A stretch of DNA of 43,341 nt from a virus. Below are positions 1 through 43,341 of the stretch, in pieces (position 1 is the stretch's first letter; each line of letters begins with the position of its first letter). The notes under the pieces were generated by a model. That model did no database searches. It was given only the letters and a program-made list of their open reading frames with translations, and had not been told where the DNA came from. The stretch lies in the IMG/VR virus record IMGVR_UViG_3300007265_000001, positions 1-43,341 of that record; one strand, written 5' to 3'. Made by a program: the position numbers and the translations under genes.

Positions 1-442
1 AGCGTTTTTTTCCCGTCGCTAGCGTGCGAATGTCTGGCGCAGCGGTCGCAGGCGATTTATCCCTAGGAATTTCGACCCCATATCCCCTCTTGTCGAAGTT
101 GCGCGGTGAATCAACCGTGGCTGTCTTCGTGTTGTGACACGATTCGCAGAGCCCTTGACCATTCGACAGTTGCCACGTCCCGCCCTGCGACAGTGGCACG
201 ATATGGTCTGCATGCGTGCTCAGCGCCTTGCCACAGCCCTTGCAGATGGGGTCACGCCACAAGATGATCTTGCGCCAGCGGCGGTGGCGTGCATCGTAGC
301 CACGCTCATGGGAGTTGCCCCGTCGCCGTGCGTCGAGCTGACTGAGCAATAGCAGATGCTCAGCGCAGCGCGTCTGCGGTGGATGCACGATGATGCCACA
401 TGTCGTGGAGTGGACGCACAGTCTGCCGGGGCGATTAGGCAT
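1..442 (-). CDS. HNH endonuclease, runs off the left edge (partial)
   Basis: Reads from ATG at 440-442 to the window edge with no stop, about 147 codons. The central part has the ordered Cys/His pattern of phage HNH nucleases: WRKIILWRDPICKGCGK, then THADHIVPLSQGG, then LSNGQGLCESCHNTKT, i.e. two CxxC zinc pairs around the DHIVP/N catalytic segment. In HK97-like phages such a gene sits next to TerS and assists cos cleavage and packaging. Here the next gene in the same direction, across the window junction, is in the TerS block, which fits. Its start follows directly on the stop of the upstream gene (TAA then ATG). The last residues depend on how the two window ends join: joined through the end repeat, the frame would stop a few codons past the junction. 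Recognition is strong; the exact C-terminus is unknown. Confidence 0.9.
   Translation of the reverse strand, partial: MPNRPGRLCVHSTTCGIIVHPPQTRCAEHLLLLSQLDARRRGNSHERGYDARHRRWRKIILWRDPICKGCGKALSTHADHIVPLSQGGTWQLSNGQGLCESCHNTKTATVDSPRNFDKRGYGVEIPRDKSPATAAPDIRTLATGKKR
7..32. repeat. 26-bp direct repeat, left copy
   Basis: Five T followed by a 21-base segment containing the palindrome CGCTAGCG, identical to 43313-43338. The flanks differ on both sides of each copy. The simplest reading is overlap of a circular genome whose outermost few bases are assembly tips; a cos-proximal repeat is the alternative. Confidence 0.8.
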
Positions 443-688
443 TTAGTCAGCTAGGGTAATGCGCCCGAAATAGATTCTGCCGTTCTTCGCAAACACGTCT
501 TGCTCGTCGCGCGTAGTCTTGAACGTGACCTCGCCGCCTTTGAACTGAGGGTCGTCAGCGTACACATGCCAAGTCCCGGTCGCCTTCGCGTCCACGAACC
601 CGCCCAAATATCGACGTGAGTCGGGACCAAACTGAAGCGTTTGGCTCGGCACCTCAATAACGGTCGTCCTTGGAACCTGCGTCAGCAT
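443..688 (-). CDS. Hypothetical phage protein, 81 aa
   Basis: No family recognised. The protein is beta-rich in character, with short hydrophobic/polar alternations (RRYLGGFVDAK, GTWHVYADD, GRIYFGRITL), no signal peptide and no membrane segment. Its stop codon is immediately followed by the ATG of the HNH gene, so the two are almost certainly co-translated from the end of the long leftward early transcript. The gap to the upstream lipoprotein gene is only about 20 bases. Function not assigned. Confidence 0.6.
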   Translation of the reverse strand: MLTQVPRTTVIEVPSQTLQFGPDSRRYLGGFVDAKATGTWHVYADDPQFKGGEVTFKTTRDEQDVFAKNGRIYFGRITLAD

Positions 689-709
689 TGGCGCACCCCT
701 CCCTGCTTT

Positions 710-937
710 TTAGGCATGGCAGCGATAGAACTTCGTTGTGCTATCAGGACACTGCACTTCGATGTATTCAGGGAACGGGCTTACATGACAGCCATTGCGC
801 ACGTAGATCAATGCGCCTTGGCAGCCCGGTATCGGCATGGGATAGCCAGCGTGCGGCGCGTGACGACGCGCGCATCCGCTCATAAAAACGGCGATAGCGA
901 GAATCAGCGTGCGCTTGATTCGGACGTTATTTCGCAT
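710..937 (-). CDS. Small lipoprotein, 75 aa
   Basis: The chosen start (CAT at 935-937) gives a classic lipoprotein signal: basic N-terminus MRNNVRIKR, hydrophobic core TLILAIAVF and lipobox FMSGC with the lipidated Cys at residue 22. The mature part is about 54 residues, Cys-containing (PGCQGAL, RNGCHVS, VQCPD, YRCHA), perhaps disulphide-linked outside the cytoplasm. An upstream ATG at 979 would put 14 extra residues before the signal and is less likely. The gene overlaps the end of the exported nuclease-like gene by 34 bases. Size and class recall o-spanins (Rz1), but it lies far from the lysis genes, so an envelope or superinfection-exclusion role is equally possible. Confidence 0.6.
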   Translation of the reverse strand: MRNNVRIKRTLILAIAVFMSGCARRHAPHAGYPMPIPGCQGALIYVRNGCHVSPFPEYIEVQCPDSTTKFYRCHA

Positions 938-1494
938 TGGCCAGTCAGAAACCGAAATCCATAGTGATCGTTGATACATTTCCCGTCGAATGTCGCCTTA
1001 ACACCAGCCGGCAGCTTCTTCATTTCTAGATAGACCGCATACCAATCCGTCACGATTTCGCGCTGCGCTTCCTGCAGTTCCATCTTTCCTTCGCAAACTT
1101 CCTTGTGCAGCCAGTTCTCCACGAGGTCTTTTTCGTGCGCGCCAGGACGCGGCTCATACGGTTGCGGCCACTCGTTCTCGACGCCATTGTCGCCGCCAAG
1201 TTCGAGGCTGATCAGATGGTCGATTTCATATTTGCCAGGAGCTTTGACAGCGCCATACAGGCCGTATACCGCCTCGATTCCCGGCTTGCGATACGGCTTC
1301 GTTGTGCCGTGGCAAATGCCATCGGCATTTTTATTCGTGGTACGCACCAGGCCCGGCGTGACGGTTAAATCCGGTAGCACCGCCGGCCCGTGATGGCGGT
1401 AATGCGCGGTCGGTTTGGCAAATGTGACCATCGCGGCGCCAAACAGCAGTAAGCAGGTGAGCATGAGGCCCATGACTTTTCCGTTGTCACGCAT
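904..1494 (-). CDS. Exported HNH-like (beta-beta-alpha-metal) nuclease-type protein
   Basis: 196 aa from ATG at 1492-1494, preceded by AAGGGG at good spacing; a longer reading to 1557 has no ribosome site. Residues 1-26 form a Sec signal (hydrophobic GLMLTCLLLFGAAMV, cleavage after TFA). The mature protein carries TPGLVRT, YEIDHLISLELGG and NEWPQP, the signature of a widespread group of secreted proteins with an HNH-like DH...N core (the His of IDH being the likely catalytic base). Four Cys residues suggest an extracytoplasmic location. A phage carrying such a gene in its early operon could use it against incoming DNA in the periplasm or as a conversion factor; this is inference. Signal and family motif are clear, activity is not shown. 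Confidence 0.7.
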   Translation of the reverse strand: MRDNGKVMGLMLTCLLLFGAAMVTFAKPTAHYRHHGPAVLPDLTVTPGLVRTTNKNADGICHGTTKPYRKPGIEAVYGLYGAVKAPGKYEIDHLISLELGGDNGVENEWPQPYEPRPGAHEKDLVENWLHKEVCEGKMELQEAQREIVTDWYAVYLEMKKLPAGVKATFDGKCINDHYGFRFLTGQCEITSESSAR

Positions 1495-1520
1495 GCCGAA
1501 CCCCTTTTCTCGATATTCGT

Positions 1521-1736
1521 TCAATGAATCGGACTCCAGAATTCGCGTCGCTGGCAACCGCGCTGAAACGCATTCACGACTTGCGGCCTGAGCTTCTTGC
1601 GCGAGGGGCGAGCATAAGTTTTGACTGGCGAGCCTTCGCTTTCAACTTCCGCGAGGTCGATAGTTGAGTCTTTCGACAGCAATTCTTTTTTCAGGTCAAT
1701 GAGAGCGGACAAAGCTTTTGGCGGAAGGCCAAACAC
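1521..1736 (-). CDS. Hypothetical phage protein, 71 aa
   Basis: Starts at GTG (1734-1736), 7 bases after the stop of the preceding gene. The first half is helical (PPKALSALIDLKKELLSK), the second basic with PSRKKLRPQVVNAFQR. No family recognised; no membrane or signal segment. Its coding status rests on position in the tight operon and sensible amino-acid composition. The C-terminal residues overlap the region upstream of the exported nuclease-like gene, so the end may be less conserved. Confidence 0.45.
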   Translation of the reverse strand: MFGLPPKALSALIDLKKELLSKDSTIDLAEVESEGSPVKTYARPSRKKLRPQVVNAFQRGCQRREFWSPIH

Positions 1737-1743
1737 TTCGATG

Positions 1744-1941
1744 TCACACCAACTGCATCACCATTTCGCCGCGCATGCCCCGGCATCCACGCGGAAGCGA
1801 TTGGCTGATTTCCTTGTCGAGATAATTGCCGCTTGGCCGCTTTTGCCAGGCGTCGAGGAGTCCGCGCGAGATTAAAAGCTGCGGGAGCATTCGGATCGCC
1901 GCAGTCTCGTGATCGAATCCGAGGCAAATGCCGTCCCACAT
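1744..1941 (-). CDS. Hypothetical protein, probably the 3' part of a longer frameshifted gene
   Basis: The first ATG gives 65 aa, but the same frame stays open upstream to about 2078 with convincing protein-like sequence (IAKQLVTVVDELGATVAF, then IKTSEAASRVKNGRAMWDG) and no standard start. Just upstream another frame looks coding (YSIDRINTYIRNFDSPAV, then ARRIANSTRK); a single missing base in the run TTT at 2050-2052 would join them. No start is obvious even after joining; GTG at 2079-2081 is possible. The true gene is therefore probably longer than given. No family recognised. Confidence 0.45.
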   Translation of the reverse strand: MWDGICLGFDHETAAIRMLPQLLISRGLLDAWQKRPSGNYLDKEISQSLPRGCRGMRGEMVMQLV

Positions 1942-2162
1942 CGCGCGGCCATTTTTGACGCGAGACGCAGCTTCGCTAGTCTTGATAAAAGCGACAGTCG
2001 CGCCGAGTTCATCGACGACGGTTACAAGCTGTTTTGCAATAGGAATATCTTTCGAGTGGAGTTGGCGATCCGCCTCGCCACGGCAGGACTATCGAAGTTG
2101 CGTATGTAAGTGTTTATACGGTCAATGCTGTAGGCGAGGAAGTGGAATCGTGAGGAAAGGGA

Positions 2163-2351
2163 CTATCGCTTACGAAATGTGCTATTAGTAGCACGTTTTC
2201 TTCTGAGGGGATTGACGCGCTCTTTGGTTGTGAATGCCCTACCGCACTTCGCATTCAAGCATTTACGGCGTCGCCATACCTGATTCGGGTAGGGTCGAGT
2301 GTTGACGATGCGCGTTGCGCCGCCACAGAAGCGACAGGGCAGGCCGGTCAT
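2163..2351 (-). CDS. NrdR-like zinc-ribbon protein, 62 aa
   Basis: The N-terminus PCRFCGGATRIVNTRP and the segment RRRKCLNAKCGRAFTTKERV reproduce the zinc ribbon of the NrdR/Ogr type, with paired Cys at each end. NrdR itself carries an ATP-cone after this ribbon; here the protein stops shortly after a basic tail, so it is a stand-alone ribbon, likely a DNA- or RNA-binding accessory or a transcription activator. ATG overlaps the upstream stop (ATGA at 2348-2351). Confidence 0.7.
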   Translation of the reverse strand: MTGLPCRFCGGATRIVNTRPYPNQVWRRRKCLNAKCGRAFTTKERVNPLRRKRATNSTFRKR

Positions 2352-2553
2352 GCCTTCGCCAACTCTCTTTCCATTTTGTGTTTCGGACAGAATTCCTCAC
2401 CAGTGTCGGCGATATAGCTACAGCGAACCTCGTCATGCCAGAGAAGCGCACCAGTGTCGCATATTCCGAAGGGTCAATCGCGACGCCGCCAATATGCGTC
2501 GCGTAGACGGGTGTCTTCGTGACGTGCTGGCAGCGGCGGGGATCGCTTTTCAT
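2348..2553 (-). pseudogene. Small Cys/His protein, reading frame interrupted near 2471
   Basis: ATG at 2551-2553 overlaps the RusA stop (ATGA), and a TGA at 2348-2350 overlaps the ATG of the zinc-ribbon gene (ATGA), so one gene is expected to fill this interval. But the starting frame (MKSDPRRCQHVTKTPVYA, then THIGGVAIDP) and the ending frame (CDTGALLWHDEVRCSYIAD, then TGEEFCPKHKMERELAKA) differ by -1. The shift can be healed by one extra base in the run GGG at 2471-2473, giving a roughly 68-aa protein with C/H pairs typical of a treble-clef or ribbon. This is either an under-called homopolymer in the assembly or a genuine mutation. No family name can be given. Confidence 0.6.
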
Positions 2554-2960
2554 CCCATTCTCTCCACGCGAATCTCCACGCGCTGAAACTCGCCGTAATG
2601 TTTCGCCTTCGTCACGCGCACGACTTGCGCGTCATCGGTCCACACGATGCCGGTGAGCGAATCGAGAATGGCACGCTCGAGCTTATCGATGTCGGGCTTC
2701 ACCGTCGGGAATCTGCGGTCGGTCGACTTCGGGCGCAGAAAACAAAATTGCAATTGCGCGGATAGCGGGATCTCCGGGCCGAACATTTCCCATGCCGCAT
2801 CGCGCATCGCAGCTTTCGCCGCGTCGCGAACTTTCTTCCGCCATGGATTCAGCTTCGCGCTATTGTTCGGCGCGAGGATGCGCTTGCCATCGGGCAGAGG
2901 AATTATGCGTAGGCCGCCTTGCGGGATGGCGCGGCCGGGGATGACGATTTCGATTTTCAC
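2550..2960 (-). CDS. rusA: RusA-like Holliday junction resolvase
   Basis: 136 aa from GTG at 2958-2960, chosen because AAGGG lies 6 bases upstream and GTGA overlaps the preceding stop; an ATG at 2984 exists further upstream. The RusA family cleaves four-way junctions as a metal-dependent homodimer. The diagnostic block is present: KPDIDKLERAILDSL (Asp 90 and 92) and WTDDAQVVRVTKAKHY (Asp 109/110), plus the N-terminal IVIPGRAIPQGG that packs the core. With the RecT-like protein and PD-(D/E)XK nuclease further upstream it forms the phage recombination set; in phages RusA resolves branched intermediates before packaging. Confidence 0.9.
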   Translation of the reverse strand: MKIEIVIPGRAIPQGGLRIIPLPDGKRILAPNNSAKLNPWRKKVRDAAKAAMRDAAWEMFGPEIPLSAQLQFCFLRPKSTDRRFPTVKPDIDKLERAILDSLTGIVWTDDAQVVRVTKAKHYGEFQRVEIRVERMG

Positions 2961-3535
2961 TTGGACCCTTCTGCTTTGCCGCAAGTGCAGCGAAACAAAA
3001 TCTTCCTGTTAGGATCCATCGCCGTTGCCGTGCAAATTGGAGCAGTAGCGCCTTGCAATTCGCAATCCGGTGCGTGGCCAGTTAGGTCAATTTGTCCACT
3101 TGTTACGGCGAATGCTGGCGCAGGCGATGCAGAAAGTAGCGCACGCTCCACGCACTTTGCCACGCTCTCATGTAAATCCAAGTCGTCTAGCTCGACGGGG
3201 ATTTTTGCGCCGTCGTCGTTGAATAGCTCCACCCATCCCGCACCTTTTTCCACTTGCAGTAGAATCGACCAACCTTCGGGGAGGTCGCGCGCAGCATTCT
3301 GAATTGCAGCATCTAGCTTGCTCTTTGCTGGTATAGCAGGCTCCTCTCTCTTCTCATCAGGAGATGTAGGGTCGGGGACACCATCTTTAATACATCCAAC
3401 GCATAACTCTGAGATTATCGCTTCCCCACAGCAGGCACACGAAGCAGGCTCCTCTCTCTTTGCGACCAATCGCGCCGCCGCGGCCTCATGTCCCGTCGTC
3501 GGCGCGTATTCCATTGCTTTGTCGCGTTCGCTCAC
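2957..3535 (-). CDS. Hypothetical protein with zinc-finger-like segment, 192 aa
   Basis: GTG start at 3533-3535 overlaps the upstream stop (GTGA), and its own stop overlaps the RusA start. The N-terminal region holds CACCGEAIISELCVGC (two CxxC pairs, residues about 33-48), a likely zinc knuckle. The middle (GWSILLQVEKGAGWVELF, DLDLHESVAKCVERAL) looks like a small alpha/beta domain. The C-terminus has CTCGKAEGSK, a further Cys pair. The peptide KREEP occurs twice in the first 70 residues, bracketing the finger, a small internal duplication. No family recognised. Confidence 0.7.
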   Translation of the reverse strand: MSERDKAMEYAPTTGHEAAAARLVAKREEPASCACCGEAIISELCVGCIKDGVPDPTSPDEKREEPAIPAKSKLDAAIQNAARDLPEGWSILLQVEKGAGWVELFNDDGAKIPVELDDLDLHESVAKCVERALLSASPAPAFAVTSGQIDLTGHAPDCELQGATAPICTATAMDPNRKILFRCTCGKAEGSK

Positions 3536-3732
3536 GGCTTCACCGATTGGCCGAAGCCCTTTGTGCGTATGTCATATTTGCGTCCCTCCGGTGCGCAGTC
3601 CCGTAACGCTTCCCGGGCCCTGTCTAGTTCGCGCCCATCAAATGCCGCGCCTATCATCTCGGTTGGACCGCAACTGTCGATTTGGTCCATTACGACCGCG
3701 AGCGCTGCCCATAATTGTTCTTGCTTGCTCAT
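3532..3732 (-). CDS. Hypothetical phage protein, 66 aa
   Basis: The ATG at 3730-3732 is set by a strong GAGGAGGG ribosome site and by ATGA overlap with the preceding gene. Helical N-terminus (EQLWAALAVVMDQIDSCG) followed by GRELDRAREALRDCAPEG; soluble, no known family. Sits in a run of small overlapping early genes. A longer reading to 3945 in this frame is antisense-like and not used. Confidence 0.65.
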   Translation of the reverse strand: MSKQEQLWAALAVVMDQIDSCGPTEMIGAAFDGRELDRAREALRDCAPEGRKYDIRTKGFGQSVKP

Positions 3733-3917
3733 GCTGCTGCCCTCCTCGGCGAATAAGTAATTGGAAACGGTTTCGCTATCACGAAGCATTCGCAATGCGC
3801 GTCGAGTTCGCGCCGCAGTTTGGTTTTGCATTCCTTGCACGGCCCGACGATCACATCCTGGCCGTGGTTGCTGGCGACCAGCGTCTTTTCGCACAGGCAG
3901 CAGAGGAAACGGCTCAT
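3729..3917 (-). CDS. Small zinc-ribbon-like protein, 62 aa
   Basis: MSRFLCCLCEKTLVAS at the start and VGPCKECKTKLRREL in the middle give two CxxC pairs about 25 residues apart, a zinc-ribbon layout, followed by DAHCECF. ATG at 3915-3917 forms ATGA with the upstream stop, and the stop forms ATGA with the next start. Likely a small nucleic-acid- or protein-binding adaptor; no specific family recognised. Confidence 0.65.
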   Translation of the reverse strand: MSRFLCCLCEKTLVASNHGQDVIVGPCKECKTKLRRELDAHCECFVIAKPFPITYSPRRAAA

Positions 3918-4198
3918 ACTGGAGCCCACACATTGACAAGCACAATTGCCGCCTGTTCGCGCACGTCTTTGGGGAAGGATTCGACGCATTCGCAATTCGC
4001 CATCCAGCGAGCCGCTTCGCCGAGGGAGCGTTTATTGTAGCGAGTCGACTCCCAGTGATCGCAGTCGCAGCACTCTATTGCGTCTTTCGCAAGTTCGACT
4101 TTTTCGAGGAATTTGCGCGCTGTAATTTGCGATTCGTCGCCGAAGCGAAGCGGCTGTGCCAAAACCTTCCTCGCTTCGGCGATGTTCATAGCGTTCAC
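3914..4198 (-). CDS. Hypothetical Cys-containing phage protein, about 94 aa
   Basis: GTG at 4196-4198 is taken as start because it forms GTGA with the preceding stop; an in-frame ATG at 4187-4189 (MNIAEARKVL) would shorten it by three residues. Contains AIECCDCDHWES and ANCECVESF, a compact Cys/His cluster that may bind metal, inside an otherwise helical protein (ARKFLEKVELAKDA, REQAAIVLVNVW). Function unknown. Confidence 0.6.
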   Translation of the reverse strand: MNAMNIAEARKVLAQPLRFGDESQITARKFLEKVELAKDAIECCDCDHWESTRYNKRSLGEAARWMANCECVESFPKDVREQAAIVLVNVWAPV

Positions 4199-4848
4199 GC
4201 GGCCTCTGATTCTTCTTCCAGCAGCGAGCCCTGCGCCTTCTGCATCTTCACCCACAAGGTGTGACCGAAGTGGCGGCCAGTGAAGCGCCAAGTCTCGATA
4301 TCCCATTCGACCTTGACGCGGAACGAGAGCACGGTTTGATCTTTTGCCTTGCCCTCGCCGCGAGCTTCCTTCACCTGAATCTTGCCGTGCGTGATCTCCG
4401 CAAACGGCAGTTTCAGCGCCGTCGCTTTCTCAATCGCATCGGGCGCCAGCGCGAGCTCAACCACTTGCGCCGGCACATTGTCCACGCTGATGTTGTCGAC
4501 GCCGAGGTCGACCAATCCGTCCCACACTTCGATGACGCGCGAGGGCAACACTTTTGCGGCGCGATGCTCTTCGAGCAACGGAAACGAAATCTCGATCGCG
4601 ACGAAGGCTTTGTCGTTCTTGTCGCGCTCGGTGTGCGGCTTCACGAACTCGGCGGCGAGATAGCCATTACGGACGGTCTGCGGTTTCTCGGCTTTCGCGT
4701 CGACGAGATTTTGCTGCTCGGGCTCTTTCCGCGTCGGCGTATCGAAATCCTTCACGGCATCCAGCGGCGGCGCTTGCTGATGCGGCTTGGATTTCTTTGG
4801 CCGTTCACTTTTTTCTGGTGGCAGATGGTTTCCCTTTTTCCCTTTCAT
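4195..4848 (-). CDS. Hypothetical early protein, 217 aa
   Basis: ATG at 4846-4848 has a near-perfect site (AGGAGG) seven bases before it. Residues 1-60 are charged and proline-rich (GKKGNHLPPEKSERPKKS), probably disordered; residues 75-205 form a folded, beta-rich part (KAFVAIEISFPLLEE, SRVIEVWDGLVDLGV, QTVLSFRVKVEWDIETW, FGHTLWVKMQK). The strong ribosome site suggests high expression. Position between the DUF1376 gene and small zinc proteins suggests a role in DNA metabolism, perhaps as a binding protein, but no family is recognised. Confidence 0.7.
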   Translation of the reverse strand: MKGKKGNHLPPEKSERPKKSKPHQQAPPLDAVKDFDTPTRKEPEQQNLVDAKAEKPQTVRNGYLAAEFVKPHTERDKNDKAFVAIEISFPLLEEHRAAKVLPSRVIEVWDGLVDLGVDNISVDNVPAQVVELALAPDAIEKATALKLPFAEITHGKIQVKEARGEGKAKDQTVLSFRVKVEWDIETWRFTGRHFGHTLWVKMQKAQGSLLEEESEAA

Positions 4849-4888
4849 GATTTCCTCCTGGTGAGATTTTTGGTGCTACTGCAAAAAG

Positions 4889-5563
4889 TCATAGCGGCGT
4901 CCTGTGATACTTGCGCTCGAACTCGGCCATCTCCCTGGCTTCCACATCGCGCTTGGCCGAAAAGAATTGCGGCGGGACGCCAATGCTGAGCGACTGGCAC
5001 TCTTGCGCGGTGTCCTCCATCGCTTGCGTCAGCCACTCGCCGGCAGCGATGACGATCTCGAAATGCTTAAGCCAGATGGATTGGAATTTGACTTGTCCGA
5101 ACGGCTTGTCGAACCCGATGGCGACGAATGCGGCGGCGGCTCCCGCCTCTTCTTTTTCTTTATTTGGTTCTGGTGCTGGTGCTGGATAGCTTTCCTCTGG
5201 GTTATTGGCTGGGTTTTTTTGGGAATCCACTGGGTTTCCGCTGGGTTTTGGTCTTCCGCCACGTTTACCATTCTCTTGCGCGGCCTTAATCCTTGATTCT
5301 GAATGCTTTAGCTCTTGCTCGAATCTTTTGTGTGAAAACCCGGCGGGGGTCCGAAAAAAGAACTGTTGCAAAACATTTTTGACCGCTGCTCGTTCGCGTT
5401 TCGTCGTCGCTCCGCAGATTTTAAAGAGCACTTTTGGGGCGCGCGGGAGTTCGCCCGTCGAGTAAAGCGTGTCGAGTAACAGTGTGTAGGCCCCATGCTC
5501 CATCATCGACAAATGCCTCGTATCCCGGGCATAGTCACCCGGAAATCTTCGGTAATAGTTCAT
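4889..5563 (-). CDS. DUF1376 (YdaU-like) replication-module protein
   Basis: 224 aa. The N-terminal 90 residues match the DUF1376 family: NYYRRFPGDYARDTRHLSMM, then EHGAYTLLLDTLYSTGELP, and repeated basic helices resembling a winged-helix fold. Members sit in phage replication modules, often where an initiator would be expected. A proline/glutamate-rich linker (about 100-140) separates a C-terminal helical region (GQVKFQSIWLKHFEIVIAA). No DnaC or DnaB homologue is seen next to it; the nearest ATPase is the HerA-like protein upstream. Function as replication initiator or helicase loader adaptor is inference. Confidence 0.8.
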   Translation of the reverse strand: MNYYRRFPGDYARDTRHLSMMEHGAYTLLLDTLYSTGELPRAPKVLFKICGATTKRERAAVKNVLQQFFFRTPAGFSHKRFEQELKHSESRIKAAQENGKRGGRPKPSGNPVDSQKNPANNPEESYPAPAPEPNKEKEEAGAAAAFVAIGFDKPFGQVKFQSIWLKHFEIVIAAGEWLTQAMEDTAQECQSLSIGVPPQFFSAKRDVEAREMAEFERKYHRTPL

Positions 5564-5576
5564 CCGACCCGAACCC

Positions 5577-6581
5577 TCAGTCCCCTACCGCCAGCGCCTC
5601 TAAATTCGCAGGCTGATAGTCAGCCTTGACCCAACGCTCCCAACTCACTCCGTCAGGATTTTTCTTTGATGGCTTGTCATATGCGCCGATGATCCAACGC
5701 TGAAACCCGACAGTCTCTTTGGTCCTCACGTACGGCATCGGGTACGGCCTGCATCCAAACGCGCGCAGCTTCTCTCGTCGATAGTGGCAATCCTGCAAGC
5801 TCTCCGGAGTCGTGAGCATGTAGACCATGATGTCGTCGGGATTGACGCCATGCCGTGCGAGATTTTCTAGGCCGCGGAAGAGCGGGCGTTCATGCGCTGA
5901 GTTATCCCAAGCGGTATAAATCCGCTTTCGCTGAAATTCATTGTCGCGGTACTTCACCGACGCGATCGCTTCGCAGACTTCATCAGTCAGCATTCGCGCG
6001 TTGATTCCTTGATTCCAGCAGACCTTAAAGTCACCGTCGCGGATCGCGGCAATTTCGTTGCGCCAGTTGGGATTCCCGAACGTGTCGTTATCTAAAAGGA
6101 GAAGATTTTTCGGCCACGGCTCACCGCGCCAGATCGACTGGACTGAATCTTCCGCGCGAGCCTTGCCTTCGCGGTCTGGGACACTGCAAAACCAGCAGGT
6201 TTCTTTGGTGAAGCGGCAGCCGCGCTGCGTAAAGCCAATGCTGTGCTGATAGCCGGGATAGATCGAATAGTCGGCTTCGTGCGTCGTGATCCCCACCTGC
6301 TCAAGCTTCGTGATTCTCAACGGCGGAGCGTCCCAACCGCTCCCGCCAATCGCAGCATTCGGATAGATATTTCGGAGTTCTTCCGCGAGCGGGACGGTCT
6401 TTGAGAAAATTAGCGACGCATAAATCCTGTCCGGCGCGTCCCAGAGTTGACGCTCAAGGGCAGCGGCGTTTCCGGCCCTGCGAAGCTCCACGTCGTTGCC
6501 AAGATTGCGATGGTGGGCAGCAATCCGCATGAGCGCCAGATTCGGCCCCGTACCGTCGAGTTGAAGCAGTAGCACCTTCAC
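5577..6581 (-). CDS. Radical-SAM-like protein with N-terminal cobalamin-binding-like domain
   Basis: 334 aa from GTG at 6579-6581, which forms GTGA with the preceding stop; the frame extends further upstream but that part is the antisense-like third frame of the methyltransferase. Residues 1-110 look like a Rossmann-type cobalamin-binding domain (VLLLQLDGTGPNLALMRIA, IYASLIFSK, AAIGGSGWDAPP). Then comes RGCRFTKETCWFCS with Cys 122, 129 and 132 (C-x6-C-x2-C), a variant of the iron-sulfur motif CxxxCxxC, followed by NLLLLDNDTFGN and a barrel-like stretch (VCWNQGINARMLTDEVC). This layout fits B12-dependent radical SAM enzymes. Substrate unknown; its place beside methyltransferase remnants suggests nucleic-acid modification, which is inference. 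Confidence 0.75.
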   Translation of the reverse strand: MKVLLLQLDGTGPNLALMRIAAHHRNLGNDVELRRAGNAAALERQLWDAPDRIYASLIFSKTVPLAEELRNIYPNAAIGGSGWDAPPLRITKLEQVGITTHEADYSIYPGYQHSIGFTQRGCRFTKETCWFCSVPDREGKARAEDSVQSIWRGEPWPKNLLLLDNDTFGNPNWRNEIAAIRDGDFKVCWNQGINARMLTDEVCEAIASVKYRDNEFQRKRIYTAWDNSAHERPLFRGLENLARHGVNPDDIMVYMLTTPESLQDCHYRREKLRAFGCRPYPMPYVRTKETVGFQRWIIGAYDKPSKKNPDGVSWERWVKADYQPANLEALAVGD

Positions 6582-6861
6582 GCCTCTATTTCCGCCGCCT
6601 CGAACAAATCCGGAATCGCCGCCTCTTGCTCTGCGGCCTTGCAGTACGCGACCGCGTCGAGAAAATATTTGTGGCTCAACTCGATGCCGATTCCCTTGCG
6701 CCGCAGTTTCAGCGCGCGATATGGCACGGTCCCGGCCTTGGCATCCCGATTTCTTTGCGCATATCCACGATGTCAAACCCCACTACGTCGAATCCTTCAA
6801 CTAGAAAGCCTTCGCCCCATCCGTGAAGGCCCGCAAATAACTCAATGGCGAGCGGTTTCAA
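6578..6861 (-). pseudogene. Remnant DNA methyltransferase, frame interrupted near 6731
   Basis: A TTG start at 6859-6861 forms TTGA with the HerA stop and opens IELFAGLHGWGEGF and VVGFDIVDM, an AdoMet-binding motif I as in phage cytosine-type methyltransferases, but this frame stops at 6709. The -1 frame then carries TVPYRALKLRRKGIGIELS and YFLDAVAYCKAAE, the C-terminal AdoMet-binding part of N4/N6-type methyltransferases, ending in GTGA with the next gene. One extra base in the run CCC at 6731-6733 joins them into about 94 aa. Even then no catalytic PC or DPPY motif is present, so it is probably a deletion fusion of two methyltransferase genes and inactive as an enzyme. Confidence 0.65.
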
Positions 6862-8630
6862 TCTACGAAAATCCAATCCGCCGCTTTCGCCGCGCCTTTT
6901 TCCGGGTACTCAATCATTCCCGCCGACTTCATCGCGCCCAGGTTGTTTGTGAATGTGGAGCTGGTAGCCGAAGCGCCAGCCGCTTCCGCGAGGGCCGACT
7001 TCTCAATCGCGCGCGGATGCGCCTCGTAGAGAGCCCTCAGAATCCGCTGCTGTGGCATGGACAGAAGAGCCAGACAGCTTTGCAGCATCTCTCCTGAACT
7101 CGTCGGTACGTTGACGGGACCGGCTGCGCCGCGGCCTTTTTCCGTAAGGCTGGCCGTGTCTGGCACCGGATACGTTATGTAGCCTCGGCTTTTGAGACTG
7201 CCGCAATTATTGGTGAACGCGCTCGACCGATGGCTGGCACCCGCGCGCGCTGCAATCCATGACTTCGAGATCTGCGTGCGGCCGATGGCTTCAAACTCGG
7301 CGATGGCTTTCAGGATCGCCAGTTGCGGACGCGAGAGGTCGCCGTTATTCTCGTAAGGTATATCCGGCCGGGGATGGGTTACAGTCGTGGCAGGCAGTCG
7401 AGAGCTACTCGCCATTTTCTCCTTTTGGATTTCCCCGGCCGAAACTTGTGTGACTTTCTTGAGGTCGTCCTTCAACTTCGTCCAGTCGATATCAAGCGCT
7501 TTCATCGACTCGATTGCTGCGAGCGAATCGTTACCCGCCTGACGCGCGACGAATTGCAGCGACTTAAAGAGTTTCTCCGTGACTCGTCGAAGCTGAACGT
7601 ATCGCGCTTCGAGCTTCCGCTGCGCATCCATGACGGCCCGTTCAATTGTCTTCGGGTCCGCAACATTGATCTCTTTGGCGACAGTCGGCTGCGTCCGCAA
7701 CTGCGCTCTAAGCTCGCGATTCTCTTTGCGCAGTTCCGCTTCGGTTTTGGCCTTTTCCTCGGCAGCCTTTGGCAGGTCCGACAGTTTGGGCAGCAGCTTC
7801 GCTATCGCCTCGGGCGGCGGCGGTGGCTCCGCGCCATGCTTCGCGCTGCCAGCCTCGGGATGCGTGGTCTCGACGTCGCCAACATGCACGAGAGTCCGAT
7901 CTAGCGAGATTGCCGGTCCGAGCGCATAGAAATAGCCGCGCTCCATGATCTTGATGTCGTCGAAGAATTTGTGCAGGTCCGCGCCGTAGAAACCGAGAGC
8001 GTCCGCAGCGCGTTTGCGGTCCACGTCAATGAACGTGCCGCCAATCATGACGTTGGTGAGTTCGGCGGCGGCGTCTTTGCGGAGCTTGCCAAGCCGCTGC
8101 GTTGCGAAGATGCAGGCAAAGCCGCGCTTCCGGCCTCGCGTGGCTAGGCCGATCATGGCCTCGGATGCAATCGACTCCCCTGCGCCCTTCTCCGGGCAGA
8201 ACACATGCGCCTCATCGACGATCACAACGCACGGATGCCAAAGGTTTTTCGGCGCGTCGATCATGGCGTCGAGAAACTTCTGTACCCACTCATGCCGCGT
8301 CGCGGGCTTCATTTCGTAGAGGTCGCAGACGGCTGAGGCGCGAAGTTCGAGCAGTTTGTGAGCTACGAGAGCAGCCGAACGAGGGTCGGCGGGAGTCTCG
8401 CCGCCCTTACCCACCAGCACATAGCCGTATTTTTCGCGAAGTGTCGCAAATTCGCCCTCGGGGTCGATGATGATGACTTGGACCTTGCCGAAGAATTGCT
8501 CGGCGATGCGGCGCAGTAGATGACTTTTCCCTTTTCCTGAATTGGCTTGCACGAGCAGCCGCGTGCTCAAGAGTTTGTCCACGTCCAGCGAGACGTTCTT
8601 ACCTTCGGATTTGCCGAGGACGATGTTCAT
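6858..8630 (-). CDS. HerA/FtsK-like ATPase with coiled coil and tandem C-terminal winged helices
   Basis: 590 aa from ATG at 8628-8630 (ATGA overlap with the ASCH stop). Residues 28-37 QANSGKGKSH are Walker A, 134-141 CVVIVDEA Walker B, followed by GLATRGRKRGF and IFATQR as in HerA-type hexameric translocases. After the ATPase domain (to about 275) comes a long charged coiled coil (about 300-400). The C-terminus holds two similar segments, LSRPQLAILKAIAEFEAIGR...SAFTNN and LSMPQQRILRALYEAH...SSTFTNN, tandem winged-helix modules. Such proteins occur in phages without a DnaB-type helicase, so a role as helicase or DNA translocase is likely. Confidence 0.85.
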   Translation of the reverse strand: MNIVLGKSEGKNVSLDVDKLLSTRLLVQANSGKGKSHLLRRIAEQFFGKVQVIIIDPEGEFATLREKYGYVLVGKGGETPADPRSAALVAHKLLELRASAVCDLYEMKPATRHEWVQKFLDAMIDAPKNLWHPCVVIVDEAHVFCPEKGAGESIASEAMIGLATRGRKRGFACIFATQRLGKLRKDAAAELTNVMIGGTFIDVDRKRAADALGFYGADLHKFFDDIKIMERGYFYALGPAISLDRTLVHVGDVETTHPEAGSAKHGAEPPPPPEAIAKLLPKLSDLPKAAEEKAKTEAELRKENRELRAQLRTQPTVAKEINVADPKTIERAVMDAQRKLEARYVQLRRVTEKLFKSLQFVARQAGNDSLAAIESMKALDIDWTKLKDDLKKVTQVSAGEIQKEKMASSSRLPATTVTHPRPDIPYENNGDLSRPQLAILKAIAEFEAIGRTQISKSWIAARAGASHRSSAFTNNCGSLKSRGYITYPVPDTASLTEKGRGAAGPVNVPTSSGEMLQSCLALLSMPQQRILRALYEAHPRAIEKSALAEAAGASATSSTFTNNLGAMKSAGMIEYPEKGAAKAADWIFVD

Positions 8631-9010
8631 TTCGAGTACTTCCAATGGATGACATGGCCGCTGAAAGGAAGCCGTCCGTCCCAAAACGAAATCATCTCGG
8701 CGAAGTCTGAGAAACCGTCGCGACGCGCAAGATGTGCCTTTTCTGCGGAGTCCAAATCACAGCCGTTGATTCGCACCGCCGTATACATCTGGTCGCTTGT
8801 GCCAGCTTGGGTTTCCCAGATTTCAATGTCCTCGACCTTTACGCACGGAACGCGCATCAGTAGCCGCGCTCCTTTTTGGCGCAGCCCGGTGTAGAGATGG
8901 AGCGTGTTGCCCGGCTTATCCGGATTCGCTCGTAGCGAGCGGATAGTGTGCGTTTTGCGACCGTCCAGAATGAACGGCACGAATCGCGCTTGGAAGTTAT
9001 AGAGGCCCAT
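8627..9010 (-). CDS. ASCH-domain protein
   Basis: 127 aa from ATG at 9008-9010. The start GLYNFQARFVPFILDGRKTH and the segments HTIRSLRANPDKPGNTLHLY and ARLLMRVPCVKVEDIEIW match the ASCH/PUA-like fold that binds RNA or modified nucleosides. Phage ASCH proteins are common but mostly uncharacterised; some relatives act as ribonucleases or read modified bases. It is coupled by overlaps to the upstream membrane protein (TAATG) and downstream HerA-like gene (ATGA), placing it in the same module as the modification-type genes. Confidence 0.8.
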   Translation of the reverse strand: MGLYNFQARFVPFILDGRKTHTIRSLRANPDKPGNTLHLYTGLRQKGARLLMRVPCVKVEDIEIWETQAGTSDQMYTAVRINGCDLDSAEKAHLARRDGFSDFAEMISFWDGRLPFSGHVIHWKYSK

Positions 9011-9246
9011 TAGCGCAGCACCAACCACACGCACCAAATCACGCCCAACACAAAAAGCACCGGCACGAGCCAATCGATAAGGCGGCGATGTTTTCTCGGC
9101 TTCTGCAGCGGAATCACGCTCGGCCTGTAATTCACGACATGGCCGAATCGCTGCGTGACAATGAGGTCTGGTCCGCGATAGACCTCTAGGAGATGGTCTT
9201 CGCCAACGAACACGTCAAATGATGTGCCTGTATCGACTGCTTCCAC
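9010..9246 (-). CDS. Small C-terminally anchored membrane protein, 78 aa
   Basis: GTG start at 9244-9246 with GGAGGG upstream. The first 55 residues are soluble and beta-like (SFDVFVGEDHLLEVYRG, DLIVTQRFGHVVNY); the end is one hydrophobic helix, LIDWLVPVLFVLGVIWCVWL, giving a tail-anchored topology with the N-terminal part in the cytoplasm. Its stop overlaps the ASCH start (TAATG). Function unknown. Confidence 0.7.
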   Translation of the reverse strand: MEAVDTGTSFDVFVGEDHLLEVYRGPDLIVTQRFGHVVNYRPSVIPLQKPRKHRRLIDWLVPVLFVLGVIWCVWLVLR

Positions 9247-9260
9247 TTCGACCCTCCCCC

Positions 9261-9297
9261 AACCGCTTCACGCCCGACCGCTTCACGCCCAACCGCG
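9261..9297. repeat. Short tandem repeat, 15-bp unit
   Basis: Two copies of aaccgcttcacgccc / gaccgcttcacgccc followed by the first seven bases of a third, lying just upstream of the GTG start of the membrane protein. May be a simple slippage repeat; too short to call iterons. Confidence 0.6.
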
Positions 9298-9315
9298 CGA
9301 ATGGCCCGAACTGCT

Positions 9316-9774
9316 TTAATGCAGGACGACTAATCCCTCATCGCTTGCAAGCTCGAATGCTTTTTGCCACTCCAGATATTTCCGGACATTCCAATCGTCA
9401 TCTCGCTTTAGCTCTGAGGCGTGTTCTTGAAAATCCTTAGCGAGTTTTGCTGACGTGACCGGACCGAATGCTCCCTCGTTGTCAGCAAAATTGATAAGTT
9501 CCACGAACGGCCTACCCGCAAAACGCTCTGGCGCGTCCCAGACTTGTTGCGGATCGACGCCGAGAAACTTTTTCGACAGCCACTCACGCCAAGCGTTGTA
9601 TCCGCCATAGGAGCCCGCAGCAAAACCAAACTCATCCGCGCCGACGTAGCGGCCCTCTGCCACGCCGTCCATGCGGTTGAAGCCGTTACCGTTGTAAGCT
9701 GCGATTGCATCTTCGTCGCTGTCGAAACCGCCAACTCGTTTCGCTTTTGATAAAGCCGTTACATCCAGTCCCAC
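9316..9774 (-). CDS. Hypothetical phage protein, 152 aa
   Basis: GTG start at 9772-9774 behind a strong GGGGAGGA site. The N-terminal MGLDVTALSKAKRV and the central EFGFAAGSYGGYNAWREWLS resemble a family of small uncharacterised proteins seen in phages and bacteria, whose function is not known to me. Acidic and aromatic-rich, no membrane or signal segment. It is the first gene after a 213-base gap and may therefore have its own promoter or be downstream of an attenuator. Confidence 0.65.
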   Translation of the reverse strand: MGLDVTALSKAKRVGGFDSDEDAIAAYNGNGFNRMDGVAEGRYVGADEFGFAAGSYGGYNAWREWLSKKFLGVDPQQVWDAPERFAGRPFVELINFADNEGAFGPVTSAKLAKDFQEHASELKRDDDWNVRKYLEWQKAFELASDEGLVVLH

Positions 9775-9987
9775 AAATTCCTCCCCTTAAACTTCCGGGC
9801 GGTTTATCGAGCATCGCCGCCGTTCTGCGTCGTCGTTTTATGTATGTGACCCCGCCCAATCCGTCAGTTCACCTTGGATTTTCGAGTCACAGCGCTCGCG
9901 CCGTGTTCGTTTCAGTTGCGGTCTGTCTGACGGACCGTCCGCAACAGGCATAGCCGAGAGACAACTGCGGGATTCTTGGCGTCTCGT
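9775..9987. other. Intergenic region with imperfect hairpin at 9915-9945
   Basis: No supported gene. An imperfect inverted repeat (outer gttgcg/cgcaac, inner gtctgtc/gacggac) can form a hairpin. It has no T-run on either side, so it is not a standard terminator; it could be a processing or antitermination site dividing the early operon. No clear promoter is seen. Confidence 0.5.
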
Positions 9988-10695
9988 TCAAATTCGTCCT
10001 TTCGTCCGAATCGCCTCGTTCTCATCAGGGAAAACGGTCACACCGGAAATCTTCGCGCCCATGCCGTACGCGTCCACGGTCGCTTTGATTTTCTTCGGGT
10101 CCGGCGAGCAGAACTCGCGCGGCACCATCGCCTCGTCATCGATGCGGTAGGAATGTTTCTTGCGAATGGAGCTGCCAACCTGTTTCGGCACCGTGCTTTG
10201 CACGACGACCGCAGGAGCCTGGACGGTTTGCGCTTGCTCGAGGACGACTTCGGCGGCTTCCTTCTCGCCCTCTTTTTCGAGCGCCGCGGCCTCGTCCAGC
10301 AATCGCTGCTGTTCGGCCGCGTGCGCGATGCGGCGCTGTTCGGCTTCGGCTTTCAGACGCTTCTGCTCTTCGGCCTGCCGCCAGTTGAGGCGGCGATCCT
10401 TGATGAGTCGTTCGATTTGCATGTAGGGCTGCAGGAGATCGCTCTCCATCTTGCAAATCGATCGATGCAGGTCGAACGCGAGTTTCTTGCTCGCCGCGAA
10501 GAAATCAGTTATCGCCTTCTGGCGCTTGATGGCTTCCTCAGCGATGGTGAGGCTGAACTCATAATCGGAAGCGTCCTCGATCGTGAACTCTTGCGCCTGC
10601 CGTGCCAGCATCGGTGTCGACTCGCGGAATTCGGCAATGCGTGCCGGGTCGATGCTGATTGTTTCCGAGATGATTGGCGCGGTTTGCGTGCTCAC
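9988..10695 (-). CDS. Coiled-coil recombination-module protein, 235 aa
   Basis: GTG at 10693-10695 forms GTGA with the upstream stop. Residues 60-160 are a long charged coiled coil (RLIKDRRLNWRQAEEQKRL, EQQRLLDEAAALEKEGEKE); the C-terminal third is a compact domain (KHSYRIDDEAMVPREF, PDPKKIKATVDAYGMG). Proteins of this shape are regularly found beside RecT and PD-(D/E)XK genes in siphoviruses and may interact with the annealing machinery. No catalytic motif visible. Confidence 0.65.
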   Translation of the reverse strand: MSTQTAPIISETISIDPARIAEFRESTPMLARQAQEFTIEDASDYEFSLTIAEEAIKRQKAITDFFAASKKLAFDLHRSICKMESDLLQPYMQIERLIKDRRLNWRQAEEQKRLKAEAEQRRIAHAAEQQRLLDEAAALEKEGEKEAAEVVLEQAQTVQAPAVVVQSTVPKQVGSSIRKKHSYRIDDEAMVPREFCSPDPKKIKATVDAYGMGAKISGVTVFPDENEAIRTKGRI

Positions 10696-11030
10696 AGTGC
10701 GACCTCGACTCCCATAATTTCTTTGTAAGCCCTAACTAGCTGCGACATTTCTCGGAAGCAAATCTTCTGCTCGCGCTGCCACACCAACATTGCGCGATAG
10801 TTCGGATGGCCCTTGCGCTCAAACTCATCCACCTGACTCCACCACCTACTGGGTTCATTGAATTCCATCAGCATCCCGCCGCAAATCGGACAGCAAGGCA
10901 TCGAGTGCTTCCGGATGTCCTTGGGGATATTGGCCGCTTTCCATCGCGGATGATTTCCGGTGTTGCTGACCTCGCTGATTGGTCCGTGCCAGGTGCAACT
11001 CGCGCCGTAGCAGTAACGCGTGTCCTTCAC
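10692..11030 (-). CDS. Hypothetical zinc-binding protein, 112 aa
   Basis: GTG start (11028-11030, GTGA overlap). Carries RYCYGASCTWHG near the N-terminus and MPCCPICGGMLMEF around residue 45-58, four or more Cys that could form one zinc site. The rest is helical (QVDEFERKGHPNYRAML). Embedded between the nuclease and the coiled-coil protein. Specific function not recognised. Confidence 0.6.
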   Translation of the reverse strand: MKDTRYCYGASCTWHGPISEVSNTGNHPRWKAANIPKDIRKHSMPCCPICGGMLMEFNEPSRWWSQVDEFERKGHPNYRAMLVWQREQKICFREMSQLVRAYKEIMGVEVAL

Positions 11031-11683
11031 GCTGCGACCTCCAATTCCAACGGTTCGATTTTCTTGCCGTGCGATAACTTCCAGTGCGAAATCGCCAGCG
11101 CGGAGCGGCCAACATCGGCGTCATTGCGTGCGCGATAAGGGATGAGCTTCGCTTTCTTTCCGTGCTCGTCCAGTTTGGCGATGTAGCGGTCACGCGCCAT
11201 GAAGCGAGCCATCGGCGTCGTGAGCATTGGATGAGGCAAGCCGAGCGCGTACAGGGCCGTCTGTATCGCGTGCCACGGCTCGGCTTGGCGCGAAATCTTG
11301 AGGTCCACGATGGAGAGCCGCCCGAAAATGAACCCCTCGCGGTCCGGGCGCATGCCGACTTTCATCCCGTCAATCTCGCCGACGCACTGGAACTCAATGC
11401 GCTGCCACTTGAGCCCGAGTTCGGTCACCAGATTGGCCCAGGAGTCAACGTAGCCTTTTGCTTCCTCAGCGACCGTCATCCAATCGAGATCGCCTTCATC
11501 GAAGAAATGCGTGCAGGCATGGACGATTGTGCCGAGCTTGCTGCGACGCTCAAGAATGTCCTCGCGCACGTTCTCGAAACTCGTGAGTCCGGCATGGTCG
11601 ATCACGCGGGTAACTCCCGGCACGACCATGCCGTCTACTTTGTAAACGTGAAGCGACTCATCGAATTGGAACGGAATCGTCAT
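11027..11683 (-). CDS. PD-(D/E)XK exonuclease (RecB/YqaJ-like)
   Basis: 218 aa from ATG at 11681-11683 (ATGA overlap). The core shows GTIVHACTHFF, then FQCVGEIDGMKVGMRPDREG (active-site Asp in GEIDG), IVDLKIS (D-x-K) and WHAIQTALYALGL, the QxxxY motif of Cas4/RecB-type nucleases. Such enzymes resect double-stranded ends to give the single strands used by the RecT-like protein encoded just upstream. The pairing of an exonuclease and an annealing protein is the standard phage recombination system. A longer frame to 11767 has no support. Confidence 0.85.
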   Translation of the reverse strand: MTIPFQFDESLHVYKVDGMVVPGVTRVIDHAGLTSFENVREDILERRSKLGTIVHACTHFFDEGDLDWMTVAEEAKGYVDSWANLVTELGLKWQRIEFQCVGEIDGMKVGMRPDREGFIFGRLSIVDLKISRQAEPWHAIQTALYALGLPHPMLTTPMARFMARDRYIAKLDEHGKKAKLIPYRARNDADVGRSALAISHWKLSHGKKIEPLELEVAA

Positions 11684-11925
11684 ACCGCGCTGCGCTTCCT
11701 CAGAGTTGGATAATCCGCGTAAAATCGGCCCGTCACGCGGTCTGCGAACTGCTCTACCGTTTCCCACGCTTTCGGTTTTGTGCCGTGAACATAGCGCTCC
11801 ATAAAATCGCGGCCCGTCAATCCAACGGAGAGGAGTTCTTCGTGCGGCGGATAACCGAGTTCGCGCAGGCTCTTCCCGGGCACGATGAGCCCGATGACGC
11901 AGAGGAATTTGGTAAACCAGTTCAC
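11680..11925 (-). CDS. Hypothetical phage protein, 81 aa
   Basis: GTG at 11923-11925 (GTGA overlap with the RecT-like stop) and ATGA overlap with the nuclease start. N-terminal MNWFTKFLCVIGLIVPGKS is mildly hydrophobic, followed by LREL and GYPPHEELLSVGLTGRDFM. Might associate with the membrane peripherally. Tightly sandwiched between two recombination genes; no family recognised. Confidence 0.6.
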   Translation of the reverse strand: MNWFTKFLCVIGLIVPGKSLRELGYPPHEELLSVGLTGRDFMERYVHGTKPKAWETVEQFADRVTGRFYADYPTLRKRSAV

Positions 11926-12833
11926 AGCGCTGCGATGTCCTTGATGAGTTCCTCGGCTTGCGCCTTCGTGAGTTCCGCTACCTTGTCGACGCCGAACTTC
12001 CGTTTCGCCATGTCATTCATGTCGACTTTGCCTAAGCCCTTTTTGAAGCCGAGTTGCCAGATGTTATTCAGCACGGTCGTCGACGCCAGGGCTGCGGGAG
12101 AAGCTGCGGATTCTGCGGTCGCAGGTTGCTCGACTGGCATTTCGCGCTCCGGTGCAGGCGTGGGAGCCACTGCCGCCGGCCTTGTAGATTCGGACAATCG
12201 CCGCGGCTCTTCGAGCGAATGCGAAGCGCCCTGCACAGATTTGAGGCGGTCGATTTCGTCCTCGTCCGCGAGGTCGCCCATGCCGAGCGCATAGCGCGCC
12301 GTTTGAATGAACGCCTTGTGATGAAGCATTCGGTACGGCCACTGTTTCCAAGGGTCCGTCTCGCGCTTGCACTCGGACATGTATTCCGTCATCTGAATCG
12401 GGTTTGTGCGGCCCTTGACGAAAATCTTGCAGGTGACGGCCATCAGGCTTTTATCGGCGTCGAGATGCTCGATGAACTCGTGTCCGTCATACAACTTGTT
12501 GCGGAGAGCGGTCTTAATCCAACCGTCAATGCCAATGACGACTTTCAAGCTCCCTTCCCCATCGATGAACGGATAGATTTCCTTGAGGAACGGATTGAGG
12601 TCGTACTGATTGGCGACGAGTAGGAACGTCATCACCATTTCTTTCGTCGGCGGCAGGCCCTTGCCGGGCTTCGCTTCACTTCCCGGCTTGGCCTTTCCCG
12701 CCGTGAACACGGTCGCAACGATGGTGTTGTAGAAGCCTGAGGCGTCCACTCCGTATCGTTCCGCCAAAGTTCCGATCAGCGTCGGTTGTGCTCCTGCTTT
12801 CATGAGTGGCATTTCTGCTGTTTCAACGGCCAT
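11922..12833 (-). CDS. recT: RecT/Bet-type single-strand annealing protein
   Basis: 303 aa. The conserved RecT-family core spans about residues 60-200: MTFLLVANQYDLNPFLKEIY, VVIGIDGWIKTALRN, YDGHEFIEH and MLHHKAFIQTARYALG, followed by a disordered Pro/Ala/Glu linker (about 215-250) and a C-terminal helical piece. Binds single-stranded DNA and anneals complementary strands. ATG at 12831-12833 lies just after an AGGA-type site. Paired with the PD-(D/E)XK nuclease two genes downstream; the linker suggests a species-specific C-terminal interaction module as in other Bet-like proteins. Confidence 0.9.
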   Translation of the reverse strand: MAVETAEMPLMKAGAQPTLIGTLAERYGVDASGFYNTIVATVFTAGKAKPGSEAKPGKGLPPTKEMVMTFLLVANQYDLNPFLKEIYPFIDGEGSLKVVIGIDGWIKTALRNKLYDGHEFIEHLDADKSLMAVTCKIFVKGRTNPIQMTEYMSECKRETDPWKQWPYRMLHHKAFIQTARYALGMGDLADEDEIDRLKSVQGASHSLEEPRRLSESTRPAAVAPTPAPEREMPVEQPATAESAASPAALASTTVLNNIWQLGFKKGLGKVDMNDMAKRKFGVDKVAELTKAQAEELIKDIAAL

Positions 12834-12869
12834 TCTCTTTCCTCCTGGTTTGATTTTCCGAAAAGAGTC

Positions 12870-13130
12870 TTATCGTGGGTCTGCGGCGCGAGTGATTGCG
12901 GGTCTGTCGCCGCCGCGTGCTGCTTCAGCCCTCGGTGTCGCGCGTTCGACCAGTTCCAGTTGCTCAAGATCAAGCGTCTGACTGTCGATTGGCTTACCGT
13001 CGTGCATCGCCTTCGGCTGAATCGTGATTCGGACGCAGCCGTTGAACCACTCTGTCCGTGCGACAACCACGCCGCTGAAGCCGCTGATTGTGTCCCGCAC
13101 GGTATCGCCTAAGTTCAAATTGCCTCGCAT
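12870..13130 (-). CDS. Hypothetical phage protein with SH3/KOW-like start, 86 aa
   Basis: Begins NLNLGDTVRDTISGFSGVVV, then ARTEWFNGCVRITIQPK, a small beta-barrel pattern commonly found in short phage proteins, with SQTLDLEQLELVE following. A disordered basic tail ends it. AGGAGG lies before ATG. Role unknown; often located in early regions of siphoviruses. Confidence 0.65.
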   Translation of the reverse strand: MRGNLNLGDTVRDTISGFSGVVVARTEWFNGCVRITIQPKAMHDGKPIDSQTLDLEQLELVERATPRAEAARGGDRPAITRAADPR

Positions 13131-13145
13131 TCACTTCCTCCTGGT

Positions 13146-13439
13146 TTACTGACTTATCGAAAGCGCAAGCGAATGCACGAACCACCACGTCGAAAGAAAA
13201 ACGCCGATGCTGACAAGCGCGATGTGGTGCAGGCGGACAGACACTTCCCCACCTGCCGGGGCCGCCGTTGGGGTAGGCTGTGCGGCCCCGGAAAGTTCGT
13301 CATGAATCGGTTCGCTCGCCACGGGCCACTCTTCGGCGTCGGCTTGCTGGCGAAGCTCGTAAAGTTCTTCGAGCAAGGGCTTGATCTCTTCGTTCCGATC
13401 AAATCTTCCTTCGAAGCCGCTAATGGTCCCCATGCTCAC
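13146..13439 (-). CDS. Small membrane protein, C-terminal anchor, 97 aa
   Basis: GTG at 13437-13439 overlaps the upstream stop (GTGA); an ATG two codons later is an alternative. Soluble N-terminal half (NEEIKPLLEELYELRQQAD) with a Pro/Ala linker, then a single hydrophobic helix HHIALVSIGVFLSTWWFVH. Followed by another AGGAGG-led gene. Paired with the next two-helix protein, it may form a membrane complex. Confidence 0.65.
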   Translation of the reverse strand: MSMGTISGFEGRFDRNEEIKPLLEELYELRQQADAEEWPVASEPIHDELSGAAQPTPTAAPAGGEVSVRLHHIALVSIGVFLSTWWFVHSLALSISQ

Positions 13440-13789
13440 AGCAGCCCCTTCAATTCCTTGATGGCTACGAATGTCGGATTAAGCGAATAATCCAGCACGC
13501 AAATGCAGAGAACGAAGATGGCCACGCCGCAGATGGCAGCGCCAACCGCACAGAGCAACGGAACAGGATCATCGGCATTGGCTGCGTAATGATTTTCATC
13601 CGCAGGAGTCATTGCTTTTTTCCGAATGCGAATAAGGATTCGCGCACAAAACACTAGAACGGCGATAGCGAATGCCTGCTCTGCCAGTTCAACGAAGACC
13701 TGGCGATATGCCGCGTGCCACAGAAGCGGAGACGCCTTTTCAATAGCGTCAACCAATTTCTGCATGGCCTGGTCGGTGACTTCGCTCAT
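13436..13789 (-). CDS. Two-helix membrane protein, 117 aa
   Basis: ATG at 13787-13789 (ATGA). Two hydrophobic segments, FAIAVLVFCARILI and LCAVGAAICGVAIFVLCIC, with a basic loop RIRKKAMT between them. N-terminal amphipathic helix EKASPLLWHAAYRQVFVE. Location in the early operon makes a holin role unlikely; membrane anchoring of replication or exclusion activity is possible. No family recognised. Confidence 0.65.
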   Translation of the reverse strand: MSEVTDQAMQKLVDAIEKASPLLWHAAYRQVFVELAEQAFAIAVLVFCARILIRIRKKAMTPADENHYAANADDPVPLLCAVGAAICGVAIFVLCICVLDYSLNPTFVAIKELKGLL

Positions 13790-14025
13790 AAAATCAGCAC
13801 CATCTCTTTCGGCTTCACAATGTCGGCTTCCGTCTTCCTGTCCGCGAACCGCTTCCCTGCCTGAAATGATTCGAGCAGCATCCCATCGATAATCGGCTCG
13901 ATGCTGTCGAGGTCGTTCGCCGTGATTTCTTCCATCTCGCGATACGCCGCCTTGCCGATTTCTTCTACGGGCGGCACGCCTTCCATCAGGGCGGCGAATA
14001 GTTCTTCGCGTTGAGTGGGAGTCAA
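13786..14025 (-). CDS. Hypothetical acidic protein, 79 aa
   Basis: The real start is taken as TTG at 14023-14025, forming TTGA with the preceding stop. Reads MTPTQREELFAALMEGVPPV, acidic helices (IGKAAYREMEEITANDL) and ends KPKEMVLIL. The frame is open much further upstream, but that part is read in another frame by the RHH-like gene. Function unknown. Confidence 0.6.
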   Translation of the reverse strand: MTPTQREELFAALMEGVPPVEEIGKAAYREMEEITANDLDSIEPIIDGMLLESFQAGKRFADRKTEADIVKPKEMVLIL

Positions 14026-14342
14026 GCGACACCGCGCTTCCTGCCGGGTGAGCCGACCCGAACGGGCGGCTTGGCCCCAAATGTCACCGGCTGGCCCCGA
14101 AAGTCCTTCGCCTCGTTTTCGGCGAAAGTTCGGGCTGGCCCCGCATGGCCCGAAACGGACGCACGTTCCTCGACATATCCGTTGCCGCGATTTCCGCGCA
14201 AATGCTCTAATCCGCGCATGAGAATGAATCGAACTTGGTCCTGCAGTTCTCGGCAATCAAGATCGGCCATGGCCCGAATCTCTCGGGCTACATCAACGCT
14301 CACCGCCACGCGCAGACGTTCCGTCTTTTTGCCGAAGTCCAT
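14022..14342 (-). CDS. Ribbon-helix-helix-like protein, 106 aa
   Basis: ATG at 14340-14342 (TAATG overlap). TERLRVAVSVDVAREIRAMA followed by DLDCRELQDQVRFILMRGLE is a typical Arc/CopG ribbon-helix-helix: one strand, two helices. The remaining 55 residues are Gly/Arg/Pro-rich and probably disordered. Likely a DNA-binding regulator in the immediate-early block. Confidence 0.65.
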   Translation of the reverse strand: MDFGKKTERLRVAVSVDVAREIRAMADLDCRELQDQVRFILMRGLEHLRGNRGNGYVEERASVSGHAGPARTFAENEAKDFRGQPVTFGAKPPVRVGSPGRKRGVA

Positions 14343-14560
14343 TACGCGATCTTCTTTCCGCGAAGCAGATGCCAATCCGAAGCCGGAACGTGCTTGCGAT
14401 AAACCATCTCGACGTGACTCTCGCGAATCAGAATCTTGCTGCCACGGGAAACGCGAGGAAGGACCAGGCCGAGTTCTTCTGCCAGCCAGCGCTTTAGCGT
14501 GTCCGGCGAGATGCCGATCATCAAGGCCCACTTGCGCAGGGATGCGGTGCGTTCGATCAC
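14342..14560 (-). CDS. Helix-turn-helix (excisionase/MerR-like) protein, 72 aa
   Basis: GTG at 14558-14560 (GTGA). TASLRKWALMIGISPDTLKRWLAEELG has the helix-turn-helix of excisionase-type proteins (turn around GIS), then a wing (PRVSRGSKILIRESHVEMV). Size and position suit an excisionase (Xis) that would oppose the integrase, or a small regulator. Not distinguishable by sequence alone. Confidence 0.6.
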   Translation of the reverse strand: MIERTASLRKWALMIGISPDTLKRWLAEELGLVLPRVSRGSKILIRESHVEMVYRKHVPASDWHLLRGKKIA

Positions 14561-14754
14561 TTTCGTACACCCCTTCTCCCGCGAAATGCTGATAGCAATC
14601 GCTTAACAGTTTCGTTAAGGGTGGCCAGTTGAATTGCTTGCTCCCAAAGCGCGATGTCCTTGGCGAGCGCGAGTTGCGTGCGCAGCTCCAGGCCCTTGTT
14701 CTTTCTTGCCTTTTCGGCAATGCGTTGCTCTTGACGCATCTGGGAGATGGTCAT
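14557..14754 (-). CDS. Hypothetical helical protein, 65 aa
   Basis: ATG at 14752-14754 overlaps the preceding TGA by one base. Mostly charged helix (ISQMRQEQRIAEKARKNKG) with LEQ and NETVKRLLSAFRGRRGVRK. Likely co-translated with the regulators around it. No family recognised. Confidence 0.55.
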   Translation of the reverse strand: MTISQMRQEQRIAEKARKNKGLELRTQLALAKDIALWEQAIQLATLNETVKRLLSAFRGRRGVRK

Positions 14755-14960
14755 CAGGCGGCCTCTTGTTTCGCGAAGTACCCGTGCTTGCGAAGGAACG
14801 CAACCAAGCGTGCTTCGGTGGTCCGATTCGGTTTTGCTTTACCTCTCTCGATCTTCGAGAGGCCTGCAGGACTAAGCCGGACCTGTTTCGCCATTTCGAC
14901 CAAAGAGAGGCCTCTTTCGGTCCGGCACTGAAGGATTAACTGCTGTAGGTCACTTGGCAT
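14754..14960 (-). CDS. XRE-family Cro/CI-like regulator, 68 aa
   Basis: Residues 10-60 are a XRE-type helix-turn-helix: TERGLSLVEMAKQVRLSPAG then LSKIERGKAKPNRTTEARL. It is the first gene of the leftward early operon and lies opposite the integrase operon, the place of a Cro-like repressor. ATG at 14958-14960 is preferred over TTG at 14994-14996, because TTGACA there forms the -35 of a strong promoter whose start point would fall at or within 2-3 bases of this ATG, implying a leaderless mRNA. Short for a CI protein: no C-terminal cleavage or dimerisation domain. Confidence 0.75.
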   Translation of the reverse strand: MPSDLQQLILQCRTERGLSLVEMAKQVRLSPAGLSKIERGKAKPNRTTEARLVAFLRKHGYFAKQEAA

Positions 14961-15028
14961 ATGTCGCATGCTACGCATCTCAAAGATGCCTGTCAACTAC
15001 TTTCTTTACTTCTTATACTTGTGAGCCT
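14961..15028. promoter_or_regulatory. Divergent promoter/operator region
   Basis: Leftward promoter: -35 TTGACA (14991-14996), 17-base spacer, -10 TAGCAT (14968-14973), start about 14960-14962. The spacer contains a perfect palindrome gcatct-caa-agatgc at 14975-14989, ideally placed as an operator for the XRE protein. Rightward: -10 TATACT at 15014-15019, with only a weak -35 candidate overlapping the leftward -35. Repressor binding would therefore act on both directions. This is the genetic switch by position. Confidence 0.65.
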
Positions 15029-15448
15029 GTGGAAGAAAAACGAACACATCTGAACCTCAAAGTTCGCCCCACCCTGAAGGCGGCACTGGAGAAGCAGGCA
15101 AGGGTCGAGAAGAGGTCTTTAGGCAATTTGGCCGAAGTATTGCTTGAGTGGTCTTTTGAACAACTTCAACTGGTAGGCAACTCACTGAAACTCATGGACA
15201 TACACGCAAATTCCACAGTTCCAGTACCTTCGTCCTATTCTGATAAGCAAGAAGGGCAAGTAACTACAGGACAACGCCCGGCCCTTCCACCTGATCTAGT
15301 TACCGAAATTCGCGCCGAGGTGCAGCAACTAATCTCTTCAGTAAGAGAGGCTGAAGCTCGTGCCAAGTCCCCCGGTCGAAGGTCAAAACAACCTCATCGT
15401 TCTAGCAAAGACACAAAATCAATCGATAAACGAACTGGAACTGAGTGA
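15029..15448 (+). CDS. RHH-like protein heading the integrase operon, 139 aa
   Basis: GTG at 15029-15031 is the first plausible start after the TATACT box and may also be leaderless. Starts EEKRTHLNLKVRPTLKAAL and EKQARVEKRSLGNLAEVLLE, a ribbon-helix-helix like domain; the second half (PALPPDLVTEIRAEVQQLIS, SVREAEARAKS) is helical with a basic tail. Being the first gene rightward, opposite the XRE gene, it is a good candidate lysogeny regulator. Assignment rests on pattern and position. Confidence 0.6.
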   Translation: MEEKRTHLNLKVRPTLKAALEKQARVEKRSLGNLAEVLLEWSFEQLQLVGNSLKLMDIHANSTVPVPSSYSDKQEGQVTTGQRPALPPDLVTEIRAEVQQLISSVREAEARAKSPGRRSKQPHRSSKDTKSIDKRTGTE

Positions 15449-15452
15449 GTGC

Positions 15453-15641
15453 GTGGTAATCGAAAACAAAATCAGATTGCTTCGCCTCACTCTCGAAGAA
15501 AAACGCGCCAGCCTGCGCCAGCGGTTGGAAGACGGCGCGGAAGTGGAAGAGTGTCCACTCAAAAGTTTTGCGAGGCGTATCGCTCGCATGAAGGGACGGA
15601 AGCGCAGACATGTGCCGTTCAGGCGCTTCGTGGTTCGCTGA
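15453..15641 (+). CDS. Small basic helical protein, 62 aa
   Basis: GTG at 15453-15455, just after the stop of the RHH-like gene; an ATG at 15360 in this frame would overlap that gene and is less likely. Reads IENKIRLLRLTLEEKRASL, then RQRLEDGAEVEECPLKSFAR and a highly basic tail GRKRRHVPFRRFVVR. Probably nucleic-acid binding. Start uncertain. Confidence 0.5.
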   Translation: MVIENKIRLLRLTLEEKRASLRQRLEDGAEVEECPLKSFARRIARMKGRKRRHVPFRRFVVR

Positions 15642-15655
15642 AAGGAGTCGAGCCC

Positions 15656-16126
15656 ATGAAGACATGCAAGCTCGGTCATGACTGTGCCGATAACGCGAAG
15701 AGCTGTCCGCAATGTGGCCAACGGTTCACAAGTCCCATAGTCGCAATGTTGGCTATATTTTTCGGCGTCGTGATTTTTGCCAGTTTCATCATGGCTGTGC
15801 GGTCACATGATGAACAGCCGCCATCCAGTGCGTCTCCCCCGAAAATAGTTCCATTAATTGATGAAGCCGCGCAACTCATCGCGGCGTGCGGGAAGCCCAA
15901 ACTGGATTCCATTGAACCTATTCGCGGACAAGCCGGACAATCGATTCGCACTCTCGTTTATCCCAAGGCACGCACGGAACTTAAATTTTATGTCGGCCCT
16001 GATAAATCAAGCTGGACGCTCATAGGGACGTTTGAATCTGGCAGCGACGACCTAATTACCGTGGCTGAAGCCAACCGCAGAATGCGCTGCGCCAAGGGCC
16101 AGCTTATTGATCACATCAATCCGTGA
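15656..16126 (+). CDS. Zinc-ribbon membrane protein, 156 aa
   Basis: ATG at 15656-15658 with AAAGGAG upstream. CKLGHDCADNAKSCPQCGQRF is a zinc-ribbon (Cys/His pairs, residues 4-23), followed by one membrane helix VAMLAIFFGVVIFASFIMAV and a roughly 100-residue domain (AAQLIAACGKPKLDS, ARTELKFYVGPDKSSWTLIG). The topology puts the ribbon inside and the domain outside. Its stop overlaps the integrase start (GTGA). Bacterial proteins of this build are common; as a lysogeny-operon gene it may be a conversion protein expressed with the integrase. Confidence 0.65.
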   Translation: MKTCKLGHDCADNAKSCPQCGQRFTSPIVAMLAIFFGVVIFASFIMAVRSHDEQPPSSASPPKIVPLIDEAAQLIAACGKPKLDSIEPIRGQAGQSIRTLVYPKARTELKFYVGPDKSSWTLIGTFESGSDDLITVAEANRRMRCAKGQLIDHINP

Positions 16127-17151
16127 TTACCCTCTACCGCCGCGGCCGGGTCTTCTGGGCCGAATCCAATTTCGGCGGCGCTCGCCAGCGCTGGTCGCTG
16201 AAGACGCGCGACCGCAAAGTCGCCGAAAGGCTAGTACAACACCATCAGCTTGAGATCCTCGGCCGCGGCAGACTGACGCCGAAGCGTTGGGGCGATTTTC
16301 AAACCGAGTTCCTTGCGGCATCGAAAACGGACATCCGCGAATCGACGTTCGCCGAATACGAGCGGGTGCTGAAGCGCTTTTCACTTTTTCTTGAGAGTGC
16401 GAGTTGCCGGGAGGTTGCTGACATTCTTGCCGTAACGGTGACTCGATATACCGAATCTCGCCGGCGCGACATTCATCGCGTGAACCGCAGGCCGATGAGC
16501 GATGGCGGAATCAAGTATGAGCTGCGCGTGCTGCATCGGGCGTTCAACTTCGCCGTCGAATCCGGGTATCTCGAAAAGAATCCAGTCATCGCACGGAACC
16601 TCAATTCCACCGCTGGCCGCACGCAGCCATTCTCGCCGGAAGAAGTCAAAACGATGCTCACGAGCGAATATCTGCTCGGCAAGCCGTACCTCCGCGCCAT
16701 CGTTTTGCTGTTCCTGCATACCGGCCTAAGAATAAGCGATGTGATCTATCTACGGAAGACGTCGATTGCGAACGGCGTTCTGACGGTGAAAACGCAGAAG
16801 CGAGAGACGACGGTAAGGCTTGAGCTGCATCCGGATGCGATTGAGGCGCTCGCTGCTATCAAAAGTTCCCAGGGGCCGTATGTCTTCACGACCGAGACCG
16901 GCCGGCCCATCGTGAGCCTCGCGAAGCACCTGGGCCGCTTGTTCAAAAAGTGTGAAATTGTGGGTGGTCACGCGCACCGCTTTCGGGATACCTTCAGCGT
17001 CAGCCTGCTCGAAAAGGGCGCCAGTCTCTACGATGTGGCGAAGCTCCTGGGCATCTCGCATCAGACCGCGGAGAAGCATTATTCCCCGTATGTACGCGAG
17101 CTGCAGCAGCGTGGCGCGGCTTTAATCCGCCAGTTGGACTATGGGGCCTAG
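16123..17151 (+). CDS. int: Tyrosine integrase
   Basis: 342 aa, GTG start at 16123-16125 (GTGA overlap). Residues 1-55 form an arm-binding/N-terminal region (YRRGRVFWAESNFGG), 60-155 the core-binding domain, and the rest the catalytic domain with Arg203 in HTGLRISDV, Lys near 226 (TVKTQKRE), His285/Arg288 in HAHRFRD, His313 in ISHQT and nucleophile Tyr320 in EKHYSPYV. Catalyses site-specific recombination between attP and a bacterial attB. The attP-like tRNA half lies about 115 bases downstream, the expected distance. All catalytic residues are intact. Confidence 0.95.
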   Translation: MITLYRRGRVFWAESNFGGARQRWSLKTRDRKVAERLVQHHQLEILGRGRLTPKRWGDFQTEFLAASKTDIRESTFAEYERVLKRFSLFLESASCREVADILAVTVTRYTESRRRDIHRVNRRPMSDGGIKYELRVLHRAFNFAVESGYLEKNPVIARNLNSTAGRTQPFSPEEVKTMLTSEYLLGKPYLRAIVLLFLHTGLRISDVIYLRKTSIANGVLTVKTQKRETTVRLELHPDAIEALAAIKSSQGPYVFTTETGRPIVSLAKHLGRLFKKCEIVGGHAHRFRDTFSVSLLEKGASLYDVAKLLGISHQTAEKHYSPYVRELQQRGAALIRQLDYGA

Positions 17152-17172
17152 GACTGTGGCGAAACTGTGCGG

Positions 17173-17198
17173 CACTCTCTTGCAGAGTGGCTACTTTT
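17173..17198 (+). terminator. Possible terminator after the integrase gene
   Basis: Stem cactct/agagtg with a 5-base loop, followed after a short spacer by tactttta. A modest stem with a weak T-run, at the end of the integrase operon. Confidence 0.4.
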
Positions 17199-17265
17199 AA
17201 CGCTCTTGTGGTTTTGCTTTTTGACGCTGAAAGCCGCATAAACACTGTAAATTCTTTAGATTGAA

Positions 17266-17312
17266 TGGAGCCGAGGGCGAGAGTTGAACTCGCGACCTGC
17301 CGATTACGAATC
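17266..17312 (-). other. attP: attP core: 3' half of a tRNA-Thr(CGU) gene
   Basis: Read on the minus strand, this stretch is the 3' half of a tRNA: anticodon loop TTCGTAA (anticodon CGT, Thr), 3' side of the anticodon stem, 5-base variable loop, T-arm GCGAG-TTCAACT-CTCGC, acceptor strand CCTCGGC, discriminator T and CCA. Upstream the sequence does not pair as a tRNA 5' half, so it is not a functional gene. This is the standard attP design: integration into the host tRNA-Thr gene would restore an intact tRNA. Flanking attgaat (17260-17266) and attcaat (near 17331) form an inverted pair that may be arm or core sites. Confidence 0.85.
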
Positions 17313-17366
17313 ATTGCCTGCCTCAATAGATTCAATGACTTAGCAGGTTGGTGTGACGGGAACGTG

Positions 17367-18029
17367 TCAGAAAAGCGAGCAAACAAGCGCGCCGCCGATA
17401 GCGCCAGCGGCTGCGCCTTTAGCTCCCTGCCCTGAGCCGGCCGCCGCTCCCGCTCCGCTGCAGAGGATGACTTTGAGGTTGCGACCGGCACGGTGAATCC
17501 AGCTTCCGCCCTTCGCGGCTTTCACCGCCGAATCGCGCTCCGTCTTTAGTGCCTGAATCTGCGCATCGGCGATCTTCATCTCTTCAGCGCGCGAGGCAAG
17601 ATTCGCGGTCGCGGCGTCGAGCTTGACCTTGCACTCCTTACACGTCTCGATCGCAGCGGTGACGTTCGGCAATTGGTCCTTCGGAATCGTAGCCGTCGCT
17701 TCCCCGTTCGGCGCCACCGTGATCTTGATGCCCTTGATGGCCTGTTCGAGCTGCGCCTGGTCCCAGGCCGCATGCTGCTCAGGCGTTTTCAGATTGACGA
17801 TGGTTTGCTGCATCGATCGCAACGTCTCGGCGGTCTGCGCGTCTCGTGCAGCATCCTGCTTTTCATGGTCGGCGCGGTCCTTCGCGTATTGCTCGAGCAC
17901 CGTCTTTTGCGCCTGCAAAGTTGCGTCCATTTTTACGCGGTCCTCGCGTGCGGAGATGTAGGCGCCGAGGACTACCAGTCCAACGATAGCGGCCGCGACC
18001 TCGAGTCCGATTCTAACTTTTGGCGTCAT
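17367..18029 (-). CDS. Membrane-anchored coiled-coil protein, putative i-spanin-like (220 aa)
   Basis: ATG at 18027-18029 (ATGA overlap). One N-terminal membrane helix VAAAIVGLVVLGAYISA, then a long coiled coil (QAQKTVLEQYAKDRADHEK, LASRAEEMKIADAQIQALK), and a Gly/Ala-rich C-terminus (GAGAAAGSGQGAKGAAAGA) like a glycine zipper. Last gene of the lysis block, after the SleB-type hydrolase and a small membrane protein; this position and topology suit an i-spanin. No separate o-spanin is seen nearby. Function inferred, not shown. Confidence 0.6.
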   Translation of the reverse strand: MTPKVRIGLEVAAAIVGLVVLGAYISAREDRVKMDATLQAQKTVLEQYAKDRADHEKQDAARDAQTAETLRSMQQTIVNLKTPEQHAAWDQAQLEQAIKGIKITVAPNGEATATIPKDQLPNVTAAIETCKECKVKLDAATANLASRAEEMKIADAQIQALKTERDSAVKAAKGGSWIHRAGRNLKVILCSGAGAAAGSGQGAKGAAAGAIGGALVCSLF

Positions 18030-18262
18030 GTATATTCTTCCCCTCGCATCTTCCCGTTGACTGCGCTTCCGAGTTTGATCCTGGGATAGGAAATGCTCCC
18101 GTCCTTCTCGTGCCGATGCAGCGAGTATTCTTCGAGCAGAAAGGAGAGCAGTTGCATCCAGCGCTTGTATTCTCTGCGGTTCTGCCGGTGCATGAACCAT
18201 TGCTGCGCACCGAGAACGAACACCGTCGCGCCTGCCACAACGAGAGCGTCTGGCGAGATCAC
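18026..18262 (-). CDS. Small membrane protein in the lysis block, holin candidate (78 aa)
   Basis: GTG at 18260-18262 (GTGA with the hydrolase stop). One hydrophobic helix near the N-terminus (PDALVVAGATVFVLGAQQWF) followed by a basic, charged tail (HRQNRREYKRWMQL). A short, single-helix protein directly behind the endolysin gene fits a class III holin or a lysis accessory protein. A longer frame upstream overlaps the hydrolase and is not used. Confidence 0.55.
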   Translation of the reverse strand: MISPDALVVAGATVFVLGAQQWFMHRQNRREYKRWMQLLSFLLEEYSLHRHEKDGSISYPRIKLGSAVNGKMRGEEYT

Positions 18263-18714
18263 TGGTCCTCCCCCAAAGAAGCCGGATGCGAGAATTCGGG
18301 TTTCTTGCAGAACGTGATGCCCCCAACAGTGAGCACGATTTGCACATTGCCCCACTGTCGAATGGGAGGAGCGGTTAGCGGCCTCGAATAATAGAACAGG
18401 CAGCCGCGCGTGAAGTCCTCGTCCGTATTCTCGATGACGCTTTTGGCCGCATCGATGCAATCGAGCCATGACGTTTCGCCCTCGACCGGCCATTTGTCGG
18501 AGTTCGGGTCACTTAGATTGAAGCTGCTGAATTGGTACCGCTTGAGGATGACGCCGTGGATCTCGTGCCCGCCGAAATGCCCGTCCTTCACGCGGTTGAG
18601 AATTACGTGACAGACACCACGCTTGCCGAGCATTCCTTCGCCGCGAGCTTCGCGCCAGCAGCAGAGCGCGAGGAGTTCGAGGTCGCTGATTTCGCCGTAG
18701 GGTCTGGGTTCCAC
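18259..18714 (-). CDS. Cell wall hydrolase, SleB family (endolysin)
   Basis: 151 aa. The N-terminal part carries the SleB/Hydrolase_2 signature: ELLALCCWREARGEG (catalytic Glu in WREARGE), KRGVCHVILNRVKDG, GVILKRYQFSSFN and later SWLDCIDAAKSVIEN. SleB-type enzymes are lytic transglycosylases cutting the peptidoglycan glycan strands. No signal peptide is seen, so release needs a holin, for which the small downstream membrane protein is the candidate. Full-length compared with phage relatives. Confidence 0.9.
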   Translation of the reverse strand: MEPRPYGEISDLELLALCCWREARGEGMLGKRGVCHVILNRVKDGHFGGHEIHGVILKRYQFSSFNLSDPNSDKWPVEGETSWLDCIDAAKSVIENTDEDFTRGCLFYYSRPLTAPPIRQWGNVQIVLTVGGITFCKKPEFSHPASLGEDQ

Positions 18715-18723
18715 GGATCAGCC

Positions 18724-19251
18724 TCAGGGATAAATCTTGTCGTAGTTGTAGCCGGCTTGACTGACGCCAAGCCCGAGGAAAGTGATAACCAGCGCGAAGC
18801 TTTCCAATTGCGTGAGCAGGAGAAGGCCGAAGAGAATTGCCGCGTAGCCGCCAAGTTGCAGCAGTCCGGGCAACTTGAAGAGCGTTGAAATAGCGAACAG
18901 CCTCGAATAGACCAGAGCGCCGACGCCAATCGCCAACGCGATGAGCGCTAGCCTTTGGCCGGTCATCGACTTGCCGTGCGCGAACATCAGCAAGCCGCCG
19001 ACGATGAATTGGTAAGCGACGAACTGCAACCATGCGGGAAGCTTCACGTAATTGCTGATTTTGAAGTTCACATTTCCCCCTTGTTCCGGCCGGTCGGCCA
19101 GAAAGAACATCACATCTCCGACAACGTGTATCCCAAAAGCGACAGCGAAAATCGTCGTTGAATGAGGGCGGATAAAGAGGAGCAGGAGCGCGGGCACAAA
19201 TCCGCCTACTTGCAGCCAGAGCGCAAGACGTTGAATCTGCTTATTGGTCAA
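18724..19251 (-). CDS. Polytopic membrane protein, 175 aa
   Basis: TTG start at 19249-19251. About five hydrophobic helices: LWLQVGGFVPALLLLFI, IFAVAFGIHVVGDVMFFL, WLQFVAYQFIVGGLLMFA, LALIALAIGVGALVY and a C-terminal pair around LLQLGGYAAILFGLLLL. Directly upstream of the endolysin. It could be a multi-span holin or an unrelated membrane protein carried by the phage; no family recognised. There is no clear ribosome site at the TTG, so the start is uncertain. Confidence 0.6.
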   Translation of the reverse strand: MTNKQIQRLALWLQVGGFVPALLLLFIRPHSTTIFAVAFGIHVVGDVMFFLADRPEQGGNVNFKISNYVKLPAWLQFVAYQFIVGGLLMFAHGKSMTGQRLALIALAIGVGALVYSRLFAISTLFKLPGLLQLGGYAAILFGLLLLTQLESFALVITFLGLGVSQAGYNYDKIYP

Positions 19252-19279
19252 TGGGTTAGCTTATGGTACGAAAGTTCTG

Positions 19280-19310
19280 TTGACTTCCACGTTAAGTAAT
19301 ACCAGACTAT
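19280..19310 (+). promoter_or_regulatory. Possible promoter of the lipoprotein gene
   Basis: -35 TTGACT at 19280-19285 with a weak -10 candidate (gactat at 19305-19310, spacer 19). It lies 80-110 bases upstream of the lipoprotein ATG in an otherwise empty stretch between two oppositely oriented genes. Confidence 0.35.
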
Positions 19311-19393
19311 GGGCCGAATCAAAGAAACGGGGACGCCGAACGATTTGACCCGTCCAACGCCCCCTAACCAAAATCGAAAAGGAGATTTCGAAA

Positions 19394-20242
19394 ATGGCTA
19401 ATCGCATCGTACTACGCTTGCTCCCCTTCATCGCTTTACTTCTCATTTCATGCGGCAATGGCGGCTCCCCGGCTCCCGCGCCGGGACCGAAACCGATAGA
19501 TCCGTCTGGCAATTGGACGATGACCGCGACCGATGCTGGCGGCAAGAGCGTCAATTTTGCAGCTCTCTTCGCCCAGGTCGGTGCGGATGTTTCCGCGAAC
19601 AGCTTCACTGCGGCCGGCAATCCTGCACCGTTTTCGTGTGTGCCTTTCACCGCTACGCTCTCGAATGGCCTCGTCCAGAACGTGAGCAACTTCACCGGCA
19701 CGGTCACGATGGGCAGCAACTTTGGTGTGTTCACGTTCAACACCACGCTCGCCGCCGACGGCAAATCTTTCACCGGCACTTATTCGAATATGCCATCCTG
19801 CACCGGCTTGCTGCTCTCCGGAACGTTCACCGGCGCCGAGGTACCGACGACGAGTGGGAGTTGGACGGGAACCATCCAGAGTTGCAATTACAACCCGAGC
19901 GCGGGAGGACCGTGCACGGTTTTCGGCCAAGCCGTCGCCTTCACGGCTACCCTCAGCCAGAATGACGTAACGGGAAATGTGACCGGAAGCTATCAAAGCA
20001 GCGGCGCGGTTCTCGGTATTTCTTCGGGAACCATAGCGGTGAATCCTGCCGACCAAGATATTCTCAGTGGGACCGTGTGGCAATTCACGGCCACAGATAC
20101 CAATGGAAAATATATTGTCTCTGGAGGGGCGAGCCCCAGCATTCCCGCTGGCCTTGACCTTCACGGCGGATACACCGGACTCGTGGTCGGCCCGAATTCC
20201 ACCAACACTGGCGTCTACGGCTGGCTCAGCATATCGCACTAA
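19394..20242 (+). CDS. Surface lipoprotein, lysogenic-conversion (moron) candidate
   Basis: 282 aa, ATG with AAGGAG eight bases upstream. Lipoprotein signal with lipobox LLISC (Cys20), then a Gly/Pro-rich linker (GNGGSPAPAPGPKPIDP) and beta-rich repeats with N/T-rich motifs: SGNWTMTATDAGG, FTGTVTMGSNFG, SGSWTGTIQSCNY, VTGNVTGSYQS. Proteins of this style are common in Acidobacteriota genomes, usually of unknown function. It is the only gene on this strand outside the integrase operon, sits between tail and lysis genes, and converges on the 20239-20517 gene with stops overlapping by four bases. Late transcription would run antisense through it. Probably expressed from the prophage to modify the host surface. 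Confidence 0.75.
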   Translation: MANRIVLRLLPFIALLLISCGNGGSPAPAPGPKPIDPSGNWTMTATDAGGKSVNFAALFAQVGADVSANSFTAAGNPAPFSCVPFTATLSNGLVQNVSNFTGTVTMGSNFGVFTFNTTLAADGKSFTGTYSNMPSCTGLLLSGTFTGAEVPTTSGSWTGTIQSCNYNPSAGGPCTVFGQAVAFTATLSQNDVTGNVTGSYQSSGAVLGISSGTIAVNPADQDILSGTVWQFTATDTNGKYIVSGGASPSIPAGLDLHGGYTGLVVGPNSTNTGVYGWLSISH

Positions 20243-20517
20243 CTGGCCGCTTTCTTCAGGCGCCACTGAATCATCTTTTCGTGACGATCTGCGACCTCTT
20301 TCATTCGCTCGGCCATATAGCCTTCATGGTCCTCACGGTGAACGCTGACGGTGTGCCAGCTTTCTTCGCAGGTGTGCGCCTCTGGAGTGCAGCACACGTG
20401 CTGGACTTCCCTGCATTCGCCTCGTAAGCAGCAGGTTTCGCCGCAACAGACGACTCGATAGGCGACAAGCTCGTTAGTAATCTGCTTCGGTTCGACAATC
20501 TTAGGATTGTGGTTCAA
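20239..20517 (-). CDS. Cys-rich small protein at the end of the tail operon, 92 aa
   Basis: TTG at 20515-20517 forms TTGA with the central tail protein stop. The middle has VVCCGETCCLRGECREVQHV and CCTPEAHTCEE, nine Cys within about 35 residues, then a His/Glu-rich helical end (VSVHREDHEGYMAERMKEV). Likely metal-binding or disulphide-rich; a structural cap or a membrane-associated factor are both possible. The frame continues upstream but that part is antisense-like within the tail gene. Confidence 0.6.
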   Translation of the reverse strand: MNHNPKIVEPKQITNELVAYRVVCCGETCCLRGECREVQHVCCTPEAHTCEESWHTVSVHREDHEGYMAERMKEVADRHEKMIQWRLKKAAS

Positions 20518-23500
20518 GTTAGATTCGCTTTCCCGACTGGACCACCGCCTCCGGTGCCTCCTCCAGTCGAAACCGCCCCGCCTGCCCCAACCGTAGTGAT
20601 CTTGCCGAAGAAGACCCGGCCATTCGCGGCATTGCAGTCGGCTGGCGTGCTGCGCGGAACATATGTAACTGCCCCGCCCGAATAGGTAGGATCGTCGCCG
20701 GTATCGTAAAACGTTCCCATGACAGTTGGGTCGCAAGTCCCGGAATTGTAGGCAATCGTTCCGTCGCCAAATTGCCACGTTGAGGATGCGATGCTGTGGG
20801 CCGTGGTTGCGCCAATCTGCGAGACAAGTCCAGTCGTGCTTCGCGGCGTCCCGCTCGTGCTGACCGGCGTGAGATCGAACGCTGTGTTCTGGACGATGCA
20901 CTTGAAATCGTCGACGGCGACGACACCGTATGCCGAAGCCCCCGTAGCGAACGGCGCCCCGCTATTGTTCTTGATCTGGTAGGTGGTTTTGACCTTGACG
21001 TATGCAGGCACTCCTCCGCCGATAGTTGCGGGGATCTGAATCGAGGTCTGCAGCAGGAGGAAAGCGTTGGACCAGTCGCCGAATCCGGCGACCTGCTGGC
21101 CGAGGGGACTGCCGGCCGCGTTGTATAGGGTAATTCCGATGTAGTAAGCGACCGTCACGCCAGCCGGGGGCGTTGCGTTCCGAAAGCCTTTGAACCACGC
21201 GCTCACGCGAACGATGTCGCCAATGCCGACATACAAACGAGAAGTCGTCTCTGCGGTCGTCAGATAGTCCGTATTGTCGTTCGGCACGGTGACGCTATTG
21301 GGAAGGTTTAGAAGCAGAGAATTTGCGCCGCTGTGCTGAGCGCTCGCGGTGACGTAAATCTGATGGTAGACAGAAAGTTGGGTGACCTTCCAGTCATTGG
21401 TGAGCGTCCCACCGACGGTTGTGGGCACATCGAGAACCGACCCCACATCATTCGCCTCGAAGCCCGGATTGATCAGCATGTTCTTGCCGGTGGGAACGGC
21501 GACAACGGTGCCGGTGGGCGTGGCGTTCGTCGAGACAATCGCACTCTTCACGCCTACGGAGTTTTCAGCCCAGATTCGGATGTTGTAGAGCGTGCCATCG
21601 ACTACGCCGAGGATTTGCGTGCTGGTCACCGAGCCGTCGAGCTTCCCTGCCTGCGTCCAGAGCGCGTCGGCGTTTTTCTTGTATTGCACGACGATATGGC
21701 CGCCAAAGAGAACGAACTGGTCGGCTGGCGCGGTCCAACTCACTGAGAGTCCGCTAGTCTTAATGCCGTCGACGATGCGCACGACTTCAACCGGGCTGAC
21801 CGTGAGCCCCGTCGGAGGCTGAGTCACGGAAAGGTCGGGCTGGACGATGGTTTGCGCGGCGGTCGAAGCAAGTTCGTCCGTGCCCGGCGTCCAGGAGAAC
21901 ACGCTCGCATCCGTCTCACGCGCGACAACGTCCACGCCGATGATGTAGCCCTGTTGGCCCTTGTCGTCGAAAACGAGATTTACTGATGCGACCTCGAAGG
22001 TTTTGTTCACCCAGCCGAGGCGAGCGAGCGACAGGCGAATCGTATCGAGAGGCGCGATCGTGTACTTCGACAGCTTCAGTGGAAGCGTGATGGAGATTTG
22101 CCGCGCATTGCGCTCAAGGTCGATCTTGGCGAGCCGCTGCGCGGTAGGTACTGAGGTTGTGAATGGCAGCTCGATATCTTTCCAGATGAACTCGCCGCGG
22201 TCGCGGGCAACATAGGCCGCGTTCTGCTTCGGCGGAAAGTCTGTCGGCTGCCAGCTGTTTGTGGGCGAAACGAAAAGCCCCTTCACGCCATTGAATAGGT
22301 CGCGCTTCGGGCGCGTGGTCTGAATGACGATATCGCCGCGCAAGTCGCCTTCGGACACGTCGCCATCGGGCGAGACAGGCGAGATGTAAGCTCCCGCATA
22401 AACCTTGAAGGTCGCATTCGTGTAGACGACGAAGCCAGCCATGGCGGTAAGCAGCGAGCTGATAGCGTCCGCTGGCACGACGGAGGTATCGATGACGCCG
22501 TTCGTCGTGTAGCGGGGCTCGGTGCCGCCTGCATTGAGCGTGATTGCTTCATCGCAGATGTTCGCGGCGGTGATGATCGCGGCGCGGTCTACTTCGACCG
22601 AGGCGATCTGATTCTGCGTCAGTGTGACCGTCGCGCCGGTTCCCCCGGTCCATTGCGCCCCTGTAAAGTCTTTCGTCGTGAATTGGTTTTCGTCTACGCC
22701 GACGCGCCGCAGAATTCCATTGAAGAGCAGAAAGTCGAGCGAGTCGCCAGCCGCGGGAGATTTGAAGATGAGCTGATTGTTGCTTGCGCCGTTTCCGGTC
22801 CAGGTCAAATAGACATTCGACTTCGTGCCTGCGAGCACGAGAACGGAATGGCCGAAATTGTCCGCGACGGTCACATCCTTGGCGCCAATGTTCTCAATGA
22901 ACACGAGCGCTTCGTAGGCTTGGCCGTTCGTCGATAGGCCGGTGTCCCCGGTGAACTTCGTGACGACCGAGCCGCCGCTCGATTGAATCCGCGTCGCTTT
23001 CTGCGTCGCGGCACCGAGCCCGTAATCGGCGCTCGTGAGATAGTCCGCCAGGCAGAGCGCGGCATTGCTACTGAATGCGCGAGTGCTCGAGCGCGGGTCG
23101 TAAACGAGCGCGCCGTCGATATCGAACGTGATGTTCGGAACGCCATTCGGGAACTTGTTCGCGTCCCACTTGAGGCGCACATGCACGCCAGCGCGACCCT
23201 TTTGCTGATGCGCGGTGGTCCACTTCCCACCAGACTTCGTAACGAGATCGGCAAAAGCCGCCTGCGTCGTCGTGCCGAGATTCTTTTCGACGAAAACGAA
23301 GCCAGCGAAATTGCCCGTCGCATTGCCAGCGCCATCGAGCGGGACAGCGACGTTATCGAAATACATCGTGTTGATGGCATTGACCTGATGCCCGGCAAGC
23401 GTGATGACGAAATGAAGGAACTCCCCGTTCGTGCCTTCGACGTGAAGGAAGGTGATGACGCCGCCGAGCCGCCCGACGCTGCCATAGATGATTTTGCGCG

Positions 23501-23723
23501 GGGAGATCGGCTGGCGAACGGTTACGGAGCGAGTCAGCGCATCGTGTGCGATGGCCGCGAAGTTCGGCTTCTTCTGTAGGAGCTTGCTGACGCCGCTTAG
23601 TGCGATGCTCAGGCCGATACCGACCATCGCGTTGAATAGCGCGATTGAGCCGACTGCTACGAATATGGGACCGGCCGCCACCGCAATGCCGAGGCCGACA
23701 ATGATTGGTATAAGAAAGGGCAC
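20514..23723 (-). CDS. Central tail / tip attachment protein (phage J-like), 1069 aa
   Basis: GTG at 23721-23723, two bases after the TAG of the NlpC/P60-like gene. Residues 1-50 are hydrophobic and glycine-rich (LIPIIVGLGIAVAAGPI, LFNAMVGIGLSIALSGV), as usual in this family. The body (about 60-630) is the tail-hub part (PRKIIYGSVGRLGGVITFL, YDPRSSTRAFSSNAALCLAD). A fibronectin-III-like module follows (about 635-735, PPTGLTVSPVEV, GGHIVVQYKKNADALW), then a carbohydrate-binding-like jelly-roll (about 745-945, NMLINPGFEAN, SLLLNLPNS). The Gly-rich C-terminus (GGTGGGGPVG) probably marks the distal end. Contacts the host receptor. Confidence 0.85.
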   Translation of the reverse strand: MPFLIPIIVGLGIAVAAGPIFVAVGSIALFNAMVGIGLSIALSGVSKLLQKKPNFAAIAHDALTRSVTVRQPISPRKIIYGSVGRLGGVITFLHVEGTNGEFLHFVITLAGHQVNAINTMYFDNVAVPLDGAGNATGNFAGFVFVEKNLGTTTQAAFADLVTKSGGKWTTAHQQKGRAGVHVRLKWDANKFPNGVPNITFDIDGALVYDPRSSTRAFSSNAALCLADYLTSADYGLGAATQKATRIQSSGGSVVTKFTGDTGLSTNGQAYEALVFIENIGAKDVTVADNFGHSVLVLAGTKSNVYLTWTGNGASNNQLIFKSPAAGDSLDFLLFNGILRRVGVDENQFTTKDFTGAQWTGGTGATVTLTQNQIASVEVDRAAIITAANICDEAITLNAGGTEPRYTTNGVIDTSVVPADAISSLLTAMAGFVVYTNATFKVYAGAYISPVSPDGDVSEGDLRGDIVIQTTRPKRDLFNGVKGLFVSPTNSWQPTDFPPKQNAAYVARDRGEFIWKDIELPFTTSVPTAQRLAKIDLERNARQISITLPLKLSKYTIAPLDTIRLSLARLGWVNKTFEVASVNLVFDDKGQQGYIIGVDVVARETDASVFSWTPGTDELASTAAQTIVQPDLSVTQPPTGLTVSPVEVVRIVDGIKTSGLSVSWTAPADQFVLFGGHIVVQYKKNADALWTQAGKLDGSVTSTQILGVVDGTLYNIRIWAENSVGVKSAIVSTNATPTGTVVAVPTGKNMLINPGFEANDVGSVLDVPTTVGGTLTNDWKVTQLSVYHQIYVTASAQHSGANSLLLNLPNSVTVPNDNTDYLTTAETTSRLYVGIGDIVRVSAWFKGFRNATPPAGVTVAYYIGITLYNAAGSPLGQQVAGFGDWSNAFLLLQTSIQIPATIGGGVPAYVKVKTTYQIKNNSGAPFATGASAYGVVAVDDFKCIVQNTAFDLTPVSTSGTPRSTTGLVSQIGATTAHSIASSTWQFGDGTIAYNSGTCDPTVMGTFYDTGDDPTYSGGAVTYVPRSTPADCNAANGRVFFGKITTVGAGGAVSTGGGTGGGGPVGKANLT

Positions 23724-23724
23724 G

Positions 23725-24159
23725 CTAGACTCGCCAAGCTCCGAGAATTGTGGAAGGGGCAACGGGAACGAGGCTTTCTGGCCCCGGCGCGAGGGCCATG
23801 CGGTCGCACATGATGCCAAGCGCGCCATAGGGACCGGCGACGGCTGGACAGTCAAGCCAGGGTGCCGCGAGGATCACGACATCGCCGCGCTGAGCGAATG
23901 GCCAAGGGACTTTTTCGAGGCTGTGCCGAACCGAAAACATCGCGTTCGCTAAACCCATCAGCGATTTGTAGGGCTTAATTATTCGCAGCGCGCCGCGAGC
24001 GCTTTTGTATTTGCCCCGGAACTCCGCTGCCATGTCGAAGCCGGTCATCTCGCGCACGCAATTGCAGGCGAAGAGCGCGCAATCGAACTCGCCCCACACG
24101 AACGGCCGCGCAGAGTTCGCCTCAATGTAAGCGAAGAGCCGAACGTCCCAATCTGGCAT
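23725..24159 (-). CDS. NlpC/P60-like tail protein (DUF6950-type), 144 aa
   Basis: ATG at 24157-24159; a GTG at 24169-24171 forming GTGA with the previous stop is the alternative start. PDWDVRLFAYIEANSARPFV and WGEFDCALFACNCVREMTG hold the catalytic-type Cys (DCALF) of an NlpC/P60-like fold, with GDVVILA and the GIM segment later where the His would lie. In this position it is the small tail peptidase/tip assembly protein preceding the J-like protein. Confidence 0.75.
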   Translation of the reverse strand: MPDWDVRLFAYIEANSARPFVWGEFDCALFACNCVREMTGFDMAAEFRGKYKSARGALRIIKPYKSLMGLANAMFSVRHSLEKVPWPFAQRGDVVILAAPWLDCPAVAGPYGALGIMCDRMALAPGPESLVPVAPSTILGAWRV

Positions 24160-24167
24160 GCGTGCAA

Positions 24168-24797
24168 TCACTCGAGCGCCATATTCCCGCGCGGTGGACG
24201 CGGATTGTGGCTGCTGTGAGTTCCGCCCGGAACGCCGGTCCCCTTGCCCCAAACTCCATTCCAGTTCTGCACAGCGGCGACGTACTGAAAGCCGAGGTCG
24301 CCCGGGAAATCGAATTGCTGGTCGGCATCGGTATAGCGGCGCTCCCGCGAGCGATGCAGATCCACGAGCTGCGTCTCGACGGTGATCGTCGCGGTCGAAG
24401 TCTGGCCGCCCTCGTTGATCATGCCGTTGTCGATGCGGCCTGCCATTGAGGCATAGGGGTCCGCGATGACGTTGCCAGCCTCGTCCAGCGCTCCGAGCCA
24501 TACCCGGCACGGCATCCCTTGGCGAATTTCGTTGAGAACGTGCCCGAGCATGTCGGAGGGGATAGCGGAGAGCGAGAGCGAGATACCTTGAGCCGCGACG
24601 TCCGAGGTTTCAGGAAGCGCGGAGACTGCTAACAGCGAGCCGACTCCCGTCCATGTAAGGCCATTCCACTGCATCGGCCCAAGTCCAGTCCAGACGCGCA
24701 CTACCCCTGTTGAGAAGTGCGCCTCGACAAATAGCGCGGGACGCACGCGGCCTGCGGTGAAGGCGGCCTTCGTTCCTACTGTTAGATTGCGGCTCAG
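24168..24797 (-). CDS. Tail protein of the tip module, apparent CTG start (209 aa)
   Basis: Conserved features begin upstream of the first standard start: the GTG at 24744-24746 would remove VGTKAAFTAGRV, which family members keep before RPALFVEAHFSTG. Extending the frame leads to CTG at 24795-24797, exactly overlapping the upstream stop as CTGA. The body (VRVWTGLGPMQWNGLTWTGV, MPCRVWLGALDEAG, HRSRERRYTDADQQ) matches siphovirus tail proteins found between the distal tail and NlpC-like genes. Use of CTG is inferred. Confidence 0.7.
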   Translation of the reverse strand: MSRNLTVGTKAAFTAGRVRPALFVEAHFSTGVVRVWTGLGPMQWNGLTWTGVGSLLAVSALPETSDVAAQGISLSLSAIPSDMLGHVLNEIRQGMPCRVWLGALDEAGNVIADPYASMAGRIDNGMINEGGQTSTATITVETQLVDLHRSRERRYTDADQQFDFPGDLGFQYVAAVQNWNGVWGKGTGVPGGTHSSHNPRPPRGNMALE

Positions 24798-25876
24798 AGC
24801 GCTTCCACTGCCTCGAAGGAAATGCCGTAGAACTTGGCTTTATCGGCGGTCCATGGCGTCGAGTTCGATGTAAGCCGAAACATGCCGACCGAGTTAGTGA
24901 GAATCAGCGGGTCGGCATTCAGCGGCGAAGTTCGCAGCTTCGGGAAGATATCGAGCGTGACGCTGCCCGGGCCTGCATCGGTGAGGTTCTTTAGGAGTTG
25001 CCGCGTCGGGCCAGAGACGAGCGAAGTCGTCGGGATGTAATTGTTTACGACGAGGCCACGTTCGAGTTGTGCGCCCCAGAGATAATACGTTCCGGTTCCC
25101 GCGTTATTTACGGGGTCAATCATCGCTATGACATTGGGAGCGGCTGATGGCGGCAAGGTAGTTGAAACGCTATAACGCGTCCATGTTCCGGTCGGCGTGA
25201 CGGTCACGATGCCCGGATTGCCCTGTACGCCGTCGCGGATGACAAGCGCAATATTTCCCGTCAGAGTTCCAGATTTAATCCAAACCGAAAATGTGTAACT
25301 GCTCCCGGGGCTGGAAGCATCGGTCACAAGCTGATACATGAATCCGTTCGCTGCGACGTTTTGATTTATCTCGATAGTCGTGTAGCTGTTGCCATCGGGA
25401 CCGACTATCGAAGTGGAATTAACGATTGTGCCGGTCTTGATCCATGCCGCGTTCGTGAAATCCTGCGACCAAAGCAGCGAGTTCTCGCCAGCACTCCCAA
25501 TGTGGAAGTAGTCGCCAGCCTTGAGCGCGCCCGTCAGTCCACTGATGGCGAGCGTTTTTCCGGCCTGTCCTGCCCCGCTGACGATGGGCGAGCCGCCAGC
25601 CGTTCCCTGCGGCGTTTTGCCGAGCGGGTCACCAAGCAGAAAGGTTCCGGTGATTCCGCGCAAGGAAAGCAGGAACGAAATCCAGCGCTCCGCATTCACG
25701 CGCGCCATCGGAGGCAGGGAGCATTTCGCGCGCCAGAACTGGCCCGGCCATTCATAGATTTGCTGCTGCGCTGTGAACGGGCTGGCTGCGATGCCTGCGA
25801 GCGATTCGCCTATCATCTCGACGGAAGCCAATCCCGGAGGCGAGGCAGGCAGAATCAGCGGATAGGAAATGCTCAC
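24794..25876 (-). CDS. Distal tail-type protein with inserted jelly-roll domain, 360 aa
   Basis: GTG at 25874-25876 (GTGA). The ends match a conserved tail protein of about 210 residues: YPLILPASPPGLASVEM, SPFTAQQQIYEWPGQFW, PPMARVNAERWISFLLSLRG and, at the far end, TLDIFPKLR, MFRLTSNSTPWTADKAKFY. Between about 130 and 285 an extra module is inserted (WSQDFTNAAWIKTGTIV, SYTFSVWIKSGTL, YYLWGAQLERG, NYIPTT), the carbohydrate-binding-like domain widespread in phage tails. A candidate sugar-binding addition to the baseplate. Confidence 0.8.
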   Translation of the reverse strand: MSISYPLILPASPPGLASVEMIGESLAGIAASPFTAQQQIYEWPGQFWRAKCSLPPMARVNAERWISFLLSLRGITGTFLLGDPLGKTPQGTAGGSPIVSGAGQAGKTLAISGLTGALKAGDYFHIGSAGENSLLWSQDFTNAAWIKTGTIVNSTSIVGPDGNSYTTIEINQNVAANGFMYQLVTDASSPGSSYTFSVWIKSGTLTGNIALVIRDGVQGNPGIVTVTPTGTWTRYSVSTTLPPSAAPNVIAMIDPVNNAGTGTYYLWGAQLERGLVVNNYIPTTSLVSGPTRQLLKNLTDAGPGSVTLDIFPKLRTSPLNADPLILTNSVGMFRLTSNSTPWTADKAKFYGISFEAVEAL

Positions 25877-27852
25877 GCGGACCTCAGGGAAAGCTCGCGA
25901 ACGGTGTGCACCGAGCGGGCGACGGCGCGCTTCTCGAACTCCTCCAGCGAGCGGCGGAATTGCTCTTCCGTGATTGAGGAGCCGCGTGCGTCGATCTGGT
26001 AGATGATCTGCGCCTTCCCGCCGCTTCCACCGTTCGGCACGATGCTGCCAGACACTGCCGGATAGAACGTTTCCGGCCCGTTCTCGCCGACCGTGTATGA
26101 ATGGCCGGGCGAAACGGGACCGCCTGCAGCTTTGCCGCCACCGAAGATACTGCTCAGTCCGCTAAAGAGTGCGCCGAAGATGCCCCCACCGCCCGATGCG
26201 TTCTTTTCACCGAAACCAAACAGCGCCCACTTCAAAAACATTTCGCCGAGTTGCTTCGTAATATCCACAAGCACGTCGGTGAATTTCTTGCCGCTGAAAA
26301 TCAGGTCATTGAGTGAGCGATCGGCGACCTGGCCGAATTGCTCCCATGCGGCTGCGACTGCATCTGCGTGTTTCTTCATCGCGTCGAGTTGGTCCTGCAA
26401 TTCCTTGAATCGCGCGATTTGCTCAGCCGCTAACTCGCTGGAATCAAGTGCCGCGAGGTCGTATCGCGCGATTGCTTCGGCGCTAAGGCCAAATGTCGCG
26501 ATCTGATGTTCCAGCGTGTGTATCTGCTCGTTGATCGATGCGGTGAAGGCATCGGTAGCCTTGGGGTCCGGAGTAAATGTCGACTGCGGCGCGAAGGACA
26601 TTTGCATCGCGACGTCGAGCTGCTTTTTCATTACGTCGAGGTCTTCGAGGTCGATGGCCAACTTATCGGCCAAGAAGTTTTTCTTCTCTGCGTCGATTCG
26701 CGAATTGTCTAGGACGGCGAGCTGCTCAAGGAACTTTTTTCGACGGTCTAGCGCTTCGATTAGTTTTAGCTCCCCTGCGACCCATCCCTGGATGCCCAAC
26801 TTTGCGGCATCGGCGCGCAGCTTATATTCCGTCACCTGCAGATTCGTCATGCCCATCGTGGCGATCTCGGTTTGATAGGTGGTGACGATGGACTTGACGC
26901 TATCCTCCAGGGACTTAACTGCCTTCGCGTGCTCAGTCAGGAGGCGTTGGCGCTCGGCTTCTGCAGCGGTGAGTTCTTTGACCCCCTTGGCCATCTTGTT
27001 CTGCGTGGCGATCAGGTCGTCGCCATGTTTCATGTAGGCCTCGGCGGCGGCGCCCCCTTGGGAGAAGAATTGCAGAATCGCCGTCCCCCATCCCTTATCC
27101 TTGGCCATCTCTGAAATAGCCGCCGTCGCCGAATTGATCGCCGGAAGTGTCTTATTGGTGATTTCTACCCACAGACCATGCAGCGCTTCCTCCATGCGCT
27201 TCATGTTTTGCTCGAACTTCTCCGCTTGCTCGAACTGCTCCTTGGTGATAACGACGCCCATCCTCTTGGCTTGGTCTAGGAAATCCTGAATGCCCTTCGA
27301 GCCGAGATTTAGGATGGGGATCATGGCGGCGCCAGCCTTGCCGAATGCCATCATCGCTTCGCCGCTTTTCACTACGCCGTCGGGCAGTTCCGCGAAGTGC
27401 TCCGCGAGAAGCAGGAGCGCGTCATCACTGGTTTTGATTTGCTTGGGATCGATCCCGAGCAGGCTCATGTTCTGCGCGGCTTTCTTGTTACCGAGCTGCG
27501 CCTGCAAGAGTTGCTTGTCGAAGCGTTCGAGCGCCAGCGCGACCTGGTCGATCTCGATTCCCATCATTTTCGAGGCAAATGCCAGTCCGCTCATGGCCTC
27601 TGTACTGGTTCCTGCGGACTGCGCCAAATGGCCGATGTGAACTTCCCATTCGACAGTTTTCTCGATTCCAACCACTAAGGCGCCGGCGGCTGCGCTGGCC
27701 GCACCCGTAATGGCGGTGCCGATGATGTTCCAAGAACGCTCAATCTGCTTCGCGGTGTTGAAGGAGAGTTGCTCGGCTTTCGACAAATCTTTTGCGAAAG
27801 CAGCGGTGGAAGCACGCAAATCGACAAGAAGAGACCCGATTGTAATTGCCAT
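25873..27852 (-). CDS. Tape measure protein, 659 aa
   Basis: N-terminal MAITIGSLLVDLRASTAAFA, then KDLSKAEQLSFNTAKQIE and AITGAASAAAGALVVGIE are typical of tape measure proteins, followed by long helices (residues 200-500) and a C-terminal Gly/Pro-rich tail with SYTVGENGPETFYPAVSG, the usual TMP ending. It sets tail length; 659 residues imply a relatively short tail of about 100 nm (rule of thumb about 1.5 angstrom per residue). Located after the chaperone genes. Confidence 0.9.
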   Translation of the reverse strand: MAITIGSLLVDLRASTAAFAKDLSKAEQLSFNTAKQIERSWNIIGTAITGAASAAAGALVVGIEKTVEWEVHIGHLAQSAGTSTEAMSGLAFASKMMGIEIDQVALALERFDKQLLQAQLGNKKAAQNMSLLGIDPKQIKTSDDALLLLAEHFAELPDGVVKSGEAMMAFGKAGAAMIPILNLGSKGIQDFLDQAKRMGVVITKEQFEQAEKFEQNMKRMEEALHGLWVEITNKTLPAINSATAAISEMAKDKGWGTAILQFFSQGGAAAEAYMKHGDDLIATQNKMAKGVKELTAAEAERQRLLTEHAKAVKSLEDSVKSIVTTYQTEIATMGMTNLQVTEYKLRADAAKLGIQGWVAGELKLIEALDRRKKFLEQLAVLDNSRIDAEKKNFLADKLAIDLEDLDVMKKQLDVAMQMSFAPQSTFTPDPKATDAFTASINEQIHTLEHQIATFGLSAEAIARYDLAALDSSELAAEQIARFKELQDQLDAMKKHADAVAAAWEQFGQVADRSLNDLIFSGKKFTDVLVDITKQLGEMFLKWALFGFGEKNASGGGGIFGALFSGLSSIFGGGKAAGGPVSPGHSYTVGENGPETFYPAVSGSIVPNGGSGGKAQIIYQIDARGSSITEEQFRRSLEEFEKRAVARSVHTVRELSLRSA

Positions 27853-27855
27853 GAT

Positions 27856-28131
27856 TTATCTCAGACCGCTGAGAACGTCTTTGACTCGCATGTTGATCTG
27901 CTCAAGATTCTCGGGCTCGGACTCTTCCGTATGCGGGAGCAAGTCCTCGAACTTAATGTCCATGCCCGCACCACGCGCCGTGACAAAGGCGATCAATGCG
28001 GCGCGTTCGTCTTTCGCGCGCTCTCTTCGCCGCCACTCGTCGCAAAGGGCGAAGAACGCGCTCGGGACCATGCCGCGGAGTTCGTCCTCGCCCAGCCCTA
28101 GCGTGATTCGGCCAAACGCCCAGAGATTCAG
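27856..28131 (-). CDS. Second tail assembly chaperone-like protein, from CTG or by frameshift (91 aa)
   Basis: The first ATG (28069-28071) cuts into a conserved-looking segment: LWAFGRITLGLGEDELRG lies upstream in frame. That frame begins at CTG 28129-28131, overlapping the stop of the first chaperone as CTGA. Alternatively a -1 slip near the end of the first gene (frame shift consistent) would make a gpG/gpGT-type fusion as in many siphoviruses; no classical slippery heptamer is evident. Both readings give the same C-terminal part (FFALCDEWRRRERAKDE...). Function: chaperone guiding the tape measure and tail tube. Confidence 0.7.
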   Translation of the reverse strand: MNLWAFGRITLGLGEDELRGMVPSAFFALCDEWRRRERAKDERAALIAFVTARGAGMDIKFEDLLPHTEESEPENLEQINMRVKDVLSGLR

Positions 28132-28508
28132 CCCTGCGGCGCGGCTTCCTGCGCCGGCGCCGCTTGCGTAGGGTCCGTGAGCGCCTTGTTCATCGCATCG
28201 AGGGCGGGAACGACCAGTTGCACGGCCGCGAGCGGCGTCGTCATCGCTCCGACCTGTGTCAGCGTCAGAGTCGCGTCATCGCTCACGAGGCCGCACCAAA
28301 TCAGTGCGCGGTAGACCTCGAAGCGCTCGGCGTCGAAGCCAAACGTCTTGGCGCTCTCTTCCTCTTTCGAGGGCTTGAGCGCGGACAGCCGCTCGAACGC
28401 TTTAGGCCCGAGCGCCTGATGGAACGCAATGGTGGCGTTCATGTCGAACTGCCATTTGCGCGGCTTGTCGAGGTCGAGCATGGTGCTGGGCGGAACAATC
28501 TGGGGCAT
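28128..28508 (-). CDS. Tail assembly chaperone (gpG-like), 126 aa
   Basis: ATG at 28506-28508 after AAGGAG. The segments PPSTMLDLDKPRKWQFDMN and EVYRALIWCGLVSDDATLTL are typical of gpG-like chaperones between the major tail protein and the tape measure. The C-terminus is Ala/Pro-rich (TDPTQAAPAQEAAPQG). It binds the tape measure during tail assembly. Its end is linked to the next frame either by CTG coupling or by a -1 frameshift. Confidence 0.75.
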   Translation of the reverse strand: MPQIVPPSTMLDLDKPRKWQFDMNATIAFHQALGPKAFERLSALKPSKEEESAKTFGFDAERFEVYRALIWCGLVSDDATLTLTQVGAMTTPLAAVQLVVPALDAMNKALTDPTQAAPAQEAAPQG

Positions 28509-28531
28509 TGCTGAAGCTCCTTTGCGAAATA

Positions 28532-28573
28532 CTTCCTGTTTTTCGCCCTCAATAGAGAACGAAAAACAGGAAG
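28532..28573 (-). terminator. Perfect 14-bp hairpin behind the major tail protein gene
   Basis: cttcctgtttttcg (28532-28545) pairs perfectly with cgaaaaacaggaag (28560-28573) over a 14-base loop. No T-run follows on the minus strand, so it may attenuate transcription or protect the 3' end of the abundant tail protein mRNA rather than terminate fully. Confidence 0.6.
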
Positions 28574-28597
28574 AAAGACAATTTGATGGGGACTTTC

Positions 28598-29023
28598 TTA
28601 CGGCGCCCAGGTAATCGCGCCGGTGATCTGCAGGTCGATCGTCACTTCCATGACGTTCTTCACGTCGAAAGTGCGGTCGAGTTTCGCGACAAAGGCCGTG
28701 AACGTTGCGGTCGTGCTTGAAGCGTCGGGCAGCACCATCTGATAGTTGCCGATGCGCCGCGACTCGAAGTCGGCGAGCAAGCTCTTGTAGACGGGATCCT
28801 GTGGGATCAAGTTTGCGACGGCAGTCAGTGCCGCGCCCTTCTTCAGCCCGACCGCGTATTCCTCATAGCCGGATGGCGAGTCGAAGTTCGACACGTCGAT
28901 GACGTTCACGTCCTGCGAGGGGCCTTTGGCCGAGCGAACCTCCGCGAGCTTCGTGAAGGTTTCAGGCGAGCCGCCGTCACCCCGCTTCAACTGTGTTCCG
29001 ATTGCTGTTTTTGCGTTACTCAC
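28598..29023 (-). CDS. Major tail tube protein, 141 aa
   Basis: ATG with GGAGGA upstream. KTAIGTQLKRGDGGSPETF and KLAEVRSAKGPSQDVNVIDV, then SNFDSPSGYEEYAVGLK, match the major tail protein of HK97/lambda-like siphoviruses, a beta-barrel that hexamerises into the tube. The central PDASSTTATFTAFVAKL fits the same fold. Position between head-tail joining genes and the chaperones confirms it. Confidence 0.9.
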   Translation of the reverse strand: MSNAKTAIGTQLKRGDGGSPETFTKLAEVRSAKGPSQDVNVIDVSNFDSPSGYEEYAVGLKKGAALTAVANLIPQDPVYKSLLADFESRRIGNYQMVLPDASSTTATFTAFVAKLDRTFDVKNVMEVTIDLQITGAITWAP

Positions 29024-29170
29024 TTAATCCTCCAACGAAAGAATTTTCTTGCTAAAGCCTTGAGACCAGCACGTCGAGCCGGTCACAAACGTAATTCAGC
29101 CGACTGCGGCACCATCCGTACGGGAGTCGGTCTCGAATGCGCCGCAGTCGCCTGAGCACCGTCCTCATGC
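29024..29170. other. Structured intergenic stretch before the major tail protein
   Basis: No gene. Contains a perfect 10-bp inverted repeat cgactgcggc (29101-29110) / gccgcagtcg (29141-29150), with a 30-base loop, and a second pair gagacc (29062-29067) / ggtctc (29129-29134). Forms the 5' leader of the major tail protein gene; may be a processing signal or attenuator. Confidence 0.5.
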
Positions 29171-29539
29171 TTAGGCCCGGCGCTCGACCCAGAACTTGAT
29201 GGCGACGTTCGAGGCATTGATCCAGACGGTGCCGTCCGACTGAATCCAGCCGATGAGGTCGCCATAGTTGAAGGTGATCGTGTCGCCGATGGCCAAGTTG
29301 TAGGCCGTGATATCGGCGAGCCGCTTGCGCTCGTCGGGAGCGCTTGTGAGCGTCACGGTGAATGGGCCGGCTCCTGTGTTCGTCGCATGCAGAACGTCGT
29401 TCGTCGCCGGTACGAAGTTATTGCCGTTTGCAACGTCAGCGGCCTGCGGTACGGTTGTCAGGTCGCCGGCGTTTACGGTTCCAGGGTTTGGTCCCTTCAC
29501 CGTCTTGATTGCGGTTGCCGGTAATGCTGTCCTTGCCAT
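29171..29539 (-). CDS. Small beta-rich virion-type protein, 122 aa
   Basis: Begins ARTALPATAIKTVKGPNPGT, with PQAADVANGNNFVPAT, GPFTVTLTSAPDERKRLAD and GWIQSDGTVWINASNVAIK. The pattern resembles small proteins found in head or tail gene clusters (sometimes capsid decoration), beta-sandwich in character. Its position between the DUF3168-like protein and the major tail protein suits a structural role, but the exact role is not established. SD GGAGGA present. Confidence 0.6.
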   Translation of the reverse strand: MARTALPATAIKTVKGPNPGTVNAGDLTTVPQAADVANGNNFVPATNDVLHATNTGAGPFTVTLTSAPDERKRLADITAYNLAIGDTITFNYGDLIGWIQSDGTVWINASNVAIKFWVERRA

Positions 29540-29548
29540 AATTCCTCC

Positions 29549-29947
29549 TTAAAAGATTCGGTGAACTTCAAGGTCGAGGTCGATCTGATAACTGTTGGTG
29601 AGCTTGCCGTACCCCTGCTCGCGGATATCGGCCACGAAAACAGCGCCGATATTGATTCCGTTGTAGAGACCGCGGGAGGCAAGCGCTCTCGTCCGCACCA
29701 ATTCGAGAAGCTGGCGCGCGCCGACCCATGTTTTGTCGATGCAGGAGTATTCGAGCCGTGCGATTTCCTTGTAGGCGTTGCCGTCGAGGTCGTATTCCTC
29801 ACCGGAGTTCAGCCGCGAATAGACGATGATCGGAAACGCCGTAAGTTCGGCGAGCGCGATATCGGGCATGATGCGGTCCGCGACAAGGCCTGCGATCGTC
29901 GTATCGGCCAGCAGGCGCGTGCGCAACTCTTCCTCGAGCGTGCTCAG
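29549..29947 (-). CDS. Tail terminator/completion protein (DUF3168-like), apparent CTG start
   Basis: Listed from CTG at 29945-29947, which forms CTGA with the HK97 gp10-like stop and restores the usual N-terminus (STLEEELRTRLLADTTIAG); the first standard start in frame, TTG at 29924-29926, removes it. The body (VADRIMPDIALAELTAFPI, EYSCIDKTWVGARQLLELV) matches the DUF3168/tail completion family that closes the tail tube at the neck. Family match strong, start inferred. Confidence 0.75.
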   Translation of the reverse strand: MSTLEEELRTRLLADTTIAGLVADRIMPDIALAELTAFPIIVYSRLNSGEEYDLDGNAYKEIARLEYSCIDKTWVGARQLLELVRTRALASRGLYNGINIGAVFVADIREQGYGKLTNSYQIDLDLEVHRIF

Positions 29948-30390
29948 AGCTTCACCTTGGCGCGGCGTGCGACTTTTTCGATTTCCTCGCCGAGTTCTTT
30001 CCCGAAGTTGGCGAGGACTTCCTGTGCGTGCGCGTCGAACTCGGGCTTCATGAACGGCTTCGCTGGCATCTTCACTGTGCCGAACTCGAGGAACCGGCCA
30101 TAGAACGCGCTGTCTTCCTTCGGCGAGAGCTGCAATCCGATGGACACGACAATCGTGCCGCCCTGGACGCCGTCGCCGATAAACTTCGAGCGCATCTTGA
30201 TTCCGCGTCGGAGCTTGCCGGTCAGTACGGGTGCTTGGAAGGCGATGGCCAGTTGAAGGAGCGCCATTGCTTTGCGCGCCGCCCGGCCGAGGCCTAGCTT
30301 CGCAAGGTCTTCAGGCAGCTTGAGCAGATTCGTTTCAAGCTCCTGCAGGCCGTCAATCTTTACGTCGATGAATGAGCCGACGCCCGACAT
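29944..30390 (-). CDS. HK97 gp10-like head-tail joining protein, 148 aa
   Basis: ATG at 30388-30390 (overlap TGATG). VGSFIDVKIDGLQELETNL, then LLKLPEDLAKLGLGRAARKA, TGKLRRGIKMRS and AFYGRFLEFGTVKMPAKPF match the HK97 gp10 family: the RFLEFGT and PAKPFMKPEF segments are diagnostic. It binds the neck and joins head to tail. A longer reading to 30408 is unsupported. Confidence 0.85.
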   Translation of the reverse strand: MSGVGSFIDVKIDGLQELETNLLKLPEDLAKLGLGRAARKAMALLQLAIAFQAPVLTGKLRRGIKMRSKFIGDGVQGGTIVVSIGLQLSPKEDSAFYGRFLEFGTVKMPAKPFMKPEFDAHAQEVLANFGKELGEEIEKVARRAKVKL

Positions 30391-30716
30391 CAGACGAGCT
30401 CCGTGCAAAGCATCTCGGCAACTTGACGGCGGCGGCCCACATCGATAACCGAATTTATATTCAGCGTGCGGGTATCGACGATGACGCGCATGGTGCCATC
30501 CACGCCCTGCGCATCACGCCATCGCAGGCGCACGCGGGTGCTCACCGACGGATAAAGCTGCCGCGCTTCGACCAATTCCCTGCCGCTCAACTGGACGACT
30601 TCCGCGTAGGCCTGTACGTATGTGACGTAGGCCGAATCGCGCTGCCCGGACGTATCCGCAGCGTTAGAAGGCTTGGTGATGGTCACGAAGTCCTTGAGAT
30701 GGCCGGCTTGAATCAT
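30390..30716 (-). CDS. Head-tail joining protein (HK97 gp9-like), 108 aa
   Basis: ATG at 30714-30716 (ATGA). IQAGHLKDFVTITKPSNAAD, TYVQAYAEVVQLSGRELVEA and VSTRVRLRWRDAQGVDGTMR correspond to the phage head-tail adaptor family (beta-barrel stopper). Followed directly by the gp10-like gene, as in HK97. The upstream part of this frame is antisense-like and excluded. Confidence 0.85.
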   Translation of the reverse strand: MIQAGHLKDFVTITKPSNAADTSGQRDSAYVTYVQAYAEVVQLSGRELVEARQLYPSVSTRVRLRWRDAQGVDGTMRVIVDTRTLNINSVIDVGRRRQVAEMLCTELV

Positions 30717-30940
30717 TCGCTTGGCAATGGAGATTTCTGGAGATAGGCCGAGACGCCGATGATGGCGTTGATAAGGGCCGCCGCGACGGCGATACGAATT
30801 GTCGAGCCGATGCCCGCAGCCAGATTGAAATGCTGCGGGTCGATTCCAACGGCGGCAAGGCCGGTGAGGACGCCACCCGCGCAGCCGGATATCGCCGCGG
30901 CTATGAGCCCGCGCAGCCAAAGTTCGACGGTGTGTTTCAC
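30713..30940 (-). CDS. Small two-helix membrane protein in the connector block, 75 aa
   Basis: GTG at 30938-30940 with AAGGGA upstream; its stop overlaps the gp9-like start (ATGA). Two hydrophobic stretches, LIAAAISGCAGGVLTGLAAV and IRIAVAAALINAIIGVSAYL, separated by GIDPQHFNLAAG, give a helical hairpin. Resembles a class II holin in topology, yet it lies among neck genes. It belongs to an exported/membrane cassette running to 34291. Confidence 0.65.
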   Translation of the reverse strand: MKHTVELWLRGLIAAAISGCAGGVLTGLAAVGIDPQHFNLAAGIGSTIRIAVAAALINAIIGVSAYLQKSPLPSE

Positions 30941-30952
30941 GGTCTTCCCTTC

Positions 30953-31138
30953 TTATTTGGAACTTTCGCCTGACACTTTTTCCGACCGACCAATTAAGCA
31001 GAACTTCGCCCCGCATTCTCCGCACTTAACCAATTCTGGAGGGTTAAGCTCATTGCCGAACAGCAAGGGCCTGCCGCATTGCGGGCAGAACAGCTTGTCT
31101 TTGGGCTCGGTGGCATTGTTGGGCACCCATACACTCAG
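30953..31138 (-). CDS. Zinc-ribbon protein, apparent CTG start, 61 aa
   Basis: LFCPQCGRPLLFGNELN and LVKCGECGAKFCLIG form a clear rubredoxin-like ribbon with two CxxC pairs. The preferred start is CTG at 31136-31138 (CTGA overlap with the upstream secreted protein gene); an in-frame GTG is four codons in. Short and soluble. Acts probably as a binding adaptor; its partners are the membrane and secreted proteins around it, by context only. Confidence 0.65.
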   Translation of the reverse strand: MSVWVPNNATEPKDKLFCPQCGRPLLFGNELNPPELVKCGECGAKFCLIGRSEKVSGESSK

Positions 31139-31533
31139 AACGTCGCCCCTACGCTGGCCTGCAAGGTTCCTGTTTTGCCGTCCGCGTTGAAGGCAATTCG
31201 CGCAGTGTAACCGGTGATCTTGAACGTCGTTCCGGGCACCGCTGATGCGATCGGCAGAATCACCGTGTAATCGAGCGCCGGATGTCCGTTTGCCGCGGGT
31301 GCCACAACATGAATCGTGTACAGGTCGAACGCCAGAGGCTGCGTGACCGTGGGCCATGCGCCTTCCATCGTCGCCAGCGCAACACCTTTAGAATTCGCCA
31401 GCGTCGTAGTCGCGTTCGTCACTTGCGCGCCGCTGAAGCTGCCCCAATACAAACCGAGCTGAAGCTTCGTCGATTGCGCGCGAACTGGCAGCGCAGTGAG
31501 CAGCAATGCCGCGAGCATGATCAGCTTTCTCAT
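31135..31533 (-). CDS. Secreted protein of unknown function, 132 aa
   Basis: MRKLIMLAALLLTALPVRAQ is a clear Sec signal peptide with Ala-Gln processing. The mature part is beta-rich: LQLGLYWGSFSGAQVTNAT, PLAFDLYTIHVVAPAANGH, DYTVILPIASAVPGTTFKI, with no Cys. Likely periplasmic or extracellular. It is unusual for a gene in the head-tail connector region to carry a signal peptide. ATGA overlap with the next gene. Confidence 0.7.
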   Translation of the reverse strand: MRKLIMLAALLLTALPVRAQSTKLQLGLYWGSFSGAQVTNATTTLANSKGVALATMEGAWPTVTQPLAFDLYTIHVVAPAANGHPALDYTVILPIASAVPGTTFKITGYTARIAFNADGKTGTLQASVGATF

Positions 31534-31886
31534 GTATTTACTCCCCTCACTTCAACGTCCACCTTTTGCAGTTTGCGATTCAAGCGATAGTTCTTGATCG
31601 CTGCGTACCCTCGGATTGCTATGAGGGGAATTGGTGGGACATACGAAGCGTAGTTCCAGTGGATTAAGGCGAACAGAATGGACACCGTTATGACTCCACC
31701 TGCCATGAGAGCGCCGACTACGTACAACTTCAAGCGGGACGGATGCGGTCCGTATACCGTGCTTGATTCGTATACGATTGTTACCGTGCCGCCTGGTCCG
31801 TACACGGTTCGCGGTTTCGTTGTCTCGATATCGGCGACGGTGGCGACAACCGATAGCGCGTAGGCGATGATCAGGAGGGCGGTCAT
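31530..31886 (-). CDS. Membrane protein with N-terminal signal-anchor, 118 aa
   Basis: Starts MTALLIIAYALSVVATVAD (signal or anchor), followed by a Gly/Tyr/Val-rich outer segment (RTVYGPGGTVTIVYESSTVY) and a membrane region around LYVVGALMAGGVITVSILFAL and VPPIPLIAIRGYAAI, ending with a basic tail. Two or three membrane segments. Overlaps by ATGA and TGATG with both neighbours, so made with the secreted proteins. Function unknown. Confidence 0.65.
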   Translation of the reverse strand: MTALLIIAYALSVVATVADIETTKPRTVYGPGGTVTIVYESSTVYGPHPSRLKLYVVGALMAGGVITVSILFALIHWNYASYVPPIPLIAIRGYAAIKNYRLNRKLQKVDVEVRGVNT

Positions 31887-34291
31887 CAGTTCCCCATCGC
31901 TATCGCTTTGAATTTGTACACATTCCCAGCGGTGCAGGTGCCTTGCATCGTGATTGTCAGGGTTGTGGCAGCTTCTACCCAGGTCGGAAAGAACGTCGCA
32001 GGCGTCGGAGCGACAACATCATTGCGCGAAACCATGTACTGTGGCGCAGCGGTCCACGTGCCATCCTTGAACGTCACAGTGATGACTGGATTAGCTCCGG
32101 GTGTCGTGCCACACGTTACAGAGAACGAGAATCCTTGGTCGAATCCCGTAGCCGCAGAAACGCTAGGGCCGGTGCCCCATCCGCTTGTCAGAACGATGGC
32201 TGCATCTGCGCCGGAGTAGGGCGTTGCTCCGTAACCGACCCTGTATCGTAGACCGTTAAATACCTTGGCATTGAGATTGTTCGTCGAACCCGCGCCGGGG
32301 TTCAGAAATATTCCAACCGTATTCGCATCAATAGCGCCTATCGACGGCCCCCTTACGCCATCACTGGCGGAAAATCCAGCGGTCTGAAAAGGCGGTAGGT
32401 AGTTAGTGGATTGCCCGAATGAATTCCTTGTAGAGGCGAGAGTACCGAAAGAGTTGTTGGACAAGTCCTGAAGTTGAAGCCCTCGCGTGGGCCTCACATA
32501 TAAATCCGACGTATCAATGGCCTGAATCTTTCCACCGGGGGTATTCAGCCCTGTGATATCAGTGTTGAAGGTAAGCGACGTGACCGTGCTCGAAGCATTT
32601 GCGATTCCTCTTGGACTGGCTCCATTCAAAAACACACCGAAGCCCAGTTGCTGCCAAAGAAGGTTCGATTCCGCCACTTGACCGAGCGTCGTCTGATGCG
32701 GACTGCCGACATCCGTAATCCATCCGAGAGCTTTTTGTGTCGGGTAGTCGATGGTTGGATAGTAGCCGTCCCAGTAGACATCGTTGTTGGCCTGAGCCAC
32801 AGTGCGAGTCGTGGCGTTGTTGCCTAGCTGCTCTGAGTTGCTGGACAGGACAGGCGAACTTCCTATGAACAGAAAATCCACCTGCGGGTTAGCCGTTTTC
32901 CAGTTGGCGCGAAATGTACTGAGGTGAGAGAGGAATGTGGAACCATCCGAGTAGACGCCGTTAGTCGTTGCCTCTTTCATCTCAAAGGTAACAATGTCGG
33001 GAGCGAGAGCGGAGTACCAGGGAGCCGTCACCGCTGTCGGGCACAGGTCCACCTGATTCAAATCCAGTCCGCCGCGCGCGATGAGGATTAGAACAGCGCC
33101 GTTGATGGTGGAGTTTTCAAAAGTAGGCCCGAACACGTTCACTGTCGCGCCCGTAGCGCAGGCTTGGATTTTGTAAGGGCCTGTGTCCGGCATCGTTGCG
33201 GTCGCAACTGAGCCGATGGTGGTCGCATTCGCAGCACTCGTTGTGCTCTGCATCACAAATCCCGCACCATTTTTGTTGGTGTTGAATTGGAGACTGCCCG
33301 CTCCGGGCTCCTTCACGTAAAGAAGTGAGAGTTGGTTTGCTGTGAAATACCCGCCACCTATACCCCACGTTACGCAGCCGCCAGCGGGAATGATGTAATA
33401 AACCCCGGTCGGACTCCGCGTATAGTCGTAGGGAAGACTGCTGCCGTCGATTATGGCTGCGCCACCACTGAAGGCGTCATTCGTTACGCAAGAACCACCC
33501 TGCCCAGTAGGAATTGTTCCTTGGCAAGAAATGTCCACCCCAGCATTCCCAAAACTATCGCGCAGCCCCGCCGCAACCGCATTCGCATGAAACCCCGCAA
33601 CCGAATCACCCCACACCAGCACACGCAACTTCGCGGGGGGAGCTGTCTGCATTGCCGCAATTTTTGTGAGCGTCGAGCGAAGCGTGGCGGTGCCGCCTGT
33701 AAAGAGGCCTGTTGAAGGCCCTCCGCCCGTATTGCAGGTCCAAGACAATCCCGTCCACTGTGGGAATCCGCCGAGCGATAAGCAATTCGCTGGCGACGTT
33801 AGCTGCGCGAACGGCATGGATAACAGCGGAGATGGCGCGGCCGCAGTCCGGATGTTGATGAGTTTTACCGGCCCGCTTGCCGGGATAATCCATGTCTCCG
33901 TGAATCGTTTCGTTGTCGTGTAATAGTCAGCCGTGTAGTACGTGCCTGACGGAGTCGAGCCTGCGTTCGGGACGAGAGCAATGCTGAAATTTCCCGTCGC
34001 GTTTAGCGTGACCGTGACGCGCTGGCCCAACGGAACGACGAAATTGTCAGCCGATGTGAAGGTCTGCGCGGAAGTGATTGTGATCGTGCCTTGCGCATAG
34101 CTACCATCAGGCGCAAAGAGCTGGTCGGCGACGGTGACTTTCGCGGGTGCTTGCGCGAATGCAGAAAACACCAAGCAGGCGGCTGCAAAGAGCAGAACTG
34201 CGAGGCGCCCCAGGAGGGGAGCGCCCCGTTTGCGCCAGTTCTGCCTTCCGCCCGCCGCGCCCGTGTAACGCCGCGAGCCGAAAGAGATCAT
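31886..34291 (-). CDS. Secreted SGNH/GDSL-hydrolase-like protein with spike-like domains, 801 aa
   Basis: ATG at 34289-34291, one base after the connector gene stop; the longer frame upstream has no clear ribosome site. Residues 25-46 are a signal peptide (LGRLAVLLFAAACLVFSAFA), exceptional for a gene in this location. A beta-rich N-terminal domain (about 50-150) contains PDGSYAQGTITITSAQTF and GTYYTADYYTTTKRFTETW. The central domain has LRVLVWGDSVAGF (Ser230 in the GDS block) and GSPHQTTLG later, the SGNH esterase layout. The C-terminal 250 residues are beta-rich. Likely deacetylates or cleaves surface glycans; if exported it acts outside the cell, if virion-bound it is a receptor depolymerase. 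Exact role unresolved. Confidence 0.75.
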   Translation of the reverse strand: MISFGSRRYTGAAGGRQNWRKRGAPLLGRLAVLLFAAACLVFSAFAQAPAKVTVADQLFAPDGSYAQGTITITSAQTFTSADNFVVPLGQRVTVTLNATGNFSIALVPNAGSTPSGTYYTADYYTTTKRFTETWIIPASGPVKLINIRTAAAPSPLLSMPFAQLTSPANCLSLGGFPQWTGLSWTCNTGGGPSTGLFTGGTATLRSTLTKIAAMQTAPPAKLRVLVWGDSVAGFHANAVAAGLRDSFGNAGVDISCQGTIPTGQGGSCVTNDAFSGGAAIIDGSSLPYDYTRSPTGVYYIIPAGGCVTWGIGGGYFTANQLSLLYVKEPGAGSLQFNTNKNGAGFVMQSTTSAANATTIGSVATATMPDTGPYKIQACATGATVNVFGPTFENSTINGAVLILIARGGLDLNQVDLCPTAVTAPWYSALAPDIVTFEMKEATTNGVYSDGSTFLSHLSTFRANWKTANPQVDFLFIGSSPVLSSNSEQLGNNATTRTVAQANNDVYWDGYYPTIDYPTQKALGWITDVGSPHQTTLGQVAESNLLWQQLGFGVFLNGASPRGIANASSTVTSLTFNTDITGLNTPGGKIQAIDTSDLYVRPTRGLQLQDLSNNSFGTLASTRNSFGQSTNYLPPFQTAGFSASDGVRGPSIGAIDANTVGIFLNPGAGSTNNLNAKVFNGLRYRVGYGATPYSGADAAIVLTSGWGTGPSVSAATGFDQGFSFSVTCGTTPGANPVITVTFKDGTWTAAPQYMVSRNDVVAPTPATFFPTWVEAATTLTITMQGTCTAGNVYKFKAIAMGN

Positions 34292-34292
34292 G

Positions 34293-34967
34293 TCAGTACC
34301 AGTAATTTCCAAACCCATAATATTTCTCCCAATCAAAGCGATGGCCGTTCCTTGCGGACCAAAGCATCGACTCCAAGCTGTAGGGAAGTTTTTGCAGGCT
34401 CATGTTGACTGGAACGGGTTCGCGATTCTCGTTCCAGTGCGCGACCAAAAACTTGACGGCCATCTTCACCGCGCTATCAACTTTCGTTGGATCGTCCGTC
34501 GCGCCGCTCATCCCGCAAGTGAAAATGATATTCATCGCGCCCGGAACCCAAAGAGCGGTTGGAAAAAAACCGTTGTAGGGGGGGTAGAGAGCAGACGGCC
34601 GTTCATCGAGCGCCGCCTGGAAAAATGACGGGGTATTTATGTTCTGCGTGACATTGTTCAAATCCTGATAGGTGAACGTATCGATTGTCAGCACCGGGCC
34701 GCGCGGGAGGAGAATAGGCTTACCCAAGGGATAGCGCCTATCGAAACCGTCGCGGTTGTACGGGAATTGGTCGGCCTTAAGAGTCCAGCCTTGCTTCATG
34801 ATCGAAATGCCGGCGAGACCCTCGACCCATTGCGTCGCAGCTTCCAGATATGCACTCAGCACAATGTCGTCGCCGCTTGTGGACGATGTGATGCGCAATA
34901 CGTCGTACAACTCCTGTAGTTGGAAAAGCTGCTTCACCGGCGCCGTTGTGCGGACGAGTGAGCTCAA
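34293..34967 (-). CDS. Head-tail connector protein (gp6-like), 224 aa
   Basis: TTG start at 34965-34967 forms TTGA. QLFQLQELYDVLRITSSTS, YLEAATQWVEGLAGISIMK, FPYNRDGFDRRYPLGKPILL and the C-terminal AVKFLVAHWNENREPVPV are as in the gp6/DUF-type head-tail connector family, which docks on the portal after DNA packaging. Longer than typical by a middle loop (NNVTQNINTPSFFQAALDER). Position between capsid and the exported cassette matches the connector block. Confidence 0.8.
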   Translation of the reverse strand: MSSLVRTTAPVKQLFQLQELYDVLRITSSTSGDDIVLSAYLEAATQWVEGLAGISIMKQGWTLKADQFPYNRDGFDRRYPLGKPILLPRGPVLTIDTFTYQDLNNVTQNINTPSFFQAALDERPSALYPPYNGFFPTALWVPGAMNIIFTCGMSGATDDPTKVDSAVKMAVKFLVAHWNENREPVPVNMSLQKLPYSLESMLWSARNGHRFDWEKYYGFGNYWY

Positions 34968-35218
34968 ACCGGCATAACCCCCTGCAACCGATGGACGAGC
35001 CGCGGATCATGCTCAAGGAAATCATTGTTCGTGAGCGCGGCCGTTTCGGTGATCGGCTCGCTCTTATCGACGCGCTCGGCATGGCCGACGGCGATCCATT
35101 TCTCGGCGTCTGCAACCGGTGCGAACAATATCTGTCCTGGCTGCGCCGAAAAATCAGTGCCGTCAGAGAACTTCCCCGCGATGCTGACGTTCATGCGAAT
35201 CTTTGTGAGCTTTGCCAT
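34964..35218 (-). CDS. Hypothetical head protein, 84 aa
   Basis: ATG at 35216-35218 with AAAGGGAA upstream; a longer frame to 35260 lies in the terminator. AKLTKIRMNVSIAGKFSDG, TDFSAQPGQILFAPVADAEK, then WIAVGHAERVDKSEPI suggest a small beta-domain. Genes at this place between the major capsid protein and the connector often encode decoration or minor head proteins; identity not established. Confidence 0.6.
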   Translation of the reverse strand: MAKLTKIRMNVSIAGKFSDGTDFSAQPGQILFAPVADAEKWIAVGHAERVDKSEPITETAALTNNDFLEHDPRLVHRLQGVMPV

Positions 35219-35232
35219 GTTCCCTTTCTTTC

Positions 35233-35275
35233 TGAAAAGCAAACCGGAGCAATCGCACAACGCGACTGCCCCGGT
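35233..35275 (-). terminator. Intrinsic terminator downstream of the major capsid protein
   Basis: Stem of 14 pairs (accggagcaatcgc 35243-35256 with gcgactgccccggt 35262-35275, two G-U wobbles, 5-base loop), followed on the minus strand by TTTGCTTTTC. Would end or reduce transcription after the capsid gene. Downstream genes would need readthrough. Confidence 0.7.
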
Positions 35276-35302
35276 CCAGGTTGGTGTGATTCCGCGAACC
35301 GA

Positions 35303-36649
35303 TTACGTCGCGGAGTTTTGGTAATACTTGAGGGCGTTGGCGTTGATGGCGCGGCCGTCAGCGCGGGAGAACGCGATGAAACCGACCTGCCCGACTTCCG
35401 CGTAGCGCTCTTCGAGGCGCAGGAGGGTGATCGCCATTACGTCGCGAACGATGTACTTGCTGAAGTCGCCGAATAGCATCGACTTCGCGTTTGCGGCCAT
35501 TGCGGCGATGTCCTGGTTAATGGAGTACGGATAGCCGTTGAGTGTCGGCCCGTTGATTTTGTCGGCAAGGCTCGAAGCCAAACCAGGGAGCCAGATCGGC
35601 CGGCCGGTCGAGTCCTTGATCTTCTTCACGACCTTCAAAGACGAGTCGGCCATCATGTACCGCGCGTTGGGGCGGTATAGCGGGTCGATGGAGTGCTCGA
35701 GGTCGATGATGTCGTCGTAGATCACCGAAAGCGTCTGGCCGACGAGGCCGACCTTGCCCGAGCCCGCTTCGGTTACGACACCCTTCGGCTGGCCGGTGCC
35801 GGTACCGGTTGTGAAGTGCGTGTTTGTAATCCGCCCGATGCGCGTGCTCAGCAACTCCTGCAGCAGCGCGCCGACATCGAAATAGCTGTCCTGCAAAAGC
35901 TCGATGGGGACGAGCACGACTTTCGAGCTGTATTTGTAGGCCTTCAGGATGACCTGTCCAAACGCAACATCTTGCAACGCAGCGCTCGTGTTTTCCGCCA
36001 GCAGCTCGCCGACGTTCGCGGTATCGTCCACGGTCGGCCACGGAATGTCGTTCCCCATAGGAGTCGGGAAGCTGCGCGCGACCTGGCGCATGCCGCCAAA
36101 CGCTTTGAGGAATTCCTCGAGCTGTCCCGAAAAACCCTGCGGAATGACGAAGCCGCCAGCGCTGCCGGTGCCGACGGACTGCGCGCGGGCTTCGCGATAC
36201 TCCTTCGGCAAATCGCGTTGTTCGATTTTCTCCCTCGAGCTAAGGGTACGCATGAGTGCCCGCTCTTCGGGTGACAGGCTGCTCATCCCTTCGCGGACCC
36301 ACAAGGTAAAGACGCGCTTTTTCTCCGCTTGCCTTTCTTCCATTTGTTCTTTGGTTAATTCCTGTTCATCTTCGCGCGCGGCACCGGTCGGAATCGGCGC
36401 GCTGCGATGTTCCCTCGCAGCCGGTTGCGGCGTGATCGGAGCGGCAAGCTCTTTCTCGCGCGCGGCCATGCTTTCCCGACGCTGCACTTCGGATGAGAAT
36501 TTCTCGAAGTCCTTGTCGGCGTCATCCCAGTTTTTCTGCTCGTCGGCGGTCAGGTCGCGCTTTTCCGAGTCGGCTTTCTTCTGAATCTCCGACATCCGGT
36601 TGTAAGCAGCGGCCATTTGCCCGCGCAGCTCTTTGATTTTCGGGTCCAT
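35303..36649 (-). CDS. HK97-type major capsid protein, 448 aa
   Basis: ATG at 36647-36649 with GGAGCG upstream. Residues 1-130 form the charged N-terminal scaffold (delta) domain (IKELRGQMAAAYNRMSEI, RDLTADEQKNWDDADKDF). The fold body holds SVGTGSAGGFVIPQGFSG, GGMRQVARSFPTPMGND, LAENTSAALQDVAFG and ARYMMADSSLKVVKKIKDS, ending LRLEERYAEVGQVGFIAF, all diagnostic of the family. Cleavage by the protease encoded just upstream would remove the delta domain. Confidence 0.95.
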   Translation of the reverse strand: MDPKIKELRGQMAAAYNRMSEIQKKADSEKRDLTADEQKNWDDADKDFEKFSSEVQRRESMAAREKELAAPITPQPAAREHRSAPIPTGAAREDEQELTKEQMEERQAEKKRVFTLWVREGMSSLSPEERALMRTLSSREKIEQRDLPKEYREARAQSVGTGSAGGFVIPQGFSGQLEEFLKAFGGMRQVARSFPTPMGNDIPWPTVDDTANVGELLAENTSAALQDVAFGQVILKAYKYSSKVVLVPIELLQDSYFDVGALLQELLSTRIGRITNTHFTTGTGTGQPKGVVTEAGSGKVGLVGQTLSVIYDDIIDLEHSIDPLYRPNARYMMADSSLKVVKKIKDSTGRPIWLPGLASSLADKINGPTLNGYPYSINQDIAAMAANAKSMLFGDFSKYIVRDVMAITLLRLEERYAEVGQVGFIAFSRADGRAINANALKYYQNSAT

Positions 36650-36659
36650 GTGTCGCTCC

Positions 36660-36693
36660 AAATAAAAACGCGCCGACAAAACTGCTCGGCGCG
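36660..36693 (-). terminator. Hairpin with T-run between protease and capsid genes
   Basis: On the minus strand cgcgccga pairs with tcggcgcg (36669-36676 / 36686-36693) and is followed by TTTTTATTT: a textbook intrinsic terminator shape inside the 69-base gap, ending only about 10 bases before the capsid ATG. A shorter hairpin (cccg/cggg, 36697-36711) lies just upstream. May instead act as RNA processing or a translational element; phage late antitermination would be needed for readthrough. Confidence 0.65.
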
Positions 36694-36718
36694 CTTCCCG
36701 TCGTAACGGGGAAACTGG

Positions 36719-37648
36719 TCATCGCTTTTCAGCGAGCAGGGTCACCCCGCGGGTGCCCTCTGCTACTTCCTCAAGTTCCGACAGCGCGGAGTGTTGAGGC
36801 TGAATGAATCGATATCGGCTGGAGAGTTCTTCGCACTCCCTTGCCTCGTATCCGTGATCGGACAAAAAGACCTTCGCGCGCTCTGTCGTCCAGCTTCGTT
36901 TGTCGAAGTAAACGGACTGCACTTTCAGACTTGCCCGCGCGCGCTCCTCGTGATCGCGGAGAGTTTGCTGTTTCAATTGCAGGCTGCGGACTCGCGATTT
37001 CCGTTCGCATTCGGGCAGGAGATGAAGCGGTGGCTCGATAATTCGCTTCACGTCGCGGAAGAAAGGTTCGACCAGGCTGCGGAATTCAGCCTCTTCCATG
37101 CCGGGAAAGCGGCTTCGCACATTAACGTCCGTACCTGTGTAAGCCGGGTAGGTCACTGGCGAAACATCGAACAGGTCAACGCTCAGTAGTTCGCGAATGA
37201 ATTGGCCGTTCTCTTTCAGGTAGTTTTCGTCGACGGAACGGAAGCCGAAAGAAGACTGCGTGATGTCGCCGCGGCGGATGTTCTCCATCAGGTCGCGACC
37301 GACCGTCGTATCCGGAGGAGTGATTACGTAGCGCAAGCCGTGCTGATCCTCTTCGAGTTTCAGCGTTCCGGCCTTCGTTCGGCCAAGGATCTGCGATGGG
37401 TCGTGATTGAATAGCGCGCGTACATCTGCGCCTTCTGCCAGAGTCCGCTTGAAAGCTCCCGGCATGATGCGTTCGCGGACGCCCCACATTGGCTCTGAGA
37501 GTTGATTAAATACGGCGGCGTAGCCGCGAATCTTTGGAAACGCGCCGTCCTCGCGGAGTTCCGGTATGCCCAGCCTCACGCCAGCGGAGCCGTCAAAATG
37601 GCCGGTGTCGAGATTCTCGCGTTTGCCGAGTTTGATCTGGACCTTCAT
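36719..37648 (-). CDS. Prohead protease (HK97 family) with C-terminal extension, 309 aa
   Basis: Protease domain about residues 15-190: IRGYAAVFNQLSEPMWG, VREREIMPGAF-type segment, DVRALFNHDPSQILGRT (His82), VGRDLMENIRRGDITQSSF with catalytic-type Ser132/133 (SSFGF) and LLSVDLFDVSPVTYPAY. The fold is that of herpes-like serine proteases maturing the capsid. After it a helical charged linker leads to SVYFDKRSWTTERAKVFLSD, then HGYEARECEEL and YRFIQPQ, a small extra module seen in some phage proteases. ATGA overlap with the portal stop. Confidence 0.9.
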   Translation of the reverse strand: MKVQIKLGKRENLDTGHFDGSAGVRLGIPELREDGAFPKIRGYAAVFNQLSEPMWGVRERIMPGAFKRTLAEGADVRALFNHDPSQILGRTKAGTLKLEEDQHGLRYVITPPDTTVGRDLMENIRRGDITQSSFGFRSVDENYLKENGQFIRELLSVDLFDVSPVTYPAYTGTDVNVRSRFPGMEEAEFRSLVEPFFRDVKRIIEPPLHLLPECERKSRVRSLQLKQQTLRDHEERARASLKVQSVYFDKRSWTTERAKVFLSDHGYEARECEELSSRYRFIQPQHSALSELEEVAEGTRGVTLLAEKR

Positions 37649-39009
37649 TGGATAGCCTCCGAGACTTCTTTTCCGTTCGGGCCGTGCTCTGTGCGTGCCT
37701 GCTTTGGCGGCGGTGCGCCATCTTTCGGCGGCGGTTCCTGGTTATTCGGTTGAGGTGCAGGCGGCGCTGGCGGATTCAGCGCTCGCTTGAGCGGGATCGT
37801 GTTCGCGGGTACGAAGAAAATCTTCCCTTCGCCGTTCGGCATCGCGTTCAGGTTCTCTTTGGCGCGGACCTCGTCTTTGTTCATGAAGCCATCGGTCAGA
37901 GCAAGGTGATAAGCGTCATAGCGCGTCTTGATGTCGCCGCGGAGCAAGGCGTCCAGCGCGAACTCGCAATGCAGCCCACTGTTCAGGCCCAGCACCTTGC
38001 GGTTTAGCTCCTGCTCCCACCGAACGAGCCAAGGGCGAATCGTGTGATTTCCGAACTGCAAAAAGAACTGCTCGACGCTGGCGTAGGCCGCTGAGCGGTC
38101 GTGAACTTCGAGCATTGAGAGCGGCATGCGGAAGATGCGCGCCATGTCGGAGACGTTGAACTGGCGGGTCTGGATGTACTGGGCGTCTTCGGGCGGAACG
38201 CTGATAACGTGATACTTCAATCCTTCTTCGAGAATGAGCGTGCGGTGAGGACTGCGGTCGGAGCGAATCGCCTCCATGTCTTTCGACAGCCGCGCATGCG
38301 CTTCATTCGTGAGCTGCGCGGGATGCTCAAGGACGCCGCCCGGGCGCTCGCCGTGGCCGAAGAACGAAGCGCCGTAGCGCTCCGTGGCGATGCCGTGGCC
38401 GATGGTTTCGCGGTGAACGCGAACCGGCGACATGCCGTTGAGCCCGTCAAGACTGAGCCCAGGCACGTGAACGACCTCGTTTGCGTCGTAGGTCGCGATC
38501 TTGCCGTTAGGCGTGTCGCTGGTTTCATAGACCAGGCGTCCGGCTTTCGTCGTGCCGCGCGTGAGGCTCGGCATCAGCGGCCATAGGCTGTCCACTTTCG
38601 CCGCGCCGTTGAAACGAATCAGAAGGTAGGCATTTCCCCATGTGCAAAGGTGCGCCTGACACGTCTCGCGACCCACCATCGACGTATGCACATTGTTGAA
38701 CTCATCATGGAGTATCGTGTACTCCATCCTATCCGTGGCCTTCTCTTTGTCCCCTTCGGAATCGAGCTCCCTGTAAACGTGCAAAGGAAGCGAGGAAACT
38801 GTCTCCGAGATGATTTTCACGCACGCCCAAAAGGCGGTGAGGCCCATGGCCGTCGCGGGATTGACGCGCACGCCGGAAGCGACGCGGTCGCCGGCTCCCA
38901 TCGCGTCATAGAACCAAGGCGCGGGATTACTGAGCGGCGTTTTGGGGTTCTCGAGCGAATCCCTGAACTGGATGCCGCCCTTCAAAATGCGATCGAGGAA
39001 GTCAGGCAT
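37645..39009 (-). CDS. Portal protein (HK97-like), 454 aa
   Basis: Family signature throughout: VNPATAMGLTAFWACVKIIS, ETVSSLPLHVYREL, GNAYLLIRFNGA, VVHVPGLSLDGLNGMSPVRV, YGASFFGHGERPGGVLEHP, GLKYHVISVPPEDAQYIQTR, RIFRMPLSMLEVHDRSAAYA and QFGNHTIRPWLVRWEQELNR. Dodecameric ring at the capsid vertex through which DNA is packaged. The C-terminus is Pro-rich (PPAPPAPQPNNQEPPPKDG). Located in the usual order after TerL, before protease and capsid. Confidence 0.95.
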   Translation of the reverse strand: MPDFLDRILKGGIQFRDSLENPKTPLSNPAPWFYDAMGAGDRVASGVRVNPATAMGLTAFWACVKIISETVSSLPLHVYRELDSEGDKEKATDRMEYTILHDEFNNVHTSMVGRETCQAHLCTWGNAYLLIRFNGAAKVDSLWPLMPSLTRGTTKAGRLVYETSDTPNGKIATYDANEVVHVPGLSLDGLNGMSPVRVHRETIGHGIATERYGASFFGHGERPGGVLEHPAQLTNEAHARLSKDMEAIRSDRSPHRTLILEEGLKYHVISVPPEDAQYIQTRQFNVSDMARIFRMPLSMLEVHDRSAAYASVEQFFLQFGNHTIRPWLVRWEQELNRKVLGLNSGLHCEFALDALLRGDIKTRYDAYHLALTDGFMNKDEVRAKENLNAMPNGEGKIFFVPANTIPLKRALNPPAPPAPQPNNQEPPPKDGAPPPKQARTEHGPNGKEVSEAIQ

Positions 39010-39028
39010 TTGTTATTTGCGCCACACG

Positions 39029-39580
39029 CTAGGTAAGTGGTTGCCTAAGAATCGTAAATGGAGCGCGAACACCGGCGCTGAAGCGTTCAGCCGCTTCTAA
39101 TGCGACGCGGACTCTAGTGTCTGCTGTCGGTGCGTTGCCGAGAGCATGCAACGCGCCCTTGGCGATTTGCTCGCCGCAACCGCACGCGGCGAAATTCGCC
39201 GATTCCTCTTCCACTTGATAATCGGCATGGACGGTGAACAGATGGCCAGCGACGCCGACGAGAAAGGTGCCCCCAGATTCCTGGTCCTTGTCTTTCACAG
39301 CGTAGCCGCCGTCTTTCAAAGAAGCCCTGACGGCATCAACGAAATCCGAAACCATCCATTCAAAAAGTTCTTGGCCTGGCTTTCTTTCGGGAACCTTCAA
39401 TTTGTATCTGAGTAGCTGCCCCATGCGGAATGAGGATGTGAAACCCATGATGCACGACCCATTTATAAAAACCTTCGGGTCCTTCCTCATACTCAAATCC
39501 CAACCGCCTACTCCCGCGGAATCGCCGCCCATAACGACGCCGCCCTTGTCTTGGTCGATTACTCCGACGATGCAGGTCAA
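39029..39580 (-). CDS. Proteasome-beta-like Ntn hydrolase, 183 aa
   Basis: TTG start with GGAG eight bases upstream, forming TTGA with a tiny upstream frame. After Met removal the protein begins with Thr2-Cys3, then IVGVIDQDKGGVVMGGDSAG, matching the first strands of proteasome beta/HslV subunits (T1...GGVVxAxD); Lys36 in DPKVF takes the place of catalytic Lys33, with GSCIMGFTSSFRMGQLL following. Further segments (GGTFLVGVAGHLFTVHAD, FAACGCGEQIAKGALHA) fit the Ntn fold. Phage relatives are known but poorly characterised. Its place between TerL and portal suggests a role in head assembly, or it may act on host or bacterial proteins. Nucleophile assignment is by alignment only. Confidence 0.8.
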   Translation of the reverse strand: MTCIVGVIDQDKGGVVMGGDSAGVGGWDLSMRKDPKVFINGSCIMGFTSSFRMGQLLRYKLKVPERKPGQELFEWMVSDFVDAVRASLKDGGYAVKDKDQESGGTFLVGVAGHLFTVHADYQVEEESANFAACGCGEQIAKGALHALGNAPTADTRVRVALEAAERFSAGVRAPFTILRQPLT

Positions 39581-39621
39581 TTCACCATCTCCGCAAAAGT
39601 CTGGTCGAAATTACGTTTCAT
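39577..39621 (-). CDS. 14-codon coupling frame before the Ntn hydrolase
   Basis: ATG at 39619-39621 forms ATGA with the stop of the preceding small membrane protein; the peptide MKRNFDQTFAEMVN ends in a TGA that forms TTGA with the hydrolase start. Both edges obey the overlap rule of the operon, so it may serve to carry ribosomes to the TTG. May not make a functional peptide. Confidence 0.35.
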   Translation of the reverse strand: MKRNFDQTFAEMVN

Positions 39622-39764
39622 TTGCCGAAACGGGACAGAACGGATACGGCGACCAATAGAAAGCCACCGCAGATGGATGCTATCGGGACGGACATTTGTG
39701 CGACGCCGGCGACAATTGCCGCAAGGCCGACGAAGAAGCCGGCCATTTCGAGGCGCGACCTCAC
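39618..39764 (-). CDS. Small two-helix membrane protein, 48 aa
   Basis: GTG at 39762-39764 forms GTGA with the preceding stop. Reads VRSRLEMAGFFVGLAAIVAG then VAQMSVPIASICGGFLLVAV and SVLSRFGK: two hydrophobic helices with a short loop, basic at both ends. Too small for standard gene cut-offs but flanked by overlaps on both sides. Function unknown; holin-like topology, in the packaging block. Confidence 0.55.
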   Translation of the reverse strand: MRSRLEMAGFFVGLAAIVAGVAQMSVPIASICGGFLLVAVSVLSRFGK

Positions 39765-40021
39765 GATTTCGGGACTGCGTCGCCTTTCTTCTTGCCGGCG
39801 GGTTTACTGGATTCCCCAGGCTCGTCGGCCGTCGCCGAGTCTTCGGCCTTGACCGGCTTCGGTTCCGGGATCTGCAGCTCTGCGGTGATGTCATCGACAT
39901 CAGACGCCAGGCCAGCGAAAAAATCGTCGCCGGGTGCCGGGAATCTCTCCGCGCCAAGATGCCGCTCGTATTTCTCGGCTTGCGCTTCGAGTTCGCGAAT
40001 TGCCTGTCTCAGCTTTTCCAT
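39761..40021 (-). CDS. Hypothetical acidic protein, 86 aa
   Basis: ATG at 40019-40021 with AGGAGA upstream. N-terminal coiled coil (EKLRQAIRELEAQAEKYERH) then an acidic, disordered tail (ITAELQIPEPKPVKAEDSAT, KPAGKKKGDAVPKS). Possibly a scaffold-like or adaptor protein; the short coiled-coil and disordered tail are typical of small head proteins. No family recognised. Confidence 0.6.
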   Translation of the reverse strand: MEKLRQAIRELEAQAEKYERHLGAERFPAPGDDFFAGLASDVDDITAELQIPEPKPVKAEDSATADEPGESSKPAGKKKGDAVPKS

Positions 40022-40029
40022 TTCATCTC

Positions 40030-40206
40030 CTAAATCGTCAGACTCACCGCAGTAGTCGTGTTCGAATCGATGGACGAGATCAGGGAATCGAGATTGGCTT
40101 GCGCGACCGGGTCAGCCCCGTCGCCGATTTGATTGCAGAGTTTGCGGCAGGCTTCTTTCAAGTTTTCGATTGACGTCTCAAAGCGATCTTGGTTCGAAAT
40201 TGCCAT
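40030..40206 (-). CDS. Small helical protein between TerL and head genes, 58 aa
   Basis: ATG at 40204-40206 (a second ATG at 40209 is possible) behind AGGGGG. Sequence: MAISNQDRFETSIENLKEAC, RKLCNQIGDGADPVAQANLD, SLISSIDSNTTTAVSLTI. Charged, helical, two Cys. Fills an otherwise empty 185-base gap; size and position recall gpW-like or FII-like small neck proteins, but similarity cannot be asserted. Confidence 0.55.
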   Translation of the reverse strand: MAISNQDRFETSIENLKEACRKLCNQIGDGADPVAQANLDSLISSIDSNTTTAVSLTI

Positions 40207-40216
40207 CATCGGCCCC

Positions 40217-41812
40217 CTAGATACTGCGAATTCCTCGCTCCTCGTACACGGAACCCTTTGCGACCGGCTCGCAAATCAGCAGACCTTCCGCCATGCACAT
40301 AGCCGAAACGCCGTCGATACGCTCGCGGCTGAGCGCTTTCGAGGGCTTGATGTTCCCCGCGGCGTCCTTTTCGGGCGCGGTATTTGCCACCATCCACGTC
40401 ATGATCGGGTTGCCGTCGTGCTCGAGCGCGCTCGAGACGACCATCTTCTCGATTTCCTTCATGGGCTCGCTGAGCGTCTTGAAGCCTTGCCGCATCAGCA
40501 CGACCGGAACTCCGTCGCCCTCGAGCTGTACCGCGATCTGCGTCGCGTTCCATTCGTCGATCCCGAGCTTCACCAGACCGTACTTCGGAAGGATTTCCTT
40601 CACGATGTCGTGTCGCACCTGGTCGTAATCCACGACATTGCCCCGCGTTTTGCGCAGAAAGCCCTCGCGGGCCCAGGCGTCGTAGGGCACTCGGTCCTTC
40701 CTGGCACGCTCCACGATGGTTTGCTCGGGGCACCAGAAGAAAGAGAGTGACTTGACCTTGCCGTTCGGGCGCGGGAATACAAGATTGAGAGCCGTCAAGT
40801 CGAGCCTCGAACTGAGGTCCAAGCCGCCGAAGCAGCGCTCGCCCTGCAATTCCTTGGCGAGATGCGGCCTGGCGCATTTCTTCCAGTCGTCGACGCCCAT
40901 CCATCGCGTCTCTTGCTCGGTCCACTGGTTGAGATGGAAGCGGCGAAACTCGTTTTGGTTCTGAACTTTTTCGAGCGCGCGGTTGCATTGCGTGCGCAGG
41001 TATTCGATCTTCAGCGTTCGCCCGAGAGAGGGATTCGCCTTGGCCCAGACCTTTGGATCCGTCCAATCGTCGTCCGCACCGGCCGCGAAAATGACCGGAT
41101 ACAGCTCGTCGTCCGAGATCGCGCCGTTCAAAACCTGCATGGCGTGCGTGTGCTGCTCGTAGCACAGGCTTAATTTGTCCCATCCCGCCGTCGTGATGGC
41201 CCAGACAAGCGGCTGGCGGCGCGTCCCGGTGCCCGTCGTGAGCGCGGTCCAGAGGCGTCCGTCCGGCTGTACGAAGAGTTCATCGAACAGAACGGTATGC
41301 GGATTCGACCCGAACTTCCCTTTCGCATCGGCTGAGAGGACTTTGTAGAAGCCTTTGCTCTTCGGGTTGTAAATCGAATACTGGTATGGCTGCAGGAGCG
41401 CTGAGAGCCGCGGCGATTCCGTGACCATGTCGCGCGCGAGGTCGAAGATAATTCGCGCTTGATCGCGGTCGCCAGCAGCCGAATAGACTTCCGCGCGCGG
41501 TTCACCATCCGCAACAAGTCCTTTAAGGGCATTACCTGCGCCCCAGGTTGATTTGCCGTTCTTGCGCGGGACTTCGACATAGACGAGGCGAAACCGGCGT
41601 GTGCCATCGCTGCGCCGCTTCCATCCGTACACATCGCGCGTGACTTTCTCTTGCCATGGTTCAAGGACGAACGGCTGGCCAGCCCACTCGCCGTTGACAT
41701 GAACGAGGCCAAGGCGGAAGAAATCGACTGCGGACTGCGCGGCTTTCTTGTCGAAGTAATAGGAGTCATTCTCGACGAGGTCGAGAAACTTGGTGTTGAA
41801 GAATTGGGCCAC
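40217..41812 (-). CDS. terL: Terminase large subunit (TerL), 531 aa
   Basis: GTG at 41810-41812. Walker A VPRKNGKST (81-89), Walker B HTVLFDE (172-178) and the coupling segment TTGTGTRRQPLVWAITTAGW of the packaging ATPase; the nuclease half starts at about GGLDLSSRLDLTALNLVF with the first catalytic Asp, and GIDEWNATQIAVQLEGDG follows. Matches the HK97-type Terminase_1 family with full length. Cuts and pumps DNA into the prohead through the portal. Confidence 0.95.
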   Translation of the reverse strand: MAQFFNTKFLDLVENDSYYFDKKAAQSAVDFFRLGLVHVNGEWAGQPFVLEPWQEKVTRDVYGWKRRSDGTRRFRLVYVEVPRKNGKSTWGAGNALKGLVADGEPRAEVYSAAGDRDQARIIFDLARDMVTESPRLSALLQPYQYSIYNPKSKGFYKVLSADAKGKFGSNPHTVLFDELFVQPDGRLWTALTTGTGTRRQPLVWAITTAGWDKLSLCYEQHTHAMQVLNGAISDDELYPVIFAAGADDDWTDPKVWAKANPSLGRTLKIEYLRTQCNRALEKVQNQNEFRRFHLNQWTEQETRWMGVDDWKKCARPHLAKELQGERCFGGLDLSSRLDLTALNLVFPRPNGKVKSLSFFWCPEQTIVERARKDRVPYDAWAREGFLRKTRGNVVDYDQVRHDIVKEILPKYGLVKLGIDEWNATQIAVQLEGDGVPVVLMRQGFKTLSEPMKEIEKMVVSSALEHDGNPIMTWMVANTAPEKDAAGNIKPSKALSRERIDGVSAMCMAEGLLICEPVAKGSVYEERGIRSI

Positions 41813-41841
41813 ATTCAGTGATAAACTTCGCGACAGTGGGT

Positions 41842-41970
41842 ATGCTTCACTTGACGATTCCGTGTTCGCTCATCTTCTCGCTCGCATCGCTCTGCGGAGT
41901 GTTTCTGGTTTACGTTGTGCGGCCAGCGGTAGTCTTTCTCTTTGATCTAATTGACCGTCTCTGCGAATAG
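41842..41970 (+). CDS. Possible small membrane protein on the opposite strand, 42 aa
   Basis: The 173-base gap before TerL holds an open frame on the plus strand with ATG at 41842-41844: MLHLTIPCSLIFSLASLCGV, FLVYVVRPAVVFLFDLI, DRLCE. It has one or two hydrophobic helices but no clear ribosome site or promoter. It may be accidental. On the minus strand the same gap has two tiny overlapping frames (ATGA, then GTGA) just before TerL. Confidence 0.3.
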   Translation: MLHLTIPCSLIFSLASLCGVFLVYVVRPAVVFLFDLIDRLCE

Positions 41971-41985
41971 CATTGCGCCACACGC

Positions 41986-42315
41986 TTAGCAGCCGACTAT
42001 TTCCCCGTTCGTGATATAGAAATGCGCGCCGCATCCTGTACCTGTCAGATAGATCGAACTTGAACCGGCTTGCAAAGTCAGGCTCTCCACCGAATCGCCT
42101 AGCATGTTCCAGCGCCCGGGCCCGGGAGTCTGCGTCTGTGGAACGTGAGGCTTCCAGCAAATAATCGAATGCGTTCCGATTGGGCCGTTGTTCGTTTTGA
42201 AACAGACAGGACAGAGGAACAGAATTCCGTCGCACTCAGCGATTGTCGTGTCGGTTCGCCAGTGATTCTCATCCGTTATCTTTAGAAACTGAGGCTCTAA
42301 TTCTGCGAGCCTCAA
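41986..42315 (-). CDS. Hypothetical protein between the terminase subunits, 109 aa
   Basis: TTG at 42313-42315 forms TTGA with the TerS stop. CDGILFLCPVCFKTNNGPIG, THSIICWKPHVPQTQTPGPG and CGAHFYITNGEI resemble small uncharacterised phage proteins with a Cys-pair and a beta-sandwich look. Found with packaging genes in several siphoviruses; function unknown. Confidence 0.7.
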   Translation of the reverse strand: MRLAELEPQFLKITDENHWRTDTTIAECDGILFLCPVCFKTNNGPIGTHSIICWKPHVPQTQTPGPGRWNMLGDSVESLTLQAGSSSIYLTGTGCGAHFYITNGEIVGC

Positions 42316-42722
42316 TTCACGATCTCCGCAAACAACTGGTCATCCGCGCTATCGATCGGCGCGGCGGAAGTCGGCCTTCTCATCTTCGAGTGGGCCGCTG
42401 GCGTAAGCCCGAGCGTTTCCGCTGCGATGCGGCACTCTTTCACCGCCGCCGTCTTCGTCGTCGTCTTGGCTTTCTTGTCGCGCATCGTCTTGCGCATGTT
42501 GGCGACGGAGTAGCAGTAGCTCTCGAGCGGGATGAGCGATTGCACGGTGAGAAGCCCGTTGACGATTAGCTCCTGCGCCGTGATCTTCCACGTCTGGCAC
42601 ATCTCACGCGCGAAACGCTTGGGCGCCTTCGGAACCTTCTTGAGAAGCGTTACGGGAACATCGGTTACGGGATTCGCGCCCTTGCGGCGCTTCTGGTCCC
42701 AAGTTTTGGGGCGACCTTTCAA
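42312..42722 (-). CDS. terS: Terminase small subunit (P27-like TerS), 136 aa
   Basis: TTG at 42720-42722, chosen because it forms TTGA with the preceding stop and starts KGRPKTWDQKRRKGANPVTD. The rest (VPKAPKRFAREMCQTWKITA, QELIVNGLLTVQSLIPLESY, KECRIAAETLGLTPAAHSKM) fits the P27-like TerS family that recognises the packaging site and recruits TerL. The longer frame up to 42866 is the antisense-like part and not used. Confidence 0.8.
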   Translation of the reverse strand: MKGRPKTWDQKRRKGANPVTDVPVTLLKKVPKAPKRFAREMCQTWKITAQELIVNGLLTVQSLIPLESYCYSVANMRKTMRDKKAKTTTKTAAVKECRIAAETLGLTPAAHSKMRRPTSAAPIDSADDQLFAEIVN

Positions 42723-42910
42723 AAGCACTCCACCTCGAAATTGGGCAATGTGAGGCCGTGCGCGTCGCGCATGTGTTGGAAGATAGCCAGCAACCGCCGC
42801 TCGTGTTCTTCGGGCATAACGTGAACGCTTTCCCAACCGCATTCGCATTTCACGGTTTGCACGCATCCTTTTGCGCGTGGCGGCGAATCGATTTGGGCGG
42901 GAGAAATCAT
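42719..42910 (-). CDS. Small Cys/His zinc-finger-like protein, 63 aa
   Basis: TVKCECGWESVHVMPEEHER and LLAIFQHMRDAHG give a CxC...H...H pattern, similar to a single treble-clef or C2H2 finger. ATG at 42908-42910, stop overlapping the TerS start. Likely DNA-binding; a helper in packaging or regulation is possible by location. Confidence 0.6.
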   Translation of the reverse strand: MISPAQIDSPPRAKGCVQTVKCECGWESVHVMPEEHERRLLAIFQHMRDAHGLTLPNFEVECF

Positions 42911-42913
42911 GGC

Positions 42914-43276
42914 TTAGCGCTGGAATCCACGCGCCGTGGCAGCCGCTTGCGTATTGCCCGCGCCGAACGATGGCACGTTCACGACGATGGCTGTGTTCTG
43001 CGCGCTTGCAGGAAGGGGCCGCGAGAATTCGACGGTCAGCGGAGTGACGCCGACGCCTGCGCCGGCGGGAATCGTGACGTAGTAAGTCAGCGTGTTCGCG
43101 AGGCCGGTGATCGTTACTGCGATAACGGAACCTGCCGTTGCGCCCGCGCCTGTCACGGAGAAGCCGGTGATGTACGTCGTGCGGCTTGCGACGCCAGCGA
43201 GCGTTTGATTGTTCGCGGCGGCGGCGTTTGCTGAACTGACTTCGAGTTCTACGTCGCGACTGTCTAGATCACTCAT
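42914..43276 (-). CDS. Small beta-rich phage protein, 120 aa
   Basis: ATG at 43274-43276 with GGAGAT upstream. SANAAAANNQTLAGVASRTT, YITGFSVTGAGATAGSVIAV, TITGLANTLTYYVTIPAGAG and VPSFGAGNTQAAATARGFQR: Gly/Ala/Thr-rich, regular strands, no Cys or signal. Resembles small head-surface or decoration-type proteins but no firm family. It is the first complete gene after the HNH nuclease across the window junction. Confidence 0.6.
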   Translation of the reverse strand: MSDLDSRDVELEVSSANAAAANNQTLAGVASRTTYITGFSVTGAGATAGSVIAVTITGLANTLTYYVTIPAGAGVGVTPLTVEFSRPLPASAQNTAIVVNVPSFGAGNTQAAATARGFQR

Positions 43277-43312
43277 GGCTTATCTCCGATTCCCAATTTC
43301 ATAAAACCCTTA

Positions 43313-43338
43313 TTTTTCCCGTCGCTAGCGTGCGAATG
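43313..43338. repeat. 26-bp direct repeat, right copy
   Basis: Same 26 bases as at 7-32, including palindrome CGCTAGCG. Lies 37 bases upstream of the 120-aa gene. Supports joining the two window ends into a circle, with the HNH gene reading across. Confidence 0.8.
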
Positions 43339-43341
43339 ACA

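Follow-up and report, generated by a model that had tools for sequence, protein, structure and literature searches.

Tailed phages are understood to assemble their virions entirely in the cytoplasm, and signal peptides on the proteins of such particles are unexpected. The window analysed here, which is the whole 43,341-nucleotide stretch of the virus record IMGVR_UViG_3300007265_000001 (IMG/VR) and comes from a soil phage, raises the question of why genes for apparently exported proteins lie in the middle of a head-tail connector module, and whether one of them could encode a spike of the phage particle.

Gene organization of the insert

The HK97-type connector module is complete in the window and lies on the minus strand. 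It comprises a gp6-like head-tail adaptor at 34293..34967 (PF05135, E 6.6e-6; phrog_442, E 3e-16), a head-completion protein at 30390..30716 (PF05521, E 5e-17; phrog_25), and an HK97 gp10-like neck/tail-completion protein at 29944..30408 (PF04883; phrog_5, E 3e-21). Five extra genes at 30713-34291, also on the minus strand, separate the adaptor from the head-completion gene. A first-pass annotation had placed them inside the connector block, and all five reading frames are open where it put them. Reading on from the adaptor, they encode an 801-aa signal-peptide protein with SGNH-like motifs (31886..34291, ATG start), a 118-aa membrane protein (31530..31886), a 132-aa small signal-peptide protein (31135..31533), a four-cysteine zinc ribbon (30953..about 31126), and a 75-aa two-helix protein (30713..30940, GTG start). 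The overlap coupling claimed for all of them holds for the most part: the SGNH gene overlaps the 118-aa gene by 1 nt, the 118-aa and 132-aa genes share a 4-nt ATGA, and the 75-aa gene overlaps the head-completion gene by 4 nt, whereas gaps of 1 nt and 12 nt follow the adaptor and the zinc ribbon, respectively.

That the adaptor normally stands directly before the joining genes is confirmed by the 55 loci in which both flanking genes were present, where the distance between them has a median of 0 and is at most 200 bp in 51. It exceeds 300 bp only in the window (3268 bp), L043 (3275 bp, filled by other genes), L006, and L005. Fibre-like cargo is found in the same slot or nearby in L043, L032, L055, L021, and L028.

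The 801-aa SGNH-like protein

The assignment of this protein draws on its open reading frame, hydropathy, motifs, and a relative in L097 with which it shares six cysteines. It is laid out as a signal peptide with a predicted cut near residue 46, a beta domain (about 48-152), an SGNH-like region (about 200-560), and a C-terminal domain (about 665-801). The n, h, and c regions and the A-x-A site of a predicted Sec signal peptide were recognized by rule and by eye in this protein, in the 132-aa protein, and in the L097 relative, which has a different N-terminal domain and yet its own signal peptide.

The earlier description as an SGNH hydrolase is backed by motifs only, which occur in order. The Block I GDS with the nucleophile serine lies in a WGDSV motif (WGDS at 227-230), and the Block V residues D527 and H532 lie in ITDxxSPHQTTLG, at a spacing longer than D-x-x-H; both are kept in L097. 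Against it, the Block III G-x-N oxyanion motif is not recognizable, the matching strand reading FEMKEAT in the 801-aa protein and FEMKTNG in L097, and no profile scored above its curated cut-off, the best Pfam match being PF19040 (E 0.08-0.21, 11.7-13 bits against 27). An AlphaFold model of the SGNH region, built from two sequences, has a pLDDT of 32 and predicts a beta-rich insertion at low confidence.

Direct searches with the whole protein gave no match in the phages, genome_contigs, or PDB collections, and its N-terminal domain searched alone gave none in viral contigs; a fibre N-terminal domain shows a weak likeness to the latter (hhalign E 1.3e-4, probability 54). In the structural block of L097, an unrelated phage, the SGNH and C-terminal domains recur at 72% identity, and the C-terminal domain is also present, at 54% identity, in L098, an ordinary phage fibre without a signal peptide. 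Two parts of the insert recur elsewhere, the SGNH protein and the 75-aa protein. The idea that the insert is unique to the phage of the window was dropped.

The small genes of the insert

Hydropathy gives the 75-aa protein two putative transmembrane helices (7-34 and 38-69). It is one of a large holin-like family, encoded next to lysis genes or genes for signal-peptide-bearing fibres, whose members end in AYLxxSPLP. There are 67 relatives, many of them 70-80% identical; endolysin or lipoprotein genes are the neighbors in L186, L189, L190, L194, L196, and L202. The protein is probably a holin-type lysis protein, and no holin profile of PHROGs or Pfam matched it. The endolysin-like gene of the window, at 18259-18714, lies away from the 75-aa gene, whereas several relatives do adjoin an endolysin or spanin gene.

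The 118-aa protein, read from an open frame, weakly matches the "membrane protein" family phrog_27425 (E 0.011). It had been called a signal-anchored membrane protein; its membrane nature stands, and with two hydrophobic stretches (1-23 and 52-83) its sequence looks more like that of a two-helix protein than of a simple signal anchor. The 132-aa protein, likewise an open frame, has a predicted cut between MRKLIMLAALLLTALPVRA and Q, and is probably an exported partner. Small signal-peptide proteins occupy an analogous place in L180, L184, L194, L199, L206, and Tunturi_1 (gp16), with no sequence similarity to it where compared, the FN3 companion of L180 included. The zinc ribbon, whose GTG start is uncertain, carries CPQC and CGEC motifs; its best Pfam matches fall below the cut-off, and it resembles the translational regulator phrog_6417 at E 0.015. 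In the sequences searched, the 118-aa, 132-aa, and zinc-ribbon proteins had no homologue beyond a near-identical contig.

When the same five-gene set was sought in other phages, that near-identical contig was the only one to share all five, and the notion of one conserved export system was abandoned on this account. A looser order of a large signal-peptide protein, a small one, and a two-helix protein recurs in L180, L184, and L194, the signal-peptide genes being non-homologous. Nor did the export or anchoring helpers suggested by the first-pass annotation hold up, since the SGNH gene is present in L097 without the other four and the two-helix family also occurs in lysis cassettes.

Signal peptides on spike-like proteins of soil phages

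Sec-type signal peptides, assigned here with a simple rule and visual inspection rather than with SignalP, are found on tailspike-like, cysteine-rich proteins in many related soil phages. Among loci collected through the two-helix protein, 43 of 281 large reading frames carry one (5.2 expected), against 9 of 318 (5.6 expected) in the set of capsid relatives; counted by cluster, the figures are 23/112 and 5/124 (Fisher p 7e-5). The cysteine content of these proteins is about doubled, and glutamine stands at position +1 in 18 of 53 predicted cleavage sites. The signal-peptide protein of L198 combines a Pect-lyase domain with a PHROG tail spike match, that of L199 matches a PHROG tail fibre (1e-42), and the structure model of a signal-peptide-bearing relative finds its best fold matches among tailspikes. 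One N-terminal domain is preceded by a signal peptide in 26 of 27 proteins here, the signal character being kept without conservation of sequence; the same domain in proteins of marine and Nocardia phages lacks both the signal peptide and a cysteine pair. The domain behind the signal is the N-terminal domain of tail proteins that elsewhere have none. No description of signal-peptide-bearing tailspikes in tailed phages was found in the open-access literature.

Tunturi_1 and Tunturi_2 are cultured phages of Acidobacteriota, whose publication does not mention signal peptides (PMC11924767). In both, gp12, gp13, gp14, gp16, and gp17 carry one, and two of these are annotated as tail spike/fibre or virion proteins. 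Every large spike candidate between their neck and lysis genes is signal-peptide-bearing, leaving no obvious tailspike without one, and the fibres of Tunturi_3 and Tunturi_4 have none. Whole-length homologues of the Tunturi_1 spikes were absent from the viral loci, also by tblastn. The N-terminal domain of Tunturi_1 gp12 is shared with the L097 SGNH protein, and it is through this domain only that Acidobacteriota are suggested as the host group of the window phage. The capsid relatives in genome_contigs number only four, all alphaproteobacterial, and the lipoprotein-like gene of the window had no plasmid match.

A candidate Sec-exported spike and its alternatives

On balance, these sequences favor the core of the insert encoding an accessory spike, an adhesin joined to an SGNH-type carbohydrate esterase, that would be made late with the head-tail genes and exported by the host Sec system. 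It would belong, with other tailspikes and fibres of soil phages, to a broader exported class; at least some of these phages infect Acidobacteriota. Of the secreted spike or depolymerase with helpers that had been suggested at the outset, the signal-peptide-bearing, spike- or esterase-like protein survives, as does its setting among soil phages with similar proteins; the helpers do not. The gene order places translation after that of the adaptor in the late operon, to which it may be coupled. Export and a signal peptidase cut would follow, as the sequence predicts, and the conserved cysteines point to periplasmic folding with disulfide bonds. More speculatively, the protein might be released once the cell is opened by holin and endolysin, after which it might attach to the neck or tail of the particle or act on released envelope glycans, and it might deacetylate surface polysaccharide at the next infection. 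Since heads and tails of tailed phages assemble in the cytoplasm, a periplasmic spike that joins the virion needs a post-lysis step. It is possible, and proposed here tentatively, that a class of soil phages, at least those of Acidobacteriota, makes its tailspikes as Sec-exported, disulfide-stabilized periplasmic proteins that encounter completed particles only at lysis, which would make the attachment of spikes a post-lysis, extracytoplasmic assembly step; the SGNH protein would be such a spike at the neck.

The signal-peptide and cysteine evidence also fits a protein that is exported and never enters the virion: a secreted or surface-held esterase or depolymerase, encoded by a moron, that modifies surface glycans on an infected or lysogenic cell and so blocks superinfection, keeps progeny off debris, or aids release. 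Signal-peptide morons such as lambda Lom do sit among tail genes (PMC12309495), and an enzyme-like SGNH region needs no virion. This role is nevertheless rather unlikely, given that the signal-peptide-bearing proteins have the architecture of spikes and fibres and the domains of tail spikes without signals, and that Tunturi_1 and 2 would be left without an obvious tailspike in the block. An uncleaved N-terminal segment, serving as a membrane or particle anchor on an otherwise normal virion fibre that stays cytoplasmic or membrane-bound, appears improbable. The export signal is known from sequence alone and the L098 relative is an ordinary fibre, but the n, h, and c regions with A-x-A sites, the frequent glutamine at +1, the cysteine enrichment, and the signal character kept in 26 of 27 proteins all speak for cleavage and export. 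Very little weight is given to a chance collection of cargo in a permissive site, with a host-derived secreted enzyme beside unrelated small genes. The slot does hold unrelated cargo in L043, inserts occur nearby in other relatives, and the five genes do not form a conserved set; however, fibre-like cargo turns up repeatedly, the structural block of another phage encodes a relative of the SGNH protein, a fibre of a phage shares its C-terminal domain, and no relative of the SGNH protein was found in genome_contigs.

If a large group of soil phages did export its spikes first, this would connect assembly, host recognition, and lysis in a novel manner. Such spikes would then be misannotated by automated pipelines as secreted host proteins or as auxiliary metabolic genes, and the "secreted CAZymes" assigned to soil viruses would have to be re-examined. 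The cultured Tunturi_1 and Tunturi_2 make the exported-spike reading directly testable.

Comparison with known systems

With SGNH/GDSL esterases, the 801-aa protein has in common the ordered GDS and D/H motifs, and it differs from them in having no profile match above cut-off and no recognizable G-x-N block, and in the low-confidence beta-rich insertion. Lambda Lom-type morons also encode a signal-peptide protein within the tail genes, but Lom is an outer-membrane beta-barrel, whereas the window's protein is spike-like and multidomain. The gp12-gp17 block of Tunturi_1 and 2 resembles the insert in its large signal-peptide proteins and its small one (gp16) between neck and lysis genes, and differs in that no SGNH protein or two-helix homologue was seen there. 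The trimeric tailspikes and depolymerases of HK620, Klebsiella K1/K2, and Pam1 are likewise large multidomain beta proteins, with an N-terminal attachment domain and a glycan-acting middle, encoded near the neck or before the lysis genes, and they are the best fold matches of the modelled relative. To our knowledge, known trimeric phage tailspikes and depolymerases carry no signal peptide, whereas the proteins described here combine Sec-type signals with extra cysteines.

Insertion between the adaptor and head-completion genes

The late genes of the window are carried on the minus strand, where five ORFs separate the adaptor gene (34293-34967, minus strand; PF05135, phrog_442) from the head-completion gene (30390-30716, minus strand; PF05521), at exactly the positions reported in the first-pass annotation (30713-34291). 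Among the 55 loci that have both genes, located via capsid relatives and the adaptor, the gap between the two has a median of 0 and is at most 200 bp in 51; in the window it measures 3268 bp. One of these loci, L043, holds a 3275-bp insert in the identical slot, with genes unlike those of the window: they encode a repeat protein of 640 aa and a protein of 107 aa with a match to phrog_1084. Fibre-like genes also occupy other places of the capsid-to-neck block in relatives of the window's capsid lineage (L032, L055, L021 and L028). The region is therefore a recurrent insertion place for fibre- or adhesin-type cargo, and the cargo of the window is its own.

The capsid-to-neck cargo lies at 12022-13581 in L032, where the fibre-like gene has a signal peptide, at 11930-14485 in L055, where it has GDS and DGVH motifs, and at 6617-9879 in L043. 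Elsewhere among the late genes, an HslV/proteasome-like peptidase gene (39029-39580, minus strand; phrog_1040, E 2.5e-21) is found between terminase and portal; none of the 80 loci found by capsid relatives has a homologue. The distal tail protein (24794-25876, minus strand) holds an insert past residue 130, probably a carbohydrate-binding module, which matches the host-range and tail families phrog_5499 and phrog_5939.

The SGNH-like protein and its relatives

The N-terminus of the 801-aa protein of the insert is a clear signal peptide of Sec type that ends in FSAFA|Q; behind it come a beta domain (about residues 48-152), an SGNH-like region and a C-terminal domain. Motif blocks of the SGNH-like region, read by eye, include WGDSV and SPHQTTLG; one block is not recognisable, and a profile search with the protein returned nothing above its cut-off. 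Besides the near-identical contig, the only one sharing all five insert genes, a search with the C-terminal domain recovered two phage relatives. In L098 this domain (54%) closes a 703-aa fibre-like protein with no signal peptide. L097, a different phage whose capsid and terminase belong to other PHROG families, carries the SGNH region and C-terminal domain at 72% inside its own structural block, in a gene that overlaps the end of a large gene which precedes the capsid gene and is portal-like by its position. Its SGNH protein likewise opens with a signal peptide of its own (MAGRGKRFLPALLLLLAPAARGQG) and has six cysteines in common with that of the window, and its N-terminal domain is a different one. 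As read from the two sequences, the N-terminal domain is swapped and the signal retained.

The domain right after the signal peptide in the L097 protein has homologues in signal-bearing fibres of 1150-1400 aa, in viral locus L179 and in gp12 of the cultured phage Tunturi_1, whose host is the acidobacterium Tunturiibacter (hhalign E-values of 5e-6, 8e-8 and 3e-5, respectively). Of 27 proteins with this domain, the rule calls a signal peptide in 23 and inspection by eye in another three, the last being a fragment; a cysteine pair is conserved in the domain of the signal-bearing proteins. The domain also occurs near a bare N-terminus, with neither signal nor cysteine pair, in a tail protein of Marinomonas phage P12026, a tail spike of Sulfitobacter phage phiGT1 and a protein of Nocardia phage P3.1; the E-values of these matches refer to a set of five sequences. 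It would seem, then, that the signal is an addition ahead of a spike's N-terminal domain. In P3.1 the carrier is a 130-aa hypothetical protein adjoining the capsid gene (L214, 2887-3279), which consists mostly of this domain alone.

Signal peptides on spike-like proteins

Signal peptides, called by a simple rule and not by SignalP, were counted on large ORFs. In the loci with relatives of the 75-aa two-helix protein of the insert, a biased set sampled through one small gene and including many fragments, they open 43 of 281, where shuffles predict 5.2; in loci found by capsid relatives they open 9 of 318, where 5.6 are expected. By cluster the counts are 23/112 and 5/124 (Fisher p 7e-5), although clustering does not fully remove the kinship between sequences. 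Cysteine content is about twice as high in the signal-bearing proteins as in the rest (cluster medians 1.73% vs 0.83%, p 2e-4; the difference also holds between pairs from the same locus, p 9e-6), as would be predicted for proteins of an oxidising compartment.

The signal-bearing proteins of the two-helix-protein set are spike-like. One in L198 has a pectate-lyase-like domain over the Pfam cut-off and PHROG tail-spike matches, one in L199 a PHROG tail-fibre match (1e-42), and for the fibre of L150, modelled by AlphaFold from 16 sequences (pLDDT 66), the best PDB matches are tailspikes, at low TM-scores. Five large signal-bearing proteins (422-1492 aa) are encoded on one viral contig, L191 (1480-19365), and L194 has five consecutive signal-peptide genes. 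The most cysteine-rich protein of L191 has 44 cysteines; in L194 (4193-9742) the run leads on to the two-helix gene and a lipoprotein pair resembling Rz/Rz1.

The two-helix protein family

Pattern and alignment scans located relatives of the 75-aa protein in 67 loci, many at 70-80% identity. Some (L186, L189, L190, L194, L196 and L202) lie next to genes for endolysin and for spanin-like lipoproteins, which suggests a holin. Others come after a large signal-bearing protein (1020 aa in L179, 612 in L187, 621 in L143, 928 in L198). The first-pass annotation had taken the insert for a single cassette. As homologous genes the set was not recovered beyond the near-identical contig, but a looser order seen in the window, a large signal-bearing protein, a small one (134-139 aa in these loci) and a two-helix protein, recurs in L180, L184 and L194, with signal-bearing genes that are non-homologous where tested; the small protein of L119, from the same contig as L180, is FN3 by PF00041. 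Close to the lysis genes of the window, a 282-aa lipoprotein-like gene (LLISCGNGG; 19394-20242), on the plus strand within the late minus-strand block, is a candidate surface moron.

Proposed mechanism

The SGNH-like protein would be exported through Sec and cleaved, and would then fold with disulfides. What the sequences themselves show is a signal-peptide character kept across domain swaps, a spike architecture in the relatives and the cysteine enrichment; export itself is considered probable. Mounting on particles at lysis is speculative, and so is the removal of acetyl groups from surface polysaccharide by a putative SGNH activity. The main rival shares the export step and holds that the enzyme never joins the virion; attachment is judged plausible but rather less likely than its absence.

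Comparison with known systems

Signal peptides open gp12, gp13, gp14, gp16 and gp17, in the spike block of both Tunturi_1 and Tunturi_2, gp14 being annotated as tail spike/pectin lyase; no mention of signal peptides was found in the paper describing these phages (PMC11924767). Such spikes are not universal in the phylum, since the fibres of Tunturi_3 and Tunturi_4 lack a signal peptide. At the predicted cleavage sites of the two-helix-protein set, glutamine occupies position +1 in 18 of 53. This resembles the Q-rule reported for Bacteroidetes (PMC5837995), yet the Tunturi_1 spikes show glutamine at +1 as well, and their host is an acidobacterium.
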